This document shows positions 1 through 64,000 of a stretch of 64,000 bases of DNA, piece by piece. Below the pieces are notes generated by a model, which ran no database searches, was not told the origin of the DNA, and saw nothing but the letters and a program-made list of their open reading frames with translations. The position numbers and the translations under genes were made by a program. Position 1 is the first letter of the stretch. Every line of letters begins with the position of its first letter. The stretch spans positions 1,426,001 through 1,490,000 of the forward strand of contig NZ_CP043925.1 of NCBI RefSeq assembly GCF_009914335.1, written 5' to 3'. Source of the DNA: Proteus columbae. GTDB lineage: Bacteria; Pseudomonadota; Gammaproteobacteria; Enterobacterales; Enterobacteriaceae.

Positions 1-2
1 CA

Positions 3-1091
3 GAAAAAGCAGAATTAGAGTGGATAGAGTCACATCCGGTTGAGCATGCAGAATTAGTGTATAAACAATTAGTGGATTCAGTTTCTCAAACTAAATCTAA
101 GCTCACTCACATGGAGAATGAACTCAAGATTCTAAAAGATTCTAGAGAATATAAAACATTGATCAATCCTAAAAAAGATCATTATAGTCAACCATATTTA
201 GGTGTATTTGGGTCTAAAACTGTTGATATAGAAAATCAGGATGATTTGAATATTTTATTAGAAAAAGATGGAGATAAAACACTTGCGGTTTTAATTATGT
301 CTAAAGAAGATTGGTTTTCTGGGTTAGCTGATGTAGCTTTGGCAAATAAAGTTCGTGAAAGCATGAATTCACTCTATAAAGCTACTGAAAAAGCTAGAAA
401 TAGTCTCATTAATAAACAAAAACAAGTAGCAGAGAAAACACAGGAAATAAATGATGCAAACAAAGAAATTGCGAATAAAGAAAATGAAAAACAAATTGCT
501 GAAAAACGTTTAAATAATTTGAAAACTAGTATAAATAAGTTAAATAATGAAGTAGAAAAAGATGCAGTTAAATTTACAGCCGATTTCTACAAGGAAGTTT
601 TTAATGCTTACGGGGATAAAGCAGAAAAATTAGCGAAGGATTTAGCTTCACAAGTAAAAGGAAAAACTATTCGTAATGTTGATGATGCGCTAAAAGCCTA
701 TAATAAGTATAAAGCGAATATTAATAAAAGAATTAATGCGAAAGATAGAGAGGCAATCGTTAAAGCTTTAGAATCAATTAAAGTGAGTGAGATTGCTAGC
801 AACTTAAAAAAATTCAGTAATAGTATGTTGTATGTAAGTAGATTTATTGATGCGGCAGATTTATTTAACGAGTTATTAAAAGCTGTAAAAACTGATAATT
901 GGCGTCCATTTTTTGTTAAAGTTGAAACGCTAGTTGCTGGAGCAGGAGCTACAGCAATTGTTGGATTTACATTTAGTGTACTATTTGGCGGGCCTATTGG
1001 CATATTAGGTTATGGTCTTATTATTGCAGGCGTAGGTGCTTTAATTGATGATAATTTAGTTGAAGACGCAAATAAATTAATTGGGATTTAA
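3..1091 (+). CDS. Pore-forming colicin, 3' part (E1-type), 5' end outside window
   Basis: The frame is open from base 3 to a stop at 1089-1091, so the N-terminal import and receptor domains lie upstream of the window. A GTG at 57 begins an internal reading but is not needed as a start. The visible protein has a long charged coiled-coil-like middle, then a C-terminal domain with the motif WRPFFVKVETLVAGAGATA and a hydrophobic helical hairpin, and it ends ANKLIGI. This is the arrangement of colicin E1-group channel domains, which insert in the inner membrane and depolarise the cell. The convergent gene just downstream matches an E1-type immunity protein, which supports the call. No lysis (kil) gene follows. 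Confidence 0.88.
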   Translation, partial: EKAELEWIESHPVEHAELVYKQLVDSVSQTKSKLTHMENELKILKDSREYKTLINPKKDHYSQPYLGVFGSKTVDIENQDDLNILLEKDGDKTLAVLIMSKEDWFSGLADVALANKVRESMNSLYKATEKARNSLINKQKQVAEKTQEINDANKEIANKENEKQIAEKRLNNLKTSINKLNNEVEKDAVKFTADFYKEVFNAYGDKAEKLAKDLASQVKGKTIRNVDDALKAYNKYKANINKRINAKDREAIVKALESIKVSEIASNLKKFSNSMLYVSRFIDAADLFNELLKAVKTDNWRPFFVKVETLVAGAGATAIVGFTFSVLFGGPIGILGYGLIIAGVGALIDDNLVEDANKLIGI

Positions 1092-1109
1092 TATATAATA
1101 AGAAGGTTG

Positions 1110-1451
1110 CTATTTAATTAACAGCCTTCTTATTAAAACTCCTAATATAAAAACAAGTGTAATAGGTATAGCCATTAAAAAAACAGCGCCACCATATATT
1201 GCTAATAAACCTGATTTACCCGCTGTATTCATAAATAACCCTTTATTCCAAAATTCTTTTGTGGTGAATTTTAAAAAGAACGTTTCAACAGCAAATTTAG
1301 CTACTGGGTAAAGTATAATTCCTATAAGACTGATAATAAATAATAATAACCATTTATATTCTTTTATATCGTAATCAAAAATGAAGTAAATACACAAAGC
1401 TCCATAAATCCATCCCCAGAACATATTATTAATATAATATTTTTTAGTCAT
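1110..1451 (-). CDS. Colicin E1-type immunity protein
   Basis: This 113-residue protein is rich in hydrophobic segments: near residues 12-25, 33-55 and 82-108, three probable membrane spans. Its length equals that of the colicin E1 immunity protein. It is encoded convergently, 18 bp from the stop of the channel-forming colicin, as is usual for E1-group pore formers, whose immunity gene is read from the opposite strand under its own promoter. It should sit in the inner membrane and block channel opening. A few charged loops (for example near residues 26-33 and 60-70) could carry specificity. Confidence 0.85.
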   Translation of the reverse strand: MTKKYYINNMFWGWIYGALCIYFIFDYDIKEYKWLLLFIISLIGIILYPVAKFAVETFFLKFTTKEFWNKGLFMNTAGKSGLLAIYGGAVFLMAIPITLVFILGVLIRRLLIK

Positions 1452-1744
1452 ATCTAGCTCCTAATGAATAATTAGCTCTATGTTATTTTAATGGTAATGC
1501 TTCTTATTTTCAATAATTGGGTTGTTTTTATTTTAGTCAATTTCGCTTGTTATACTGAGCGATTTTAATTTTAGTGCTACTTATTGTAAGTGAGATGGTA
1601 GAAGTGCAGAAAGAGGAAGAAGAAAATCAGGACACAAATAAGACTCCAAAAATTTATAACTGATTGATTATATAAATCAGTCGGTTCCATAGAGCATCGG
1701 CTCTACTCTGTTTTCAAATACTGCACCGAACTCCCATCAGGCAA

Positions 1745-1843
1745 CTACTTGCCTCTCTCACGATAAAATGCCAATCGTTCGTTAAAATACTCGCGCAGAT
1801 GTGCTGGTTGTTGTCGTTCAACTTCCACGGCAACAACGGGCAT
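1745..1843 (-). CDS. Tiny ORF, possible remnant of a phage gene
   Basis: This 32-codon reading (starts MPVVAVEVERQQP, ends ERLAFYRERGK) lies in the same frame as, and 12 bases after the stop of, the zinc-ribbon gene upstream. Its composition is protein-like and the sequence resembles the C-terminus of a phage accessory protein, but no family is recognised. It may be a short real cistron co-transcribed with the zinc-ribbon gene or a decayed fragment. Confidence 0.25.
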   Translation of the reverse strand: MPVVAVEVERQQPAHLREYFNERLAFYRERGK

Positions 1844-1855
1844 ATTGCGTGGTGT

Positions 1856-2017
1856 TTATATTTTATTGAAATAAAACATGTAGCCACAATTAGGGCATAA
1901 TAAGATTAGGTTTTTCTTAAGTTTGTGTTTGTTTTGTTTAGCTACGTAAGAACAGCTTGGGCAGGTAACTTCTACTAGTGCGTCTTGAAACATTCTTATC
2001 ACATTAAAAGCTTTCAT
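1856..2017 (-). CDS. Small zinc-ribbon protein
   Basis: The ATG at 2017 opens a 53-residue protein. It has two CxxC knuckles, CPSC near residues 19-22 and CPNC near 41-44, separated by about 18 residues with several lysines. This is a typical zinc-ribbon layout. Similar small ribbon proteins occur in enterobacterial prophages (YnfU-like), but the assignment is by architecture only. It lies among other decayed phage-like pieces between the colicin locus and the siderophore-binding protein, so it is probably a prophage remnant that is still intact. Confidence 0.6.
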   Translation of the reverse strand: MKAFNVIRMFQDALVEVTCPSCSYVAKQNKHKLKKNLILLCPNCGYMFYFNKI

Positions 2018-2179
2018 ATCTTTCACCCATTATAGGGATATCGTGATTCAGTGTACGCTACTTTGTATTTAATTGCTCAATTTTTGTTCTTTTATTTGTG
2101 GTGACAATTTTTATTACACCACATGATAAAGCACAGCAAGTACGTTTGAGTATTTAAGGTGCCAGAAACTGCCTGTTGG

Positions 2180-2562
2180 TTAGCCAACTACCACACACTC
2201 ACCTTCAATAAAATCCTCTCCGTCATCTTCGCATTTCACAAGACGACACTTTCCACATAAGCCATATCGACTAACGACACAACGAACACCAGGAGAGCTA
2301 CTTGAGCCTTGGTGTTTGTTTTGTCGTCTCTCATAGCTGGATATTTTTTCTAACAAGCCATCTTTAACCATGCTATCTAATGTTCTGCGAGTAGATTCGA
2401 GAATACTTTTCTTGTTAAAAGAATCCTATCCTTTAAGCATTAAGCTACACCAGAAACCTCAAAAGGAGGGGCGCCTATTTCGCCAGCTACTCATGCAAAA
2501 TTATCAGGCTTAAATAATTCCATTATCTTTTTTTCTTTCTGGATTAGCTTCATGAGGTTCAT
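2180..2562 (-). pseudogene. Broken small DNA-binding regulator (phage-like)
   Basis: From ATG 2562 the reading gives MNLMKLIQKEKKIMELFKP and then hits TGA at codon 24. Protein-like sequence continues in the same frame (VAGEIGAPPFEVSGVA), then resumes in a shifted frame (TRRTLDSMVKDGLLEKISSY) and runs into a cysteine-containing C-terminus ending at 2180. The pattern suggests a winged-helix-like regulator of about 120 residues broken by at least one nonsense mutation and one frameshift. An intact 63-residue ORF starting at an internal ATG (2371) would encode only the C-terminal part. The family is not certain. Confidence 0.5.
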
Positions 2563-3094
2563 AACAGCTCCAGTTAGTTTTTGGATAGGTGGAATTAAAA
2601 ATGAGGAGGTGGTATAAAAGTATCACCTTTCTTTTTTTTGCATTCATGTCTTATCTAAAAATAACCTCTAAAAATCCAAAAGGGGTATTTATGGGGGTAT
2701 GAAAATTCATTTGTATGTTTATTTTTATATAAATCAGTGTGTTAACCTATTTATTTTGTTCTCTCCTCCTCCGCCATATCAACATCTCCTAGCGTCTCCT
2801 GAAGTCTCCCAAACCCAGTAAAATCAAACCTTCATACTAAATCATTATCTCCTGAAATCTCTTGAAAGAACCACCATCGTTGGTAAAACCAAAATGGGTA
2901 ATAAGATGCTAAAAGCTTTAGAAGATCTAACTGAAATAGTCAGTTAAATTTCTGTGTGTATGATATATCATTCATCACTTGCTACCCTTATTATAATGTT
3001 CCGTGACCTTTGTTTTATAACAAACTTAGATGCCGCTCTATTAAGGCTAATTTATTTAATAGTCAGATAAAGATGATTTCTTGTTGATGATGTT
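2563..3094. other. Gene-poor stretch with TCTCCTGAA-type direct repeats
   Basis: I find no convincing gene here. The segment contains imperfect direct repeats: TCTCCTGAAGTCTC at 2795-2808 and TCTCCTGAAATCTC at 2848-2861, with a related CATCTCCTAGCGTCTCC just before the first. Short spaced direct repeats like these can be arm-type binding sites for a tyrosine recombinase. Next to phage-like pseudogenes they could mark the end of a lost element, but this is inference. Confidence 0.35.
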
Positions 3095-3113
3095 AATGAT
3101 AATTGTTAGCATT
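3095..3113 (+). promoter_or_regulatory. Fur box
   Basis: The sequence AATGATAATTGTTAGCATT matches the Fur operator consensus (GATAATGATAATCATTATC) well in its left part and core. It lies 26 bp before the ATG of the iron-siderophore binding protein. Iron repression of that gene is inferred. Confidence 0.7.
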
Positions 3114-3138
3114 AACTCTCTATTATGGAGAGTATACT

Positions 3139-4266
3139 ATGAAAAATAAATATCACCTGCTAGCAATATCTCTTTCAGCATTACTTCCTTTTACCGCATC
3201 AGCTACAACATATCCAGTTACTATTACTGATACAGATGGGCAAAAAATAACGTTAAAACATGAACCAAAACGCATTATATTACAAGATGGTAGAGATATT
3301 TTAACGCTGGCTTTGCTTGATAGAAATAATCCGTTTGAAAGGGTTGTAGCATGGAATAATAATCTAAAAAAATCGGATCCACAGACAGTTTCTTTATTAG
3401 AACAGAAATGGAAATCTAATATAAATGCAATCCCTGATATGGGATTTAATGACAAAGGTGAGGTTAATGCCGAGCAAGTTATTGCGCAACAGCCTGATGT
3501 TCTGATTGCTCAACTAAGAGCAAAACCCGCATTAGAAGGATCAGGTGTTGTCAGTATTTTAAAAGAGGCCAATATTCCTATTATTTATGTTGATACTTTC
3601 TTAGAGCCAGTCAAAAATACGAAAGAAAGTGTTGAACTTCTTGGTATCATTTTAAATAAAGAGAATGAAGCTAAAGAATATACAGATTTTTATCAACAAC
3701 ACCTAGATAATATTAAAAATAAAACTCAAGAAATTAAAAATAAACCAAGTGTATTTGTAGAAGCAAAGGCTGGAGCTAATGGTGATGGGTGCTGCTTTAC
3801 ACATAATAATGCGGGGTGGGGTGGTTTGATTCAAGCTATTGGTGGTGACAATATTGGTAGTCATTTCTTACCAGGAGCCTCGGGTGTTATTTCTTTAGAA
3901 CAAGTTATTAGTACTAAACCTGATGTTTATATTGTAACGGGATCTCGCTGGATTAATAAAAATAATATTTCTGCACCATTTGGTTATGGGGTATCTAACA
4001 AAGAGGCTCAAGAAGGTTTCAAACGATTGAAGAGTCGAATTGGATTTAATCAAATCACTGCGGTTAAAAATGAACGATTATATGGTATATATCATAATTT
4101 CTATAATCATCCATATAACATCGTTGGCTTAGAGTATTTAGCAACCTTTATTTATCCTGAACAATTTGCTGAATTAAAGCCAGAAAATACCTATAAAGAG
4201 ATAATAGAAAAATATACCACATTACCCAACGCTGAATTTCTTTGGGCAGCAAAAGCAGATAAATAA
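3139..4266 (+). CDS. Periplasmic siderophore/metal-binding protein of an ABC transporter
   Basis: The start chosen is ATG 3139, preceded by GGAGAG at 3127-3132, giving 375 residues with a clear signal peptide ending SATTYP. An earlier ATG at 3103 overlaps the Fur box and is less likely. The mature protein has the periplasmic-binding fold of the FecB/BtuF type: a start DTDGQKITLKHEPKRII, EQVIAQQPDVLIA in the first lobe, and EQVISTKPDVYIVTG in the second lobe. It should deliver an iron chelate to an inner-membrane permease, but no permease or ATPase gene is adjacent. A terminator follows. Confidence 0.85.
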   Translation: MKNKYHLLAISLSALLPFTASATTYPVTITDTDGQKITLKHEPKRIILQDGRDILTLALLDRNNPFERVVAWNNNLKKSDPQTVSLLEQKWKSNINAIPDMGFNDKGEVNAEQVIAQQPDVLIAQLRAKPALEGSGVVSILKEANIPIIYVDTFLEPVKNTKESVELLGIILNKENEAKEYTDFYQQHLDNIKNKTQEIKNKPSVFVEAKAGANGDGCCFTHNNAGWGGLIQAIGGDNIGSHFLPGASGVISLEQVISTKPDVYIVTGSRWINKNNISAPFGYGVSNKEAQEGFKRLKSRIGFNQITAVKNERLYGIYHNFYNHPYNIVGLEYLATFIYPEQFAELKPENTYKEIIEKYTTLPNAEFLWAAKADK

Positions 4267-4280
4267 AAATTCAAGTTATA

Positions 4281-4303
4281 GCCCTTTTTTAAGGGCTTTC
4301 TAT
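4281..4303 (+). terminator. Intrinsic terminator
   Basis: GCCCTT and AAGGGC form a short stem with a T-rich loop, followed by TTTC, 15 bp after the stop of the siderophore-binding protein gene. Confidence 0.7.
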
Positions 4304-4324
4304 CTTCATTTACATTTCGAACAA

Positions 4325-4519
4325 TCAGAGTATCTGGCTTAATAAAGTTAAAATAAGGCTAATAACTATAATAATGAGCAATACACCTAGAAACGTTCTT
4401 GCTAAAAGGCAAGAGAGTGTTGTAGGAGGTGCTTTAGGAAAAAGTGCAGATAAACACCAATAGGCTAATATAGTGGTTAAAAAAATAGAAAAAAGTATAT
4501 AACTAATAAAAAAGATCAT
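4325..4519 (-). CDS. Small membrane protein, unknown
   Basis: This 64-residue, strongly hydrophobic protein has two probable membrane spans (about residues 3-25 and 40-62) joined by a loop with proline and cysteine (FPKAPPTTLSC). I recognise no family. It is convergent with the siderophore-binding protein gene and lies about 95 bp from the next minus-strand gene, so it could share that gene's transcript. Small size and low complexity limit confidence. Confidence 0.45.
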   Translation of the reverse strand: MIFFISYILFSIFLTTILAYWCLSALFPKAPPTTLSCLLARTFLGVLLIIIVISLILTLLSQIL

Positions 4520-4613
4520 TTATTGATACTCTTTTGGTGTTAATAATAAATAACAGTTCAGTTATCACTTCATTTTTGAACATCTACAGTATTTATCGTT
4601 CTATACCGCTTTA

Positions 4614-5138
4614 TTAATATTTTCCAATACGCATTAAAGCATCTTCAACATCTTCATCATGATCAATTGTAAAAGCAATAAAATCCTCATTTTTTGGAAT
4701 TTTTTTGTAAGTCTCTGTTTGCTTAAACAGCGTTAGAGATTCTGAAAATATTTGAATAATTTTTGTTAAAATGTGAGAGTAAGAATCGTCTTCATAAGGC
4801 GTTTGATAAAGTTGTTCTAAGGTTCTTTCATCAATAGGGTAAATAGTACTAAAGCATTGGTATTCCCAATCACCTGTATTGTACTTTAAGCTTTTTATCT
4901 CGTTATTTGAATGGTAATTGTAGCTATTAGATTGATCTTGATAGTATTTTAATGTTTTTTGAAAATGTTCTTCAGTGTTAAAGCAAAGATTTATTTCTCC
5001 ATACGCGGCATTTAAATCGAACGCAAAGGCGTAAAAGATTTCGCCACTTTTTTCCGTTAAAAATTTCTCTGTTTCTGTTATCGCAAAAGAAATAATATCA
5101 TTTTTTATATTTTTAACTACTTCATCATTTAATATCAT
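4614..5138 (-). CDS. DUF4303-like protein
   Basis: This 174-residue acidic protein shows FYAFAFDLNAAYGEINLCFNT in the first half and a conserved aromatic-rich DWEYQCFSTIYPID segment. This pattern is typical of the DUF4303 family. Members are frequently found next to polymorphic toxin loci, where they are presumed immunity proteins. No toxin gene is seen here, so it may be an orphan immunity protein or have another role. No signal peptide or membrane span is visible, so it is probably cytoplasmic. Confidence 0.6.
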   Translation of the reverse strand: MILNDEVVKNIKNDIISFAITETEKFLTEKSGEIFYAFAFDLNAAYGEINLCFNTEEHFQKTLKYYQDQSNSYNYHSNNEIKSLKYNTGDWEYQCFSTIYPIDERTLEQLYQTPYEDDSYSHILTKIIQIFSESLTLFKQTETYKKIPKNEDFIAFTIDHDEDVEDALMRIGKY

Positions 5139-5346
5139 AGTTAAATCATAATCCAGTTAAATACAGTCACAATACTCTTTAATTAATACAGGAGTATTCA
5201 GAATATCGGTCATAAAAATTGCTCTATATGACGATAATTAGAATAGTATATTAATATTATGATTTAATGATATAAAATATTCAGTTTCTACTTTTGATTC
5301 GTGATAAAAAACACCTAATGATAGTTCAAAAGGTGTTTTCGAGTAA

Positions 5347-5799
5347 TTATTGACGTGCAGTAATGCGTTTCTCTTTACGATTAAACCAATTTTCACGCAA
5401 TTTATCGTAACTAAGATTAAATGCATATGTATAGAAAAGGAAAAAGGCAAAGAAGCCGACTTCCAATAAGAATGCATTCCACAGTGACATATTTAATAAA
5501 AATGCTAATATTGGTAAACCAATGATCACAAAGCTTAATTCAAATCCAATGGCATGCATGACTCGTATTTTTGTTGGTCTTGGACCTTTGATTAAAGGCC
5601 AATAGCGGTCAAAAATCATGTTATAAAATAAATTTAATAACATAGCTAATGTTGATAAAATAATAGCAACGGTTCCCATTTGAAAAATTGAGCGACCCAA
5701 AATCCATGCACTAAGTGGCGCTGTTATTGCGATAGCTATCACTTCAAATGAAACAGCGTGAAAAACGCGCTCAGTAAATGTTTTTTGATATTGGCTCAT
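5347..5799 (-). CDS. PACE-family multidrug efflux protein (AceI-like)
   Basis: The start chosen is ATG 5799 (MSQYQKTFTERVFHAVSFE), because GAGGTGG lies 7-8 bp upstream. The 150-residue product has four membrane spans arranged as two tandem two-helix repeats. The repeat signatures are RVFHAVSFE in helix 1 and RVMHAIGFEL in helix 3, each with the conserved glutamate of this proton-coupled family. Relatives export chlorhexidine and acriflavine. A LysR-type regulator is transcribed divergently from the shared 100-bp region, the usual partner arrangement for PACE genes. Confidence 0.88.
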   Translation of the reverse strand: MSQYQKTFTERVFHAVSFEVIAIAITAPLSAWILGRSIFQMGTVAIILSTLAMLLNLFYNMIFDRYWPLIKGPRPTKIRVMHAIGFELSFVIIGLPILAFLLNMSLWNAFLLEVGFFAFFLFYTYAFNLSYDKLRENWFNRKEKRITARQ

Positions 5800-5899
5800 A
5801 TCCCACCTCAAATTAATTATTTAGCAAAAAACAGATGCAATTATTGGTGATATTTTGTATATATACAAAATAGGAGCCATCGAAAAAAACGATACCATA

Positions 5900-6772
5900 A
5901 TGAACTATTCCATAGAAACTCTGCGTACATTTGTTGAAGCCGCCTCACTAAAATCATTTTCTGCCGCTGCTCGAAAATTAAATAAAAGTCAGTCTACAGT
6001 GAGTAGCACAATTACAGGATTTGAAGATGATATGGGCTTTGAATTATTTGAACGAAAGGGGAGAGAATCAACGCTAACCTTTGCAGGGCAAAAGGTACTA
6101 AGCTTAGTTGAAGATATATTAGCGGCAGATGAACGATTACAGGCATTAAGAATAGAGCTATCACCAGAAATGGAGCCTCGTTTAAGTTGCGTTTTTTCTG
6201 ATATGTATCAACCCCCTTATTCTGAGCAACTCTTAAAAATGCTAGATAAAGAATTTCCTCATATTGAGTTTGAGTTTCTTGTCGCTGAAAATGATGATGT
6301 CATTAATATGCTACAAAATAATCAGGCACATATCGGTATGATGGAATCACGAATAGAATATCCAGCCGATATTGCTTTTGCCCGTTTACCCGTAAGTGGT
6401 GAGTTAGGATTATATGCACATAAAACTCACCCACTTGCGAAAGAAAAGCAAATTAGCTATCAACATTTAACCATGCATCGTCAATTACGGCTAAGTAGTC
6501 GTGCTCAATTTGTCATCAATAGTGAAAAAAATTGGCTGGCACCTAACTATTTATTGATACTTGAAATGGCAGAGCAAGAAATGGGATGGGCAATATTACC
6601 CACTTGGTTAGTTGAGCAATTTGGACATGACTTACTCGTCAGTCTGAATTATGACCAGTTTCCGAAAAAAATAGATATCGATTTAGTTTGGTCGAGAAAT
6701 AATCCACCAGGAAAAGCAGGATATTGGATGATTGATAAACTATTGAAAAATAATATTCAATCTTCTCGATAA
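5900..6772 (+). CDS. LysR-type transcriptional regulator
   Basis: The ATG at 5900 (MNYSIETLRTFVEAASL) gives 290 residues. The N-terminal helix-turn-helix contains SFSAAARKLNKSQSTVSSTI. The C-terminal ligand-binding domain begins near residue 90. An in-frame start at 5855 would add 15 residues that do not belong to the family. It is divergent from the PACE efflux gene and so is the likely activator or repressor of that pump. The inducing ligand cannot be predicted. Confidence 0.88.
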   Translation: MNYSIETLRTFVEAASLKSFSAAARKLNKSQSTVSSTITGFEDDMGFELFERKGRESTLTFAGQKVLSLVEDILAADERLQALRIELSPEMEPRLSCVFSDMYQPPYSEQLLKMLDKEFPHIEFEFLVAENDDVINMLQNNQAHIGMMESRIEYPADIAFARLPVSGELGLYAHKTHPLAKEKQISYQHLTMHRQLRLSSRAQFVINSEKNWLAPNYLLILEMAEQEMGWAILPTWLVEQFGHDLLVSLNYDQFPKKIDIDLVWSRNNPPGKAGYWMIDKLLKNNIQSSR

Positions 6773-6847
6773 AAATGAGGGAAGCAATCACCTTCATTAG
6801 CAATAGTGAAGGTGATATTAGTCCATTATTATCTTAATAATATTAAC

Positions 6848-7186
6848 TCACCAACCACAGACATTTGTTTCTTCATCCATATCATAGCCACGTACAATAT
6901 TGATAAGATCTTTTACCATTAGGCTCGACATCTCTGCATCTAATAAATTAGTCAAAAAGCTCTCTTTATTGACAGAAACACCATTATTTTTATTTGTTAA
7001 TGCTAAGGTAAGTTCTTGCGAATCAATATTTACTTTGCTTTTTAGCTCATCAACTAAGAGTAAAATTTCTTGAGTTGCAACGTCTGGGATATACAGAATT
7101 TTAGGATTAAGAAAGATTTTTTGGGATTTATTTCGGCCATCAGCGCTAATCAATTCTAATAAATAGCCTTTATTTTCATTTTCCAT
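6848..7186 (-). CDS. yoaG: YoaG-like protein with an internal duplication
   Basis: The ATG at 7186 follows AAAGG by 6 bp and lies just downstream of yeaR, whose stop is at 7196. The C-terminal half (about residues 56-112) ends NIVRGYDMDEETNVCGW, nearly the same as the end of E. coli YoaG. E. coli YoaG is only about 60 residues. Here the N-terminal half (about residues 5-52) has its own copy of the same layout, with LYIPDVATQEILLLVDELKS matching the helix region of E. coli YoaG. The gene therefore looks like a tandem fusion of two YoaG units. In E. coli the yeaR-yoaG operon responds to nitrate and nitric oxide. Confidence 0.82.
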   Translation of the reverse strand: MENENKGYLLELISADGRNKSQKIFLNPKILYIPDVATQEILLLVDELKSKVNIDSQELTLALTNKNNGVSVNKESFLTNLLDAEMSSLMVKDLINIVRGYDMDEETNVCGW

Positions 7187-7195
7187 AATCAACCT

Positions 7196-7528
7196 TTAAC
7201 CTTCAGCAAGTATTTTAGGATCGACATAAAAATCGACGTTAAAAATAGTATCTTGAGTTTTCGCTTCTATTTTGTGCCACGTCTTTGGTGGAAATACACC
7301 AAATTCACCTGCATTAATCACTAGAGTTTCGGTTGGCTCAGGGCTGAATTCATCTGCATAGGCATAATAAATAATCGTACCTTGCATGACCGATAATTTA
7401 GGATAAACCCCTTGGCGAGTTCCTTTATCTAAATGTCTTTCCCAAATTGATTTAGGGGCAGTGTCTTTCGTCCAAAGTGGCGTAGCACGTACATGAATAT
7501 AGTGAGTAGGGATAATAATTCTTTCCAT
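7196..7528 (-). CDS. yeaR: YeaR, DUF1971 cupin-like protein
   Basis: This 110-residue protein carries the YeaR signature: IWERHLDKGTRQGVYPKLSV, then a cupin-like core with EFGVFPPKTWHKIEA and NVDFYVDP. Length and sequence agree with E. coli YeaR (about 119 residues). yoaG follows directly on the same strand, as in E. coli, where NarL and NsrR control the pair. The biochemical function is unsettled; a role in nitrosative stress or tellurite response has been proposed for the family. The upstream 380 bp is shared with the divergent cbpA. Confidence 0.88.
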   Translation of the reverse strand: MERIIIPTHYIHVRATPLWTKDTAPKSIWERHLDKGTRQGVYPKLSVMQGTIIYYAYADEFSPEPTETLVINAGEFGVFPPKTWHKIEAKTQDTIFNVDFYVDPKILAEG

Positions 7529-7908
7529 TTTACCGCCCTAGAAAACGTGAATAGATTGATTTTTATACTTTTTATCTTGATTAAAAAGAAAAATCGTAGT
7601 TGATAACGTAGTAAATTATTATGCGCTAAATAAAATCTACCTCTTATAATGAAGCATTTCAAATGCAATTTAATAAAAATATACAACGATATTATTCATT
7701 TTTTGTCTAATATATTGTTTTATATCACTTTATTATTTTGAATTAATTTTTAATATTTAAAATATTTTTTAGTTAAAGACTGTTTTTTTAGGCTGCAAGC
7801 ACGCTTTTCGTGGGAATTTACTCATCAACATAGTTTCTTTGTTCTATAATTGATCAAGTATTGGGCATTAATATTTAATTCATTATTTAACATAATTGAG
7901 ATATCACT
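7529..7908. other. Divergent promoter region, yeaR / cbpA
   Basis: These 380 AT-rich bases separate divergent yeaR and cbpA and hold no supported gene. A minus-strand open frame over 7429-7686 overlaps yeaR and lacks protein-like features. Promoters for both genes must lie here, but I cannot mark NarL or sigma-S elements with confidence. Confidence 0.4.
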
Positions 7909-8850
7909 ATGGAATTAAAGGATTATTACGCCATTATGGGTGTTAAATCTACGGATGATATTAAAACGATTAAGACAGCTTATCGTCGTTTAGCAAAAAA
8001 ATATCATCCTGACGTGAGTAAAGAGCCTGATGCAGAAGAGCGTTTTAAAGAAATTGCTCAAGCATGGGAAATATTAGGTGATGAGCAACGTAGAGCTGAA
8101 TACGATGAACTTTGGGCACATCGCAACGATCCTAAATTTAGACAATTTACGCAACAGCAATCAAATACAAATCAAGAACGTTTTAACCAAGAAGATTTTG
8201 ACGATTTTTATGCTTCATTTTTTGGTCAACATTCTCCCTTTGAAGGGCGTCGAGCTCAACAGGCGCCTAAACAGCGTGGGCATGATTTAGAAATAGAATT
8301 AGCTGTTTTTCTGGAAGAATCACAGGAAGAGCATAAACGCACAATAAGTTACCACTTACCTGTTTATAATGTCTTCGGTATTTTGGAAAAAGAAATTCCT
8401 AAAACACTGAATGTTAAAATTCCCGCAGGTGTTATTGATGGGCAACGTATACGCTTAAAAGGGCAAGGTACTTCGGGTGAAAATGGAGGCGAAAATGGTG
8501 ATTTATGGTTAACTATTCGTATTGCACCTCATCCTCTATTTGATATTAAAGGCCATGATTTAGAAATAGTTGTTCCTGTAGCTCCTTGGGAAGCTGCATT
8601 AGGTGCAAAAATTCCTATACCTACAATAAAAGAAAAAATCTTGTTAACTATTCCGGCGGGAAGTCAGGCAGGACAAAAGCTACGTATTAAGGGAAAAGGG
8701 TTAGTTAGCAAAAAGGTCAGCGGTGATTTATATGCAATTTTAAAAATTGTGATGCCACCTAAACCCGATGAAAAGATACGCGAATTATGGCAACAAATTG
8801 CAGATAGTCAGACCGATTATAATCCACGTAAAGACTGGGAGAATAAATAA
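7909..8850 (+). CDS. cbpA: CbpA, DnaJ-like curved-DNA-binding co-chaperone
   Basis: The 313-residue protein starts with a J domain carrying the HPD tripeptide (YHPDVSK, near residue 35). A Q/N/F-rich linker lies at residues 80-115. Two C-terminal substrate-binding domains follow (repeated motifs such as [19 protein letters not shown] and [19 protein letters not shown]). It lacks the DnaJ zinc-finger, as CbpA does. CbpA stimulates DnaK and binds curved DNA. Its stop overlaps the start of cbpM, which encodes its specific modulator, so the two form an operon as in E. coli. Confidence 0.95.
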
Positions 8851-9155
8851 TGGGTCAATTAACAACAACAGTATTTACTGTCACTGAGTTTTGTCATCAT
8901 ACGGGAATATCAAATGATGAGCTCAAAGAGTTTGTAGCTCTTGGGGTGATCGAACCGCTAGAAATTGAAACTGAGGAGTGGTTTTTCGATGATAATGCTA
9001 TTGTGGTGACACATCGTGCATTAAAACTTCATAAAGAACTCGCATTAGATTGGCATGGTATCGCCATAGCACTGACTTTATTAGATGAAAATGAACAGTT
9101 AAAACAAGAAAATAAGCAATTACGTCAGCAGTTAATGCGTTTTATAAATGAATAA
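8850..9155 (+). CDS. cbpM: CbpM, modulator of CbpA
   Basis: The 101-residue protein has a MerR-like fold start ([28 protein letters not shown]), the central [14 protein letters not shown] segment, and a C-terminal Q/L-rich coiled coil. All are typical of CbpM, which binds the CbpA J domain and inhibits its co-chaperone and DNA-binding activity. The start codon overlaps the last base of the cbpA stop, indicating translational coupling. A strong bidirectional hairpin follows. Confidence 0.93.
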
Positions 9156-9166
9156 AGATCAATAAA

Positions 9167-9208
9167 ATAGCCACTAAATGAGTTAAAGATTTTTAGTGGC
9201 TATTTTTA
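9167..9208 (+). terminator. Intrinsic terminator of cbpAM
   Basis: ATAGCCACTAAA and TTTAGTGGCTAT form a perfect 12-bp stem followed by TTTTT, 12 bp after cbpM. Confidence 0.85.
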
Positions 9209-9441
9209 TGCCACAGTTTTATTGTTAACTCACTACTTTAAAACACTTTATTTATTGATTTTAATAATTATTTCCCTCCGTAGCCTTCTCTAATTTCTAA
9301 AACTACCATGCTATATAAATGAACAAAATAGCGATGTGATCACATATATACCCATAACCATTGGGTTATTATTCTCATAATAAAAAAATTATTTAATGCT
9401 GCTTTTTTCATAAGATATTTATCTTTCGTAAGGGAAAAATA

Positions 9442-10710
9442 ATGAAGTCGATCCAAACCAATAAATTAATAGAATGGCGTAGAACGTTTCACCAGTTTCC
9501 AGAAATTGGCTGGACTGAATTTGTAACGACAGGCACGATCATCAGCATATTGAGAGAGATGAATATTGAGGTAAAAGCGGGGCCTCATATTATTTGTCGA
9601 GAAAGCATTTTAGGTAGAGATGAAAAATTAGTTAATGAAGCTATCAAAATAGCTGAAGAAGAAGGGATCAGCACCGAGTTATTAGTTGAAATGGATGGTT
9701 TAACAGGGTGTATGGCAATTATTGATACAGAAATTCCGGGGCCTACATTTACTTTTCGTTTCGATATTGATTGTGTTTATGTCCAAGAGTCAAATGATGA
9801 TACACATCTACCTAATAAGCAGGGATTTGCTTCATGTCGTTCTGGATTAATGCATGCATGTGGTCATGATGGGCACACTGCAGTAGGACTTGGCTTAGCA
9901 CATTGGTTAAAACAGAATATTCACGCTTTACGTGGGAAATATAAATTAATATTCCAACCCGCAGAAGAAGGAGTGAGAGGTGCAAGAGCAATCAGTGATA
10001 GTGGAATATTAGATGATACCGATTATTTTATGGGTATGCATATTGGATGTAATTTGAAAAAAGGTGAAATAGCACTCGATCCTTTTGATTTCCTTTGTAC
10101 TACTAAATTAGATATTTCTTTAAAAGGTAAAGTCTCTGATGCCACGGATGAGCCTGAAAAAGGAAATAATGCTTTAGCTGGGGCATGTTTTTTAGTTAAT
10201 GAAATATTAGCCATACCAAGACATGGTAAAGGTATGACAAGAGTGAATGTTGGCACTTTAATTGCGGGTGAAAATCGTAGCCTTATTCCTAGTTCCGCGA
10301 AAATGCAATTAGAAGTTCGAGGACAAGATGCCGAAATAACGCAATATTTGTTTGATAATATAAAAAGATATGTCGATGCTGCCGCAGTTGCTTATCAATT
10401 AGACACAAAAATAGAAATTACTGGTGAAGCAACAAACTTCAGAAATGATCCTGAAATGATAAACATCATGCAAGGTGCTATTAATTCACACCCAGAATTA
10501 GTCAATATCACATTACCTTTAGGGGGAAGTGAGGATGTTTCATTAATGGTAAGAAGAGTACAAGAGAAAGGGGGAAAAGCGATATTCTTTTTGGTGGGTG
10601 CCGACCAAAGTGATGGGCATCATAAAGAAAAATTTGATATCGATGAAGAAGCACTTTCCATCGGCTTAACACTTTTTACTGAAGGTATCCTCTCTATCCT
10701 TAATATGTAA
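9442..10710 (+). CDS. M20-family amidohydrolase, AbgA-like
   Basis: The 422-residue protein has the M20/amidohydrolase signatures: WRRTFHQFPEIGWTEF at the start, the metal-binding HACGHDGHTAVGLGLA, and FQPAEEGVRGARA with the catalytic EE pair. The long insertion before the metal site and the overall length resemble AbgA, one subunit of p-aminobenzoyl-glutamate hydrolase. No abgB partner is adjacent, so it may act alone on another N-acyl amino acid substrate. A LysR gene is convergent downstream, so no operon is apparent. A weak RBS (AAGGGAAA) precedes the ATG. Confidence 0.85.
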   Translation: MKSIQTNKLIEWRRTFHQFPEIGWTEFVTTGTIISILREMNIEVKAGPHIICRESILGRDEKLVNEAIKIAEEEGISTELLVEMDGLTGCMAIIDTEIPGPTFTFRFDIDCVYVQESNDDTHLPNKQGFASCRSGLMHACGHDGHTAVGLGLAHWLKQNIHALRGKYKLIFQPAEEGVRGARAISDSGILDDTDYFMGMHIGCNLKKGEIALDPFDFLCTTKLDISLKGKVSDATDEPEKGNNALAGACFLVNEILAIPRHGKGMTRVNVGTLIAGENRSLIPSSAKMQLEVRGQDAEITQYLFDNIKRYVDAAAVAYQLDTKIEITGEATNFRNDPEMINIMQGAINSHPELVNITLPLGGSEDVSLMVRRVQEKGGKAIFFLVGADQSDGHHKEKFDIDEEALSIGLTLFTEGILSILNM

Positions 10711-10720
10711 AAATAATAAG

Positions 10721-10762
10721 AAGGTCTATTCTATTTATCTATATTACATAGAATAAGACCTT
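10721..10762. terminator. Bidirectional terminator between convergent genes
   Basis: AAGGTCTATTCTAT pairs with ATAGAATAAGACCTT with one bulged base. The hairpin lies between the convergent amidohydrolase and LysR genes. Confidence 0.65.
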
Positions 10763-10767
10763 AGTGT

Positions 10768-11700
10768 TTATTTAATTGGAATTGAAAATAAAGAGGCTTC
10801 TGGTTGATGCTCTTTAATAAACTCAATATAGAGCTGTGTCTCATGCTCGGTCTTTTTCGAGGTGAAAAAAAAGATATTACTCGTAATAGTGGGTGTGAAT
10901 TCTCGATAAACAATATCTTCTGTTTCAATAATAGGAAATGAATTAATTAAACTCACTCCTAACCCATTTTTTACAAATGTCATTGCTGTGTTTTGATCAG
11001 AAACTTCAGCAATAATATTGGGCTTAGATTTTGATTTATTGAGTGCTCGATCAATAACTGTACGACCAATATTATTTTTAACTAAAGCAATAAAAGATTG
11101 TTCATGTAAATCATCAGGTGTAATGATATTTTTTGTACATAGCTCATGTGTTTTAGGGATTGCACAAATAATTTGAGTTTCTCTCATCGGAATTTGAGTC
11201 AAATTATAATTGCTATTAATGGTCATATTATCAGTAATAACAATATCAGCTTGTTCTTTTGCAATTAAAGAAAGTAGTTGCTCACTTCTAGATATTTCTA
11301 AGTGGACATTAATTTGATATGTTTTGATAAACAGAGCAGTGACCTGATTGATAAAACCATAGGCTAATGTTGGTGGAACTAGAATTCTTAGACTCCGTTT
11401 TTTTTCTTGATGATGAAAATGGCTTAATCGGCTGAAAGATTCAGCGATATTGGCGATTTCTTCATAAAGCAATAAGGCATCAGAGTTTGGTATTAATTTA
11501 TTATTTTCACGAGTGAATAACTTTTTACCACAACGTTTCTCGATCTGATTTAATGTCTGGCTTACCGCTGGTTGAGAAATACCTAGCTGCTCAGCTGCAT
11601 TAGTGACACTTCCCTGATCAATCACGGTTTGTATAATTTCAAGGTCACGTAAAGTTGCCCATCCTACTGACCAAGAAGTTCTTTTTATATTAATTGCCAT
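10768..11700 (-). CDS. LysR-type transcriptional regulator
   Basis: The 310-residue protein has an N-terminal winged helix (residues about 18-75) containing GSVTNAAEQLGISQPAVSQTLNQ, and a C-terminal effector domain ending near residue 295. It starts with a 15-residue basic extension (MAINIKRTSWSVGW) before the usual LRDLEI start, so a later start is possible but no better internal ATG is evident. It converges on the M20 hydrolase gene, and the two may be functionally linked, but that is only positional. The target is unknown. Confidence 0.85.
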   Translation of the reverse strand: MAINIKRTSWSVGWATLRDLEIIQTVIDQGSVTNAAEQLGISQPAVSQTLNQIEKRCGKKLFTRENNKLIPNSDALLLYEEIANIAESFSRLSHFHHQEKKRSLRILVPPTLAYGFINQVTALFIKTYQINVHLEISRSEQLLSLIAKEQADIVITDNMTINSNYNLTQIPMRETQIICAIPKTHELCTKNIITPDDLHEQSFIALVKNNIGRTVIDRALNKSKSKPNIIAEVSDQNTAMTFVKNGLGVSLINSFPIIETEDIVYREFTPTITSNIFFFTSKKTEHETQLYIEFIKEHQPEASLFSIPIK

Positions 11701-12227
11701 TGTGTTTTTTGTTTTAGTCAGTTTATCTTGTGTTAGATTATACAGTTAATAAGTTGATTATTAAATAATAGCGATGATAGAAAATTTATAGAGCAAAAAG
11801 ATAAGGATAACTCATATAAAACCTCTTGTTAGGGTATTACAGATGCTTTTATTTATCGCAATATAAAACAATTAACAAAGGTTGTTATGGTATGTAATAT
11901 ATCGTTATTATCTTTAATATCAAAAACTGTTTTTATAAATAACGTAATTTTTAATCACATAATAAAAGGTTGTTAATAACAAATTATTTTTCCTTTTATT
12001 TGTATTTTAAATGAATCTTTTAATAAATCTTATTAATATTAATATGATGCATATAATTAATGTTTTTATTTTAAAATATAATGGTCATTGAGATATAAAT
12101 CACGGAAACCCACGCTTTTTCATTGTTAATATTTTGCATCAAATTATCTATCTGGTTTTTTATTTTGACTCTAAAAAGATACTTAATTGATCTACAAATT
12201 ATAAATAACAAGCAAATGGGGAGTTTT
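11701..12227. other. AT-rich intergenic region
   Basis: These 527 very AT-rich bases lie between divergent LysR and dipeptidase genes. I see no supported gene; a 5' extension of the dipeptidase frame (12123-12227) has no RBS and is hydrophobic but unlike the family. The region must hold promoters in both directions. Confidence 0.4.
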
Positions 12228-13724
12228 ATGTCTTTATTCAAAAAGGGTATTATTGCCTTATCCGTTAATATTGCATTAGTTTCTTCAGCTTTAGCCTGTA
12301 CAACGTTGTTAGCAGGAAGTGAAGCAACAAATGATGGTTCGTTGATTATTGCTCGTAGCGCAGATAGTGATGCATTAAAAGCACAACATTTTGTTATTCA
12401 TCCTGCTAAATCGAATCAAACGGGTATTTACAGTACCAAAGAACATAACGGTGCTAATAATTTTACATATCCATTACCTAAGAATTCATTACGCTATACC
12501 ACTGTACCGAATTGGAAAACACAACTTCACGGTGCAACGGGATTTAATGAACTGGGTGTGGGTGTCAGTGGTACTGAATCTATTTTTTCTTCACCTAAAG
12601 CACTCTCTTTTGATCCCTATGTTGAAGAAACTGGGATAACTGAAGATGATATTCCAGATGTCCTGCTTTCAAGAGCAAAAACAGCTCGTGAAGCCGTGGA
12701 ATTATTAGGTAGTATTATTGAAAAGCAAGGTGCTGGTGAAGGATTTGGTGTTGCTGTTGTTGATAAAAATGAGCTTTGGTATTTAGAAACTGGAACTGGA
12801 CATCATTGGATCGCACAAAAATTACCTAAAGATAAATACTTTGCAACAGGAAACCAAGGTCGATTACAACACTATGATATTAATAGTAATGATGTTTTAG
12901 GCTCTAAAAATCTCGTGGAATTTGCTGTTGAAAAAGGGCTTTATAATCCTGAAAAAGAAGGGGCATTTAATTTTTCAAAGGTTTATACACGAGATGACGA
13001 ACGAGATCGTACTTATAATGATCCGCGAGTATGGATTATCCAGCAACAATTTAATCCATCATTAAAACAAGCTGTGGATGATGGTCGTAATTTCGCACCT
13101 TTATTAACGCCAGAGAAAAAAGTATCTGTTGAAGAAGCTAAAGCGATGTTACGTAATCACTTTGAAGGAACAGAGCACGACCCATATACCAATGGATTAA
13201 ATGGTAAAGAGCCATGGCGCCCAATTAGTGTATTTAGAACTTATGAAGCGCATGTCATGCAAGTCCGTCCAGAACTTCCTCAAGAAATAGGAGAAGTCAC
13301 TTATGTAGGATTAGGTATGGCGGATTTAACTGCATTTGTTCCGTATTACAGTGGATTAAAAGCTTATCCGCAACATTATGGAATAGGAAGCAATCAAGCA
13401 GATAATGATTCTATTTACTGGAAATATCGTAAGTTACAAACATTAGTAATGACAGATTATCCAAAACTCGCACCAATAGTGAAAAAAGCTTATCAAGAGT
13501 GGGAAGCAAAAACTGCATTAGAGCAAAAAGAAATGGAAGCTAAATATCTCACTATGGTGAAAACAGATAAAACTGGTGCAGATAAAATGCTTAATGAATT
13601 TAATCTACGAGTCATGACAGATGCTGAAAAATTAACTGAAAACTTAATGAATGAATTGTTTACAGTAAGAACAAAAGATATTCAAGACGATATTTTCTTT
13701 GCTAATAAGTCTAAGAAAGATTGA
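12228..13724 (+). CDS. C69-family dipeptidase (PepD-like), secreted
   Basis: The ATG at 12228 follows GGGGAG and yields 498 residues with a signal peptide ending SSALA followed by CTTLLAG. In peptidase family C69 the catalytic cysteine becomes the N-terminal residue after processing, and that cysteine is exactly at the predicted cleavage point. Further conserved parts are DGSLIIARSADSD, GATGFNELGVGVSGTES and GEGFGVAVVDKNELWYLET. It should hydrolyse dipeptides, here probably in the periplasm. A terminator follows immediately. Confidence 0.9.
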   Translation: MSLFKKGIIALSVNIALVSSALACTTLLAGSEATNDGSLIIARSADSDALKAQHFVIHPAKSNQTGIYSTKEHNGANNFTYPLPKNSLRYTTVPNWKTQLHGATGFNELGVGVSGTESIFSSPKALSFDPYVEETGITEDDIPDVLLSRAKTAREAVELLGSIIEKQGAGEGFGVAVVDKNELWYLETGTGHHWIAQKLPKDKYFATGNQGRLQHYDINSNDVLGSKNLVEFAVEKGLYNPEKEGAFNFSKVYTRDDERDRTYNDPRVWIIQQQFNPSLKQAVDDGRNFAPLLTPEKKVSVEEAKAMLRNHFEGTEHDPYTNGLNGKEPWRPISVFRTYEAHVMQVRPELPQEIGEVTYVGLGMADLTAFVPYYSGLKAYPQHYGIGSNQADNDSIYWKYRKLQTLVMTDYPKLAPIVKKAYQEWEAKTALEQKEMEAKYLTMVKTDKTGADKMLNEFNLRVMTDAEKLTENLMNELFTVRTKDIQDDIFFANKSKKD

Positions 13725-13760
13725 TAGAAGAGAAGTATTTTAGATATCTATTTTAATAGA

Positions 13761-13788
13761 AAGATCCCAATTCTATTGGGATCTTTTT
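13761..13788 (+). terminator. Intrinsic terminator
   Basis: AAGATCCCAA and TTGGGATCTT form a 10-bp stem with loop TTCTA-like bases, followed by a T run, 37 bp after the dipeptidase stop. Confidence 0.85.
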
Positions 13789-13803
13789 TGTAGATAAAAC
13801 TTA

Positions 13804-14700
13804 TTAAAGAACAGGAATATAGTAGCTAATTTTTTGTAAGTATTGTTCACTTTGTTCAAGTAATTTATCGTAACTCATAGATTTTTTCAGCGTATATTGT
13901 TCAATATCAGGGCCAGGCCTACGTAATAAATTCATTTTTGGTAATACTTTAGTATATACCGTGTAAATAATATCATCGTAACCTGTTAATGAGTCTAAAA
14001 TTTCATCCATATCAAAAGTAATTGCTAAGTAATTACCACTAGGTAATTCTAATTGTGACATTGACGATAGATTAGATGTTGTTGATAATTTTTCTTTATC
14101 AACGGCGGTACTATAAATGTACATCGTATCTTCTAATGTACTCGCAGATGCTCGATGCATTGCATATAGCTCTGTGGGTATTGTATGTAGGTCCTTTAAA
14201 AATTTACGCCAAAATTCCTTTCTAAATTTTTTCTTGTCTGAATTCCACGTTGAAACAGGTTTGTTGTATTGGTGAGACATACCCGCTAATTTTAAGGAAG
14301 GAAAGGTAACGACTTCATATTTAGCACTAAGTTCAACAGTTTCTAGTGCAGGGAAAATCAGCTCACTAATATCCCAACCCGGCTTTTTTCTGTATTCGGA
14401 AGGCGTAATATTAAACTGTTTTTTAAATGCGCGACAAAATGTTTGTTGAGAGTCAAACCGATATTTCAATGAAATATCAAGCAGGCTACAACGCGTTATG
14501 CGTAAAGCATAAGCACCGCAAGATAAACGGCGGGCGAGTATGTATTTTCCTAAAGATATTCCTGTATATGCTTTAAATAAACGCTGAAAATGCCATTTTG
14601 TATAACCTGATTTTTCAGCAACAATATCCAGTGATAAGCTTGAATCAAGATTTTGCTCAATCCAAACAATAATATCTTTAACAACATTCTCTTGAAGCAT
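13804..14700 (-). CDS. AraC-family regulator with GyrI-like C-terminal domain (Rob-like)
   Basis: The 298-residue protein opens with a MarA/Rob-type double helix-turn-helix: SLDIVAEKSGYTKWHFQRLF (helix-turn-helix 1) and the second motif around FDSQQTFCRAFKKQFNITPS. The rest, from about residue 125, matches the GyrI-like small-molecule-binding domain found in Rob (289 residues). Such regulators switch multidrug or stress responses. It is monocistronic and convergent with the dipeptidase gene. Effector and targets cannot be inferred. Confidence 0.88.
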   Translation of the reverse strand: MLQENVVKDIIVWIEQNLDSSLSLDIVAEKSGYTKWHFQRLFKAYTGISLGKYILARRLSCGAYALRITRCSLLDISLKYRFDSQQTFCRAFKKQFNITPSEYRKKPGWDISELIFPALETVELSAKYEVVTFPSLKLAGMSHQYNKPVSTWNSDKKKFRKEFWRKFLKDLHTIPTELYAMHRASASTLEDTMYIYSTAVDKEKLSTTSNLSSMSQLELPSGNYLAITFDMDEILDSLTGYDDIIYTVYTKVLPKMNLLRRPGPDIEQYTLKKSMSYDKLLEQSEQYLQKISYYIPVL

Positions 14701-15079
14701 GAATATTCCTATTCTTTTTCTCTATCGATATTTTTCAATAAGATCGACTTAATTTATTGAACTACAATAAATTTATATGTTCTAGGATAGTAGCATATCG
14801 TATAGTGATAATTACACTGAATAAAGTAAAATAGACAGATATTAATGTAAAGTTATGTATTGTAATTTGTTTTAATTTAAATTAATTTTAATTAAAAGGT
14901 TGCATTTTAACTCACTCATCAATGATTGATGACTTTTTATTAAAATTAATCTTAAATTAAAATATTCATATATATTTTTAGTCTTAAAAAATGCGGAGAT
15001 ATCCTATTTTATATTTAAAAGATAAAGCCTAGCCTAAATTAATTAGTAAAATCTTACTTGGTTATTTTAGGAGATGTAA
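14701..15079. other. AT-rich intergenic region
   Basis: These 379 bases lie between a divergent AraC-type regulator and the lysozyme-inhibitor gene. They consist of A/T runs and short inverted repeats (for example ACTCATCAATGATTGATGA near 14912). I see no gene. AGGAGATG at 15069-15076 is the RBS of the downstream gene. Confidence 0.4.
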
Positions 15080-15412
15080 ATGAATAAGTTTTTTTCTATT
15101 TCTGCTATTGCATTAGTTTCTTCATTAATAACAGCTCCTGCTTTGGCAGCTAAAACGGATACTTATAACTGTGAAGGCCAAAAAATCAGGGTTTCTTTCC
15201 CTACTGAACAGCTAGCTGTTATGTATTACAGCGATGAAATTATTGTTTTAAAAGAAGCTATTGCGGCTAGTGGTGCTCGTTATGTTGGTGAGAATTTCCA
15301 AATTTGGGGTAAAGGCAAAGGTGAGTTTAATTTAGCAACGATTTCAGAAGATGATGCAGTAAATGGACGTGTTGCTGAAGATAAAGGACGTACTTGTAAA
15401 TTAGTAAAATAA
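15080..15412 (+). CDS. MliC-family C-type lysozyme inhibitor, periplasmic
   Basis: The 110-residue protein has a signal peptide (ends APALAAK) and a mature domain starting TYNCEGQKIRVSFP. It contains the family's conserved ASGARYVGE loop and the FQIWGKGKGEFNL segment, with two cysteines (YNC and RTC) likely to form a disulfide. This is the MliC/PliC fold that blocks the active site of C-type lysozymes. It lacks a lipobox, so it should be soluble in the periplasm rather than lipid-anchored. It is monocistronic with a strong RBS. Confidence 0.85.
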   Translation: MNKFFSISAIALVSSLITAPALAAKTDTYNCEGQKIRVSFPTEQLAVMYYSDEIIVLKEAIAASGARYVGENFQIWGKGKGEFNLATISEDDAVNGRVAEDKGRTCKLVK

Positions 15413-15850
15413 CGTAGAAGTGAGTCATAAATAAAAAAATTAAATAAATATAGTAAAAATTGAAAATAAAAACGATTAGTATCGATAAAATAATAACGCA
15501 TTTTTTATCACACAAATAAATTGGGCATAGGAAATAAATCATTTATAAAGACAGTGTTATTGTGATTTTCACTGTGGTGATCAATGGTAGGACTCTTACC
15601 TATTACGGCTAATTTGATTATACTAATAGAGATTAGTATGAAATCTACTTATTTTTATTTTTTTAAAACAAAAAATAAATTTAGGTTTATCCACTTATCT
15701 GCAACGAAACAAAATTTATTGCGAGTTTATATGAAATCTTACCCTTAGCTAGTCTCAACATTAATTTTTAAAAGCAAAACTTAAAAATAGACATTGCTGT
15801 GCAAATTGGCAGGTAATGTGTTATCAAAAATTAATAAAAGACAAAATTTA
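15413..15850. other. AT-rich intergenic region
   Basis: No supported gene lies in these 438 bases. A fragment of frame from 15794 joins the next gene but has no RBS, so the true start is taken further down. Confidence 0.4.
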
Positions 15851-16708
15851 ATGAAAATTAAAAACTCAAGAAAATATAATGTATCATTACCAGATAATAG
15901 AATTTTAACGTGGTATGAATCAGGTCCAGAGCAAGGTAAGCCAGTATTATTTTGTACTGGTGCAGGTATGAGTGGTTTATTAGGAGTCGAAGTTGACCTT
16001 TTAAATAAGCTTAATATTCGGTTGATTACACCCACTCGCCCTGGATTAGGCGATTCCACCTTTGATCCTCAAAAGTCGTTAAAATCTTTTTCTAAAGATA
16101 TTTTATTTTTATTAGATCATCTTCGTATTAAAAATATTAATGTAATGGGGTTTTCACAAGGTGCTGTTTTTGCTATGGCTCTTTGTGTTTATTGTCATGT
16201 TGATAAATTACTTATTGTCGCAGGACAAGATCAATTTGACTATCCAGATACACAAAATAAGCTAACAGATGATGTTGTTAATATGCAACGTCAAGCTGTT
16301 GGATCACCAGATTCGTTAACCAGTTGGATTAAGCAAAATATAACAGCCAAGTGGTTAATGGATTTTATTCTAAATTATAGTGCCGATGTTGATTTGGCTA
16401 TTTATAAATCAATTGATTTTCTCCCAGTTTATCAAGAATGTATGGTAAAAGCCTTTAAACAAGGCAATGATGGATATACTCAAGATTTGCTGATTACTAT
16501 GCAACCTTGGGGATTTTCACCTGAAGAAATAAAGACACCAACAACCTTATGGTATGGTATGAAAGATACTAGTACAGTTCATTCTCCAGACTTTGGGGAT
16601 TTATTATTTCAACGTTTTCCTAATGCTGAGCGGCATTTATGGCCTGAAGAAGGCGGTTCACTTCTATGGACGAAAACAGAAGAAATTTTATTAGAACTAG
16701 CTGATTAA
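15851..16708 (+). CDS. Alpha/beta-hydrolase
   Basis: ATG 15851 (MKIKNSRKYNVSLPDNR) gives 285 residues. The fold is shown by GKPVLFCTGAGMSG (oxyanion region), the nucleophile elbow GFSQGA (serine near residue 103), and a C-terminal acid region WYGMKDTSTVHSPDF with a histidine in AERHLWPEEGG. The substrate is unknown. An upstream in-frame start at 15794 would add 19 residues without family support. It stands alone with weak ribosome-binding signal. Confidence 0.8.
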   Translation: MKIKNSRKYNVSLPDNRILTWYESGPEQGKPVLFCTGAGMSGLLGVEVDLLNKLNIRLITPTRPGLGDSTFDPQKSLKSFSKDILFLLDHLRIKNINVMGFSQGAVFAMALCVYCHVDKLLIVAGQDQFDYPDTQNKLTDDVVNMQRQAVGSPDSLTSWIKQNITAKWLMDFILNYSADVDLAIYKSIDFLPVYQECMVKAFKQGNDGYTQDLLITMQPWGFSPEEIKTPTTLWYGMKDTSTVHSPDFGDLLFQRFPNAERHLWPEEGGSLLWTKTEEILLELAD

Positions 16709-17104
16709 GGTGATGTAGTACATTAATGATAGAGTAGATACTGGTTATCTTAAAAAAATAACAGTATCTACTTTTTTATTCATGTTCTTAAATTAAAATA
16801 ATGAGATAGGTAAAATAGATAATTATTTTTATCTTATAATTATTTTCTAATTTGACGGGTGAAAAGTTTTTTTAAAATAAAGATGAAAATAATTTGCTAT
16901 AAAATGAATTATATGACTTAATAGCGCCACTGGTTTGGAAGTACAGACCTATTTATGTTAGTGCAGTTTTAAGTAGTTCACCGTTTAGCGTTATCCATGA
17001 TACCTCTTCGTTGCGAATTCCTTCAAATAGTGACCATAAGTAAAAATCCGAAATCAAACCGCAAACAATGCCTTATGGCAAAATAATTAATTAAAGGAAA
17101 TCTT
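16709..17104 (+). promoter_or_regulatory. Cold-shock gene leader with cold-box-like sequence
   Basis: The region in front of the cold-shock gene contains GGAAGTACAGACC at 16937-16949. This resembles the cold box (TGACGTACAGA) at the 5' end of cspA-family mRNAs, about 160 nt before the start codon. That is the usual length of a cspA leader, which refolds with temperature. No gene is seen in the stretch. AAAGGAA precedes the ATG. Confidence 0.6.
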
Positions 17105-17317
17105 ATGTCTAATACAATGACTGGTACAGTAAAATGGTTTAACGATGATAAAGGTTTTGGCTTTATCACTCCTAAAGACGGTAGCAAAGACGTATTCGTA
17201 CACTTTTCAGCGATCCAAAGCGATAGCTTCAAATCTCTGAAAGAAGGCCAAGAAGTTTCATTTTCTATCGAAAATGGCGCTAAAGGACCAGCAGCAGCGA
17301 ACGTAATCGCTCTGTAA
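17105..17317 (+). CDS. CspA-family cold-shock protein
   Basis: The 70-residue protein is a complete OB-fold cold-shock domain with both RNA-binding motifs: GFGFITP (RNP1, KGFGFIT) and DVFVHFSAI (RNP2). It acts as an RNA chaperone that melts mRNA secondary structure. Length and sequence are closest to CspA of E. coli, and the long leader with a cold-box-like motif points the same way. A strong terminator follows. Confidence 0.95.
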
Positions 17318-17767
17318 TTTACTGTATATATTGCTTAATGCAATATGGATACAAGTAAGATCTAAAAAACCTCACTTCGGTGGGGTTTTTTTATATCAAT
17401 TTCTAGTATTATTTAAATTTGAAGTATATTTATTAAAGCGTATAAAAAATAGTTTTATTAAAGTTATGTAAGTATTTAATGTAAATTATTTAAAATTCTA
17501 TAAAGTTATTTACTTTAATGCCTAATAATTTTTACAGATAAATAAATTAATGGATAAATTAATTCTTATAATGGCAAAATAAAGGCATTAAGACATTGCC
17601 TTTTCAATCAAAAGAAAGAAAAAAACTTTATTAGAATAAAAAATATCAGATAAATCATAAAAATAATTTAAGATAAAAATTAAATTAATATTTAGTGACT
17701 TATCTTAAACAATTGCTGTCTAATTTAATGTGGCTTAAATGCTTTTTAGTTCCTAAAGGACAAACTT
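17318..17767. other. Intergenic region after csp
   Basis: After the csp terminator this 450-bp AT-rich stretch holds no recognisable gene. It should contain the promoter of the acyltransferase gene, whose RBS AAAGGA lies at 17756-17761. Confidence 0.4.
17364..17392 (+). terminator. Intrinsic terminator of csp gene
   Basis: AAAACCTCAC, loop TTCG, GTGGGGTTTT and a T run form a stable tetraloop hairpin 47 bp after the stop. Confidence 0.88.
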
Positions 17768-18697
17768 GTGTACGCTAAAAATGTTTTCTCATTGCATCTA
17801 TTACATCCAAAATATATCTTAACTTGGTTTGGTGTCTTTATTCTTTTTTTATTAGTACAACTTCCTTATGCTTGGTTACTTTTTTTAGGTAAATATCTTG
17901 GGTTGTTATCTCGTTTCTTTGTCAAAAGAAGAGTCTCGATCATAAAGAAAAATTTAGAATTATGTTTCCCTAATAAAGATGAAAATGAAATTAACAAGCT
18001 TGTTATGGATAATTTATCGTCACTAGGTGTCGCATTATTTGAAACGGGCATGGCGTGGTTTTGGAGTGACCGCCGATTAAAAAATCTCTTTGAAGTACAA
18101 GGGATCTCCAATTTTACTGATGCAAATGATAAAAAAGCTGGAATTTTATTAATTGGTATCCACTCTATGTCTCTAGAGCTGGGTGGGCGCATTATGGGGC
18201 TCTGTTTTCCTGTGAATGCGATGTATAGACCACATAATAATAAAGCGATGGAGTTTATCCAAACTAAAGCAAGATGCCGTTCAGATAAGGGCATGATAGA
18301 TAGACGCAACTTAAAGTTTATGGTTATGGAGTTAAAAAAAGGGAAGGCAATTTGGTTTGCTCCTGACCAAGATTTTGGTTTAAAAGGTACAACATTTTCT
18401 CCATTCTTTTCTGTTGAAAAAACATCAACTTCAAAAGGAGTTGCTATATTAGCAAAACTATCAGGGGCACCTTCTTTAACTGTTACTTTGGTCAGAAATG
18501 AAAATCAGAAAGGTAAAAAATACAGTTTAATCATTGGTAAAGAATTGATTAATTATCCTTCTGAAGATATTCAAAATGACACAGATAGAATGAATAAGTT
18601 GATTGAAACCGAAATTATGCGAGCACCAGATCAATATTTATGGGCTCACCGCCGTTTTAAAACTCGACCAGCAGGTGAAGCCAGTTTTTATAATTAA
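17768..18697 (+). CDS. Lipid A biosynthesis lauroyl/palmitoleoyl acyltransferase (LpxL/LpxP)
   Basis: The start is GTG 17768, preceded by AAAGGA. The 309-residue protein has an N-terminal membrane anchor (residues about 17-42), the family sequence RVSIIKKNLELCFP, and METGMAWFW-like and MYRP motifs. The catalytic HX4(D/E) motif is present as HSMSLE near residue 135, and the protein ends AHRRFKTRPAGE. It transfers an acyl chain to Kdo2-lipid IVA on the inner membrane. Length fits both LpxL and cold-induced LpxP. Proximity to a cold-shock gene is suggestive but does not decide between them. Confidence 0.88.
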   Translation: MYAKNVFSLHLLHPKYILTWFGVFILFLLVQLPYAWLLFLGKYLGLLSRFFVKRRVSIIKKNLELCFPNKDENEINKLVMDNLSSLGVALFETGMAWFWSDRRLKNLFEVQGISNFTDANDKKAGILLIGIHSMSLELGGRIMGLCFPVNAMYRPHNNKAMEFIQTKARCRSDKGMIDRRNLKFMVMELKKGKAIWFAPDQDFGLKGTTFSPFFSVEKTSTSKGVAILAKLSGAPSLTVTLVRNENQKGKKYSLIIGKELINYPSEDIQNDTDRMNKLIETEIMRAPDQYLWAHRRFKTRPAGEASFYN

Positions 18698-18709
18698 TTA
18701 TGAATATAT

Positions 18710-18814
18710 TATATAAAAAAAGACCAACACATGATGTGTTGGTCACAGTAAATACTGGAAGCAATGTGAGCAATGTCGTTGTGAAAAACCAAGTAAAACA
18801 CTCAACTATTCACA
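18710..18814 (-). ncRNA. ryhB: RyhB-like sRNA, copy 1
   Basis: The minus strand encodes CGACATTGCTCACATTGCTT, identical to the core of E. coli RyhB that pairs with sodB and other targets. It is followed by the TCCAGTATT stretch. The element ends in a perfect GACCAACACA/TGTGTTGGTC stem and a U run (T's at 18721-18714 on the minus strand). A promoter with TTGACA and TATCTT at 17-bp spacing lies upstream and overlaps a Fur box. RyhB represses iron-using proteins when iron is scarce. A second copy lies at 22109-22206. Confidence 0.9.
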
Positions 18815-18820
18815 AGGTAA

Positions 18821-18849
18821 AAGATAATCATTATCATTTGAATTGTCAA
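18821..18849 (-). promoter_or_regulatory. Promoter and Fur box of RyhB copy 1
   Basis: On the minus strand TTGACA (18849-18844), a 17-bp spacer and TATCTT (18826-18821) form a good sigma-70 promoter. The spacer contains AAATGATAATGATTATCTT, nearly the consensus Fur operator. Confidence 0.88.
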
Positions 18850-19123
18850 CCCTAATATTTGTATGGATTTGGAAGATAAAGATAGGGGATACAAAGCAAA
18901 GATAAGAAGATAAAAAATTTTATAAATAAGTTAAAACAGAGTTAGCAGATATAGAAATAAACTATATCTGCCTAATATATTATAACCATAATAGAGAATA
19001 CCATTTATATAATAATGAATTCTAACTCTTGGAAAATATATACTCGTTATTTAATAATAAATATTATTTCTATTTGATAGAATTTAATGTTTATTAAAAA
19101 TATAGGATTTTAAACTTACTATA
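18850..19123. other. Intergenic stretch with inverted repeat
   Basis: A perfect inverted repeat GCAGATATAG/CTATATCTGC lies near 18945-18972, with no T run. No gene is seen between the RyhB copy and the fimbrial-like gene. Confidence 0.4.
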
Positions 19124-19435
19124 TTAATTGTATACAATATCCATTATTCCTACATTTTCTTTGATCCAATTTATGCTCATTGAACCTTTATTTTCACCTA
19201 ATTGAGCATTAAACATTTTATTGGGTTCGATTTTATGTAAAGTTTCTTCCATTTCAGTTCCATTCCAACAATTTGCTTTAAAAGTATTTCCTACTGAGTC
19301 GGTCATACAATTCCCCTCTACAATTGAACCTGTAAATGTAATTGTTCCTGAACCGATTACTTTATTATTATTTGCCATAGTTGGAGTTGATAATAAAAGT
19401 GCTAAACAAGTTCCGATAATAAAATTCTTTTTCAT
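19124..19435 (-). CDS. Short fimbrial-subunit-like secreted protein
   Basis: The 103-residue product has a signal peptide (ends TPTMANNNK). It continues with GSGTITFTGSIVEGNCM, the typical first strand of type 1 fimbrial subunits with the conserved cysteine, and has a second cysteine in KANCWNG. Normal subunits are about 180 residues, so this is a short form or a truncated gene without the C-terminal donor-strand groove half. No chaperone or usher genes are near. It may be a vestigial or specialised fimbrial-like protein. Confidence 0.6.
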   Translation of the reverse strand: MKKNFIIGTCLALLLSTPTMANNNKVIGSGTITFTGSIVEGNCMTDSVGNTFKANCWNGTEMEETLHKIEPNKMFNAQLGENKGSMSINWIKENVGIMDIVYN

Positions 19436-20485
19436 TTTATATTTCTCAAATATTCTTTCTTTGGTTAATTTCTTGATTTTTTTTCTGTGTACGATGAATA
19501 AATATCTTTTCGTACCGAGTTGATGGAAGAAATATTAGAGGAAAAAAATATATCAATCTGTAAAAAATCTTGATAGTTAATGACAGATAGATAAAGATTT
19601 ATGAATGAATTTATGATTTTTGCAGTACACAACTATTAATATAAATTGATTGTTATTTATATAATTACTTGAAACTTAAGTATTAAATTTATTTTTGATT
19701 ATTTTTGTTAATAAGTTAACTTTTTTTGATATTAGTTAAGTTACTTAATTTTTTAGTGATACATTTTGTCGTTAAAATAGAAAACTTATAAAATGAGTAA
19801 TTTCAGAGTTCAAAAAAATTTGTCAAAGTATTACAAAGAAATGGTTATTAAGAATAAAAAAACCATCTTTATTCGATGGCTTTTAAATAGATAAGATAGA
19901 ACTTGATATTGAAGGGAAGTAAATTATAGGTAATTGTCCATTGCAAAAGATATAACAAGCATAATATGTTTGTGCTATGGAAAAAAACAGGAAAGCACGT
20001 TTAGTTTGAAAATAGTGAGAGTTTAGCGATTGAGCATCTTAAGAGGATAATTGAGATAAAAATATCCCCGCACGAGGCGGGGGAAAAATTAAATATCTAT
20101 CAGTGATGAAATACTGAAACCAATAGTAAGGGAAAAAGATATCAATCTGTAACAAACTTTAAAAAGAAATAATAAGAATAAAGTGAAGAGTTGGAATAAT
20201 TTTCTGAAAAAATTAAATTTTGTTTGATTTTTTCTATTTAATTATTTGATTTTATTTGATTTTAATTTTCACTTAACAGTGAGGCTAAATGATATAAACT
20301 GAAATCATCTTGGTTTAACTATAAAGTTTGCATACATTTAGTTGAAAATTTTGATAATTTACTTCGTTGGTTAGAATAACAATATGCTTATTTATAATGA
20401 GATTGGAATTAAAAATAGACAATAATAAGATCTTATTATTGTCTATTTAAAAAAAATTAAAGAAAAATGTATATTTATCTGTTAG
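19436..20485. other. Long gene-free AT-rich region with repeats and hairpins
   Basis: No supported gene lies in these 1050 bases. A related sequence appears twice: GAAAAAAATATATCAATCTGT near 19541 and GAAAAAGATATCAATCTGT near 20132. A GC-rich hairpin TCCCCGCACGAGGCGGGGGA at 20065-20084 is followed on the minus strand by ATTTTTAT and could be a terminator for a leftward transcript. A further stem AAAACCATC/GATGGCTTTT lies near 19857-19882. A small RNA or decayed gene is possible but unproven. Confidence 0.4.
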
Positions 20486-21907
20486 TTACCATTTTGTTAC
20501 ATCAATTTCATTGTTCTGATATGCCTTCGCAATATAAGAAAAGATATTGTTGCGTATATAAGGATTTATTTCTTTGGGATACATTTTCCAAGCTTGTTGT
20601 AAATAAGGTAACAACTCACTATCGATGTAATTTGAGCTCGATAATGCCTGAATTGCACCTAAGCAGATCTCTTCATTTTCGGAGATTGCGAGTTCATAAA
20701 ATGCTGATGTTTTATCTTTTAAATTAAGATCATGAGAAGCTGCATAAATTGCACTTCTTATTATTTCTACGTTTGAGTGAATAAAGAAGGGTTGGAAATC
20801 TTCAACTAAAACAGCTTTTAATTCGGCCAAAGAGTAACCGATAAAACGCAATGTATCTTCGCTATTCGTTACTTTAAGAATTGGGAAAAGGTTATCTTTG
20901 AAAAGAGAACATTGATCTCTATATTTAAAGTAAATAATAGGAATAACAATGTCTGTTTTTTCATCAAATGGAGCAACTAAAGCTTGCTGAATATAAGGCA
21001 ATGCTTGTTCTTTAAAATAAGAGGCTAAAACATTTAACGAAACTTTATATAACTCAATATCTTCAGTTTGCAGTTGTTGTTCTAGAAAATATAAACTGCT
21101 GTTGGATAATTCAGGTAACTTAGTTAATGAGTTGATAGCACTAATTTTTTTTGTAATATCTTTATTATTTTTGGCAAAATGAAGTAACGTTTCTTCATTA
21201 CCTCCCATTCGATGACCAAACCAGCTTGTATCATAGCCTAAAATCACTTCATCTAACCAACGTTCGTACCACTGTGTAAATGAAGTTTCATAGGAAAATA
21301 TGTAAGGAGTATCTGAATTAACCCAATCAGATGTATATAAAATATGACCTTTATATTTACCATTGACCACTAATAAAAGATCGTATTCACATCCACAAGT
21401 ACCTAAATAAAGCGTACCTTGATGAATTCTATCGCAAATAATATCAAAGTCTTCATCACTACAGTCTTCGGGGACATGACAAAGTGCTTTCCACTCATCA
21501 ATATTCATTTTAGGTTTAAGTAAGCAGGGTAATGCACAATTTTGTACACCATTTCTATCTATTGCGTCATCAAAAGCATATAGGCCATAGTAAGGGCCTG
21601 CACCACCATAAGAGCCTGTACCACCATTGCCAATTTGAGTTACAAAGGCGATATAATCTTCGGGAAATTCACATCCAGCCTTTGCTTGTAGCTGGTTAAC
21701 TTTCTCTATTGAGAGTGGAGAGCTTAGTTGATATTTATGATTGTCAGCACCAAACTCCTTATATTCATGATCAATACTAGTTGCTAGTACTAATTTCTTA
21801 CGGATACGCTCGATAGGATTATCTGCATATTTTTTATTAAGTTGTTCCCATTGCTGCTTTGGTGTTAGCTCTTTATTTTTTCCAATGATGGTGGAAATAA
21901 AACCCAT
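20486..21907 (-). CDS. SMI1/KNR4 (SUKH) family protein with HEAT-like C-terminus
   Basis: The 473-residue protein has a SUKH domain in its first half: LSIEKVNQLQAKAGCEFPEDYIAFVTQIGNGGTG, then GLYAFDDA and GTCGCEYDLLLVVNGKYKG. SUKH domains are common immunity modules against polymorphic toxins. From about residue 240 to the end the protein is alpha-helical with leucine-spaced repeats, like HEAT repeats. No toxin gene is adjacent; the gene lies alone between the two RyhB copies. It may be an orphan immunity protein. Confidence 0.75.
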   Translation of the reverse strand: MGFISTIIGKNKELTPKQQWEQLNKKYADNPIERIRKKLVLATSIDHEYKEFGADNHKYQLSSPLSIEKVNQLQAKAGCEFPEDYIAFVTQIGNGGTGSYGGAGPYYGLYAFDDAIDRNGVQNCALPCLLKPKMNIDEWKALCHVPEDCSDEDFDIICDRIHQGTLYLGTCGCEYDLLLVVNGKYKGHILYTSDWVNSDTPYIFSYETSFTQWYERWLDEVILGYDTSWFGHRMGGNEETLLHFAKNNKDITKKISAINSLTKLPELSNSSLYFLEQQLQTEDIELYKVSLNVLASYFKEQALPYIQQALVAPFDEKTDIVIPIIYFKYRDQCSLFKDNLFPILKVTNSEDTLRFIGYSLAELKAVLVEDFQPFFIHSNVEIIRSAIYAASHDLNLKDKTSAFYELAISENEEICLGAIQALSSSNYIDSELLPYLQQAWKMYPKEINPYIRNNIFSYIAKAYQNNEIDVTKW

Positions 21908-22108
21908 GATTTAAAATCCCTATTGATGATATGGTTTAATTATAACGTATTGATTTTATGATCCTTTTTATATATTGATAACCAAATACAATATTACTAT
22001 CTTACGTTAGATTCACTATAAACTATTTTAGCTTTAACAAGATAATAGTATTTTGAAGGAAAGTATGTCCTCCATTTAGGGTTAAGTGGGTTATGGAATA
22101 ATACAGAT
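21908..22108. other. Intergenic stretch upstream of SUKH gene
   Basis: Contains the promoter region of the leftward SUKH gene and, at its right end, the terminator tail of RyhB copy 2. I see no other gene. Confidence 0.35.
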
Positions 22109-22206
22109 AAAAAAAAGACCAACGCTAGGAGAGTTGGTCAATAAATACTAGAAGCAATGTGAGCAATGTCGTTGTGAGAAACTGAGTAAAATACTCAACT
22201 ATTCAC
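22109..22206 (-). ncRNA. RyhB-like sRNA, copy 2
   Basis: The minus strand carries the same CGACATTGCTCACATTGCTT core as copy 1, followed by a diverged terminator stem (GACCAACTCTC and its complement) and a U run ending near 22109. The sequences upstream of the core are similar but not identical, so this is a paralogue rather than a recent perfect duplication. It has its own Fur-controlled promoter. The pair resembles the RyhB-1/RyhB-2 situation known in Salmonella. Confidence 0.9.
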
Positions 22207-22213
22207 GAGATAA

Positions 22214-22242
22214 AAGATAATCATTATCATTTGATGTGTCAA
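22214..22242 (-). promoter_or_regulatory. Promoter and Fur box of RyhB copy 2
   Basis: TTGACA (22242-22237), 17 bp, then TATCTT (22219-22214) on the minus strand. The spacer contains AAATGATAATGATTATCTT, the same Fur operator as in copy 1. Confidence 0.88.
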
Positions 22243-22295
22243 CCCTAAGAAAGTTGCGGTTATTATTTATTCACACTAAAAGTCAATAAATTATC

Positions 22296-22457
22296 TTACT
22301 TTATAGAAACTAAAGTTGGAATTTTATTATTAATAACAACAAGATCACTACTTTCTGATTTAGTGTTTATCGTATTCTTAACAGCATTCATTTTTTTCAT
22401 TTTATTGACTAAATCTTTAAAATGCTGAGAGCGTAAATGTATCGTTTTCTTAACCAT
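22296..22457 (-). CDS. Small basic protein, probably Fur-controlled, unknown
   Basis: The ATG at 22457 follows AAGGAG, a strong RBS, and opens a 53-residue basic protein (starts MVKKTIHLRSQHFKDLVNK, ends PTLVSIK). A Fur-box-like sequence lies 57 bp upstream. It is transcribed toward RyhB copy 2, whose promoter begins 54 bp after its stop. The size and iron control recall HemP-type heme-uptake peptides, but the sequence does not clearly match that family. Function unknown. Confidence 0.55.
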   Translation of the reverse strand: MVKKTIHLRSQHFKDLVNKMKKMNAVKNTINTKSESSDLVVINNKIPTLVSIK

Positions 22458-22513
22458 GAATTTTCTCCTTATGAATTGTAGTCATAACAATAATAAGGAT
22501 ATTATTTAAATGC

Positions 22514-22532
22514 AAATGATAATCAATATTAT
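22514..22532 (-). promoter_or_regulatory. Fur-box-like site
   Basis: AAATGATAATCAATATTAT shares the TGATAATCA core with the Fur consensus and matches it less well on one side. It lies upstream of the small gene at 22296-22457. Confidence 0.5.
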
Positions 22533-22678
22533 TTAAAGTGTGTGATTTGATGGTAAAGTGCTTATGTTTAGGTAAATACTACGATTTTATCTGCTTTTTT
22601 GCATAAGTTTTCTTATCTTCGCTCTCTTAAAAGAGTGATATTATGAATAATAAAAGGAACTAATAGAGGATTTTGGCG

Positions 22679-23614
22679 ATGGCATATGATTTAACGAAGA
22701 GATTAGTCATAGGGCTTTCCTCTAGTGCATTATTTGATTTAAAAGAATCAGATAATATTTTTCGCACACAAGGAGAGGAAGCTTATCGAAAATATCAACA
22801 TAAAATGCAGGATGTATCTCTAAATAGAGGTGTTGCATTTCCTTTTATTAGTCGGCTTTTGAAGCTAAATAATATTAGACCTGACGATCCACTCGTTGAA
22901 GTTATTTTGTTATCTAGAAATGATCCCGATACTGGATTAAGAGTGATGAATTCTATTGAACATTATAAGCTAGGGATCACCCGAGCCGTATTTCTTCAAG
23001 GAAAATCACCTCATATTTATATTCCAGCATTTGATATTGAGTTATTTTTATCTGCTGATCATGACGATGTTTTACAAGCAATTAATGCAAATTATCCAGC
23101 AGGACAGATATTAGAAGGCCATGTTAATGATGATGATGCCGATGAATTAAGAATTGCGTTCGACTTTGATGGTGTGATCGCTGATGATGAAGCAGAAGTT
23201 ATTTATAAAACTTCAGGGGAGTTGTCTCAATTTCACATGCATGAAGCTAAAATGGTTGATGTTCCTCATAATACTGGGCCATTAAAAAAATTTTTACTGC
23301 GTATTTCTGATATTCAAAAATTAGAATTAGAAAAAGTAAAACAAGATCCTACATATATTCCATTGCTTAAGATCTCTATTGTTACTGCGCGTAATGCACC
23401 ATCTCATAAACGTGTTATTAATACGATGAGAACATGGGGAATTTCTGTTAATGAAGCCTTTTTTATGGGGGGAGTAGAGAAAGCCAATGTTTTGAGAATT
23501 CTAAAACCTCATATATTCTTTGATGATCAAAAGCTGCATTTAAAATCATCATCTGAATTACCTTCTGTCCATATTCCTTTTGGAATAGCAAATAGAAAAA
23601 TAGATAATAAATAA
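22679..23614 (+). CDS. Cytosolic 5'-nucleotidase (NT5C1-like)
   Basis: The ATG at 22679 lies 8 bp after AGAGGA; a TTG at 22673 is too close to that RBS. The 311-residue protein matches the cytosolic 5'-nucleotidase family: KRLVIGLSSSALFDL at the start, FLSADHDDV in the middle, and the haloacid-dehalogenase-type nucleophile motif AFDFDGVIADDEAE. A late HIFFDDQKLHL segment supplies the metal-binding aspartates. It dephosphorylates nucleoside monophosphates. It is monocistronic. Confidence 0.88.
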   Translation: MAYDLTKRLVIGLSSSALFDLKESDNIFRTQGEEAYRKYQHKMQDVSLNRGVAFPFISRLLKLNNIRPDDPLVEVILLSRNDPDTGLRVMNSIEHYKLGITRAVFLQGKSPHIYIPAFDIELFLSADHDDVLQAINANYPAGQILEGHVNDDDADELRIAFDFDGVIADDEAEVIYKTSGELSQFHMHEAKMVDVPHNTGPLKKFLLRISDIQKLELEKVKQDPTYIPLLKISIVTARNAPSHKRVINTMRTWGISVNEAFFMGGVEKANVLRILKPHIFFDDQKLHLKSSSELPSVHIPFGIANRKIDNK

Positions 23615-23836
23615 TAAGTATTTAATTATTGAGTGTCTGATATATAGCATACACTCAATTTTTATTTTGTCTAATTATGTTTTTCCTTTAATTTAAATAA
23701 TAACTTTATTAGAAACTGGATCTATTTTATAAAAGTAGTATGGTAGGTATTAAATAACTACTAAAAATTATAAATGATAAATATTTATAATTAATTTCAA
23801 GAGGTCTTAAATTTAATTTAAAGAAGGAAAATTGAA

Positions 23837-24016
23837 GTGGATAATAATCATAGATTTTTTTCTGACGAAGTGTGCCCTAAAACTGCATTATATGGTCAAT
23901 TTTATGGTGATAATCACTATGCTGGCCGAGATTATGAGCGAAAAATATATTATGGAAATAAATTCCCAAAAACTAAAAAAGGTTTTTATTTTAAGAAATT
24001 AATGAATTTTAAATAA
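23837..24016 (+). CDS. Small conserved-looking protein, unknown
   Basis: GTG 23837, preceded by GAAGGAAAA, opens a 59-residue protein rich in tyrosine, glycine and lysine (CPKTALYGQFYGDNHYAG, then GNKFPKTKKGFYF). The sequence is clearly protein-like and resembles small bacterial proteins of the YjzC type with a C-P-x-S/T-G/A-x-Y start, but the match is loose. There is no membrane span or signal. No functional clue comes from neighbours. Confidence 0.5.
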   Translation: MDNNHRFFSDEVCPKTALYGQFYGDNHYAGRDYERKIYYGNKFPKTKKGFYFKKLMNFK

Positions 24017-24159
24017 TAGCAATACTAAGCAAGTAATATGGGATCATTTTAAATGTAGATATCAATATTTTTTAAATTGATACATATTTAAAAACAAGTT
24101 GATGATTGCGTAACTTATGAAATTTACTACGCTGAAAAATAACAGCGCAGTAAAAATTA

Positions 24160-24675
24160 TTATTGAGTCTTTTCAATACCAATAGGTTGATAACCTTGCC
24201 ATAAAGGTTTGAAATGTTCACCCGAATTATTTGGTATTAAATGAATGTAAAAATTACCGATTTTGCTTAATAAAATGCAATCATCAACATCTTTTAAATT
24301 GTCTTTATGTTGTTGCAGACTATTTACTAAAAGGGTCGCAATGGCCTTCTCTTTAGCTTCATTCGCTGATTTAGCAACAAATAAATCAAATTCATGCAAT
24401 TCAGCGAGATTTGATGGATGATAGCCTCCCACATTAACAAAATATAAATTATCGTTACTATCGCTAGGTTTATCACTAAGAGTGATATTAAATCCATCAA
24501 CCCAAGTGATTTCTGCATAACCATCAATATGTACTTTGTCTTTATCTCCAAACCATGCTTCTCTTAACGCAGCCCAAGCATCTGTAGGTTTTTCTGCCAC
24601 AACAAATTGGATATCGTGAACTTCAATATTTGACTTACCGGCATTACCACCAATGTAGAACATAAATAACTTCAT
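24160..24675 (-). CDS. DUF1543 protein
   Basis: The 171-residue protein begins MKLFMFYIGGNAGKSNIEVH, the family hallmark. It has a second, similar half starting NLYFVNVGGYHPSNLAELHEF, so it contains the family's two copies of the unit. DUF1543 proteins are cytoplasmic and of unknown function. It stands alone, with a gap of 200 bp to the next minus-strand gene. Confidence 0.75.
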   Translation of the reverse strand: MKLFMFYIGGNAGKSNIEVHDIQFVVAEKPTDAWAALREAWFGDKDKVHIDGYAEITWVDGFNITLSDKPSDSNDNLYFVNVGGYHPSNLAELHEFDLFVAKSANEAKEKAIATLLVNSLQQHKDNLKDVDDCILLSKIGNFYIHLIPNNSGEHFKPLWQGYQPIGIEKTQ

Positions 24676-24875
24676 TGCTTTTCCAACTTTTTATTTTGTT
24701 ATCGATATGTAATTTATTATATAGCCATTTTAGGAGCAAGTGTAAAATGAAACAATAGATAAGATCATGAGCGTGAATGTTGAGTATTAGTGCTTGATCA
24801 TAATTAGAAAAACCTTCCTTATAGTTATAAGGGCAATCTGTTTTTAAATACTGCGTGTAATTTTGACGCTAATAC

Positions 24876-25394
24876 TTACTTTAAATTGATATTATTATTT
24901 CTTGCCCACTTTTTTAATCTCCCATTAGCGTTGGCATAAGGTGAAGATGTGTTAAATGAGATCATTCGACCCATCGTCCATTTTTTGTACCATGGTTTAC
25001 CATACAAAACATCATCAGTTCGCTCATCAATAAGCGCCACAATTTCATTTTTTACAGCCCGAAGTTCAGCTATTAACGAGTCATAATTTAACTCACTGTA
25101 ATCTGAGTAAAATTTTTGAGCAAGAAGACCAAGTTGGTTCCATTTATAACTAGTGTCTGGAAAATCGATAGGTAAACCTTTGGCATCAGATGTGATCCAT
25201 TTTACAACAAGAGAATTCCATCCGAGCAAATACGAAACAAGATCACGAACACTCATTTTGGTTCCTTTGGCGTGCCCATCCATTGAGCGTTCCGAAGTAG
25301 TTTCTATCGGGATTACATCAAGATAACTAATTAATTTATTGAAATTTTTATCAATAGCTAAAAGTAGTTCAACTTTTGTTTGTGGTACACTCAT
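24876..25394 (-). CDS. ClbS/DfsB-family four-helix protein
   Basis: The start is taken at ATG 25394 (MSVPQTKVELLLAIDKN), 173 residues; an ATG 12 bp further upstream is possible. The motifs LVSYLLGWNSLVVKW and the closing GRLKKWARNN match the ClbS/DfsB (DUF1706) family of four-helix-bundle proteins. One member, ClbS, protects against colibactin. No genotoxin cluster is seen here. The gene abuts the broken 3' end of the integrase relic, so that deletion or insertion occurred right at its promoter. Confidence 0.8.
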   Translation of the reverse strand: MSVPQTKVELLLAIDKNFNKLISYLDVIPIETTSERSMDGHAKGTKMSVRDLVSYLLGWNSLVVKWITSDAKGLPIDFPDTSYKWNQLGLLAQKFYSDYSELNYDSLIAELRAVKNEIVALIDERTDDVLYGKPWYKKWTMGRMISFNTSSPYANANGRLKKWARNNNINLK

Positions 25395-25406
25395 AAGAAC
25401 TTCCAT

Positions 25407-26519
25407 CTAATTAAAATAGCTGTGAGCCATTCGAGCTCGTGGATCAAAGCCTCGTTGTTTAAACATAAAGGTTGCTAATGCTCTTATTTCATGAAAGGTT
25501 GGTCTTTCATCTAAAGGTAAATGACTGGGAACACCCACTTGACCACGTAACGCTGAAAATGCACGGCTAAGGTAATCAGGTGCAACTTGTGTTCGATGAT
25601 TAACTTCTTTACTCACCTTATTTGGAATACGAGTAGGTAGTCTATGCACAATATAAGGGCTTGCCACATTGTCACGGCTATTATCGATGATTTCCTTAAG
25701 TGCTTTGCCTATGGGGATCGCAATATGAGATGCCTCTTTATGTTGCACTTTTTGCCTGTGAATATAAATCATCCCGTATATTCCATTTAAAGGTTCTTCA
25801 TACCATAAACACCCACATATGCCTTCTTTTGGGGCTTTGATATTATATTTTATGCGTGATACTTCAAGCCTTGCTTGTGTCGTCTGCAATGCCAGATCCA
25901 TTGCTGTTCTTAACCAAGGTTCCGCGGACGCCCTAATTTTAGGAAAATCATCATAAGATAATCTTCTACGTTTTTTCCCATCGACTCTTTTCATTTTCTT
26001 ACGTTCAGCTGGGTTATCGAACATAAGAGATTCACCCATTGCATAACTAAAAATTTTCTTTAGAAAGCTTACCTTACGATTTTGTACATTAGCAGAAGCA
26101 TCGGCATGATATTCATTAATATAGCCATTTACATGTTCCAGTGAGATTTCATTTGTGGGGATATCTTTAAAAAAGATCTTAATTCTTTCTAAGTCATTAA
26201 CCCAGTTACTAAGTGTACTGTCTGATGGTTTCTCATCATTCGTGATCCGCAAAAATAACTTATTTAAATGTTCTGAGAGAGGGAGAGCCTCCCCATATTG
26301 TCCTCCCGAGTCAATAATTAATGAGTTAACAGAAACACATTTTTCTGGTCGCATAATATTGTTGTATTCTCTGGCTATTGCGATAGCTTTTGCTTTATCA
26401 GCACCAATGCATATTCTTAAACCATTAGTTAATGTAAGGCGATATTGTTTGACTGATTTATCAAAATAAAGGAAGTCAGGTAAATGCCTAAACTCCTTTC
26501 TTCTAGGTCTACTGGGCAT
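25407..26519 (-). pseudogene. Truncated tyrosine integrase (relic)
   Basis: This 370-residue reading is nearly identical in sequence to the intact prophage integrase at 30813-31988. It stops after RMAHS with the foreign tail YFN. The last part of the catalytic domain, with the nucleophile tyrosine (DAESTKIYTENH in the intact copy), is missing. The conserved HEIRAL box is still present. Nucleotide similarity to the other copy begins at about 25423, so the break point lies there. The protein should be unable to recombine DNA. It marks a lost element. Confidence 0.9.
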
Positions 26520-26520
26520 A

Positions 26521-26696
26521 TCACGAAGCCCTTATTAACTCATTGACACATGAAGAAATAACGGACTCGATACCCTAACGTTCTGATGAATATACCCAAA
26601 CAGAACAATCAACGATTTTGCCTTTTAATAAGCCAGTTTCTACCCATTTTTTTATGGTTCTATTATCCGGAATAGAACCGACTTCAAATTATCGTT
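26521..26696 (-). pseudogene. Relic of excisionase-like gene
   Basis: This stretch is homologous to the small gene directly upstream of the intact integrase (31990-32202). The same spacing to the integrase start is kept. A TAG at 26575-26577 replaces the tryptophan codon found in the intact copy, and similarity ends near 26696, so the N-terminal part is lost. It confirms that the relic contained an integrase-excisionase pair. Confidence 0.85.
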
Positions 26697-26715
26697 ACAA
26701 AAAAGCTGAGAGTGA

Positions 26716-26994
26716 TATCGATATATACCTAAAAATTGGGTTGGTGAGATTTATAATGGTACTTTGAATGACGGAAATTCAGTTAAGGTCAATTATGATA
26801 TTCGAGGCCGTTCTTTATATATGTTATCGGATAGGAATGAAATTGGATTAACAGAGATCCGTATACCTGCGGATAATCTTCTTGTCACTATAAATAATGG
26901 TGATAAATGGACTAGAATGAAAACAACAAAGAATGGAACAAGAATATATATTGTTGCAACCACAATGACGATTAAGAAACTATATTTGATTTAA
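26716..26994 (+). pseudogene. Protein fragment of unknown origin
   Basis: The frame is open from 26716 after a stop and reads KNWVGEIYNGTLNDGNSVK, then RGRSLYMLSDRNEIGLTEIR and ends KKLYLI. It is protein-like, beta-rich, and has no start with an RBS (a TTG at 26764 is the only candidate). It begins where the excisionase relic breaks off, so it is probably the 3' part of a gene cut by the same rearrangement. No family recognised. Confidence 0.4.
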
Positions 26995-27063
26995 TTAAAA
27001 CCAAATTTATTTAATTTAGAAAGATGATGCTTTTTTATGGAGTATCATCTTTCTTATAATAAG

Positions 27064-27633
27064 TTATGCGTTATTGATAATTAGTATGTTTTCTTTTTTT
27101 GTATAACAAGTGCAATTATCTGGAATATCTTTGTTTATAAAAGACATCGCACCTATGATAACGTTGTTACCAATGGTAAGTGTATTACCAATAATGCATG
27201 AATGGGCACCGATTTCAACGTTATCACCAATAATAATGAATCTCTTATCTTTGATTTCAGAATATCGAGAACCACCAACACCTATTGTTGTGTTTTGTCT
27301 AATGTGGCAATTTTCACCAATTGTAGCTAGACCTGTGATAATGACGCCAGATAAATGGGCAAATGATATCCCTGGTTTTATTTTTGCATTTAAATTAATT
27401 TCAGCTCCATATTTTAAAGATATCTTTCGATTTATATAATTTGCGAGTTTTGAATGAGTTTTATGATGTAAGAAACTGGCAATCCTCCACCAAAAAATAA
27501 AACGCCTATCATGGCACTTATAACTTCTTAACATAGCTCTACGCCATGAAAACTTTTTATCATTGGATTTAATCACTTCGACAGATAAACATTGCTTTAA
27601 AAATCTGTAACTAGTGTAGTCATAACTATCCAT
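27064..27633 (-). CDS. Left-handed beta-helix acetyltransferase (serine acetyltransferase-like)
   Basis: The likely start is ATG 27633 (MDSYDYTSYRFLKQCL), 189 residues. The C-terminal half shows hexapeptide repeats: ITGLATIGENCHIRQNTTIGVGG, IIGDNVEIGAHSCIIGN and TIGNNVIIGAMSFINKDIP. The catalytic histidine is in ISFAHLSGVIIT. This resembles CysE/EpsC-type serine O-acetyltransferases, many of which modify surface polysaccharides. Upstream in-frame ATGs run over the neighbouring gene. It is a possible cargo gene of the degraded element. Confidence 0.75.
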   Translation of the reverse strand: MDSYDYTSYRFLKQCLSVEVIKSNDKKFSWRRAMLRSYKCHDRRFIFWWRIASFLHHKTHSKLANYINRKISLKYGAEINLNAKIKPGISFAHLSGVIITGLATIGENCHIRQNTTIGVGGSRYSEIKDKRFIIIGDNVEIGAHSCIIGNTLTIGNNVIIGAMSFINKDIPDNCTCYTKKENILIINNA

Positions 27634-27682
27634 TGCTGTATTCCAAAATAAATTTTTATATAAATTAATTGTATTTATGTTC

Positions 27683-27937
27683 TTAAGAGTTATGTACAGT
27701 ATTTTTACTATATAAAAATCGCTCCAATTGCTCAAGCAAATCACTAGCCACATCCTCCGTCATATAGGTTCTCATCGGTTCTCGCTTAACATTCTTCATT
27801 TCAAATGTATTTTCATCAAACCTTGGATCAGAAAAGATAATGTCCATAAACAGATAACCATAAGGGTTGTCTGCTGATAAACGAGCCTCTTCTAACTGAG
27901 CAATATATTCCGCATTATTGATTTCGAGTTTAATCAT
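27683..27937 (-). CDS. Small acidic protein, SOS-controlled candidate
   Basis: This 84-residue acidic protein (starts MIKLEINNAEYIAQLEEARL) has no recognised family. A LexA-type box lies 16-34 bp upstream of its ATG, so it should be induced by DNA damage. Small SOS genes often sit at the ends of prophages, as with DinI-like proteins, but this is not a DinI sequence. The acetyltransferase gene follows on the same strand and could share the transcript. It lies 215 bp from the tRNA fragment used as an attachment site. Confidence 0.6.
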   Translation of the reverse strand: MIKLEINNAEYIAQLEEARLSADNPYGYLFMDIIFSDPRFDENTFEMKNVKREPMRTYMTEDVASDLLEQLERFLYSKNTVHNS

Positions 27938-27952
27938 GGTATCGCCTATTTA

Positions 27953-27971
27953 ACTGTGTTTTTATACAGTA
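27953..27971 (-). promoter_or_regulatory. LexA (SOS) box
   Basis: ACTGTGTTTTTATACAGTA fits CTGT-N8-ACAG exactly, with matching flanking bases. It lies just upstream of the small gene 27683-27937. Confidence 0.75.
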
Positions 27972-28061
27972 TTTTATATAAGGTAACGAACAGAATAGCA
28001 AGGAGAAAAGGGCAATTTTATGAGCTAAAGAAAGGGGGATTTTGAGAGGTGATTTGTCGTC

Positions 28062-28094
28062 GTTTTACCAGAGTTTTACCAGAGTTTTACCAGT
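28062..28094 (+). repeat. Three tandem 11-bp GTTTTACCAGA units (putative integrase arm sites)
   Basis: GTTTTACCAGA is repeated at 28062, 28073 and 28084 (last base T). A further GTTTTACCA lies at 28317-28325, on the other side of the tRNA fragment. Evenly spaced direct repeats on both flanks of a tRNA-derived core are what arm-type sites of a tyrosine integrase look like. Confidence 0.6.
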
Positions 28095-28109
28095 GACAAA
28101 TTTCAGACA

Positions 28110-28142
28110 TAAAAAAACCAACCATAAGCGGTTGGTTTTTCT
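28110..28142. terminator. Bidirectional terminator
   Basis: AAAACCAACC and GGTTGGTTTT form a 10-bp stem around ATAAGC, with an A run before and a T run after, just left of the tRNA fragment. Confidence 0.75.
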
Positions 28143-28151
28143 AAGGAATTT

Positions 28152-28198
28152 TGGTCGGCATGATAGGATTTGAACCTACGACCCCTGACACCCCATGA
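28152..28198 (-). other. 3' part of tRNA-Pro(GGG): attachment-site core
   Basis: The minus strand reads TCATGGGGTGTCAGGGGTC followed by GTAGGTTCAAATCCTATC and ATGCCGACCA. This is the 3' part of tRNA-Pro with anticodon GGG, from the anticodon arm through the T arm to CCA. The 5' half is absent; the bases beyond 28198 do not continue the tRNA. Such a fragment is the displaced original 3' end left by an element integrated in the tRNA gene. The intact gene would lie to the right of the element, outside this window. Confidence 0.75.
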
Positions 28199-28316
28199 AA
28201 CCGATTTTAAATTATCTAACACTTTGATTATAAATATAAATAATGCATTTGCATGTAATTACATACAGTGCCTGATATACAAAATATGCATTATAAGAAT
28301 CAATGAGTTAAGGGGA

Positions 28317-28325
28317 GTTTTACCA
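28317..28325 (+). repeat. Fourth GTTTTACCA copy, right of the att core
   Basis: GTTTTACCA here equals the start of the tandem units at 28062-28094. It lies 119 bp beyond the tRNA fragment. Confidence 0.45.
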
Positions 28326-28616
28326 CTATACTTATACCTGTTAGCTCAGGTTTGAACTAACAGGTTTCGTAGGTAGAATATAACCAAATATGATCGTCTG
28401 CTTTGAGCGAGGAGCGGACGTTGGCACGATGGTGATGCGTTAACCAGTAAAGGCTTCTTCAATGGTGAAGTGGCCGACAGAATTTAGACGGATGTAACTA
28501 CAGCGCTAAGTATTATGGCGATGATATGTTTACTATTTTGACACTACACTTGCGAATACAGGCGTCCAAGTTAAGTCTTTTTTCTGGTTGTTTATTTGCT
28601 TTTAAATGGTATTTAC
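28326..28616. other. Gene-free left end of the prophage
   Basis: A hairpin CCTGTTAG/CTAACAGG lies at about 28337-28364. A short minus-strand reading near 28442-28505 ends IRLNSVGHFTIEEAFTG and then a stop. It looks like the C-terminus of a lost protein and its base composition is less AT-rich than the surroundings. No complete gene is seen. Confidence 0.35.
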
Positions 28617-29498
28617 ATGAGTAAAGATGACTATATTCTTCGGGCACTATCAAAAATCTCTCACAAGCGCTGGGAACACTACATTATCAACCGAATTTTT
28701 CACAGATTGAATGACCCTGAGCTTGAATTCGTTTGCCAGCAGTGTATTCGAAAGGAAGGGCACTCTGGAAAAATTTATCTTGCAGACCTGCTTTTTCCGC
28801 AGCTGAAGCTGTATCTTGAAATAGATGAGGCGCACCATGATAGTGATGAAGCTAAAATGGCTGACAGAATCCGTTGTTTGGACATCATGGAAGCGACAGG
28901 ATTTATTGAAAAACGAATTCCAGCCAATAACACGACACTGGACAAGATTAATCATCTTGTTGATGAGTTCATCCTTCTTGTTAGGGACAGAAAAGCCCAA
29001 CAGGAAGCTCAAGGCTTATTCCGTCCTTGGGACTATAACAGCCGTTATACCGCTCAAATACACATTAACGCAGGATTTCTTGAAGCTGGTGCTTACGCTG
29101 CATTCCGATATCACAGAGATGCTTTGCAGTGCTTTGGTTATGGAGATAAAGGACACCATCAATCAGGTAGCTGGCGGGTACCTGAGACTGTTGTAAAGGC
29201 GATTGGTTTGAGCGGAGATGTGATGGTTTGGTTTCCGCGTTTATATAAGGCGGGGGAGTGGGACAACTCACTTTCCATTGATGGTGATCTGATAACGGAA
29301 AAAAGCCTCAATTCAACACGCAACTATAGGGAAACATGGTGTTATCGTATCGTAATGGCTCATTCTCGTGATGAGCTGAATCGGACACTATATCGATTTC
29401 TTGGTGTATTCACTCAAGATGAGCAACTATCATCTGAAGGGGTTAACGTTTTCAAGCGAGTAGATACACGCATCAAGGTTTATACAGCACAAAAGTAG
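28617..29498 (+). CDS. PvuRts1I/AbaSI-like modification-dependent (Type IV) restriction endonuclease
   Basis: ATG 28617 (MSKDDYILRALSKISHKRW) gives 293 residues, the length of PvuRts1I. The first half has KISHKRWEHYIINRI, then LLFPQLKLYLEIDEAHHDSD, holding the acidic catalytic residues of the Vsr-like nuclease fold. The second half resembles the SRA-like reader domain (AYAAFRYHRDALQCFGY and VMVWFPRLYKAGEW). Known members cleave DNA carrying 5-hydroxymethylcytosine or its glucosyl form, as in T-even phages. It sits at the prophage's left end between the attachment core and integrase, a common place for phage-carried defence genes. The family call is from memory of the sequences. Confidence 0.82.
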   Translation: MSKDDYILRALSKISHKRWEHYIINRIFHRLNDPELEFVCQQCIRKEGHSGKIYLADLLFPQLKLYLEIDEAHHDSDEAKMADRIRCLDIMEATGFIEKRIPANNTTLDKINHLVDEFILLVRDRKAQQEAQGLFRPWDYNSRYTAQIHINAGFLEAGAYAAFRYHRDALQCFGYGDKGHHQSGSWRVPETVVKAIGLSGDVMVWFPRLYKAGEWDNSLSIDGDLITEKSLNSTRNYRETWCYRIVMAHSRDELNRTLYRFLGVFTQDEQLSSEGVNVFKRVDTRIKVYTAQK

Positions 29499-29697
29499 CT
29501 CTGCATTTTGTAGCTTAGCCATAATTAAATCTCCTGTAATGTAGAAATTTAATTATGGCTATAATCTTGAAAGAGCGAAAAGTGGAAGTTCACAGTTGTT
29601 CTCAAAATTGATGGAGGTATTGCTAACATTACAGCATATTATCAATTGTGAGCATGTCAATTACACACCTTATGGATCGTCGCAACAAGGAGAATTT

Positions 29698-30696
29698 ATG
29701 GATAATCTAACGAGGAATCAGCATTTTATATCTCAGACAGAGCAGCGCAGTAACTGCATTGATGAGAGCAAACCAAAAGATAAGCAGCGAATCTACAAAT
29801 TTGAAATTGCAGATCGAGAAAATACGGTTGTTCGCTTGACAAATACTGAAGGCGTCAAGATAAAGAAGAACCTTTCTTTTAATGATCTCTTTAGTTTCGA
29901 TGTGAAAAGCTCAAAGTTAAGAAAGAATTTAGAGGATTTCTTTCATAAATTTGAAATGGACTTAGCACCAGCAACTGATCTCCTTATCTCCGAGTCCAAG
30001 TTAAATTCTGGAAGCGATGTTTTGAAGGGTGCCACTGAACGAGTGCTCAAATCAAAATTCATGGGGTGGATTAGAAACCCTTATTTGATTGTTCAAACAA
30101 TTAATATGTATAAGGGATTGGTGGGGATGCATCCAACTGATCCTCTTTTGCTAGCACACTTCTCCGAGATTCGCACAGGAAAAAAACCTCACTTGGCCGA
30201 GGTTTGCACCGAGTTTAGGGTGACGAGTGAGCTATATTTCCAGTGGTTGGAGATTCTTTTTCTGGCGTTAATGATTCCACCTGGAGCAACAAAAAGTATC
30301 CTAGAGTCGACTGTTGAGAAGATTGTTGAGTCAAAGGGAAATATGGGTTATTTGATAATAGCGACCTTTGACGACATTCCGGGCTGTAGAGTCGCATTGC
30401 CAGATACAGGCTACCTTCAAGGAACTAATGATCCCCATCATAATATGTTTCTTTTTAATTTGAGTCGTAGTGCGTTTGCTTCATTCAATGTGGTGGACTT
30501 GTCAAAGCAGAACCTTGTAAATATTCCGCCACAAATAAGGGGGAAAGTAGAGTCGTTCAACATAAAATTCTCAGCACAGCATCATCACAATGATATGAGG
30601 TTACTAGAATTTTTTAACGGGCTGTCCACCTATCAAGCCAATTCTCATATTTTTTGTGCTGACCCTAAGATTTTCGGAGTTACCACTATTTTATGA
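29698..30696 (+). CDS. Unknown protein beside the restriction enzyme
   Basis: ATG 29698 (MDNLTRNQHFISQTEQRSN) follows AAGGAG, a strong RBS, giving 332 residues. The N-terminal RNQHFISQ pattern recalls DUF4238-like proteins (HFVPQ starts), and the remainder is mixed alpha/beta with a late HHHNDMRLLEFFNG. No membrane span or signal is visible. It lies 200 bp downstream of the PvuRts1I-like gene on the same strand, and both sit at the prophage left end, suggesting an accessory defence or exclusion role. Function unknown. Confidence 0.7.
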   Translation: MDNLTRNQHFISQTEQRSNCIDESKPKDKQRIYKFEIADRENTVVRLTNTEGVKIKKNLSFNDLFSFDVKSSKLRKNLEDFFHKFEMDLAPATDLLISESKLNSGSDVLKGATERVLKSKFMGWIRNPYLIVQTINMYKGLVGMHPTDPLLLAHFSEIRTGKKPHLAEVCTEFRVTSELYFQWLEILFLALMIPPGATKSILESTVEKIVESKGNMGYLIIATFDDIPGCRVALPDTGYLQGTNDPHHNMFLFNLSRSAFASFNVVDLSKQNLVNIPPQIRGKVESFNIKFSAQHHHNDMRLLEFFNGLSTYQANSHIFCADPKIFGVTTIL

Positions 30697-30812
30697 GTAC
30701 AATTGTTTTAGGTTGAGTAGTAGTAAAGCCCGCTATTGGCACAGAACAGTCTGTCAAATTAGAATCAACTCTATATCATACCTGTATTAGCTCAAATCTG
30801 AGCTAATCCGAC

Positions 30813-31988
30813 TTATGCAATCTCACAATGTGGCACTTCAACCCATTGTACATGGTTTTCTGTATAAATCTTGGTTGACTCTGCATCACTGTGAGCCATT
30901 CGAGCTTGAGGATCAAAACCGCGTTGTTTAAACATAAAGGCTGCCAATGCTCTTATTTCATGAAAGGTAGGCCTTTCATCTAAAGGCAAATGACTGGCAA
31001 CACCTACTTGATCACGCAACGCTGAAAATGCACGGCTAAGGTAATCTGGTGCAACTTGTGTTGGATGATTCACTTCTTTACACACCTTATTTGGGATACG
31101 AGTAGGTAGTCTATGCACAATATAAGGGCTTGCTACATTGTCACGGCTATTATCGATGATTTCCTTAAGTGCTTTGCCTATTGGGATCGCAATGTGAGAT
31201 GCCTCTTTATGTTGCACTTTTTGTCTGTGAATATAAATCATCCCGTATATTCCATTTAAGGGTTCCTCATACCATAAACATCCACATATGCCTTCTTTGG
31301 GGGCTTTGATATTGTATTTTATTCGTGATACTTCTAGCCTTGCTTGTGTTGTTTGTAACGCGAGATCCATTGCTGTTCTTAACCAAGGTTCTGCAGATGC
31401 TCGAATTTTAAGAAAATCATCATAAGATAATCTTCTACGTTTTTTCCCATCGACTCTTTTCATTTTCTTACGTTCAGCAGGGTTATCGAACATAAGAGAT
31501 TCATCCATTGCGTAACTAAAAATTTTCTTTAGAAAACTGACCTTACGATTTTGTACATTAGCAGAGGCATCGGCATGATATTCATTAATATAGCCATTTA
31601 CATGTTCCAGTGAGATTTCATTCGCGGGGATATCTTTAAAAAAGATCTTAATTCTTTCTAAGTCATTAACCCAGTTACTAAGTGTACTGTCTGATGGTTT
31701 CTCATCATTAGTGATCCGCAAAAATAACTTATCTAAATGTTCTGAAAGAGGGAGAGACTCTCCATATTGTCCTCCCGAGTCAATAATTAATGAGTTAACA
31801 GAAACAGATTTTTCTGGTCGCATAATATTGTTGTATTCTCTGGCTATTGCGATAGCCTTTGCTTTATCAGCACCAATGCATTTTCGAATACCATTAGTCA
31901 GTGTTAAGCGATACTGTTTTTTGGATGAATCGTAATACAGAAAGTCAGGTAGATGCCTAAATTCCTTTTTTCTTGGTCTACTGGCCAT
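30813..31988 (-). CDS. Prophage tyrosine integrase
   Basis: The 391-residue protein has an N-terminal arm-binding and core-binding region, and a C-terminal catalytic domain. The key residues seen are the arginine in LALQTTQARLEVSR, the HEIRAL box, HSDAESTKIYTENH containing the terminal histidine and nucleophile tyrosine. It is complete, unlike the relic at 25407. The small gene directly upstream on the same strand is the likely excisionase. It lies 2.6 kb from the tRNA-Pro att fragment. The three residues RPRKKEFRHLPDFLYYD region matches DNA-arm-binding starts of related integrases. Confidence 0.93.
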   Translation of the reverse strand: MASRPRKKEFRHLPDFLYYDSSKKQYRLTLTNGIRKCIGADKAKAIAIAREYNNIMRPEKSVSVNSLIIDSGGQYGESLPLSEHLDKLFLRITNDEKPSDSTLSNWVNDLERIKIFFKDIPANEISLEHVNGYINEYHADASANVQNRKVSFLKKIFSYAMDESLMFDNPAERKKMKRVDGKKRRRLSYDDFLKIRASAEPWLRTAMDLALQTTQARLEVSRIKYNIKAPKEGICGCLWYEEPLNGIYGMIYIHRQKVQHKEASHIAIPIGKALKEIIDNSRDNVASPYIVHRLPTRIPNKVCKEVNHPTQVAPDYLSRAFSALRDQVGVASHLPLDERPTFHEIRALAAFMFKQRGFDPQARMAHSDAESTKIYTENHVQWVEVPHCEIA

Positions 31989-31989
31989 A

Positions 31990-32202
31990 TCACGAAGCCC
32001 TTATTAACTCATCGACACATGAAGAAATAACGGACTCGATACCCCAACGTTCGGATGAATATATCCAAACAGAACAATCAACGATTTTGCCTTTTAATAA
32101 GCCAGCTTCTACCCATTTTTTTATGGTTCTATTATCTGGAATAGAACCTATTTCAAATTCTCGTTTAGCCCACGCACTAGCTTTCATCAGTTTTCCGCTC
32201 AT
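31990..32202 (-). CDS. Excisionase-like DNA-binding protein
   Basis: This 70-residue basic protein has a predicted winged helix (KASAWAKREFEIGSIPDNRTIKKW, then GKIVDCSVWIYSS). Size, position immediately upstream of the integrase, and the TAT-spaced arrangement fit a phage excisionase (Xis). Its start codon lies within the recurring leader motif: GAGGCAAGACCA ends just before AAATG. A decayed copy lies upstream of the integrase relic. Confidence 0.75.
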   Translation of the reverse strand: MSGKLMKASAWAKREFEIGSIPDNRTIKKWVEAGLLKGKIVDCSVWIYSSERWGIESVISSCVDELIRAS

Positions 32203-32374
32203 TTTGGTCTTGCCTCATCATTAATAAAATAAGTCGGTCTGCTGTATCACAGGAGTGTTTGATTTCAGCGTCAGTGCATGGTCTATTTCTTACACTGAAC
32301 GCTAACCGACCTAATTTAATATCAAAACTTGTTAATAATTGGTTCCCTGGTTTCCAAGGTGTTAATAATTTCAT
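32177..32374 (-). CDS. Hypothetical phage early protein
   Basis: ATG 32374 (MKLLTPWKPGNQLLTSFDIK) gives 65 residues. An in-frame ATG 45 bp upstream is possible. Its stop overlaps the excisionase start by 26 bp, so the two are translated from one transcript. It ends QDQNERKTDES, which is acidic and polar. Family unknown. Confidence 0.55.
   Translation of the reverse strand: MKLLTPWKPGNQLLTSFDIKLGRLAFSVRNRPCTDAEIKHSCDTADRLILLMMRQDQNERKTDES
32203..32216 (-). promoter_or_regulatory. Leader motif copy (GAGGCAAGACCA) at excisionase start
   Basis: Reads GAGGCAAGACCAAA directly before ATG 32202. Related to the repeated leader of several prophage genes, complementary to the 5' part of the antisense RNA candidate at 35875-35990. 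Confidence 0.6.
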
Positions 32375-32433
32375 GATGGTTACCCATTGGTATTGAATAA
32401 ACCACCATGCTAATAACAACGAAAAGTAAAAAC

Positions 32434-32449
32434 TGATTATGCTTAATCA
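32434..32449. repeat. Palindrome TGATTATGCTTAATCA
   Basis: The 16-bp near-palindrome overlaps the stop of the DUF1482-like gene, with an A run before and T run after. It recurs at 37302-37317 with one base change. Confidence 0.5.
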
Positions 32450-32617
32450 ACTTTTTACCCGAATAATTCCCTCCACTGGATAGCACTCTGCAATTTTCCC
32501 TTTGATCGCGAGTAATTCCTTATCAATTAAACAATTTTGTTCATTGGGATAAATATAACCGTAGGGTTCAAACTGACAATTTACCGAACTACATATCAAA
32601 AGGAATAAACCAAACAT
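32447..32617 (-). CDS. DUF1482-like small secreted phage protein
   Basis: ATG 32617 overlaps the stop of the preceding gene by one base and opens 56 residues (starts MFGLFLLICSSVNCQFEPYG, ends GIIRVKS). A short hydrophobic signal, four cysteines and the ECYPVEGIIR ending match the DUF1482 family found in lambdoid phages. Membrane or periplasmic localisation is expected. Function is unknown. Confidence 0.65.
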   Translation of the reverse strand: MFGLFLLICSSVNCQFEPYGYIYPNEQNCLIDKELLAIKGKIAECYPVEGIIRVKS

Positions 32618-32787
32618 TATTGTTCACTCCTTTGTTGCTCAGCGGGAGTAGGCTGAAGTTCAATTTTGACGTGCGCTGGAAAATCGTATGAAACATGGCA
32701 ACGTCTATCTGTTGAAACAAAGCCATGTGTACCATCAGGTAATGTGATCTTTACGGCTTGGTCTTTTTGTTGAGAGTGTCTAAGCAT
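32617..32787 (-). CDS. Hypothetical phage early protein
   Basis: ATG 32787 (MLRHSQQKDQAVKITLPDG) gives 56 residues, preceded by the perfect leader AAGAGGCAAGACCA. An earlier in-frame start would add nine residues through the leader itself. The sequence holds a small beta-rich core (HGFVSTDRRCHVSYDF) and a glutamine-rich tail. Family unknown. Confidence 0.6.
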   Translation of the reverse strand: MLRHSQQKDQAVKITLPDGTHGFVSTDRRCHVSYDFPAHVKIELQPTPAEQQRSEQ

Positions 32788-32801
32788 TGGTCTTGCCTCT
32801 T
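32788..32801 (-). promoter_or_regulatory. Perfect leader motif copy
   Basis: AAGAGGCAAGACCA followed directly by ATG (32787). All 17 nt including ATG are complementary to CATTGGTCTTGCCTCTT in the antisense RNA candidate. Confidence 0.7.
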
Positions 32802-32814
32802 TGTGACATGTCAC

Positions 32815-32994
32815 TTAATGAATAATAGCTGTATTTATAGGGTGCCCCAGTTGTAGCAATAACGCTTTTTGCATCGATGAAAGGGCTTGCTGTTCTTGCT
32901 CTGCGACATTTTTTGTTGATGCCGTAGACCATTCGATACTGCATTTATTTGTTGTTTCATCATGAGTGATGACAACTTCTAACTTCATGGCCAT
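32815..32994 (-). CDS. Hypothetical phage early protein
   Basis: ATG 32994, with AGGAGA 7-8 bp upstream, opens a 59-residue protein (MAMKLEVVITHDETTNKC, ending INTAIIH). It lies between Gp157 and the small gene at 32617 on the same strand and belongs to the left operon. No family is recognised. Confidence 0.6.
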   Translation of the reverse strand: MAMKLEVVITHDETTNKCSIEWSTASTKNVAEQEQQALSSMQKALLLQLGHPINTAIIH

Positions 32995-33041
32995 AACGTT
33001 TATCTCCTGATAATGCGCCCGATAAAGGGCGCTATTATGAA

Positions 33042-33542
33042 TTAACGAACCATTAATGAACGTTCACCAACTTCAAGATGTGCTCCGGGAATTTCAAGGC
33101 CATTTTCAATAGCTTCTTTAATGCTTTTTTTATCTGGCGCGGTGATGGTTTGAACATCAACCAACTCATCTGGCAACAAAGCTTCATTGTCGATAATGAC
33201 TCGAACAACACCAGCTCTAGCTGTGAATGTATTTTTTGTTGTTTTTAATTTATCTAATCCTGAAGCCAATAAGCAGTTAAGAGCATATTTCTTTAGGTTT
33301 TTAGCTTGGTTTTCGAATGATTTTTTACGATCAGATAAACGTTTAGATTCCTCATCCAGTGTTTTAGCTTGACCTTCGATATTGCGAACGTGGTGCATAA
33401 TTGCATCCAATTTATCACCTAACTCGCCCTCGATACCTTCCAACGTATCTGCGATATCTTCAGGAGAGAATTCTCCTGTTTCAACGAGTTGTTGTAATTT
33501 TTCGTAATTGGTCGCCAGTGCGATAGCAGTAGTATTGGTCAT
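33042..33542 (-). CDS. Siphovirus Gp157-like protein
   Basis: The 166-residue protein is mainly coiled-coil (residues 30-110) with a short beta-rich C-terminus (KSIKEAIENGLEIPGAHLE), matching the Gp157 family. Relatives are linked to phage recombination modules and to resistance against restriction in some hosts. Its ATG overlaps the stop of the upstream annealing-protein gene (TAATG) and the nearby AAGAGGCAATCTAATG is a partial version of the leader motif. Confidence 0.85.
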   Translation of the reverse strand: MTNTTAIALATNYEKLQQLVETGEFSPEDIADTLEGIEGELGDKLDAIMHHVRNIEGQAKTLDEESKRLSDRKKSFENQAKNLKKYALNCLLASGLDKLKTTKNTFTARAGVVRVIIDNEALLPDELVDVQTITAPDKKSIKEAIENGLEIPGAHLEVGERSLMVR

Positions 33543-35506
33543 TAGATTGCCTCTTCTTTATGTTTCAGTTGGTCTAAACACTCTTTTTCGATTTGGTTTA
33601 ATCGACGTAAACGGCCGGACAAATATTTCTCATAATCGTTGTCACGACGCTCTTGAGCTGATTTGATATGCGCAGAAATTTCGCGCGTTAATGTGGATGC
33701 AATGCCTCGCAATTCATTCTCAGTAACAGCACTACGCATAACTTCCGTATGTTTAGTAAATTTCTCGTCTAATTCTTTGCGAATACGTGTGATATCTTCC
33801 GCTTTTTCACTCGCGTTTTTGATTTCAAACTCAAGCTTATTACTCGCTAAGTATTCAGGGTTATCATGCATACCCATAAAGACATCAGAGCTAAAGCCAA
33901 GCATTGATAGGGCTTTTTTGATTGCATCAGTTAGTGATTTTTTAATAGCTTCACCGTCAACCTTAATGCCATAGTTAGTTTGATAGCGGTATGGTGTTGC
34001 ACCATAACTTTCAAACTCACCGCGGGTTTCACATTCGATGATGTACCAAAAACGGATCTTAATTGAGTGGTTTTGTTCGCAGAATAACGCTCCATCACCA
34101 TCACGTAAAAAACGGGTTGCAACTTGTTTATTACGCTCATCAAGAACTGGTTCTACAAGAGGCTTTCCATCAATAAATTTTTCTTCAAGGACTTCATAAC
34201 CCCAGCCTTCACCAATAGGGCCGAATATTTCAGTCGCACGCATAAACATGTAGGTGCTGTTTATGCTAGTCCCTATAAATCCCATGCCTTCTAATGGCTT
34301 AGTAAAACGAGGGTCTGTACGTTGTACTCTTTTCCAAATACTTAGGTTATTAGCATCACTCGCGTTAAGAACTTCATCAATAACACTGGCACGTTGCTCA
34401 AAATTATCGTGTGGTACTGATGGTGTTTCTGGTTCTTTAGTTTTTTCAGTTTGCTCAATCACTTGAGCTGTTTCTGCCTTAGGCGCTACTTCTTGCTTTT
34501 TACGCGAACGTTTAGGCTTAGTTTCTTTCTCAACTGTATTTTCTTTGGATACTAAAGAGGCATTATCTGTTTGAGTTAACTTAGTAGTAATTTCTTCTTT
34601 TTTAGTGTTGTTAGATTTGCTAATGCCCAAATGCAGATCAATCAACTCTTTTCGTGCATTAGGATTATCTAATAACTCAGGCTGTTTTTTACTTTCAGCT
34701 ATTAATGCAAAAATCTTTTCACGAGGTATATCTAAGATGCCAGCTGTTGTGCGTAAATCCATTGACCAGCGTTTCCATGCTGTGTTGTCATCATCTATCA
34801 GCTCTTTGGCTTTCTTTACTTGAGAGGGTAGAACATTATTAGGATCAAAATCATCTAACAGTGCTAAGGCGATTTCAGTATCTATAGTTGTGTAGTTACG
34901 CTTGATAGAAGATATTTCTTCTTGTGGTTGCTCAGGTTCTTCTGTCAGCCAGCTTTCACCTAGTGATTTAGCTTCTTCAACGGTGACATCTTCATTAGCA
35001 AACTCATAGATAGCCTGTGCTATTTCCATCGTTTGTTCAGCATCCATCAAAGATAATTTTGTTATTTCAGCAAGGCCTGTGGCGATATTACGAATTTTTG
35101 GATCTTCTGTACCCGCAAGATATTTCAATGTAAAAGAGAACTCTTTGTTTGTTATTTGAGTCTTTCCAAATAACAGCAGGCTGGCGATACGAGGTTTTGT
35201 GGCTAGTTTTTTGAACTCTCTATATTCGATAGGTTTCCATTGAGTACCGTCATACTCATTTTCAACAGCAAATTTTTCATCGAAAGCATCTAAAGTAGGG
35301 CATGCAGAACCGTCAAGATATTCGCTAATTAACGGCTCATCAGTATTAAAGTTATCCATAGCTTCTGGATATGCTTCAGACAATTTCACTACTGCAGTTG
35401 CTGTTGCCAGCTTTGCATTAGCAGTGCTTAACGCTATGGCTAAAGGTACAGCACCGTTGGTACGAGCCTCGGTCGTAGGCTCAAATACACAGATAAAAGT
35501 TTTCAT
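33542..35506 (-). CDS. Fused RecE-N-like / Rad52-type annealing protein
   Basis: The 654-residue protein has three parts. Residues 1-190 (MKTFICVFEPTTEARTN start, IEYREFKKLATKPRIASLLL) resemble the N-terminal region of phage RecE (exonuclease VIII). Residues 190-380 are an acidic, low-complexity linker. Residues 385-560 resemble single-strand annealing proteins of the Rad52 type: EGWGYEVLEE, then the signature EAIKKSLTDAIKKALSMLGF followed by SSDVFMG. The PD-(D/E)XK nuclease domain of RecE is absent. It probably performs annealing recombination with Gp157 in the early operon. The leader motif precedes its start. Confidence 0.75.
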   Translation of the reverse strand: MKTFICVFEPTTEARTNGAVPLAIALSTANAKLATATAVVKLSEAYPEAMDNFNTDEPLISEYLDGSACPTLDAFDEKFAVENEYDGTQWKPIEYREFKKLATKPRIASLLLFGKTQITNKEFSFTLKYLAGTEDPKIRNIATGLAEITKLSLMDAEQTMEIAQAIYEFANEDVTVEEAKSLGESWLTEEPEQPQEEISSIKRNYTTIDTEIALALLDDFDPNNVLPSQVKKAKELIDDDNTAWKRWSMDLRTTAGILDIPREKIFALIAESKKQPELLDNPNARKELIDLHLGISKSNNTKKEEITTKLTQTDNASLVSKENTVEKETKPKRSRKKQEVAPKAETAQVIEQTEKTKEPETPSVPHDNFEQRASVIDEVLNASDANNLSIWKRVQRTDPRFTKPLEGMGFIGTSINSTYMFMRATEIFGPIGEGWGYEVLEEKFIDGKPLVEPVLDERNKQVATRFLRDGDGALFCEQNHSIKIRFWYIIECETRGEFESYGATPYRYQTNYGIKVDGEAIKKSLTDAIKKALSMLGFSSDVFMGMHDNPEYLASNKLEFEIKNASEKAEDITRIRKELDEKFTKHTEVMRSAVTENELRGIASTLTREISAHIKSAQERRDNDYEKYLSGRLRRLNQIEKECLDQLKHKEEAI

Positions 35507-35520
35507 TGGTCTTGCCTCTT
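35507..35520 (-). promoter_or_regulatory. Perfect leader motif copy
   Basis: AAGAGGCAAGACCA directly before ATG 35506. All 17 nt including ATG match the complement of the antisense RNA candidate. Confidence 0.7.
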
Positions 35521-35851
35521 AATAAGGGATTTCTTCGTCAGTTTTCGAAATGGGTTTGCCTTCCAAGCAAAGTAACATTTGGATTTGATCTTCTAACAAG
35601 CTTGATTTCACTTGGGCATCAGAAAGAATTTTTTCTTGCTCATGGCGTAGAAAATCAATTTCAGCGTGAACGAGATCAGTTTGAGTTGGCTCTTTAAAAG
35701 GAACATCAACAGTGTGTTCTGCAATAACGAAACCTAGTCCATCATTAGGATCTGCTTTAAATGCGTAGGCGTTATATTGGTAAGAACCATCGAACTGTTT
35801 TTGAGCGTGAATATAGAGTGTGACGGTTAGGCTTTCAGGTTGTGCTTTCAT
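35519..35851 (-). CDS. Hypothetical phage early protein
   Basis: The ATG at 35851 follows AAGGAG. The 110-residue protein starts MKAQPESLTVTLYIHAQKQF and shows a beta-rich N-terminus and a helical acidic C-terminus. It is the first long gene of the leftward operon. Its start region overlaps, on the other strand, the predicted promoter of the antisense RNA candidate. Family unknown. Confidence 0.65.
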   Translation of the reverse strand: MKAQPESLTVTLYIHAQKQFDGSYQYNAYAFKADPNDGLGFVIAEHTVDVPFKEPTQTDLVHAEIDFLRHEQEKILSDAQVKSSLLEDQIQMLLCLEGKPISKTDEEIPY

Positions 35852-35874
35852 AGCAACTCCTTTAAAATAACTGC

Positions 35875-35990
35875 GATCAGTGATTTATCATTGGTCTTGC
35901 CTCTTCTAGCGTTTGGTCGCGCTAGTAGAACTCTCGGTTAGCTTTGGTCGGCGACCCGAGGTAAAGGAACCCACTTCGGTGGGTTTTTTT
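35875..35990 (+). ncRNA. Candidate C4-type antisense RNA
   Basis: The plus strand has a plausible promoter (TTGTGC at 35840-35845, 17 bp, TAAAAT at 35863-35868). Next comes CATTGGTCTTGCCTCTT at 35889-35905, then hairpin 1 (CTAGCG/CGCTAG, 35906-35925), hairpin 2 (CTCGG/CCGAG, 35933-35960), and an intrinsic terminator (ACCCAC-TTCG-GTGGGT plus seven T's). The 5' segment is perfectly complementary to the RBS and start codon of three prophage genes. Layout and function match C4 antisense RNAs of P1/P7 and P4-type immunity RNA as I recall them; this is not verified against Rfam. Confidence 0.7.
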
Positions 35991-36082
35991 ACATCTGTAA
36001 CTTATTGCTCGTCTTTCCGAGCTGTCATGGTCATGTCTTTGTAGCTTTGGTCTGAAATATTCCCTAGTGCTGAATAAGAAGG

Positions 36083-36113
36083 TCTGAACACTTACCTAAA
36101 CACTTGCTGTGTT
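36083..36113 (+). repeat. Repeat copy 1 (CTGAACAC...CCTAAA...TTGCTGTGT)
   Basis: A sequence of about 31 bp that recurs at 41662-41693 with roughly three quarters identity, including CTGAACAC and TTGCTGTGT. Role unknown; the first copy lies in the leftward operon promoter region. Confidence 0.4.
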
Positions 36114-36165
36114 GTTTTTGTTGTTAGTAAATCTACAAGTTAAAATTGAATATTGCAAGTTTATT

Positions 36166-36207
36166 TTACAAATAATTCTTGTAATTATGTGTGTAAAAAA
36201 TTACAAG
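36166..36207 (-). promoter_or_regulatory. Left operator cluster
   Basis: TTACAA-N7-TTGTAA lies at 36166-36184. The overlapping CTTGTAATT...AATTACAAG (9-bp arms, 36178-36207) is a further inverted repeat. The same half-sites occur in the cI-cro intergenic region, so these are probably CI/Cro operators controlling the leftward operon. Confidence 0.6.
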
Positions 36208-36252
36208 AGCTATTAAGCTCCTGTAATTTAATTTGAATTTTATGAAAGGATT

Positions 36253-36945
36253 TTAAGCGTAACGCTTGTATGTTCTAGATTGACTGAGGAGGACTTTACC
36301 AAAAATGAAGAATTGGTCTTCATCTTCTTTACCAATATCCCAATCTCGGTAATTGGGATTATCAGAGATAACGGTTAATTTATTCTTTATCATTTGAAGT
36401 CTTTTAATGTGCAATGTTTGACCAAAAATGAAAACGTAAATGCCATCACCATCAAAATAATCTATGTGAACATCTATGAAAACTTGGTCTCCTGGTTCAA
36501 TAGTATTTTGCATACTATCACCAACCACAGTGATCATTTTTATATTAGCACTAGGTCTGTTGCCAAATAAACGGAGTGCTTCATCAGATGTATATTCAAT
36601 AGCTCTAATTGTTTCAATAAATTCATTTTTATTAATAATGCCAGGGCCTGCGCTTGCTTCTATATCAAGTAGTTCAACAAGATAAGAATCACTCTTACGG
36701 ACAACTGGCTTATTCATTACTTCAGTTGAAACATCACTCATAAAAAACCAATGTTCTGGATATCCTGAGATACTAGACAATGCTGTTAAATTATTACCCC
36801 TGGGTGCTGTTTTACCGCTCACCCAAAATTGCACTGATTGAGGGCTAACACCGAGCCTACGAGCTAATTCTGATTGAGACCAGTTTCGCTCGGTTAGTAT
36901 TTGGCTAATACGTGTAGCTGATACTTCATTCGGATTCTTTTTCAT
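36253..36945 (-). CDS. CI-like phage repressor (LexA/S24 type)
   Basis: The 230-residue protein has an N-terminal helix-turn-helix (NWSQSELARRLGVSPQSVQFW). It continues with a cleavage-type linker (IEASAGPGIIN with an Ala-Gly pair) and an S24 peptidase-like domain with catalytic serine in VVGDSMQNTI and lysine in LHIKRLQ. It should maintain lysogeny and be inactivated through RecA-stimulated self-cleavage, as for other LexA-like repressors. Cro-like and CII-like genes lie divergently, in the standard lambdoid order. Confidence 0.92.
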   Translation of the reverse strand: MKKNPNEVSATRISQILTERNWSQSELARRLGVSPQSVQFWVSGKTAPRGNNLTALSSISGYPEHWFFMSDVSTEVMNKPVVRKSDSYLVELLDIEASAGPGIINKNEFIETIRAIEYTSDEALRLFGNRPSANIKMITVVGDSMQNTIEPGDQVFIDVHIDYFDGDGIYVFIFGQTLHIKRLQMIKNKLTVISDNPNYRDWDIGKEDEDQFFIFGKVLLSQSRTYKRYA

Positions 36946-36954
36946 AAAATTATA

Positions 36955-37032
36955 TTACAAGCTTTCCTTGTAGGGATCACTTCAAGAAAAACTTGATATT
37001 GTTGCGTGTTTGACTGTAAGATTAACTTGTAA
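36955..37032. promoter_or_regulatory. Right operator cluster between cI and cro
   Basis: TTACAA-N7-TTGTAG (36955-36973) equals the left operator, and CTTCAA-N7-TTGATA (36980-36998) is a weaker version. A third half-site TTGTAA lies at 37027-37032. Their spacing is suited to three cooperative repressor sites, as in lambda OR. Confidence 0.6.
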
Positions 37033-37050
37033 TTCAAAAAGGAGAAAACA

Positions 37051-37296
37051 ATGACACCTTGTATAAAAAACAAAATTATCAATCTAGCGAGCCAATCAGA
37101 GATTGCTCGACGATTAAATACGAAGCCTCAAACAGTGCATTTATGGTTCAAAAATGGTGTTCCTGCTCCAAAGGTTTTAAGCCTATGTGAATGCTTAAAT
37201 TGGCAAGTGACACCTCATGAGATTGCGCCAGAAATTTATCCAAATCAGTTTGATGGGCTTCCTAAATCATCATCAGTATTACAGGTATCAAATTAA
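37051..37296 (+). CDS. Cro/YdaS-like DNA-binding protein
   Basis: The 81-residue protein has a Cro-type helix-turn-helix: QSEIARRLNTKPQTVHLWFKNGVPAPKVL, with C-terminal extension ending SSVLQVSN. It is divergent from cI and starts the rightward early operon, as Cro does in lambdoid phages and YdaS does in the Rac prophage. AAAGGAG precedes the ATG. A hairpin with a T run follows the gene. Confidence 0.85.
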   Translation: MTPCIKNKIINLASQSEIARRLNTKPQTVHLWFKNGVPAPKVLSLCECLNWQVTPHEIAPEIYPNQFDGLPKSSSVLQVSN

Positions 37297-37301
37297 AAAA
37301 C

Positions 37302-37317
37302 TGATTATGCGTAATCA
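37302..37317. terminator. Short palindrome TGATTATGCGTAATCA, possible terminator after cro
   Basis: A 6-bp stem (TGATTA/TAATCA) with a TGCG loop is preceded by AAAAAAC and followed by ATTTTTT. It is a weak intrinsic terminator in either direction, or an operator. It recurs at 32434-32449. Confidence 0.5.
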
Positions 37318-37343
37318 ATTTTTTAGCGACAGGAGACGCAAAA

Positions 37344-37799
37344 ATGAATTTTGATATCAACATTATCAGAGCTGAAATTGAAGATTGGGCGGTAGAACAA
37401 GGGCAAGAACATGTTGCCATTGAGATTAGTCGAGCTTACTTACGATTAGTGGTTAATCAAGAACATGGTCGATTATATGCCATTGAGGATCAAACGGGTA
37501 AGGCCGACTGGAAAGCAATCAATAATAACCGGCAACAGATATTTCGCTGGTTAAGAGGTGATTCTCGCGCATCTCAAAGAAAGATTGCGGAGTTAATGCC
37601 AGCGATAGAAATGGCACTACCGGCTTCGAGGTTAGCTCGAGTACGTGGAGATACGAAAAACTATTTAGCAACCGTGGCTATTCAGCGTTTTGCTGATGCT
37701 ATGACTGAAATCTTATTAGAAGGTCGTGACATGTCACACCAAATAAACAATGTAGTACGTGCATTAAATGAGATATCACGCCCGACCAGCGTGCATTAA
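37344..37799 (+). CDS. YdaT/CII-like early regulator
   Basis: The 151-residue protein (starts MNFDINIIRAEIEDWAVEQGQ) resembles YdaT of the Rac prophage. The middle holds QIFRWLRGDSRASQRKIAELMPAIEMALP. YdaS-YdaT pairs act as Cro- and CII-like regulators in lambdoid phages, and YdaT is toxic when overproduced. Here it follows the Cro-like gene directly, in the same order. It is likely to activate late-early or establishment promoters, but no target is visible. Confidence 0.8.
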   Translation: MNFDINIIRAEIEDWAVEQGQEHVAIEISRAYLRLVVNQEHGRLYAIEDQTGKADWKAINNNRQQIFRWLRGDSRASQRKIAELMPAIEMALPASRLARVRGDTKNYLATVAIQRFADAMTEILLEGRDMSHQINNVVRALNEISRPTSVH

Positions 37800-37802
37800 T
37801 TC

Positions 37803-37816
37803 AAGAGGCAAGACCA
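37803..37816 (+). promoter_or_regulatory. Perfect leader motif copy
   Basis: AAGAGGCAAGACCA directly before ATG 37817. It is the third perfect 17-nt match (with ATG) to the antisense RNA candidate. Confidence 0.7.
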
Positions 37817-38041
37817 ATGATTAGATCAACTGAAAAAATTACATACCGTAATGGGTTTATGCTGAATGATAAACCTGCCCATATATCAGAAATTAGGGAT
37901 ATCTTTGAGGGTAGACGTGTTATTGCGTTGTTAGTTTGGGAACAGTATGAAAAGCAAAAACAAAAATTACTGTCGAAGAATTTAACCCCTGAGCAGTACC
38001 AAAATGCTTGCCGTAATATTGCTAAAGCACTGGGGGTGTAA
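37817..38041 (+). CDS. Hypothetical phage early protein
   Basis: The 74-residue protein begins MIRSTEKITYRNGFMLNDK and is amphipathic and basic, with a helical C-terminus (LTPEQYQNACRNIAKALGV). It lies between the YdaT-like gene and the replication gene, is preceded by the recurring leader motif and almost abuts the next start. No family is recognised. Confidence 0.65.
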   Translation: MIRSTEKITYRNGFMLNDKPAHISEIRDIFEGRRVIALLVWEQYEKQKQKLLSKNLTPEQYQNACRNIAKALGV

Positions 38042-38042
38042 A

Positions 38043-38873
38043 GTGAGAGCATCTGATTTGTTATTAGACTTTGGACGTCCAGTTGCTTATTTCCCTGGGT
38101 TAGTAAAACGTTTGGGCAGTGTAAATGCAGTAATATTTTTTAGCCAAATATTTTATTGGCAGGATAAAGCTGACTCTAAATTAGGTGTTTATAAAACATC
38201 AGAAGAAATTGAATCTGAGACGGGTTTAAGCTACCGAGAACAGCTTACGGCTAGAAAGCATTTAGTTAGCAGAGGTATTCTGGTTGAGACTAATAAACGC
38301 TTAGAGCATAAGATTTATTATCTAATTGACTGTGAAAAATTAGATTATGTCATGTCACAACCTATTGAAAATGCCCCAAATGCGCAAAGCGCAACTGGGG
38401 AAAGTCACAATAGTGATTTCGCGGAACAACAAAATGAACGACCGCGACAAGACAAAACTGACGGTGGCGATGAAACAAATCCGCAGTTCGATCCTACAGA
38501 GATTACTACATATATTACTACAGATATTACTGATGGTACGTCAGGAGAACCTGACGACAAAAAATCGTCATCAAAAATTAAATTGAATTATGAAAATATT
38601 ATTAATTCATATCACGATATTTTGTCTGATATGCCAGCTATTAAAGTGATGACTGATGAGCGTAAACGGAAGCTAAGAAATTTCTGGATAAAATTTAAAT
38701 TCAATCAAGAGCGCTGGGAAAATTATTTATCGTATATTGCCAGTAATTGTCGATGGATGATGAAGGATCGAGATAATGGGCGAGGGGGTACATGGCGACG
38801 TAAAAATTTAGATTATTTAATTACGGAACGTTGTTATGTTGCGGTCAAGGAGGAACGTGCTAATGACAAATGA
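38043..38873 (+). CDS. Replication initiation protein (O-like)
   Basis: The start is GTG 38043, preceded by GGGGGTG. The 276-residue protein has an N-terminal winged-helix region (NAVIFFSQIFYWQDKADSKL, TSEEIESETGLSYREQLTAR), a low-complexity acidic linker, and a C-terminal helical part (ERWENYLSYIASNCRWMMKD) that resembles helicase-loader-contacting ends of phage O and DnaT-like proteins. It overlaps the DnaB-like gene by 11 bp, so the pair is coupled. Confidence 0.8.
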   Translation: MRASDLLLDFGRPVAYFPGLVKRLGSVNAVIFFSQIFYWQDKADSKLGVYKTSEEIESETGLSYREQLTARKHLVSRGILVETNKRLEHKIYYLIDCEKLDYVMSQPIENAPNAQSATGESHNSDFAEQQNERPRQDKTDGGDETNPQFDPTEITTYITTDITDGTSGEPDDKKSSSKIKLNYENIINSYHDILSDMPAIKVMTDERKRKLRNFWIKFKFNQERWENYLSYIASNCRWMMKDRDNGRGGTWRRKNLDYLITERCYVAVKEERANDK

Positions 38874-40281
38874 TTATTTCACCCCTCCATACAATCTTGA
38901 AGCAGAGCAGGCTGTACTAGGTGGCTTGATGATCAGCACTGACGAAGATAAGCGTCAACATGTGATATCACTAGTTAAATCAGGATCATTTTATTCAAGA
39001 CCTCACAGTCGAATTTTTACAGAGATTGTTAAGTTAATAAAATCTGACTACCCAACAGATGTTATTACAGTTAGTGATTCTTTAACTCGTAGTGGTGATT
39101 TAGAAAAAGTTGGGGGATTTGCCTACATAGCGGAACTTTGTAGATTACCCTCAGTTGCTAACATTGTGAACTACGCTCGGATTGTACGAGACAAGGCGAT
39201 ACAGCGTTATGCTATCAACAACCTGAATACCTGCGTTGAAATGCTAATGGCGAATGATGGTCTTGATATCAACAATAAACTATCAAATGTTCAGCAGGTT
39301 GTATCAAGCATTGTAGAACATGCGAAAACAGGAAAAAGCAAAGGTTTAAGGCCTGCTCTAGATGTTGTTGGAGATTGGCTTGATGATGTTGATAGGCGCT
39401 TTAGTGATCCTAAAAATGCGGTGGGTTTTACTTTGGGTATAGAGTCACTGGATGAGTTAATGGCTCCTAAGCAGGCATTAAGAGGATCATTAATTGTTGT
39501 TGGTGCAAGACCCAAAATGGGTAAAACCGCATTTTATAATCGTGTTGCAACTCACTTTGCATTAAACCACCAGTTACCCACATTGCTTTTCAGCCTTGAA
39601 ATGACAGACCGTGGGATCATTGAACGAATGATCTCTCAAGAAGGCGATGTATCTGCAGATATTTTTTATACAGGTACACATGATGATATGGAAATGGCTA
39701 GGGCATTAGCCAGAGCAAAAGAGATTGCAGAATCGAATATGTATATCGATAGCACTCCTGGTATTGATCTTAACCATATCATCGCTGAATGTCGCAAGGT
39801 TAAACGAGCTAAAGGGCAAATAGGCTTAATAGCGATTGATTACCTGACTCTTATCAAAGCTGGGCAGGCTGAACGTCGTGATATTGCATATGGTGATATT
39901 ACTACGGGGTTAAAAAATCTAGCAAAAGAAATGGATTGCGTTGTCCTGTTATTAACCCAACTTAACCGTAAATTGGAAGATAGGGCAGATAAACGACCAA
40001 CACCCGCTGATAGCCGTGATACAGGGCAAATTGAGCAAGATTGTGATGTATGGATTGGTTTATATCGTGATGCTGTTTACAACGATAATGCTGATAAATC
40101 GCTAATGGAAATTCTTCTCAGATTAAATCGTGATGGAAATACTGGTACCGCTTATGCTCAGTTGGTGAGTTCTTATATTAAAAATATTAGTAAGGGGGAG
40201 GCGGAAAGGTTGTCATTTAAAGGAAATGACAATAGAAAAAGCTATGCACGAAAAGGACAACAAGCTACAGAAGCATTTTAG
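38863..40281 (+). CDS. DnaB-type replicative helicase
   Basis: ATG 38863 (MTNDYFTPPYNLEAEQAVLGGL) gives 472 residues. The N-terminal all-helical primase-contact domain precedes a RecA-like motor with Walker A GARPKMGKTAF, Walker B region IGLIAIDYL, and a glutamine finger-type LLTQLNRKLEDR. It is full length for DnaB. With the O-like protein it starts theta replication of the phage genome at an origin that is probably within the O-like gene. Confidence 0.92.
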   Translation: MTNDYFTPPYNLEAEQAVLGGLMISTDEDKRQHVISLVKSGSFYSRPHSRIFTEIVKLIKSDYPTDVITVSDSLTRSGDLEKVGGFAYIAELCRLPSVANIVNYARIVRDKAIQRYAINNLNTCVEMLMANDGLDINNKLSNVQQVVSSIVEHAKTGKSKGLRPALDVVGDWLDDVDRRFSDPKNAVGFTLGIESLDELMAPKQALRGSLIVVGARPKMGKTAFYNRVATHFALNHQLPTLLFSLEMTDRGIIERMISQEGDVSADIFYTGTHDDMEMARALARAKEIAESNMYIDSTPGIDLNHIIAECRKVKRAKGQIGLIAIDYLTLIKAGQAERRDIAYGDITTGLKNLAKEMDCVVLLLTQLNRKLEDRADKRPTPADSRDTGQIEQDCDVWIGLYRDAVYNDNADKSLMEILLRLNRDGNTGTAYAQLVSSYIKNISKGEAERLSFKGNDNRKSYARKGQQATEAF

Positions 40282-40325
40282 ATAAGTTAATTAGGGCTCG
40301 ACCAAGTTATTAAATAAAACATTAT

Positions 40326-40335
40326 AGGCAAGACC
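40326..40335 (+). promoter_or_regulatory. Leader motif copy (imperfect)
   Basis: AGGCAAGACC directly before ATG 40336; one base shorter than the perfect leader and diverged at its 5' side. Confidence 0.5.
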
Positions 40336-40512
40336 ATGACAATTAAAGACTCTCTTACTCACGAATCTCTCGTTCGTGATAATCACCTCATATTACCCGA
40401 CGATGGGTTAGACCATACACAGTGTCATATTGATCGCCTCCATGCATCAGCAAGAGCGAGAATAAAAGCACCTTATCAACCTAAGGTTAAGCCACAAAAA
40501 TTGACGAGGTAA
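40336..40512 (+). CDS. Small phage early protein
   Basis: ATG 40336 opens a 58-residue protein (MTIKDSLTHESLVRDNHL, ending VKPQKLTR) that is clearly protein-like with a basic C-terminus. It follows the helicase gene by 54 bp, with a version of the repeated leader sequence. Family unknown. Confidence 0.6.
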   Translation: MTIKDSLTHESLVRDNHLILPDDGLDHTQCHIDRLHASARARIKAPYQPKVKPQKLTR

Positions 40513-40514
40513 TT

Positions 40515-40669
40515 ATGTTTAGGCGTTCTTATTTGCCTGATGACTAACCTCACAATCGAGCTTTGTGGTCAGAAGAATATCACGAGTGCTGGTGGAAATT
40601 GAAAAGTTACCAGAGGTACATCGGGAGTTTTTTAGAGATAGATTGAATTATTGGCATGGGGCGTTGTAA
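40515..40669 (+). pseudogene. Degraded small phage gene
   Basis: ATG 40515 reads MFRRSYLPDD, then TAA. In the same frame PHNRALWSEEYHEC follows, and in a shifted frame VEIEKLPEVHREFFRDRLNY continues to a stop at 40669. The pattern suggests one small phage protein broken by a stop and a frameshift. A GTG-started 34-residue version (40565-40669) could still be made. Confidence 0.4.
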
Positions 40670-40852
40670 GAAGTGTAATGAATAACTATTAGTATAGTAG
40701 CTGAATGTTGTCTCAGTGGCAGAGCTGAATGTTGGATTACACAAGGAGAGCGTGAGTTAAAATTAGAAATCATAATAAATTAGCTTTTATTAATTACTAT
40801 GAATCATTAGAATACATTCAAATTTTATCTTAATAGATTGTATGGAGTTAGT

Positions 40853-41596
40853 GTGTTTAATAAAAAAGAACTAAAGGATATTTTATTAAAAAAAATAATT
40901 TTCCCTGATTTTTCAAATAAAATAACTCGATTGGTTATTGGTGTAGGTATTACTATCATATTAGCGCCTATGCCACTAAAAGTGGTTTTTTATAATTGGC
41001 TTATTAATACTTTTAATCTAAATAGTGGAGAGTTGTTAAAATTATCAGACTTTCAATCTGGTTCCGCCGATTATATTTGGGGATTTTCTTTAATAACAGT
41101 AGCTTTACTACATAATGTAGTATACAAAATATACTGTTATAAAATAGATAAACCTAAGCGAGAGAAGCAAAACGAAGTTGATCAAAAACTTTTTTCTAAA
41201 TTTATAACAATGCTACCAGCTAATAGTTCTTCAATAGACCTATTACAGTCTCATGATTTTGGTAATAGTTTTTATGGAGATATAATAAAGAATTTAGAAG
41301 ATGTAATAATTGTATTTGATAATGTAGAACATAAATTCTTAGATGAAGAATTAGAAACTGCAAAAAATAGTTTTATACAAAAATTAAAGGATTTTAGTAA
41401 TAAAATTGGAATCTATACTGGTGTGGCTGGGGGAAATGTTAAATTTTTATCATGCATCCCAGATCGCTATAAAGGAGAGTACCATCTCCCTGAGTATATT
41501 ATTAAACAGATAAAAGAATTAAATTCAACCAGTTCATCTTGTTATTATTTGTATGAAAAATTTGTCAATCAAGCTAGAAATAAATTAAATGTTTAA
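40853..41596 (+). CDS. Moron: two-span membrane protein, unknown
   Basis: GTG 40853 with GGAG upstream gives 247 residues. Two hydrophobic spans (about residues 25-42 and 68-88) are followed by a charged cytoplasmic-like domain with VIIVFDNVEHKFLDEELETA and later GIYTGVAGGNVKFL. The gene is much more AT-rich than the replication genes around it, stands as an insertion between helicase and DUF1367 genes, and is probably expressed from its own signals. It is a candidate superinfection-exclusion or abortive-infection gene. No family is recognised. Confidence 0.6.
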   Translation: MFNKKELKDILLKKIIFPDFSNKITRLVIGVGITIILAPMPLKVVFYNWLINTFNLNSGELLKLSDFQSGSADYIWGFSLITVALLHNVVYKIYCYKIDKPKREKQNEVDQKLFSKFITMLPANSSSIDLLQSHDFGNSFYGDIIKNLEDVIIVFDNVEHKFLDEELETAKNSFIQKLKDFSNKIGIYTGVAGGNVKFLSCIPDRYKGEYHLPEYIIKQIKELNSTSSSCYYLYEKFVNQARNKLNV

Positions 41597-41661
41597 GTTT
41601 TTAATATTAATCATTAGTGATGAGTAAATTAAAATTACGTGATATAATTTAATTCATTGGC

Positions 41662-41693
41662 CTGAACACCCAATCCTAAATATTTGCTGTGTC
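41662..41693 (+). repeat. Repeat copy 2 (CTGAACAC...CCTAAA...TTGCTGTGT)
   Basis: Second copy of the 31-bp sequence at 36083-36113, just upstream of the DUF1367 gene. Confidence 0.4.
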
Positions 41694-41708
41694 AACTGAG
41701 AGTCAAGT

Positions 41709-42302
41709 ATGGCACAGCATAGCTTTATCAAAATGCCTAACGATACTCTTGTACCGGCTAACCCTGTTACGAGAGATTTTCTGCATTCAAAAATCAAGTG
41801 TGGTGATGTGCTTTCAGCTAATTTTAAGAAAGCTCGTAACCCTCGATTTCATCGTAAATACTTCGCATTACTCAACTTAGGCTATGAATATTGGGAACCA
41901 GTTGGCGGTACCATTTCACCAGAAGAAAAAGAGCTCGTGCGTGGTTATATCACATTCCTTTCATGTTACACGGATAATGCTGACGCGCTCTTATCAGCAT
42001 CCGATATCTATCTAGAAGAAGTCGCACAAAATCGTGCACAAAATATCTCAGCAACAAAATCATTTGATGCTTTTCGCTATTGGGTTGTAGAACAAGCCGG
42101 TTATTACGATACGTTTGAAATGCCTGACGGTAGTTTACGTCGTGTCGCTAAATCAATCAGCTTTGCAAATATGGATGACTTAGCATTTAGCGAACTCTAC
42201 AAAGCCACACTCGATGTGCTTTGGAATTTTATCCTTCGTCAGCAATTCCCCACTCAAAAAGCTGTAGAAAATACAGTATCTCAATTATTAAGTTTCACAT
42301 AG
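41709..42302 (+). CDS. DUF1367 protein (NinB-neighbour type)
   Basis: The 197-residue protein starts MAQHSFIKMPNDTLVPANP and contains RNPRFHRKYFALLNLGYEYW, the DUF1367 signature. These proteins are common in the nin-like region of lambdoid phages, next to Ref-type and Q genes as here. Their molecular role is unknown. The leader motif follows its stop and belongs to the next gene. Confidence 0.85.
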   Translation: MAQHSFIKMPNDTLVPANPVTRDFLHSKIKCGDVLSANFKKARNPRFHRKYFALLNLGYEYWEPVGGTISPEEKELVRGYITFLSCYTDNADALLSASDIYLEEVAQNRAQNISATKSFDAFRYWVVEQAGYYDTFEMPDGSLRRVAKSISFANMDDLAFSELYKATLDVLWNFILRQQFPTQKAVENTVSQLLSFT

Positions 42303-42313
42303 AGGTAAGACCA
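42301..42313 (+). promoter_or_regulatory. Leader motif copy (one mismatch)
   Basis: AGAGGTAAGACCA before ATG 42314. The C-to-T change would give a G-U pair with the antisense RNA candidate, so pairing is nearly kept. Confidence 0.6.
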
Positions 42314-42625
42314 ATGATCAAATCAAAGACCAAAGAAGAAAGACAGTGGCTATCAGATGTAGCGGAACTGGGTTGTATTTGTTGCCGCAATATGGGGCTT
42401 GGGGCAAGTAGAGCGGAAATACACCATGTTAGAACAGGGCAGGGAATGGCACAGCGAGCTAGTCATACAGAGGTTTTACCGCTATGCCCACCTCATCATA
42501 GAGCATGTTATGAAACCGGTTTTCATGCTTCACCTAAATCATGGCAAGAAATTCATGGTAGTGAGATTGAGTTATTAGAACAGACTAAGCAAGAAGTAAT
42601 GGAGTTACGAGCATGTCGAGTATAA
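42314..42625 (+). CDS. Ref-type RecA-dependent nuclease
   Basis: ATG 42314 (MIKSKTKEERQWLSDVAELG) gives 103 residues. The zinc-binding HNH-like features are CICC near residue 22, EIHHV near residue 37 and the PLCPPHHRACYETGFH stretch. This matches the recombination-enhancement (Ref) nuclease of P1, a RecA-dependent HNH nuclease, in its conserved C-terminal domain. It overlaps the antiterminator by 13 bp. Confidence 0.85.
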   Translation: MIKSKTKEERQWLSDVAELGCICCRNMGLGASRAEIHHVRTGQGMAQRASHTEVLPLCPPHHRACYETGFHASPKSWQEIHGSEIELLEQTKQEVMELRACRV

Positions 42626-43146
42626 AGAGTATATCTGATGGGTTAAGGCTTGATGATGTTCAGGTCGCATGGATTCAGCCGTGGTTGTCAAAATTTGGAG
42701 CATGGGTATATTCAGGGAGAATAGAAAAAAGGCAAAGTAGCATTATTGCTGAATTTATGGCGACAGTAGAAAAGCGTGATTACCCTGAGCGAGAAATGTG
42801 TAATGACGACGATGGTATGTTGATCGCTAAAGTGGTCGATAAAATTTATCACATAGACAGAATAGCGTTTACGCTCTTATTACTGCGTTATGCCTTTGGT
42901 AGCTCAGATCGCGCTATTGCTCGTTATTATCACCATATCGTGAAACCGCGCCAAATGATTAGACGCAATAGAACGGTAGAATATAGAAAACCTTCTATGT
43001 CTACATGCAGAAGAGAAATTGAGGACATAATTAGTTCAGCAGAATATTTAATTTACCCATATTTAAAAGATGCATTTAAAAAACGAGAAAAAGAGTGGAA
43101 AAGTAAAAATAATAGTAAGAACGTGTTGACTTCTTTGAGCCAATGA
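42613..43146 (+). CDS. Antitermination protein Q-like
   Basis: The 177-residue protein lies at the Q position, just before the lysis module. It has a helical core FTLLLLRYAFGSSDRAIARYYH and a C-terminal region with STCRREIEDIISSAEYLIYPYL. Phage Q (DUF1133-type) proteins of this length are common in lambdoid phages of Enterobacterales. It should allow RNA polymerase to read through terminators into the late operon. An intrinsic terminator follows 45 bp downstream. Confidence 0.75.
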   Translation: MSSIKSISDGLRLDDVQVAWIQPWLSKFGAWVYSGRIEKRQSSIIAEFMATVEKRDYPEREMCNDDDGMLIAKVVDKIYHIDRIAFTLLLLRYAFGSSDRAIARYYHHIVKPRQMIRRNRTVEYRKPSMSTCRREIEDIISSAEYLIYPYLKDAFKKREKEWKSKNNSKNVLTSLSQ

Positions 43147-43191
43147 TCCACTATTTAAGTATAAGTTGCCGTTTTTATACAGTGACCAACT

Positions 43192-43217
43192 AACCCAGCC
43201 TAAGCGCTGGGTTTTTC
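43192..43217 (+). terminator. Intrinsic terminator after Q
   Basis: AACCCAGC, CTAA loop, GCGCTGGGTT and TTTT form a stable hairpin 45 bp after the Q-like gene; a natural stop site that Q-modified polymerase would bypass. Confidence 0.8.
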
Positions 43218-43253
43218 GTTTATATCAAATAGTAAATATCATGTATTAGTTTT

Positions 43254-43724
43254 TTATTGATTTAACTTGGTTTCCCAGAAATTTACTGCAGATGTTACTA
43301 TTGTTGGTAAGTGGTAATAGTGGATATTTTCGTTCGTTTTATCTAGAACAATAAATACTTCACTAGCTTCTGAGAATCCTCCCTCACCAAATGGAACTTC
43401 AAATAAACTAGGAATATTAGTTTGAGAAACTTGCTCAGATGATTTTATAACGGATCTTTTATTGCTTAGTACATGGTGTTTAGCAGCATTACAAATATCG
43501 CTAATAGTGTTTAAATGTGGGCATTCAGCATATAAGCTTGCATTTATTTTAGTTTTAATGTCTTTTTTGCCGTAATTATCATATAGATAGTCTTTTATGT
43601 GATTAATGACAATTGCTGCAAGAAACCCTTTTCTTATGCTTGTTCTTTCATGTAGAAAATCATCGACAGTTGGTTTCACTATTTCATTATAAAATTTTAT
43701 TGCGGAAGTTTTATTTTCAGTCAT
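43254..43724 (-). CDS. Moron: small cytoplasmic protein, unknown
   Basis: The 156-residue protein (MTENKTSAIKFYNEIVKP) is encoded against the phage late direction, between Q and holin. It contains ISDICNAAKHHVLSNKR, which resembles the helical core of some HEPN-like proteins, but the RxxxxH signature is not visible. It is AT-rich and has its own promoter region (43725-43790). The position and orientation are typical of a lysogenic-conversion moron, expressed in the lysogen. Confidence 0.6.
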   Translation of the reverse strand: MTENKTSAIKFYNEIVKPTVDDFLHERTSIRKGFLAAIVINHIKDYLYDNYGKKDIKTKINASLYAECPHLNTISDICNAAKHHVLSNKRSVIKSSEQVSQTNIPSLFEVPFGEGGFSEASEVFIVLDKTNENIHYYHLPTIVTSAVNFWETKLNQ

Positions 43725-43930
43725 GTTCGCCCCATTATTTGTTATATTGTAAGTTAATATTATGAATCATCATACATATGTCATTCTAACTTCCATATAT
43801 CTAAAATCACATATCATTAAATAAATTTAATAATTCTTCCAATAAAATGAATACTTTTATTTAGTATTTATTCAACGAGTTAGATTAAAAAATATTAATT
43901 AAAAAACTGGACACTCCGTAGGGGGTGTAT

Positions 43931-44200
43931 ATGCGCATGGACAAATTAACCAATGCTACCTACGGAACGGCTGGCTTAACTGCCTTTTTTGCAAGTCTCT
44001 CATTGTATGAATGGGGATTTGTAATAGGGATGGGATTTAGCATGCTTCTTGGATTAGCAACTTATTTGATGACACGACGAGAACAGCGAAAACGAACAGC
44101 ATTATTTGCTGAATTGGTTCATCGAAATTGTTCTAGTGATCCGCGAGAAATCGAAAAAATAGTCGGTGAGATGCTGACTAAAGCTAAAAAGGACATCTAA
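43931..44200 (+). CDS. Holin
   Basis: ATG 43931 (MRMDKLTNATYGTAGLTAF), preceded by GGGGGTG, gives 89 residues. Two membrane spans (about residues 13-31 and 35-53) and a highly charged basic tail (TRREQRKRTALFAELVHR) are typical of a class II lambdoid holin. The last base is shared with the endolysin start (TAATG-type overlap). It makes the inner-membrane lesion at the end of the lytic cycle. Confidence 0.88.
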   Translation: MRMDKLTNATYGTAGLTAFFASLSLYEWGFVIGMGFSMLLGLATYLMTRREQRKRTALFAELVHRNCSSDPREIEKIVGEMLTKAKKDI

Positions 44201-44670
44201 TGAACCTAAAACAAAAAGTGACTGCTGTTGCGAGTGCTGGCGCTGTAAGTATTGCACTAACAGTGATTGGTTATTTTGAGGGCGTGCGTTATGAACCTTA
44301 CCGCGATGTTGCTGGAATTCTGACGGTTTGTTATGGCCATACTGGAAACGACATTATTCAAGGAAAGACCTATACACAACAAGAGTGTGACGAATTACTA
44401 CAGAAAGACTTTATCAGAACGCAACAGCAAGTTGATATCCTGGTTAAAGTGCCGGTCGATGATAAAACAAAAGCTTCTCTATATTCCTTTGCTTTTAATG
44501 TGGGTACCACGGCTTTTGCACGCTCTACATTGCTTAAGAAATTAAATGCTGGTGATCAGAATGGCGCTTGTGAAGAAATGAAACGCTGGGTTTATGCTGG
44601 TGGAAAGGTGTGGCGAGGGTTGGTCAGTCGTAGAGAGGCGGAGTCAGCATTATGCAATGGAAGTCTTTAA
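44200..44670 (+). CDS. SAR endolysin (R21-like lysozyme, GH24)
   Basis: The 156-residue protein begins with a weakly hydrophobic signal-anchor-release segment (residues 8-25, AVASAGAVSIALTVIGYF). Then comes the T4-lysozyme-like active site: EGVRYEPYRDVAGILTVCYGHT with the Glu/Asp/Thr triad. The conserved NVGTTAFARSTLLKKLN is also present. It is exported in membrane-tethered, inactive form, and released when the holin depolarises the membrane. It overlaps the next small gene by 19 bp. Confidence 0.92.
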   Translation: MNLKQKVTAVASAGAVSIALTVIGYFEGVRYEPYRDVAGILTVCYGHTGNDIIQGKTYTQQECDELLQKDFIRTQQQVDILVKVPVDDKTKASLYSFAFNVGTTAFARSTLLKKLNAGDQNGACEEMKRWVYAGGKVWRGLVSRREAESALCNGSL

Positions 44671-44810
44671 TCATCATCGTCGGTTTTATTCTTACATTAC
44701 TCATCTCGGTTGCTGGTGGCATTTATCTCTCAATTGATAATTCATGTGTTAACGATAAAGCCAGTTTAGAAAAACGCTGTCAGGTAGCTCTCTCACATCA
44801 TCGGTACTAA
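44652..44810 (+). CDS. Small membrane protein of the lysis cassette
   Basis: ATG 44652 lies within the end of the endolysin gene and opens 52 residues: MQWKSLIIIVGFILTLLISV is a membrane anchor, followed by a short polar tail with two cysteines. It sits between endolysin and Rz. Genes of this type are common in lambdoid lysis cassettes; the function is unproven. Confidence 0.6.
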   Translation: MQWKSLIIIVGFILTLLISVAGGIYLSIDNSCVNDKASLEKRCQVALSHHRY

Positions 44811-44812
44811 TT

Positions 44813-45280
44813 ATGAAGTATTGGAAATTTTACATTGTTGTTGTGATAGTGGGGATTGTTGCTGGTGGGTGTGTGCTGATTAATACACAAGCTAAAAAAA
44901 TTAACATACTGGTAGAAAATAACAAAGAACTGACTACCACACTCGAAGAGCAAAAGGCTATCAATGTTTATTATCAAGCCCGTGTAGAGCGACTAAATCA
45001 ACTTGATACAAGACACACACAGGAGCTAGTTAATGCAAAGAATGAAATTAATCGCTTGCGTGATCTTAGTGAGCGTAATCCTGAGCGGGTGTACATCAAA
45101 GCCGAATGTCCAAAATCCGAAGGTGCTACCACCTCCGGCATGGATGATGCAACCACCGCCCGACCTACTGACACCGCTATCCGAAATTATTGGTTACTCC
45201 GAGAACGAATTGCAGAGTCAGAGCAAGTGATTAAAGGGTTGCAGGAGTACGTGAGAACAGAGTGTAACGTTGATTATTAA
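44813..45280 (+). CDS. Rz: Rz-like inner-membrane spanin
   Basis: The 155-residue protein has an N-terminal membrane anchor (KFYIVVVIVGIVAGGCVLI) and a periplasmic coiled coil from residue 28 to 90, as in i-spanins. An Rz1-like lipoprotein gene is entirely nested in a different frame (45042-45230), the classical Rz/Rz1 arrangement. The pair fuses inner and outer membranes in the last step of lysis. Confidence 0.9.
   Translation: MKYWKFYIVVVIVGIVAGGCVLINTQAKKINILVENNKELTTTLEEQKAINVYYQARVERLNQLDTRHTQELVNAKNEINRLRDLSERNPERVYIKAECPKSEGATTSGMDDATTARPTDTAIRNYWLLRERIAESEQVIKGLQEYVRTECNVDY
45042..45230 (+). CDS. Rz1: Rz1-like outer-membrane spanin lipoprotein
   Basis: The start used is ATG 45042 (MKLIACVILVSVILSGC), 62 residues; three more residues are possible from 45033. 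The lipobox LSGC is clear and the mature chain is proline-rich (PPPAWMMQPPPDLL), as in Rz1. It is nested in the Rz gene in a shifted frame. Confidence 0.9.
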   Translation: MKLIACVILVSVILSGCTSKPNVQNPKVLPPPAWMMQPPPDLLTPLSEIIGYSENELQSQSK

Positions 45281-45370
45281 TTTATGATGTGCATTCAAAA
45301 ATACTATCAGGCATTGAGATTAATGGCTGATAAATAGAAGCAACATATAACCATGTGATAAGCATTGAAC

Positions 45371-45712
45371 CTAGAGCAAAACATATATATATATGAAAAC
45401 TAATTTTAAAGTGAATTTCTCATTTTTTTGGGGTTTTATCGGAAAGTGATTAGTAAAGACATCATTGATAAAGAAAAAAAATAGCATAGCGATAAGAATA
45501 GCACTTACATCATATGGGTTAACTTGTAGCTTAGGATATTTACATGATGCCCTGATTGTTATAAGGAGAATTAAACCATTTACTACTGTATAAGCTGCCA
45601 AGTTTGATACTATGATACTAATTCTTTTACTAATTGATGGTACTTCATCAAAAAAATCATTTAATTTTTCGGCATATCTATTTATTGGTTCAATTATTTT
45701 ACTAATCTTCAT
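45371..45712 (-). CDS. Moron: membrane protein, unknown
   Basis: The start ATG 45712 (MKISKIIEPINRYAEKLND) has AAGGA at the right spacing; a longer version from 45757 is possible. The 113-residue protein has two or three hydrophobic stretches (about residues 32-50, 70-82, 97-113). It is encoded against the late direction between the spanin and terS genes, is AT-rich and has no recognised family. It is a likely lysogen-expressed accessory gene, perhaps superinfection exclusion. Confidence 0.5.
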   Translation of the reverse strand: MKISKIIEPINRYAEKLNDFFDEVPSISKRISIIVSNLAAYTVVNGLILLITIRASCKYPKLQVNPYDVSAILIAMLFFFFINDVFTNHFPIKPQKNEKFTLKLVFIYIYVLL

Positions 45713-45811
45713 TAATACATTCCTTAAATTAACGTTTAGCAAGTCAATATAACTCATTACAAAGCTTATTTTAACGAATGGGCTTTTTAATAGGCTAAGG
45801 AGATAAACACA

Positions 45812-46822
45812 ATGGCAAAACCGGATTGGGGGATGCTACAACAACAGTTCCTCGCCGAACATGCTATAACAGGAATATCCCCTAAAGAGTGGTGTGAACT
45901 AAAGGAACTAAACTACGCAACAGCTCGACGATATATCAAAATATCCAGTGTGCAGAATGCGCAAAAAACTGCGCACAAGAAATTGCGCACTGCGCAGAAA
46001 AAAGAATGCGCAAAAGAGTCAATGCGCAATAGTGATATACCAGATGCGCAGAGTAATGAATCAAGTAATGCGCACGATGATGAAAACACCTTTAGTCTGC
46101 GCAATTACGGGCTAACAGAACAACAGAGTAAATTTGTTAGTGAATACCTTATCGACTTAAATCGAACAGGAGCATATAAGCGAGCCGGTTATAAAGGCGA
46201 AGGAAATACAGCTTATGTAAATGCTACTCGCATGCTAAGAAATGCTAAGGTTTCACGAGCAATCACAGACGCATTAGCAGAACGGGAACGCAGAACAGAG
46301 ATAACCCAAGATGCTGTATTAAAAATATGGTGGGATATCGCAACGGCAGATGTTAACGAGTTGACCGAATACCGACGATTATGTTGCCGTCATTGCTGGG
46401 GCTTTGGTTTCAATTACCAGTGGCGTGATTCAATAGAGTTTGAAGATGCTATTAAAAAAGCAGTCGTAGCAAAGAAACCGCCTCCACAAGATGAGGGCGG
46501 TTACGGTTACGATGAAACATTAGATCCAAATCCTGATTGCCCTCGTTGTAACGGTGCTGGTATTGGCCGTGCGTACTTTCATGATACGCGTGATTTAACA
46601 GGGCCAGCGCGTCGAGTATTTGCTGGCGTGAAAGAAGGTAAGTTTGGTGTTGAGGTTATTACTCGTAATCAAGATGAAGCGCTTAAGATGGTTGCACAGC
46701 ATTTAGGTATGCTAAAGAACAAGACGGAATTAACGGGTGCAGATGGTGGGCCTGTTCAAACAACAGGCATTGACCTTAGCCATTTGAGCTTAGAGCAACT
46801 CATGCAGTTGAGGCAAAAATAA
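45812..46822 (+). CDS. Terminase small subunit
   Basis: The 336-residue protein has a first helix-turn-helix region (TGISPKEWCELKELNYATARR). A low-complexity stretch containing repeated Ala-Gln codons coincides with the TGCGCA cluster. The central terminase_2-type domain is EQQSKFVSEYLIDLNRTGAYKR, then a cysteine zinc-finger-like pair (CCRHCWG and CPRCNGAG). The protein recognises phage DNA to start packaging. The large subunit follows after an inserted HNH gene. Confidence 0.88.
   Translation: MAKPDWGMLQQQFLAEHAITGISPKEWCELKELNYATARRYIKISSVQNAQKTAHKKLRTAQKKECAKESMRNSDIPDAQSNESSNAHDDENTFSLRNYGLTEQQSKFVSEYLIDLNRTGAYKRAGYKGEGNTAYVNATRMLRNAKVSRAITDALAERERRTEITQDAVLKIWWDIATADVNELTEYRRLCCRHCWGFGFNYQWRDSIEFEDAIKKAVVAKKPPPQDEGGYGYDETLDPNPDCPRCNGAGIGRAYFHDTRDLTGPARRVFAGVKEGKFGVEVITRNQDEALKMVAQHLGMLKNKTELTGADGGPVQTTGIDLSHLSLEQLMQLRQK
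45958..46103. repeat. Nine TGCGCA hexamers in terS: candidate pac site
   Basis: The palindrome TGCGCA occurs at 45958, 45970, 45984, 45991, 46007, 46023, 46045, 46069 and 46098. The spacings are 12, 14, 7, 16, 16, 22, 24 and 29 bp. This is far above chance in an AT-rich genome. In several headful phages the packaging site lies inside terS, so the cluster is the best candidate for the recognition site here. Confidence 0.6.
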
Positions 46823-46961
46823 AGTATTAAATGAATTACTTATATTATAGAAAGTACATTATATTAATGAATAATATATTTAGTATTATTTATGATAAGT
46901 GATAAGGTTAGCATTTATTATTAAAATAATTTTACTTGCATATTGACTGGATGATTTTTTA

Positions 46962-47834
46962 ATGAATAGAAATCCACCAAAAAGTGTAATTCAAATACTC
47001 AAACAAGAAGTAGGATTTGGATGTCCAGTACCTGGATGTGGTAATCCTTATCTTGAATGGCACCATTTTGATCCTCCATGGTGTGTTGAAAATCACCATA
47101 GGGCAGAAGGAATGATAGCTTTATGCACTCATCATCATAAAAAAGCTGATAGTGGTGCTTATACAAATGAACAATTAATTGAATTTAAAAGTAATAAGGC
47201 TAACTCGGAAATAGTAAAAGGTAACTTTGAGTGGCGACGAAATAAAATATTAACATTGATTGGTGGAAATTTTTTTTATGAAACACCTCGCCCTTTAGTG
47301 ATAGATAACCATGATGTTGTTTCTTTGATTCGAGATGACAATGGTTATTTATTATTAAATATAGAAATGCTTAGTGTTTTGAAAGAAGAACGTTTGATAA
47401 TGAAGGAGAATTGCTGGGAAAATATAGGAAAGCCTGTAGATATTAAATGTCCACCTAGTGGTAAAAAACTTGAAATTAAATATGAAAATGGTGATTACCT
47501 TTCAATAGAATTTTATGTTGTTAATAATGAAGATTTATTCTTTGAAAAATTTAATTGTAAAGCTCCTGATCTTTTAGAATTTCCGTTAACTATTTCTGAA
47601 ATTAATTTCAATGTGGGGGGGCTGGATCTAAAAGCATCTCCTATTGGTACAAACATTCAGAACAATCAGTTTACTGGGTGTTTCAGTATCCATTGTAGTG
47701 TAGGGATGATGCTGAATTTAGGAATTAAGTGGAGGCAAAATTGGAATCTTGTGCCAGTTCCTGAATCTAGATTATCCCCATGTCCTTGCAACAGTGGCTA
47801 TAAATATAAGCACTGCCATGGGCAACTAACGTAA
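46962..47834 (+). CDS. HNH-type protein with C-terminal SEC-C motif, inserted between terS and terL
   Basis: The 290-residue protein starts with an HNH-like zinc-nuclease pattern: CPVPGCGNPYLEWHHFDP, then HHRAEGMIALCTHHHKKAD. The middle is a beta-rich domain of unknown type. The C-terminus is a SEC-C zinc motif (CPCNSGYKYKHCHG). AT content is higher than in the flanking terminase genes. It may be a homing-type HNH endonuclease, a packaging nuclease, or a moron. Its location between terminase subunits matches HNH nucleases that aid packaging in some phages, but the SEC-C combination is unusual. Confidence 0.7.
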   Translation: MNRNPPKSVIQILKQEVGFGCPVPGCGNPYLEWHHFDPPWCVENHHRAEGMIALCTHHHKKADSGAYTNEQLIEFKSNKANSEIVKGNFEWRRNKILTLIGGNFFYETPRPLVIDNHDVVSLIRDDNGYLLLNIEMLSVLKEERLIMKENCWENIGKPVDIKCPPSGKKLEIKYENGDYLSIEFYVVNNEDLFFEKFNCKAPDLLEFPLTISEINFNVGGLDLKASPIGTNIQNNQFTGCFSIHCSVGMMLNLGIKWRQNWNLVPVPESRLSPCPCNSGYKYKHCHGQLT

Positions 47835-47932
47835 ACAGCTATTATTTTTTTATATATATTCTATTTAACATAATGATGCTTAAGCGTCCCTTCACTTTTT
47901 AACTCAATTAAAAAAGAAAGCCAAACCGATAA

Positions 47933-47967
47933 AAGCCTAAATCTTCTTCCTGAATTTAGGCTTTTTA
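47933..47967 (+). terminator. Intrinsic terminator before terL
   Basis: AAAAGCCTAAAT and ATTTAGGCTTTTT form a strong 11-bp stem, between the HNH gene and terL. It would end transcription of the inserted gene unless antitermination occurs. Confidence 0.8.
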
Positions 47968-48056
47968 TTTGTTGCTAATTTGTTATCAGAAACTCACTTT
48001 CCATTTCACTGTTATTTTGAGGTGAAAGGGCTATTTATTACATTTTAGGTGTGACT

Positions 48057-49457
48057 ATGGATATCGATTTCAGTTTGTTTGATGAAGAGATCGAAAGGGA
48101 GATAGCACGCCGTAGTTTGCATGAATTTATTCAGTATATAAACCCTGAATACATTACAAGCCACTTTTCAGAAACGGTATGTAATGCGCTAGATATATTT
48201 ATTGAAAATATGATGAAGGGTGAGCGCCCTAAGTTAATTTTAAGTGCGCCCCCTCAGCATGGTAAGTCTGATATTGTTTCTCGCTATTTGCCAGCCTATT
48301 TCTTTGGTAAATACCCAAATATGCGCGTTGGTGCATTATCGTACTCCTCAGATTTAGCGGGTGATATGAATACCGATGTTCAGCGCATTATGATGTCCGA
48401 TGAATATCGTGTGCTATTTCCTAAAACTTGGTTAGGCAACAGGCCTGAGAACGGCATTGCAGTTAAACGTAATTCTGATGAGTTTGGTCTTGCCAACCAC
48501 AAAGGAGGCTATGTTTGTGCGGGGGTAGGTGGCCCATTAACGGGTAAGAAAGTTGACCTCGGTATTATTGATGACCCGATAAAGAACTCAAAAGAAGCGC
48601 TTAGCCAGACTGTTAAAAAATCAATTTGGAACTGGTACGTTTCGACTTTTAAGACCCGTTTATCAAAAAATAGCGGTGAAATTATCATGGCCACTCGGTG
48701 GGCAACTGATGATTTGTCTGGCCAATTAAAAGAAAAAGCGCCTGAAACCAAGGTGCTTGCATTCCCTGCAATCAATGAGCGAGGGGAAGCACTGGTACCA
48801 GAGTTACACCCAATTGACAAACTCCTTGAGACAAAAGCAATCATTGGTGATTACTTCTGGTCTGCAATGTACCAACAATCACCTAAGCCGGGTGATGGTC
48901 AAATTTTCCACGAAGAATTTGCTCAGTATTACTTACCGAAAGACCTGCCTGAAAAATTCGATAAGGTTATCCATAGTTGGGATATGACCTTTAAAGATAG
49001 TGACGGTACTGACTATGTGGTAGGGCAAGTATGGGGCAAGAAAGACGCAAATGCTTATTTACTGTATCAAATTCGAAAACGCATGAGCTTTACTGAAACC
49101 TTAAAGTCAGTGAAATGGTTGGCTGAAAAATTCCCTGAAGGGCGACGTAAGCTGGTGGAAGACAAAGCTAATGGCCCTGCTGTAATCGACTCTCTCAAAT
49201 CAACCGTCTCAGGGTTAATTCCCGTCGAGCCAGATGGTAGCAAGGTTGCTCGTGCTCATGCGTGTACTGCTGAGTGGGAGGCTGGAAATGTGTGGCTCCC
49301 CCACAAAGACATTGCGCCGTGGATTGTAGAAACCGTAGAAGAGATCATTACATTCCCGTTCTCTAGCAATGACGACACAGTGGATGCGATGACGCAAGCA
49401 TTACGTGATTTATATCAGAAGAAAAAAGGCGGTTTCTTCTCTCGTAAGAGGACTTAG
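48057..49457 (+). CDS. Terminase large subunit
   Basis: ATG 48057 is taken (AGGTG upstream); GTG 48051 is an alternative. The 466-residue protein has the ATPase Walker A region (ILSAPPQHGKSDIVSRY), Walker B (VDLGIIDDPIKN) and a C-terminal RNase H-like nuclease with VIHSWDMTFKDSDGTD and the final DDTVDAMTQAL motif. It is the packaging motor and headful or cos-cutting nuclease. Confidence 0.93.
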   Translation: MDIDFSLFDEEIEREIARRSLHEFIQYINPEYITSHFSETVCNALDIFIENMMKGERPKLILSAPPQHGKSDIVSRYLPAYFFGKYPNMRVGALSYSSDLAGDMNTDVQRIMMSDEYRVLFPKTWLGNRPENGIAVKRNSDEFGLANHKGGYVCAGVGGPLTGKKVDLGIIDDPIKNSKEALSQTVKKSIWNWYVSTFKTRLSKNSGEIIMATRWATDDLSGQLKEKAPETKVLAFPAINERGEALVPELHPIDKLLETKAIIGDYFWSAMYQQSPKPGDGQIFHEEFAQYYLPKDLPEKFDKVIHSWDMTFKDSDGTDYVVGQVWGKKDANAYLLYQIRKRMSFTETLKSVKWLAEKFPEGRRKLVEDKANGPAVIDSLKSTVSGLIPVEPDGSKVARAHACTAEWEAGNVWLPHKDIAPWIVETVEEIITFPFSSNDDTVDAMTQALRDLYQKKKGGFFSRKRT

Positions 49458-49458
49458 T

Positions 49459-50958
49459 ATGTGGCCATTTAGTAAGAAAAAAATTGAAATAAAAAAAGTA
49501 ACCAAACGGTCTGCGTTCTCAACGCATTTATATTCTTCACTGGTTCCTAATAATGACTTTAAAGGATTGGACTTACCCCAGCCTATAATTAATGGCGTCG
49601 CAATGGATAGCATTGATAGCTATGTCCCTTCATTTAAAGGCGAGCAAGTTTACGGTGTACCTGAGGCTCAAGCTTCTTGGTATGCCTCACAAATGTTTAT
49701 CGGCAACAATATGTGTGCGGTTATCGCTAAACATTGGCTTGTTGATAAAGCTTGTAATATGCCCGCGCGTGATGCGATACGTCAGGGTTACGATATTGAT
49801 TGTGATAATGACGATGATAGAACTATCAGTAAAAAACTCCGTAAACGCGATAAAAAATACCGTATTACACACCAACTGAAAGAGTTGGTTCATTTTGGGA
49901 GAGTATATGGCGGTCGTTTAGCATTATTTGTTGTTGAGACATCTAACCCGAAAGAGTGGTACGAAAACCCGTTTAATATCGATGGCGTGACAAAAGGCAT
50001 GTACAAAGGGATCAAACAGATTGATCCTCAATGGGTAACACCTGATTTAACGGATGCCAATGTTCAAGATCCTGCCAGCATGGATTTCTACGAGCCGACC
50101 TATTATGTAATTGGTGGGCGTAAGTATCACAAGTCTCACTTTATTAAGTTTGTACCGTTTCCTGTTCCTAACGTGCTTAAGCCAATGTACAACTACTTTG
50201 GTGTATCAGTGCCAGAACGCATTTATGAGCGTGTCTATGCATCAGAGCGTACCGCTAATGAAGCGCCACAACTGGCAATGACTAAGCGCTTACTGACTAT
50301 TGGTATGGCAGATGTTGAGGGAATGGATGAATTGACTATTCGTCAAAATATCCTTGAGTTCATTGAGATGAGAGATAATTACGGTGTTCAGACAGTAGGT
50401 AAAGAAGATGTAGTTCAACAGTTCGATACGTCATTAGCGGATTTAGACGCCACCATTATGACGCAATATCAGCTGGTGGCATCAGCTTCCAATGTACCCG
50501 CGACAAAGCTATTAGGCACAACACCGAAAGGCTTTAACTCAACGGGGGAATACGAAGAGGCTAATTATCGCGAAGAGCTTGAGAGCATTCAATCAAACGA
50601 CCTTGAAGAGCTATTACAGCGCCATTACGACATGCTAATGCGTAGCGATGGTTTACCTGTGACAGAAATCTCTATCACATGGGCACCGCTTGATAGCCCA
50701 ACGGCTGTTGAGAGTGCGGATATTGAGCTTAAGCAAGCACAAGCCGATTCAGCCTATGCAACAACAGGGGCTATTGATGGGTTAGATATCCGCAAGAAAC
50801 TGGCCAGTGATAAAGCATCTAGCTATTATGGTATTGAAGTGAACGAGGCAGATTATGTCGAGGCGAATACGAGTACGAACGAAGCGAGCGCAATGGGCAA
50901 CCTCTCGCCAAGCAGTAATGAAAGGGAAGCCCCTGCAGTATTCAGTAGCGCCCTCTAG
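49459..50958 (+). CDS. Portal protein (DUF1073 type)
   Basis: ATG 49459 (MWPFSKKKIEIKKVTKRSAF) gives 499 residues. It matches the DUF1073/Phage_portal_3 family: early YYASQMFIGNNMCAV-like segment, KELVHFGRVYGG, then PATKLLGTTPKGFNSTGEYEE, and an acidic C-terminus. In this position, after terL and before an MuF-type gene, it is the portal. The family has been confused in databases with Acb1, an anti-CBASS protein. The C-terminus overlaps the next gene by 41 bp. Confidence 0.88.
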   Translation: MWPFSKKKIEIKKVTKRSAFSTHLYSSLVPNNDFKGLDLPQPIINGVAMDSIDSYVPSFKGEQVYGVPEAQASWYASQMFIGNNMCAVIAKHWLVDKACNMPARDAIRQGYDIDCDNDDDRTISKKLRKRDKKYRITHQLKELVHFGRVYGGRLALFVVETSNPKEWYENPFNIDGVTKGMYKGIKQIDPQWVTPDLTDANVQDPASMDFYEPTYYVIGGRKYHKSHFIKFVPFPVPNVLKPMYNYFGVSVPERIYERVYASERTANEAPQLAMTKRLLTIGMADVEGMDELTIRQNILEFIEMRDNYGVQTVGKEDVVQQFDTSLADLDATIMTQYQLVASASNVPATKLLGTTPKGFNSTGEYEEANYREELESIQSNDLEELLQRHYDMLMRSDGLPVTEISITWAPLDSPTAVESADIELKQAQADSAYATTGAIDGLDIRKKLASDKASSYYGIEVNEADYVEANTSTNEASAMGNLSPSSNEREAPAVFSSAL

Positions 50959-51709
50959 TCGTTATCAAGGTGACATGTCACGCCTCATTAATTCAATGAT
51001 TAAAGACTATGAAAAAGTGTTTAGTGAATTAAATGACGACTTTGATGGCTTTACGATGGATGCCTGCTTTGCCAGTCAAACACGCATCTGGCTTAACCGA
51101 CTAAAACGTAAATGGGATAAGATTTTCAAACAAAAATCCACAGAGATTGCAGATAAATTTGTTTCCCAAGTCGATATAGGCGCAAAACGTAATTTAGATG
51201 ATTCTCTCAAACAGTTGTCAGGGGGGATCACCATTAAAACCCCTGATATGCCCGAAGCCTTGAAAGATAAAATCATTGCCTCTACAGCTGAAAACGTATC
51301 GTTAATTAAATCCATTCCTCTGCAATTTCATCAACGTATTGAAAGTGTTGCTTTACGCTCTATTAGCCAAGGTGGTGAGGGCGCAAAGACACTATTAGAG
51401 GAAATTCGGCATACTGGCAGTGTGACAGAGAAAAGGGCGAACTTTATCGCTGTTGACCAAACGCGAAAGATTACTACGGCGGTTAACTATGAACGTATGA
51501 AATCTGCTGGTATTCGTAAGGCGGTTTGGCATCACTCTGGTGGGAGTGCAGAACCTCGTGAATGGCATATTAAATTGGACGGTGAAGTGTTTGATTTAGA
51601 TAACCCACCGATTATTGATCCTAAAACGGGAGAACGAGGATTGCCCGGACAATTACCAAACTGTAAGTGCTTCTGGACACCGGTTATTGATTTTGGTGAC
51701 GAGACATGA
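50918..51709 (+). CDS. Head morphogenesis protein (MuF/Gp7-like)
   Basis: The start ATG 50918 (MKGKPLQYSVAPSSRYQGD) overlaps the portal gene; an ATG at 50855 would overlap it by over 100 bp. The 263-residue protein has the MuF-type C-terminal domain: VWHHSGGSAEPREWHIKLDG, then FDLDNPPI and LPNCKCFW. It should be packaged or bound in the capsid, as for Mu gpF and SPP1 gp7. Confidence 0.85.
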   Translation: MKGKPLQYSVAPSSRYQGDMSRLINSMIKDYEKVFSELNDDFDGFTMDACFASQTRIWLNRLKRKWDKIFKQKSTEIADKFVSQVDIGAKRNLDDSLKQLSGGITIKTPDMPEALKDKIIASTAENVSLIKSIPLQFHQRIESVALRSISQGGEGAKTLLEEIRHTGSVTEKRANFIAVDQTRKITTAVNYERMKSAGIRKAVWHHSGGSAEPREWHIKLDGEVFDLDNPPIIDPKTGERGLPGQLPNCKCFWTPVIDFGDET

Positions 51710-52968
51710 CAAAGCGACAATATGATTTAAATGGCTGGCTAGAAGTGAAAGATAACCCCATCTCTAAAGTTGGGGTTTTTGATTATTTAGGGTTTGAAAT
51801 TGGCGCACCGATACCTGAAAAGATTTACAAGGTGTATCGCCCACAAGAAGAACTGGCCAGCACAGAGACAATTAACTCCTTCAAATTAATGCCCTTTGTT
51901 GATGAGCATGAAATGTTAGGGAAAGACGGCACACCCGCAGAGGCAAAGGGGATACAAGGGGTAATCGGGGAGCGGGTTTATTTTGAATATCCCTACCTCA
52001 GAGGCAATATCAAAATCCTGTCTAATTCAGCGCTTAATCAAATTGATGGGGGAAAAATTGAATTATCTCCGGGTTATCGCTGTATTTACGATTTCACACC
52101 AGGCGAATTTAACGGTGAACGTTATGACGCCATACAACGGCATATTAGAGCCAACCATCTTGCGTTAGTCGATGAAGGGCGCACTGGCGCTGATGTTGCT
52201 GTGCAAGACCACTCCGTTATTACCATAGACACAAAGGAACTTATTCGCATGAATCCTGAAGATGAAAATAAAGACAAACCAACCACTGATGAAGGTGCCT
52301 TTACGCCCGAGCAATTGGAAGCGTTAAAAGCGATTATCAAAGAAGCAATCACCAGTGCTAAACCTGCAACAGATGATGAGCCAGACGATCAAGATAAGTC
52401 TTCAACTGATTCAGACCCTGACGAAGAGCAGAAAGCAGAAGAAGCAGTGGAAAAAGCTGAAATTGCCACAGAAGAGGCTGAATCTGGCGAACCTGAAGCA
52501 GTAGAAAAAGCCGAGGTCGCGATTGAAACTGCAGTCGAAGCGATTGAAGAAGCTAAAGAGCATCTTGACCAAGCAACTACCGATGGTCTTAATCGTCGTT
52601 TAAAGCGCCTAAATCGTAGCATGACTGCAATGGATGAAATGGCATCTCTGAAACGTAAAATTAAGCGATTAGAGAAAGCAAAACCGGCAATGGATACGGG
52701 TGAATTACTCAAACAAATCGGTGCGCGTGATGCGTTAGCGCATAAATTAACGCCGTTTATTGGTGTGTTTGACCACTCTGCTATGACTCAACAACAAGTC
52801 GCGGAGTACGGTGTTAAAGAACTGGGTATTCAATGCAGTAAGGGAACCGAAGCGATTGCTCTTGATGCATGGATGCAGGGACGTGTACCTGATTCTCAAA
52901 AGCCCAGCTCAACAATGGACTCTGCAGTGAGCAATAAAACAATTATGGATAAATGGGGAGCTAAATAA
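51706..52968 (+). CDS. DUF2213 head maturation protease/scaffold
   Basis: The 420-residue protein has an N-terminal protease-like domain with MPFVDEHEMLG, SPGYRC and HLALVDEGRTGADVAV. A long acidic, helical scaffold-like tail follows from about residue 180 (ATEEAES repeats, coiled coil). Its stop overlaps the next start. It should process and scaffold the procapsid. Confidence 0.88.
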   Translation: MTKRQYDLNGWLEVKDNPISKVGVFDYLGFEIGAPIPEKIYKVYRPQEELASTETINSFKLMPFVDEHEMLGKDGTPAEAKGIQGVIGERVYFEYPYLRGNIKILSNSALNQIDGGKIELSPGYRCIYDFTPGEFNGERYDAIQRHIRANHLALVDEGRTGADVAVQDHSVITIDTKELIRMNPEDENKDKPTTDEGAFTPEQLEALKAIIKEAITSAKPATDDEPDDQDKSSTDSDPDEEQKAEEAVEKAEIATEEAESGEPEAVEKAEVAIETAVEAIEEAKEHLDQATTDGLNRRLKRLNRSMTAMDEMASLKRKIKRLEKAKPAMDTGELLKQIGARDALAHKLTPFIGVFDHSAMTQQQVAEYGVKELGIQCSKGTEAIALDAWMQGRVPDSQKPSSTMDSAVSNKTIMDKWGAK

Positions 52969-53465
52969 TGGCAATTCCTAAATCAGTAGCAGATGGTTTA
53001 ATTTCTGGTGTTGTCGGTGAAATTAGTCATGCAGGCCCTATTCGCGCTGTTTCAGCCATTCTTAGTTCAACGGATGAAAAGCTGAATATTTTCGGTCGCG
53101 CCTATACCTACAAAGATGATTCAGTGGAATCCGTTCAAGTCGGTGGTAAAGGGGCATTTGCGGGGATCATGATTAATCCTAAAGCCTATCGTATCGAAGA
53201 ACAATTTGCTCGTAATGGCACACAGGGCGAATTCCTGACAATGGGGGAAGTTTTCGTTGAGCTAAAAGAAGTGGCAGGAAAAATCAACGCACCGGTTGTG
53301 TTCGATGAAGCTGACGGCTCGCTATCTTCTAAAGCCAGCATTAGTGCCGGTGATCGTGTCATTGGTTTTATCAGCCGACACCTGGAATCCACAGAAAGTG
53401 CTCACTTGGGCATTATTCGTTTAACAGAAATCCCATATCCAGCATCTCCAAAGGAAGGTGAATAA
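52968..53465 (+). CDS. Head cement/decoration protein (Gp24-like)
   Basis: The 165-residue protein (MAIPKSVADGLISGVVGEISH) lies between protease and major capsid genes. It contains VGGKGAFAGIMINPKAYRI and VFDEADGSL, matching structural cement proteins of related myo- and siphophages. It shares its stop codon's base with the next start. Confidence 0.8.
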   Translation: MAIPKSVADGLISGVVGEISHAGPIRAVSAILSSTDEKLNIFGRAYTYKDDSVESVQVGGKGAFAGIMINPKAYRIEEQFARNGTQGEFLTMGEVFVELKEVAGKINAPVVFDEADGSLSSKASISAGDRVIGFISRHLESTESAHLGIIRLTEIPYPASPKEGE

Positions 53466-54532
53466 TGCCAGTCAGTAAAATTAAGTTTCACATGTCTGGC
53501 CGTGATGTCAAAAAACATGGCCAACTGAATATTAACCCTGACCAGAAATGGACATACGGAGAATTAGCGCAAATCGGCTTTGGTGGTTTTTCTGCGATGG
53601 ACTCCGCAATTAGCGGTGGTGCAATGCAGGGGGGCTTAATTCAACGCGAAATGTTGCAACACGTTTTGCACGGTGTTATTCGTACCGCTACGCGTGTTCG
53701 TGTGTTGGATGAAATCACCGGTATCGTCAATGCGGGCGAATGGCATGATGAAGAGATCATTCTGAATGTGGCGACACCAACCGGTAAAGCCGAGCTTTAT
53801 GGTGATCATACCAATGTGCCATTAGCGTCTTATGCGCAAGACCAAGAGCGCCGTGGTCTTGTCCGTTTCGAATTAGGTTTCCAAGTCGGTAAATTAGAAG
53901 AAGCGCGCCAATCGTCAGCAGGCTTTGTTGCGATGGAAGAAAAGCGCAATTCAGTGACTGAATCATTAGAGCAAGGGCGTGAGCGAGTGGGTTACTACGG
54001 GTTTAATAGCCCTGAAACGCGCGTCTTTGGTTTGATGAATGAGCCTAACTTGCCTGCCTATGAAACCGCAAAGAGTAAATGGAAAGGAGGAACATTTGCG
54101 GATATTACTGCTGATATTACCGATATGTTCTCGCGTATTGAAACGAGTTCTGGCGGTATTATCAAAGATGATACGCCAATCACCTTAACATTACCGTTGG
54201 GCTTTCGTTCTACACTGAATGTGGCTAATCCGGTGGCACGTGGTGAAACAGTCAAACAATGGATAAATGAAAACTATCCCAATATGCGTCTGATTTTCTC
54301 TCCTGAATTTGTTGGCGCAAATGGTGGGGCTGATGTGGCCTATATGTTCGCAGATAGCATTGATGATGGCTCAACGGCAACCAGTGCGGTGATCCTTCAA
54401 GTCGTTCCTGCGAAATACCAGTTATTAGGCTCACTCAACCAAATTAAAGGGTATATGGAAGATGCAACCAATGCGACTGCAGGTGTATTTGTGACCCGTC
54501 CGTGGGCGGTGACACGCTTAACAGGAATTTAA
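53465..54532 (+). CDS. Major capsid protein (DUF2184)
   Basis: The 355-residue protein belongs to the DUF2184 capsid family: FGGFSAMDSAISGGAMQGG near residue 35, VRVLDEITGIVNAGEWHDEE and the C-terminus GVFVTRPWAVTRLTGI. Position after the cement gene and before a terminator fits the major head subunit with an HK97-like fold. Confidence 0.92.
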   Translation: MPVSKIKFHMSGRDVKKHGQLNINPDQKWTYGELAQIGFGGFSAMDSAISGGAMQGGLIQREMLQHVLHGVIRTATRVRVLDEITGIVNAGEWHDEEIILNVATPTGKAELYGDHTNVPLASYAQDQERRGLVRFELGFQVGKLEEARQSSAGFVAMEEKRNSVTESLEQGRERVGYYGFNSPETRVFGLMNEPNLPAYETAKSKWKGGTFADITADITDMFSRIETSSGGIIKDDTPITLTLPLGFRSTLNVANPVARGETVKQWINENYPNMRLIFSPEFVGANGGADVAYMFADSIDDGSTATSAVILQVVPAKYQLLGSLNQIKGYMEDATNATAGVFVTRPWAVTRLTGI

Positions 54533-54552
54533 TCTTACCACTTCTCTTTTTG

Positions 54553-54577
54553 CGCCCTCATTTGAGGGCTTTTTTAT
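54553..54577 (+). terminator. Intrinsic terminator after major capsid gene
   Basis: GCCCTCA and TGAGGGC with loop TT and a T run lie 22 bp after the stop. Such terminators allow high-level capsid expression relative to downstream genes. Confidence 0.8.
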
Positions 54578-54601
54578 ATCCAAACAACAGGAGAGTACTC
54601 C

Positions 54602-54943
54602 ATGCCTCTTTACGCATATTGCACCTTATCAAATGACCAGAACTACACCGTGAGAGACGGGAAAGTATTTATTGCTGGTCAAGCGAACGTGATGACTAAA
54701 CACATGTACACACCACGTGGCCGTGTGACAGAAATTACTGATGAACAATATAAACAGCTCAAAGAAAATCACGTTTTCAACCTTCATTGTGACAATGGGT
54801 ATATTGCCGTTGAAGAACGCAAAGAAGATCCCGAAAAAGTTGCCACCAATATGGAAGCTAGCGACCAATCAGCACCTGACACCCCTGAATCATTAGAGGC
54901 TGAAAAGTTAGACATTCCTAAAAACAACAAAAAAGGTAAGTGA
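54602..54943 (+). CDS. Hypothetical head-tail region protein
   Basis: The 113-residue protein (MPLYAYCTLSNDQNYTVRDG) has a beta-rich N-terminal half and an acidic, lysine-rich tail ending NKKGK. It is the first gene after the capsid terminator, where head-completion proteins lie. Family not recognised. Confidence 0.65.
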   Translation: MPLYAYCTLSNDQNYTVRDGKVFIAGQANVMTKHMYTPRGRVTEITDEQYKQLKENHVFNLHCDNGYIAVEERKEDPEKVATNMEASDQSAPDTPESLEAEKLDIPKNNKKGK

Positions 54944-54945
54944 TC

Positions 54946-55377
54946 ATGGAGACGAGCACATTTCCTTTAACGTCATTCCGTGTGCTCTATCCGCAGTTTA
55001 ACGGTGTGGGTAATGATGAAATAGATATCATTGCTCAATCCGCGTTGAACTATTTCTCTGCCTGTAAGGGTGTTTGCACTAACGAGCTGTGGATGCTCGT
55101 TGTTGCACACATGCTAACACTCAGAAAAATGATTGCTGATGATGAGTCGCCCACCGGTGTGGTGACGAGTGTGACTATTGATAAGGTGAGCGTGTCATTT
55201 ACGGCACCGCCTGCCGGCTCGGATTGGTCACATTGGTTTAAAATGACCACCTTTGGTCAGCAGTTTCTTGCACTGATCAAGCGTTGTAGTGTACCTCAAT
55301 ACTTCGGTGGTGGTGGTGAGCGTTCTGCTTTTCGTGGTGTGGGTGGACGATTTACGCGAGGAGGGCGGTTACGTTAA
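54946..55377 (+). CDS. DUF4054-like head-completion protein
   Basis: The start ATG 54946 (METSTFPLTSFRVLYPQF) follows 2 bp after the previous stop codon; a GTG at 54940 is possible. The 143-residue protein has FRVLYPQFNGVGNDEIDIIA and LWMLVVAHMLTLRKM. This resembles the DUF4054 family of head-tail connector proteins. It ends GGRFTRGGRLR. Confidence 0.75.
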   Translation: METSTFPLTSFRVLYPQFNGVGNDEIDIIAQSALNYFSACKGVCTNELWMLVVAHMLTLRKMIADDESPTGVVTSVTIDKVSVSFTAPPAGSDWSHWFKMTTFGQQFLALIKRCSVPQYFGGGGERSAFRGVGGRFTRGGRLR

Positions 55378-55835
55378 TGACTAAATTAGCGCAATTAAAA
55401 GCGGTTTATGATGAATTGGCTAAAAAGCGATTAAGTGTTGGCTTCTTTGAGCACGCAAAATATCCCAATGGAACACCTATTGCTTATGTTGCAGCTATTC
55501 AAGAGTTGGGCTATTCGGCTGGTGGTATTCCTCCTAGGCCGTTCTTACGTCCGATCATGAATGACAAAAAGCAGGATTATAGTCAGTTAATTTTTCGTGC
55601 GGTGAAAGCCTCTATTAAGGGCAATATCACGTTAGATAATGGGTTGACACAAATTGGTGCAACGGTGGCGGGTGATGTGAAAATGGCAATAAAAGCAGTC
55701 ACAACACCAGCGCTGGAGGAGTCAACGGTCAAAGCAAGAGCGCGTCGCCATAGCAAAGGAAAAGCCACCGATAAGCCGTTAGTCGATACCGGTCAAATGC
55801 TTCAAGCCGTGTCAATTGTCGTGGAGGATAAATAA
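55377..55835 (+). CDS. Head-tail joining protein (HK97 gp10-like)
   Basis: The 152-residue protein (MTKLAQLKAVYDELAKKRLS) has SVGFFEHAKYPNGTPIAYVA and the motif GIPPRPFLRP, which is typical of neck proteins in this position. It lies in a run of tightly overlapping genes (TAATG) between head completion and tail sheath. Confidence 0.7.
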   Translation: MTKLAQLKAVYDELAKKRLSVGFFEHAKYPNGTPIAYVAAIQELGYSAGGIPPRPFLRPIMNDKKQDYSQLIFRAVKASIKGNITLDNGLTQIGATVAGDVKMAIKAVTTPALEESTVKARARRHSKGKATDKPLVDTGQMLQAVSIVVEDK

Positions 55836-56206
55836 TGTTTGGTAACTTAAATCGTATTGCTTCACGTTATATTCCCCAGCAAAAGGTGCTTTGGTTTCGA
55901 TTTAAAGAACGGGCACCCGATAAACGAGGAAATGACCAAAATTATTATTATGATCCCGTAGAAGTTCGTGGCAGTTGGCAAGCGGTTGATACCCAAGATG
56001 TTCAATCAATGGGATTAGATACGAGCCAAGTGTACCGACGCTTATATACCTCTCATGATATTAAAGCTGTGCAACGTGGCACATCCCCTGATTTTCTTGT
56101 ATTCAATGGTAAGAAGTACGATGTTGTGGGTGATGCAGACTGGTACGAACAAGATGGTTGGAAATCGGTGATCTGTATCGAGGCGGGTGCTTATGACGGA
56201 TTATGA
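55835..56206 (+). CDS. Hypothetical neck/head-closure protein
   Basis: The 123-residue protein (MFGNLNRIASRYIPQQKVLW) is beta-rich, with YTSHDIKAVQRGTSPDFLVF and VVGDADWYEQDGW. Position and size fit a head-closure or tail-completion protein. Its end overlaps the next start by 14 bp. Family not recognised. Confidence 0.65.
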   Translation: MFGNLNRIASRYIPQQKVLWFRFKERAPDKRGNDQNYYYDPVEVRGSWQAVDTQDVQSMGLDTSQVYRRLYTSHDIKAVQRGTSPDFLVFNGKKYDVVGDADWYEQDGWKSVICIEAGAYDGL

Positions 56207-56708
56207 GGTTGATGTTGCTATTCGCAAACAACTCTTGTTGCAGTTAAAAGCAGTCGATATTGAGATCCCTGTTAAAGCCGGTTTCCAATCTACAAAGCAA
56301 GGCCGTGAAGATAACATGGTGATGTTTTTCCCCATCAATGAAAACGGTCACGGTTGGCAGAGCCGAAAATATAATATTCAAGGCAATAAAGCCAATCACC
56401 AAGAAAATCAGTTATCCGAAAATACGTACCAAGTTCAAGTGTTCGTGACGCAATTAGGCAATTATACAGCTAAGGATATTACCGCGATTGTCAGAATGAT
56501 CGCCAATTCATTGCCCTTTGTTGAAGCTCTCCGCAAACAAGGCATTGGCGTTCAGCGGGCAAGCGGTATTCGAACACCTTATTTTCTGAATGACCAGGGC
56601 AACTACGAACAAAACCCCTCATTTGATTTCAATGTGACATTTAATCGCACACTTCATCCTGATACAGACGCCGTGAGTGCGTTGTATCCCGATATCTATC
56701 GTATTTAA
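56193..56708 (+). CDS. Tail terminator-like protein
   Basis: ATG 56193 (MTDYEVDVAIRKQLLLQL) gives 171 residues. The middle, NTYQVQVFVTQLGNYTAKDI, and the conclusion PSFDFNVTFNRTLHPDTD fit neck/tail-terminator proteins of contractile-tail phages. It lies directly before the sheath gene. Assignment is by position and weak resemblance. Confidence 0.6.
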   Translation: MTDYEVDVAIRKQLLLQLKAVDIEIPVKAGFQSTKQGREDNMVMFFPINENGHGWQSRKYNIQGNKANHQENQLSENTYQVQVFVTQLGNYTAKDITAIVRMIANSLPFVEALRKQGIGVQRASGIRTPYFLNDQGNYEQNPSFDFNVTFNRTLHPDTDAVSALYPDIYRI

Positions 56709-56716
56709 GGAACGTT

Positions 56717-58204
56717 ATGTCTATCAAACAAACTCGCTATGTCGATATCGCGAGTGCGGTGATTGGCGCGTCTGCTGTACCGATGCGTAAGCTCACGGCT
56801 CGTATTTTTTCAACTAACCCTAAAATCCCTGCCGGTAAAGTGCTTGAATTTGCCAGTGGCCAAGTGGATGACTTATTGGGTACTGACTCCCCCGAGGCAC
56901 ATTTTGCTCGTCAGTATTTCAGCTATGTCAGTCCTGCACCAGCAAGTAAGCCGAAAGAACTGCAAATTGCCTCTTATGAGCCTGTTGGTCGAGCGCCTAC
57001 TTTGTTTGGCGAAAAGACAGGAGATTTAGCTGATTTAAAATTAATTAATGACGGTGAACTTAATATCACTATCGGAAAAGTGACAAAAACAATCACAGGA
57101 ATTGATCTTACTGAAAGTACGTCATACGCGGACGTTGCAACAGCTGTGCAAGCGAAATTAAACGCAGAAAGTGAGCCTCAATTTGCTAGCGCTTATGTCA
57201 CATTTAATTCACTGGATAGTGCCTTTGTCATTAGCGGTGGCGTACAAGAGCGTGCAGATATTAGTGTGCGTCAATCGGTACTTGCTGATGCAATGAATAT
57301 TAGCCACAGCACATCATCAGCTGGTAATCCAGCGCAAACCCCGTTACAAGCCTTTATTGCTTCTGAGGCTGTTTCTGACTCTTTTGGTAGTGCAACGTTT
57401 TTAACGGAACTCTCATTAGAGCATGCCGTAGAGTTGGCGCAGTACGTGGCAGGTGAAAACGTGAAGTATCAATTGTACTTGTCTGTGACCAATCAAAATG
57501 CAGAAGATTTTAGCGGGGCGCTGGTGGGTACGGCTTCAACGGGCTTAAACCTGAAAACAGCGGATAACTTCTTTGTTCAAGCGTTACCTATGGCCATTAT
57601 GTCCGCCACGGATTATGACCGCACCAATGCGACAACAAACTATATGTATCGTCAATTTGGTGTCACGTTCCCATCGCAAATTACGACCGATATCGATGCC
57701 GATCGCTTAGATAAATTACGGGTGAATTATTACGGAGAAACGGCCGTATCGGGTTCGCATATCAGTTTCTATCAACGTGGCTTCTTATGTGGTGGTGTTG
57801 CTAACCCATTAGATATGAGCGTCCATGCTAATGAGCAATGGTTAAAAGCCTATATCGCGCAACAGTGGTTCAGTTTGTTGATGTCCACTCGTGGAGTACC
57901 AGCTAATAAAGACGGTGAAGCAAGAGCAATGATGGTGATTGCGGGGGCGGTAACCAAGGCGATTAATAACGGCACTATTCTAGCGGGAAAAGCCTTAACT
58001 GATGTGCAGAAAATCGCGGTGACAGATGCTTCTGGTGATGATTTAGCATGGCACGATGTACAAAACAAAGGTTATTGGTACAACGCTCAAATTGTCGAAA
58101 ACACAGGACCCTCTGATTTACCCGAGTACGTGATGAAATACGTATTAATTTACGGTAAGGGCGACTGGGTTCGTAAAGTCGAAGGCTCTCACAACTTAGT
58201 GTAA
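56717..58204 (+). CDS. Tail sheath-like protein (DUF3383)
   Basis: The 495-residue protein starts MSIKQTRYVDIASAVIGASA and matches DUF3383, the sheath proteins of a group of myophages. It includes YRQFGVTFPSQITTDIDADR, RGFLCGGVANPLDMS and the C-terminal AQIVENTGPSDLPEYVMKYV. This is the clearest sign of a contractile tail. The tail tube follows immediately. Confidence 0.88.
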   Translation: MSIKQTRYVDIASAVIGASAVPMRKLTARIFSTNPKIPAGKVLEFASGQVDDLLGTDSPEAHFARQYFSYVSPAPASKPKELQIASYEPVGRAPTLFGEKTGDLADLKLINDGELNITIGKVTKTITGIDLTESTSYADVATAVQAKLNAESEPQFASAYVTFNSLDSAFVISGGVQERADISVRQSVLADAMNISHSTSSAGNPAQTPLQAFIASEAVSDSFGSATFLTELSLEHAVELAQYVAGENVKYQLYLSVTNQNAEDFSGALVGTASTGLNLKTADNFFVQALPMAIMSATDYDRTNATTNYMYRQFGVTFPSQITTDIDADRLDKLRVNYYGETAVSGSHISFYQRGFLCGGVANPLDMSVHANEQWLKAYIAQQWFSLLMSTRGVPANKDGEARAMMVIAGAVTKAINNGTILAGKALTDVQKIAVTDASGDDLAWHDVQNKGYWYNAQIVENTGPSDLPEYVMKYVLIYGKGDWVRKVEGSHNLV

Positions 58205-58214
58205 GGAACACAAT

Positions 58215-58667
58215 ATGCATGATGTATCAGCAACCGGCTTGAGTATTGTTATTCAAGCACACAAGACCTTTCCCGCCGGTATTCAAATTACCACCTTCGC
58301 CGATGATGCCGATCCATTAGATTTACCCGCAGTGGATATCGCGCAAACAGGAATGGATATCAATGGTAATTTGGTTACATGGTCAACGCCAACACCTCAA
58401 ACGGTCACCATTAACGTCTTAGCGGGCAGTGAAGAAGATGAAAACCTCGCCATCTTACTGGAATCGAATACCGCACGACGTGGACAACGGCATGCGGGGG
58501 ATATTATCACTCTGGTCGCTTCGTATGGTGATGGCTCAACAACCACGGCACGCAACGGCAAAATCACCAATGGTAGTCGTGGTAGCTCTGTTGCCAGTGC
58601 AGGACGACACAAATCCAAAGCGTATACCTTCGTATTTCAAGACTTCGATCGCACTCGCGCACGTTAA
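58215..58667 (+). CDS. Tail tube protein
   Basis: The 150-residue protein (MHDVSATGLSIVIQAHKTF) has ADDADPLDLPAVDIAQTGMD and a RGQRHAGDIITLVASYGDG segment. Size and position after the sheath fit the DUF3277-type myophage tail-tube. A terminator follows. Confidence 0.8.
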   Translation: MHDVSATGLSIVIQAHKTFPAGIQITTFADDADPLDLPAVDIAQTGMDINGNLVTWSTPTPQTVTINVLAGSEEDENLAILLESNTARRGQRHAGDIITLVASYGDGSTTTARNGKITNGSRGSSVASAGRHKSKAYTFVFQDFDRTRAR

Positions 58668-58671
58668 TTCT

Positions 58672-58693
58672 AGGCGGTTATTCCGCCTTTTTT
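58672..58693 (+). terminator. Intrinsic terminator after tail tube
   Basis: AGGCGG, TTATT, CCGCCT, T run; four bases after the stop of the tail tube gene. Confidence 0.78.
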
Positions 58694-58706
58694 ATGGATA
58701 TCAATC

Positions 58707-59165
58707 ATGTTAATTAAACCGAAAGAAATCACGATCACCGATGCTGATCGTGAAGAGCACACCTTTATTATTAGCCGATTACCAGCAACGATTGGACGTG
58801 AAATTCTGGCAAAATACCCTTTATCGAATGCGCCTAAAATTGGCGACTATGAAGTCAGCAAAGAAGCTATGTTAAAGATGATGGCGTATGTTGCTGTCGA
58901 AAAAGAGGGGCAAGAGATTTATCTGAAGACCAGCACATTAATTGATAACCATGTGCCCGATGGTGAAGCCCTTATTCGTCTAGAACTGGAAATGTTGAAG
59001 TATAACACCAGTTTTTTCGGCAAAGACGGGAGCCAAGGTTTCCTCCAATTCCTGCTCAACAAAATCACCGGTTCACTCCCGTCGATTATAAAAACGCTGA
59101 TGGCTTCTTTGCCGTCATTATCTCAGCCGGTTTTGCCACACTCACCGAACTCAAAACGTCAATAG
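58707..59165 (+). CDS. Tail assembly chaperone, unshifted form
   Basis: The 152-residue protein (MLIKPKEITITDADREEHTF) is a predicted tail assembly chaperone placed between tube and tape measure genes, with EGQEIYLKTSTLIDNHVPDG and LELEMLKYNTSFFG. Codon 103-104 is the slippery heptamer, so a longer frameshifted product is expected. The unshifted form ends in a serine/proline-rich tail (QPVLPHSPNSKRQ). Confidence 0.8.
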   Translation: MLIKPKEITITDADREEHTFIISRLPATIGREILAKYPLSNAPKIGDYEVSKEAMLKMMAYVAVEKEGQEIYLKTSTLIDNHVPDGEALIRLELEMLKYNTSFFGKDGSQGFLQFLLNKITGSLPSIIKTLMASLPSLSQPVLPHSPNSKRQ

Positions 59166-59245
59166 ATTTAGAAGAGGCGTTTGACCTGTGGGAAATTGCT
59201 ATTACTAATCGTTATAACGAAGCGCTGGCTTCATCGAAAGGATAA
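58707..59245 (+). CDS. Tail assembly chaperone, -1 frameshift extension
   Basis: If ribosomes slip back one base at T_TTT_TTC (59012-59018), reading continues in the -1 frame. That frame is open with no stop from the slip site to 59245: about 104 unshifted residues plus 75 more, giving roughly 179. The extension contains the conserved-looking DYKNADGFFAVIISAGFATL and ends RYNEALASSKG. The known G/GT pair of lambda and the E/E' pair of P2 use the same logic. The extra domain normally binds the tape measure protein, whose gene begins 6 bp later. Confidence 0.8.
59012..59018 (+). other. Slippery heptamer for -1 frameshift
   Basis: T_TTT_TTC in frame with the upstream reading (codons AGT-TTT-TTC). 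The -1 frame continues open for 225 bp. Confidence 0.8.
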
Positions 59246-59250
59246 ATCAT

Positions 59251-61509
59251 ATGGCCTTGCTAGATACATTTGTTCAGGTATTTGAATTTGATACCCGCCA
59301 AGCCGATGATGCGTTTAATCGAGTGAGCAAATCGACTGATGACATTATCGCTGAGATGAAAAAGGCGCAACAATCGGCAACTATCGGTGCGGATGGATTT
59401 ACGCAATTTATTCAAAATCTATCCACACAATTGACAGCGCTATCATCAAATTCAGTTGATATTCATGTTAATGGTGATGCATCCAATGCCTCTGATGCCA
59501 TCATTTCAGAAATTAAACGGATCACTGAAGAAGCGGAGGGGAATTCTGAAGACATTGATAATATTGTTCAAAATATTATTGATAGTTTAGGTAATGTATC
59601 CAACGAACATACTGAGATAAATATTGATAGTGATACTGCTCAAGCTGAGTTAAGCGCATACATAGAGAAAATGAAAGATTATCTTGAGTATGCGAAGTTA
59701 CTTTTACAGTCTAATGCTCTCTCATCAGAAAGTAATAAAAAATTATCGGAAGGCATTGTATTACTCGAACGTAATATTCAGAGAGCTGAACAGTCAATCA
59801 ATGATCAAATTGCCACGAATAATTCGGCATCTAGAGAAACAGAACGACTGACGAGGCGAAATAATGAATTAGCTGAGTCTGCCGATGAGGTTGCGGATAA
59901 TTATGGTAAGGCCACCTCGTCGTTAGCTGGTTTTCTCGGTCGAATGGCAGGGATGGTTGGGATTGGTTTAACGGTAGGGGGTATTGCGTCATTTATTCAA
60001 ACAACAGCAGAAGAAGTGAATACGCTTTCTCAATCCGCAGAAGCCTTAGAACTTCCTGTTGAAGATGTTGATGCTTTTGGCAAAGTCATAACCTCAATGG
60101 GAGGAGATGCTCAAGGCGCCCGTGATTCATTGATGGATATGTCTGAAAGTATCGGTGAAGCATTACAAGATACTTCATCAGGGAAAGCAGATGTTTTCAA
60201 AAGTTTAAATATCTCATTAAAAGATATGAAAGGCGAATCTATTGGCGCAATGGAGGGCATATATCGCTTGTCTGATGCTGTACAAGGGATGAGTAAAGAA
60301 GAAGCTATATTTCGAATTAAAGAAGTGGGAATAACAGACAATAAAATTGTTGAATCCATTCTTAAAGGGCGAAAAGAACTCGAGGAGTTGACTAAAAAGC
60401 AAAAGGAGAATGGCGTTGTTACAAAGGAACTTGCATTACAATCCCAAAAATATAAGGAAGTGACTGGAGGATTAAAAACCGTATTCAGTAGTGTCATGAT
60501 GAGTATTATGAATAGTGCGTTACCAGCGTTAACTAAAGTCCTTTCTTGGGTGCAAACCTTTGTCAAATTTTGCCAAGAAAACAAAAACATTGTAGTAGGC
60601 TTCTTTACTGCTGTTGCAACTATTTTGATGGGGAAATACATACATGCCATGAAGTTGGCCAGTATTAGCACATGGACAACACTTTTCCCTATTATTGCCA
60701 TCATCGCCGTTATTGCACTATTAGCGGCAGCTTTTGCAATTGTTTATGACGACATTATGAATTTCATTGACGGCAATGATTCAATGATAGGTCGTATTCT
60801 TGAAAAATATCCACGATTAAAAATAGTTATTCTTGCATTATGGGAAACATTCAAAAAACTGTTTGAATATCTAAAGGTTATCGTTGGGGTTGTGGCGGAT
60901 ATTGTTGTCGCTGGTTGGAATTTAATGGCATCAGGCTTAAAAGCTTATGTTAAGTTTCTTATCAATTGTATTTCAGTCATTGCAGGATGGGGGAAGTCAT
61001 TTGCAGGTGTTTTTACTACGGTGACTGATGCAATAGTCGATGCATTCAATTGGATGTGGAAGCAGGTTGAAAAAATATTAGGTTGGGTAACTAAGGGGAT
61101 TGATAGCGTAAAAGGTGTTTGGGAATCGGCTAAAAACTTGTTTAGCAGTGACGATGATGACGAAGTCACTGTAACTCAAAAAGTAGAAAGAAAGCTAACT
61201 GATGATGGAAAACTGGAATATACCATTCCTGAAGATAATCAGGGGTCAGAACAATTTTCAACGAGACAATCTATTGCTCAAGCCAATGCACAGTTAGATG
61301 CGATTGCCAATAATGCGATGAACCCTATAACGAGCCAAGCCATCAGTAATCGAACCAGTGTGAAGAATGAAAGTAACGTAAGCATTGGAGAAATTAAGGT
61401 TGAAACTCAAGCCACAGATGCGCAGGGTATGGCATCGGGCGTAAAGGATGCATTGCAAGATCAACTAGCCGATTTCAATCAGCAAAACTCAACGGGAGTA
61501 GCAAAATGA
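59251..61509 (+). CDS. Tail tape measure protein
   Basis: The 752-residue protein is the longest in the window. It begins with a helical region (FDTRQADDAFNRVSKSTDDI), has a transmembrane-like stretch near 225-250 (LGRMAGMVGIGLTVGGIASF), further hydrophobic segments (residues 415-530), and a polar tail. It sets tail length. It directly follows the chaperone frameshift cassette. The length is modest for myophages, so the tail should be short. Confidence 0.88.
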   Translation: MALLDTFVQVFEFDTRQADDAFNRVSKSTDDIIAEMKKAQQSATIGADGFTQFIQNLSTQLTALSSNSVDIHVNGDASNASDAIISEIKRITEEAEGNSEDIDNIVQNIIDSLGNVSNEHTEINIDSDTAQAELSAYIEKMKDYLEYAKLLLQSNALSSESNKKLSEGIVLLERNIQRAEQSINDQIATNNSASRETERLTRRNNELAESADEVADNYGKATSSLAGFLGRMAGMVGIGLTVGGIASFIQTTAEEVNTLSQSAEALELPVEDVDAFGKVITSMGGDAQGARDSLMDMSESIGEALQDTSSGKADVFKSLNISLKDMKGESIGAMEGIYRLSDAVQGMSKEEAIFRIKEVGITDNKIVESILKGRKELEELTKKQKENGVVTKELALQSQKYKEVTGGLKTVFSSVMMSIMNSALPALTKVLSWVQTFVKFCQENKNIVVGFFTAVATILMGKYIHAMKLASISTWTTLFPIIAIIAVIALLAAAFAIVYDDIMNFIDGNDSMIGRILEKYPRLKIVILALWETFKKLFEYLKVIVGVVADIVVAGWNLMASGLKAYVKFLINCISVIAGWGKSFAGVFTTVTDAIVDAFNWMWKQVEKILGWVTKGIDSVKGVWESAKNLFSSDDDDEVTVTQKVERKLTDDGKLEYTIPEDNQGSEQFSTRQSIAQANAQLDAIANNAMNPITSQAISNRTSVKNESNVSIGEIKVETQATDAQGMASGVKDALQDQLADFNQQNSTGVAK

Positions 61510-62033
61510 TAACAGAGGTCAAAATATTTGATTTAGAGTCGTTTTCTACACTGTTTGATAGTGTGAGTCCTATTCAAATTAATGTGAGAGATGAGCATAA
61601 AGCGACACAATTTCAAGTTGAAAGTGGTGAAACACGTAGTGATCATGTGATTATTAATCCCATCGAAATTGGCATGGATTTAGTGCTAACAGGGGAAATA
61701 AAAAATATTTTCTCATCGATGCAACAAGTTTTTGATGAACACAAACTTGTTGGTATTCAAACCCGAGTAAAAACCTATCAGCCGATGTTATTGACGGGTT
61801 TTAATCATGATGAAATCCCCGACATGATAGATGCGATAAAACTATCGCTACGGTTTATTGAGTGGCAAACTGTTGAGCCTGAATACGGAGATTTACCGCC
61901 TCGATCTACACAAAAGCCTGCTCAGTCATCAACCGTAAATCGGGGAAATGTGCAAACAAAAGAAGCCGATACTGAGACTAAAAAGAAAGGTTCAGTCGCA
62001 ACACGTATCGCAGATGGTGATTGGAGCTTCTAA
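61506..62033 (+). CDS. Baseplate protein (Dit-like)
   Basis: The 175-residue protein (MITEVKIFDLESFSTLFDS) overlaps the tape measure end by 4 bp. The domain includes RDEHKATQFQVESGETRSDHV and KLSLRFIEWQTVEPEYGD, matching Dit-like or XkdP-like baseplate proteins. It ends in a lysine-rich linker (SVATRIADGDWSF). Confidence 0.75.
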   Translation: MITEVKIFDLESFSTLFDSVSPIQINVRDEHKATQFQVESGETRSDHVIINPIEIGMDLVLTGEIKNIFSSMQQVFDEHKLVGIQTRVKTYQPMLLTGFNHDEIPDMIDAIKLSLRFIEWQTVEPEYGDLPPRSTQKPAQSSTVNRGNVQTKEADTETKKKGSVATRIADGDWSF

Positions 62034-62350
62034 TGAAAGTCATACCCTTAAAAGCCATTCCTAATCAACGCTTATCTGTCAATTTAGACGGTGCTAATTG
62101 GACGCTAACAATAAAAGCCGGTCGCCATGCGATGTATCTCGACATCGAGCGTGAAAGTGAGGTTATCGCAGTAGGTATGCGTGCGGTGGCAAACACACCT
62201 ATTATTCCTTATCGCTATCTGACTGATGGCACGAATTTAGCATTTATAACAGAAAATGATGATCTGCCCTGGTATGAATCATTTGATAGAACTCAATCAT
62301 TAATTATTTGGAGTGATGATGGACTTACGACGAATACGGGTGGGGATTGA
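62033..62350 (+). CDS. Baseplate plug-like protein
   Basis: ATG 62033 overlaps the stop of the preceding gene (TAATG). The 105-residue protein (MKVIPLKAIPNQRLSVNLDG) is beta-rich and matches a small baseplate protein family located between Dit and hub genes of myophages. The last 32 bp overlap the hub gene. Confidence 0.7.
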   Translation: MKVIPLKAIPNQRLSVNLDGANWTLTIKAGRHAMYLDIERESEVIAVGMRAVANTPIIPYRYLTDGTNLAFITENDDLPWYESFDRTQSLIIWSDDGLTTNTGGD

Positions 62351-63131
62351 AGTTGCAGAACGACTGCAGTGGTATGAAGGATTACGAATTAAAGCTAACG
62401 GCACCAAGTACGCAAACCCCTTACAAAATGAATGCACAATTAGTATTGATGGATTAAACGTCCACACTAGAGATTACCTTCTCACTGAAACCAGCCCTTA
62501 TCATAAAAGTAAACAAACTCGTCGTCTTTACCTTGAGGTAGGGCGCATTAATACGGGATTATTTCGTATCTTTACCGGTGATATTGTCAGTGCAGAAATT
62601 GCCTCACCTCCCGATGTAACGCTAACCATTAAGGCTAAAACTAATAACGCCAGCTCAGGTGATATTGTTTCTTCCAGTGGTGGCGTTATGCAGAAAATGA
62701 GCGAGATCGCTTCGGCTGTGGCGAAGGATTGCAAGGTTAGATTGGACTTTCAAGCTACCGATAAAAATATTGCCAATTGGTATTTTTGCGGTTCAGCATT
62801 ACAGCAAGTACAACGACTGCAGGAAGCAGGAAACGTTAAAGCCTTTATTGATGATGATACGTTGTTTGTAAAAGATGATAACCAAGCCTTAAAAGGTCGT
62901 CTGCGCATTCTCAGCATGAAATCAGGCATGGTGGGTATACCTAAAGCCACCGAAAAAGGATTATCTGTCACTTATTTGATTGATGGTGCCTCAGAACTAG
63001 GAGGGATGCTACGGCTCGATAGTAAATTTAATTCTGCACTTAATGGCGACTATATCATTGAACAACTGAAATTTGATGTTGCGTCACATGATGATCCTTT
63101 CTTTTATCAGGCTACCTGTAAACGAGCATAA
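62319..63131 (+). CDS. Baseplate hub protein
   Basis: ATG 62319 is 5 bp from GGAG; 62313 and 62316 are alternatives. The 270-residue protein starts MDLRRIRVGIEVAERLQWYE, has CTISIDGLNVHTRDYLLTET, and ends with a hub-typical FNSALNGDYIIEQLKFDV. It should build the central hub below the tail tube with the spike. Confidence 0.78.
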   Translation: MDLRRIRVGIEVAERLQWYEGLRIKANGTKYANPLQNECTISIDGLNVHTRDYLLTETSPYHKSKQTRRLYLEVGRINTGLFRIFTGDIVSAEIASPPDVTLTIKAKTNNASSGDIVSSSGGVMQKMSEIASAVAKDCKVRLDFQATDKNIANWYFCGSALQQVQRLQEAGNVKAFIDDDTLFVKDDNQALKGRLRILSMKSGMVGIPKATEKGLSVTYLIDGASELGGMLRLDSKFNSALNGDYIIEQLKFDVASHDDPFFYQATCKRA

Positions 63132-63133
63132 CC

Positions 63134-63826
63134 ATGAATAAACCCAATACTGATATTGCCAGTGATGGTTCGCTGGCTGGTGCGCTCTCGTCTGCATTTC
63201 GTAACTTGATGATGAATACAGAGGACATGCTCCCTGCAACAGTGGTCAGTTATGACGATAAAACCAATCGTGCTGTTATCAAACCACTGGTGATGATGGT
63301 AACAACGGAAGGGGGAACGGTCGGGCGTGCACCATTGGCCAACATTCCCGTTTTTAGATTTGGGGGTGGCGGTTTCTTTATTCGCGCACCGATTAAACCG
63401 GGTGATTTTGGTTGGATAAAAGCCAACGACAGAGATATTAGCCTGATATTTCAGCGTGGAGGATTGGAGGATCAACCTAATACCGCACGCCTCCATTCAT
63501 TTAGTGACGCAATGTTTTTCCCTGACACTATCAAAGGATGGGCGATTGATGGAAAGAACATTGATGCCTTGGTGATCCAATCAATGGATGGTTCAGTTTG
63601 TTTCTCTCTGCATAACGATAAAGTGGTGCTGGAAACCCCTAAGTATGAAGTCAATGCCCCTGAAACGATATTTACTGGCAACGTCACAGTGAACGGTAAT
63701 TACGCGGTAAATGGTAATAGTGATTCTCAAGGGGGAACCATGCGACATAACGGAAAAGATATCGGTTCTACGCATCAACATAGCGGTGTTGAGACCGGTC
63801 ATGGAAATACAGGAGCGCCTTTGTGA
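63134..63826 (+). CDS. Baseplate spike protein (Gp138/GpV type)
   Basis: The 230-residue protein has the oligosaccharide-binding-fold start (MLPATVVSYDDKTNRAVIKP), the central FRFGGGGFFIRAPIKPGDFG, and a C-terminal beta-helix-like repeat (VNGNYAVNGNSDSQGGTMRH) with a histidine-rich metal-binding end (THQHSGVETGHGN). It is the membrane-piercing spike. It shares bases with the next gene. Confidence 0.88.
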   Translation: MNKPNTDIASDGSLAGALSSAFRNLMMNTEDMLPATVVSYDDKTNRAVIKPLVMMVTTEGGTVGRAPLANIPVFRFGGGGFFIRAPIKPGDFGWIKANDRDISLIFQRGGLEDQPNTARLHSFSDAMFFPDTIKGWAIDGKNIDALVIQSMDGSVCFSLHNDKVVLETPKYEVNAPETIFTGNVTVNGNYAVNGNSDSQGGTMRHNGKDIGSTHQHSGVETGHGNTGAPL

Positions 63827-64000
63827 GAACATTTTCAATTGATAAAAATAATGATCTTTTTATTGGCCCTGATGGAAATCTACAATTCAGCGAAAAAGAT
63901 GAAGCGGTTAAAAACCTTTGTCAGCATTTTGCAAAAGCGGTTCGTGGTGAAATGTTACATAAAAAAGATAAAGGTATTCCGTTCTGGCCAACAACCTTTG
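63823..64000 (+). CDS. Baseplate wedge protein (gp25/GpW-like), 5' part
   Basis: GTG 63823 overlaps the spike stop (GTGA) and opens a reading to the window edge: VRTFSIDKNNDLFIGPDGNL, then EKDEAVKNLCQHFAKAVRGE. This matches the start of small baseplate wedge proteins of the gp25 type. The gene continues beyond the window. Confidence 0.75.
   Translation, partial: MRTFSIDKNNDLFIGPDGNLQFSEKDEAVKNLCQHFAKAVRGEMLHKKDKGIPFWPTTF

Follow-up and report, generated by a model that had tools for sequence, protein, structure and literature searches.

A conserved plus-strand RNA of a lambdoid prophage in Proteus columbae with complementarity to a leader shared by several early genes

The window analysed here, a stretch of 64,000 nucleotides of Proteus columbae DNA, contains a lambdoid prophage with the following landmarks.

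30813-31988, minus strand: integrase gene.
35519-35851, minus strand: phrog_2479 gene, between the RNA described below and the exonuclease gene.
36118-36215, minus strand: presumed OL/pL region, with ACAAG/CTTGT half-sites at 36135, 36178 and 36203.
36253-36945, minus strand: CI-like repressor gene.
37051, plus strand: Cro.
37344, plus strand: CII.

The rightward arm continues after the phrog_2465 gene with O-like, DnaB-like, NinB, HNH and Q genes. The pL promoter (TTGCAA-17-TAGATT) was placed by eye and is absent from the list of the promoter scan. The gene of a small RNA lies on the plus strand between the phrog_2479 gene and CI, opposite the presumed leftward (pL) transcript, which would cross it in the antisense orientation. 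The elements of this RNA gene are as follows.

35840-35868, plus strand: putative RNA promoter TTGTGC-17 bp-TAAAAT, overlapping the start of the 35519-35851 (minus) gene.
35875-35990, plus strand: predicted antisense RNA of approximately 115 nt; the covariance model R1 scores 146.9 bits in the window, the sequence of which is among those it was trained on.
35875-35896, plus strand: hairpin SL0, whose 3' arm UCAUUGGUC includes the anti-start half of the antisense segment.
35889-35905, plus strand: antisense segment CATTGGTCTTGCCTCTT, the exact complement of AAGAGGCAAGACCAATG.
35897-35905, plus strand: toehold UUGCCUCUU, mostly unpaired, complementary to the ribosome-binding site AAGAGGCAA and including the covarying base.
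35906-35925, plus strand: hairpin SL1, hexaloop UUGGUC at 35913-35918.
35933-35960, plus strand: hairpin SL2, hexaloop UUGGUC at 35944-35949.
35961-35992, plus strand: intrinsic terminator hairpin and U run, seen in folds and by covariation.

The RNA at 35875-35990 (plus) thus has four hairpins and a conserved -10 box. The preliminary description had placed here a promoter-like pair with 17-bp spacing, two stems and a terminator. The pair is present and its -10 box is conserved (TAAAAT, TATATT, TATAAT or TATACT in 22 representatives, read by eye); the -35 box TTGTGC is weak, and the pair at 35840-35868 is absent from the list of the consensus promoter scan, which contains another, best-scoring plus-strand pair at 35862-35891 whose start would fall within the antisense segment. 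The RNA start point probably lies near 35875. The stems and the terminator were seen in the folds, whereas the fourth, 5' hairpin and the repetition of UUGGUC had been missed in that description. The terminator at 35961-35992 is absent from the list of the terminator scan, probably because its T run pairs inside the long stem. Both ends of the gene, unlisted by the consensus scans, rest on conservation and folding. A repeat of the SL2 loop motif, TAGCTTTGGTC, is found downstream of the terminator at 36042-36052 (plus).

The single fold of 35871-35992 gave a z-score of -5.9. The window sequence and seven relatives adopted the same four hairpins in single folds (z-scores -5.6 to -6.6), and SL0, which conceals the CAUUGGUC half of the antisense segment, was found in all eight; the toehold UCU is able to pair with AGA below SL1. 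Among 52 distinct sequences, 96.5% of the cells were paired and 24 of 38 pairs had changes on both sides, in an alignment fitted to the R1 model, which favours structure; slid registers of the same alignment, used for comparison, gave 43–50% of cells paired. None of 500 shuffles was as good as the RNA alignment. Changes on both sides were observed in 7/7 pairs of SL1 and 7/8 pairs of SL2 (helices 3-4). G-U cells outnumbered A-C cells 285 to 3 over the whole RNA and 148 to 1 in SL0, which indicates in each case that the plus strand is the strand that folds. The stems of SL1 and SL2 vary freely and their UUGGUC loops are usually kept: TTGGTC was the SL1 loop in 40/52 distinct sequences (the others mostly one or two changes off) and the SL2 loop in 49/52. 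Of the 48 distinct aligned RNAs from the exonuclease loci, 47 share an identical antisense segment, L027 being the exception. The RNA therefore shows a conserved fold with an exposed pairing stretch, as looked for in a trans-acting sRNA. Two viral contigs (L304 and L360) carry RNA variants with GTGGTT in both hairpin loops and the anti-Shine-Dalgarno sequence TTTCCTAG or TTTCCTAA; one leader of L304 (ACTAGGAAAGACTAACATG) fits the altered flank of its RNA.

Six genes of the window are preceded by the leader GAGGCAAGACCA-AUG or close variants, the ribosome-binding site of which is complementary to the open stretch of the RNA. These six leaders and one partial leader are listed below.

32203-32218, minus strand: leader ATGAGGCAAGACCAAA of gene 31990-32202 (70 aa), which adjoins the integrase gene and is an excisionase gene by position only.
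32788-32801, minus strand: leader of gene 32617-32787, phrog_2482 (family of unknown function).
33543-33555, minus strand: partial leader AAGAGGCAATCTA of gene 33042-33542, Mu Gam-like / Gp157, matching the toehold only.
35507-35520, minus strand: leader of the exonuclease gene 33542-35506, phrog_2489.
37803-37816, plus strand: leader of gene 37817-38041, phrog_2465, directly 3' of cII.
40322-40335, plus strand: leader TTATAGGCAAGACC of gene 40336-40512, a weak phrog_4183 relative.
42300-42313, plus strand: leader TAGAGGTAAGACCA of gene 42314-42625, HNH / RecA-dependent nuclease family.

Exact copies of the 17-mer AAGAGGCAAGACCAATG lie at 32785-32801 (minus), 35504-35520 (minus) and 37803-37819 (plus), and its complement at 35889-35905; a search of the window thus recovered all three copies claimed earlier for the genes at 32787, 35506 and 37817, with the start codon included in the complementarity. 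The near matches proposed before 32202, 40336 (TATAGGCAAGACCATG) and 42314 and the weaker one before 33542 (AAGAGGCAA only) were also as described, and the search found further matches to the 17-mer at 42300 (two mismatches) and 32202 (three mismatches). Shuffles of the window gave a mean of 0.15 matches, and in the whole genome all four exact copies lie within the prophage. Between 30813 and 64000, GGnAAGACC stands no more than 4 nt from the ATG of six ORFs that are 50 aa or longer, and 200 dinucleotide shuffles gave none. When the 5' 60 nt of the RNA were paired with the 137 ORFs of the window that have ATG starts, using an energy without an accessibility term, the leaders of 37817, 32787, 42314 and 35506 took ranks 1–4, and those of 33542, 32202 and 40336 ranked 8th, 10th and 28th. 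The 70-aa product of 31990-32202 had no PHROG match.

The leader was also found before the corresponding genes of related loci. In 97 loci it precedes the exonuclease gene in 97, the phrog_2465 gene in 94, the HNH gene in 81, the phrog_2482 gene in 80 and the gene of a 112-aa protein in 33, and also excisionase-position genes of three protein clusters (41, 15 and 13 loci) that blastp did not join; as many as 4 mismatches in 14 were accepted for these counts, which contain some chance ORFs. With chance ORFs included, 95 of the 97 loci have 4–8 leader-bearing ORFs. The leader core is 93–100% identical except at one variable position, and most upstream bases are 27–68% identical; the contexts were chosen by the motif, so the high core identity is partly selection and not an independent measure. 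In Pectobacterium phage ZF40 and Stenotrophomonas phage BUCT708, the leader precedes genes 1595-1810 and 2665-2889, respectively, both of which match PHROG excisionases; the HNH gene of either phage is without the leader, though the RNA is present.

To follow the RNA itself, exonuclease relatives were collected from 16 bacterial loci (Proteus, Providencia, Xenorhabdus, Photorhabdus and Morganella) and the best 80 of 102 viral contigs. With a simple profile made from the window RNA, the RNA was found in 95 of these 96 loci, the single miss being a contig that ends 345 bases upstream of the query gene (L057); near-copies are frequent in this set, which holds 48 distinct RNAs with flanks. The R1 model found the RNA in 86 of 87 further loci, and the contig of the single miss (L358) ends 601 bases upstream of the query gene. 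One locus left out of this count (L303) gave no RNA match though 816 bases are present upstream. The RNA ranges from Proteus to phages ZF40 (R1, 59.6 bits) and BUCT708 (58.2 bits); it was not found in Aaphi23. Class-level searches with R1 (369 genomes) and with a phrog_2465 profile each matched the window's own genome only. An order-level R1 search of 394 genomes gave 55 matches at E up to 0.01, of which three exceeded 80 bits (the window's own genome, G378 and G177) and the remainder scored 22–36 bits, many spanning the terminator alone. A seed pattern was present in 4 of 198 genomes of the family. A blastn search of 35840-36100 against phages gave, among the best 40 of 90 records, short matches only (30–41 bases); those listed lie in the terminator, in the pL-leader element at 35997-36031 (Vibrio phages) and, in one case, across the toehold and SL1 (H1, E 0.9). 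In a reverse check that started from the leader pattern, the RNA was found in the same stretch for 7 of 66 new loci among the matches listed; most of the stretches retrieved were short, and the check is therefore uninformative on whether the RNA is absent elsewhere. The frames after the leader were mostly of known families, as judged by eye, with likely chance matches such as L508, L521, L540 and L560.

The leader has the form GAGGCAAGACC in ZF40 and the enterics among the collected exonuclease loci and GAGGAAAGACC in BUCT708 and its relatives, and in the RNA of the BUCT708 clade UUUCC replaces UUGCC. In 140 distinct loci, 618 of 629 leaders form a Watson-Crick pair with the RNA at the variable base, and 626 of 629 pair when wobble is counted (RNA base and leader base G-C 395, T-A 223, G-T wobble 8, G-A 2 and T-C 1); the 629 are strict leaders of ORFs of at least 30 aa, with leaders overlapping the RNA removed. 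A looser count, which allows one mismatch and includes RNA-overlapping leaders and chance ORFs, gave 916 Watson-Crick pairs among 1070. A scan of viral contigs in which this base was left free yielded at least 120 stretches, many overlapping the first set. Of the 115 new loci analysed, 58 had G as the RNA base, 56 had T and one, a repeat without leaders, had A; the leaders listed gave G-C 157, T-A 164 and others 7 (Watson-Crick 321/328); at least L386, L403, L448 and L484 look like chance matches. The flanking positions covary with the leaders only modestly: a phage's own RNA matches 3.36 of 5 and 3.02 of 4 flank positions, and the RNAs of other phages match 2.55 and 2.73.

The four gene families common to both clades switch together. 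Over all 181 loci and families with at least three leaders, the counts between clades were 101 C and 5 T versus 59 A for the exonuclease family, 99 C versus 63 A for the phrog_2465 family, 51 C versus 58 A and 1 C for the 40336 family, and 38 C versus 54 A for one excisionase family. Families private to a clade carry the base of that clade, with T for C in two cases. The same correspondence is seen in two further enteric genomes, one having a T-type RNA and three leaders with A (G777) and another a G-type RNA, four leaders with C and one with T (G775). In exonuclease trees of 55 and 74 rows, all T-type phages fall in one clade with one G-to-T switch. The many matching leaders are therefore not independent events and represent one historical switch at five or more sites. 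Complementary changes in an RNA and its unlinked targets, which are looked for in a trans-acting sRNA, are thus found here, with one switch on the tree.

The single switch would also fit an explanation in which the shared leader is a strong or protein-controlled ribosome-binding site, the copies of which evolve in concert; the RNA, having another function, would match only through the position of its gene opposite one leader copy on the pL strand. The strand opposite the antisense segment (35905-35889, minus) is itself a leader with an ATG, encoding MINH* in the window and, in 12 loci of Morganella type, joined in frame with the phrog_2479 gene (123 aa), and short ORFs lie opposite the antisense segment in several A-type phages; a change of the leader copies would consequently alter the RNA for free. 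However, in 44 of the 140 distinct loci a start codon 0–3 nt from GACC is missing on the opposite strand, and there 176 of 177 leaders still match and the remaining one wobbles. Moreover, both loops of the RNA repeat UUGGUC, which is complementary to the leader core, while the stems vary freely. We therefore consider concerted leaders with an incidental RNA to be an improbable explanation.

A second possibility is that the RNA acts in cis only, pairing with the fully complementary pL leader and controlling the pL operon, with the other leaders as minor targets or a sponge. The RNA sits in the presumed 5' region of the pL transcript, its complementarity to the pL leader spans its whole length, and isrB, which is considered below, is similarly arranged. 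This possibility leaves unexplained the base-matched leaders of the rightward genes (37817, 40336 and 42314) and of the clade-specific genes, and an action confined to the pL transcript is in our judgement unlikely.

The presumed pL leader contains a hairpin, TGACAGCTCGGAAAGACGAGC, at 36007-36027 (minus), which we would guess to be a possible antitermination element. Similar elements were found in ZF40, L016, L092, L296 and G777, and three in BUCT708, and many short blastn matches to Vibrio phages fall at 35997-36031; the pattern was not found in G378, L022 and G775. The same hairpin (GGAAAGAC, 36007-36027) was considered as a decoy for the RNA and was rejected as a leader copy, because it retains A in G-type phages.

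The RNA had been proposed to be of C4 type, a design that it resembles in general terms as a hairpinned small phage RNA complementary to ribosome-binding-site regions and located in the immunity region. The Rfam C4 model (RF01695) gave no match in 35840-36080 of the window at E up to 10, in a search that found the C4 of P1 at 68.8 bits, and it gave no match at its gathering threshold in ZF40 and BUCT708. Conversely, R1 had no match in the P1 stretches searched, immI included. Gene order and targets also differ. By Rfam the two RNAs are unlike in sequence and in fold. C4 of P1 represses translation by pairing near a ribosome-binding site, with the target sites a2 and b2 annotated, but its annotation places it and its target icd-ant in one mRNA, and it acts on one operon, versus six predicted start sites on two arms here. 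The window RNA ends in a terminator hairpin of its own, and the leaders belong to separate start sites on both strands; no target of recognised family in the window is an antirepressor, and several targets are of unknown function. Membership in the C4 family is extremely improbable; as a kind of mechanism, C4 is still close.

The nearest Rfam family is isrB (RF01386), which scored 33.0 bits in the window against a cut-off of 35, and 30 bits in a stricter genome search; R1 in turn scored 29.9 bits in SPN3UB and 29.6 bits in HK225. The isrB RNA, an sRNA of the Gifsy-1 and Gifsy-2 prophages with relatives in SPN3UB and HK225, adjoins a recE-type exonuclease gene on the strand opposite to the leftward operon; isrB-1 is placed between sbcA and STM1010, on the opposite strand, in the available part of PMC2515195. 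The window RNA likewise lies on the side of the recE-type gene and antisense to the leftward early operon, with phrog_2479 intervening. Both RNAs have a hairpin 2 with the loop ..CUUUGGUCGG and a UUCG-type terminator, whereas isrB lacks the 17-nt antisense segment. As SPN3UB and HK225 show no shared leader and no standout target, isrB was rejected as an RNA of a leader regulon. With a score just below the cut-off, a corresponding genomic position and a common hairpin 2, the two RNAs are probably distant kin. Only the cro gene of SPN3UB (L167 8361-8597, minus) starts with GACCGACCAATG, which is complementary to the conserved isrB loop UUGGUCGG, and may be a target of isrB. According to the available parts of the isrB literature, isrB is associated with ProQ and Hfq (PMC5391140, PMC2515195), is likely to take part in maintaining lysogeny (PMC5391140) and appears to be expressed in a Gifsy-2 lysogen of strain 4/74 (PMC7067206), and no target is named in those parts of PMC5391140 and PMC7067206.

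VpdS of phage VP882 is, in the accessible part of PMC12197685, a multi-target RNA that alters the levels of several host and phage mRNAs, is bound by Hfq and promotes phage replication, and a shared start-site leader is not mentioned there. The svsR RNA was set apart by description alone, being located at the cI 3' end in the portion of PMC12803456 seen. Weak Rfam matches to rsmX, istR and Spy779816 were far below thresholds and were taken as chance. Outside the prophage, the window holds two copies of RyhB above the Rfam threshold at 18715-18785 (minus) and 22110-22178 (minus), approximately 3.4 kb apart; a cspA thermoregulator lies at 16929-17394 (plus; 256 bits). Bacterial trans-acting sRNAs of the GcvB and RyhB type each act on several mRNAs by pairing near ribosome-binding sites. 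The targets in the window differ from theirs in that they share a near-identical leader before unrelated phage genes, in the manner of an operator at the RNA level.

Across these phages, we observe a conserved plus-strand fold, an open anti-Shine-Dalgarno stretch, exact or near-exact complementarity with the leader and matching base changes. The conserved fold and the covariation of RNA and leaders across unrelated genes lend strong comparative support to the original proposal of an antisense RNA whose regulon comprises many genes spread over both arms. On these comparisons, 35875-35990 (plus) is very probably a phage sRNA that pairs in trans with the shared initiation leader of several early genes of both arms and blocks ribosomes. 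As the blocked region would comprise the ribosome-binding site and the start codon, translational repression of this early regulon is implied. The RNA would be made in the lysogen, and its toehold UUGCCUCUU would pair first with AAGAGGCAA; GACCAAUG would then open SL0, giving up to 17 bp across the ribosome-binding site and start codon. The exonuclease, the excisionase-position, phrog_2465 and other early products would thereby be held low, and the UUGGUC loops may contribute further pairing by kissing GACCAA. The block would be lifted by induction of pL, the transcript of which would traverse the RNA gene on the opposite strand. A lysogeny switch layered on CI, as suggested in the preliminary description, is plausible from the position and the targets. 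We propose more tentatively, as a possibility somewhat short of an even chance, an RNA-level immunity beside CI, in which unrelated early genes of both arms would have acquired a portable translational operator (GAGGnAAGACCA-AUG) that is read by a single dedicated antisense RNA, this RNA and the pL transcript crossing its gene would be mutually exclusive (a double-negative switch), and C-type and A-type phages would be heteroimmune at the RNA level.

In the parts of the literature available, most phage antisense RNAs (sar, OOP, aQ and C4) have a single gene or operon as their target; VpdS, with several targets, is an exception. Searches of open-access literature gave no description of a phage RNA that reaches many phage genes through one start-site leader common to them. 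Judged from sequence, the RNA of this prophage appears to bring several distinct start sites under joint control through a leader placed before unrelated genes, excisionase-position genes of three clusters included. Such a leader system would correspond, at the level of translation, to repressor operators, and the C/A switch that occurs naturally between the clades is a ready-made compensatory test of it. The RNA may also bear on the role of the isrB-type RNAs that occupy the same place in other lambdoid prophages. It appears to be a further, little-known layer in the control of viral dormancy, in which one RNA probably holds several early genes down together.
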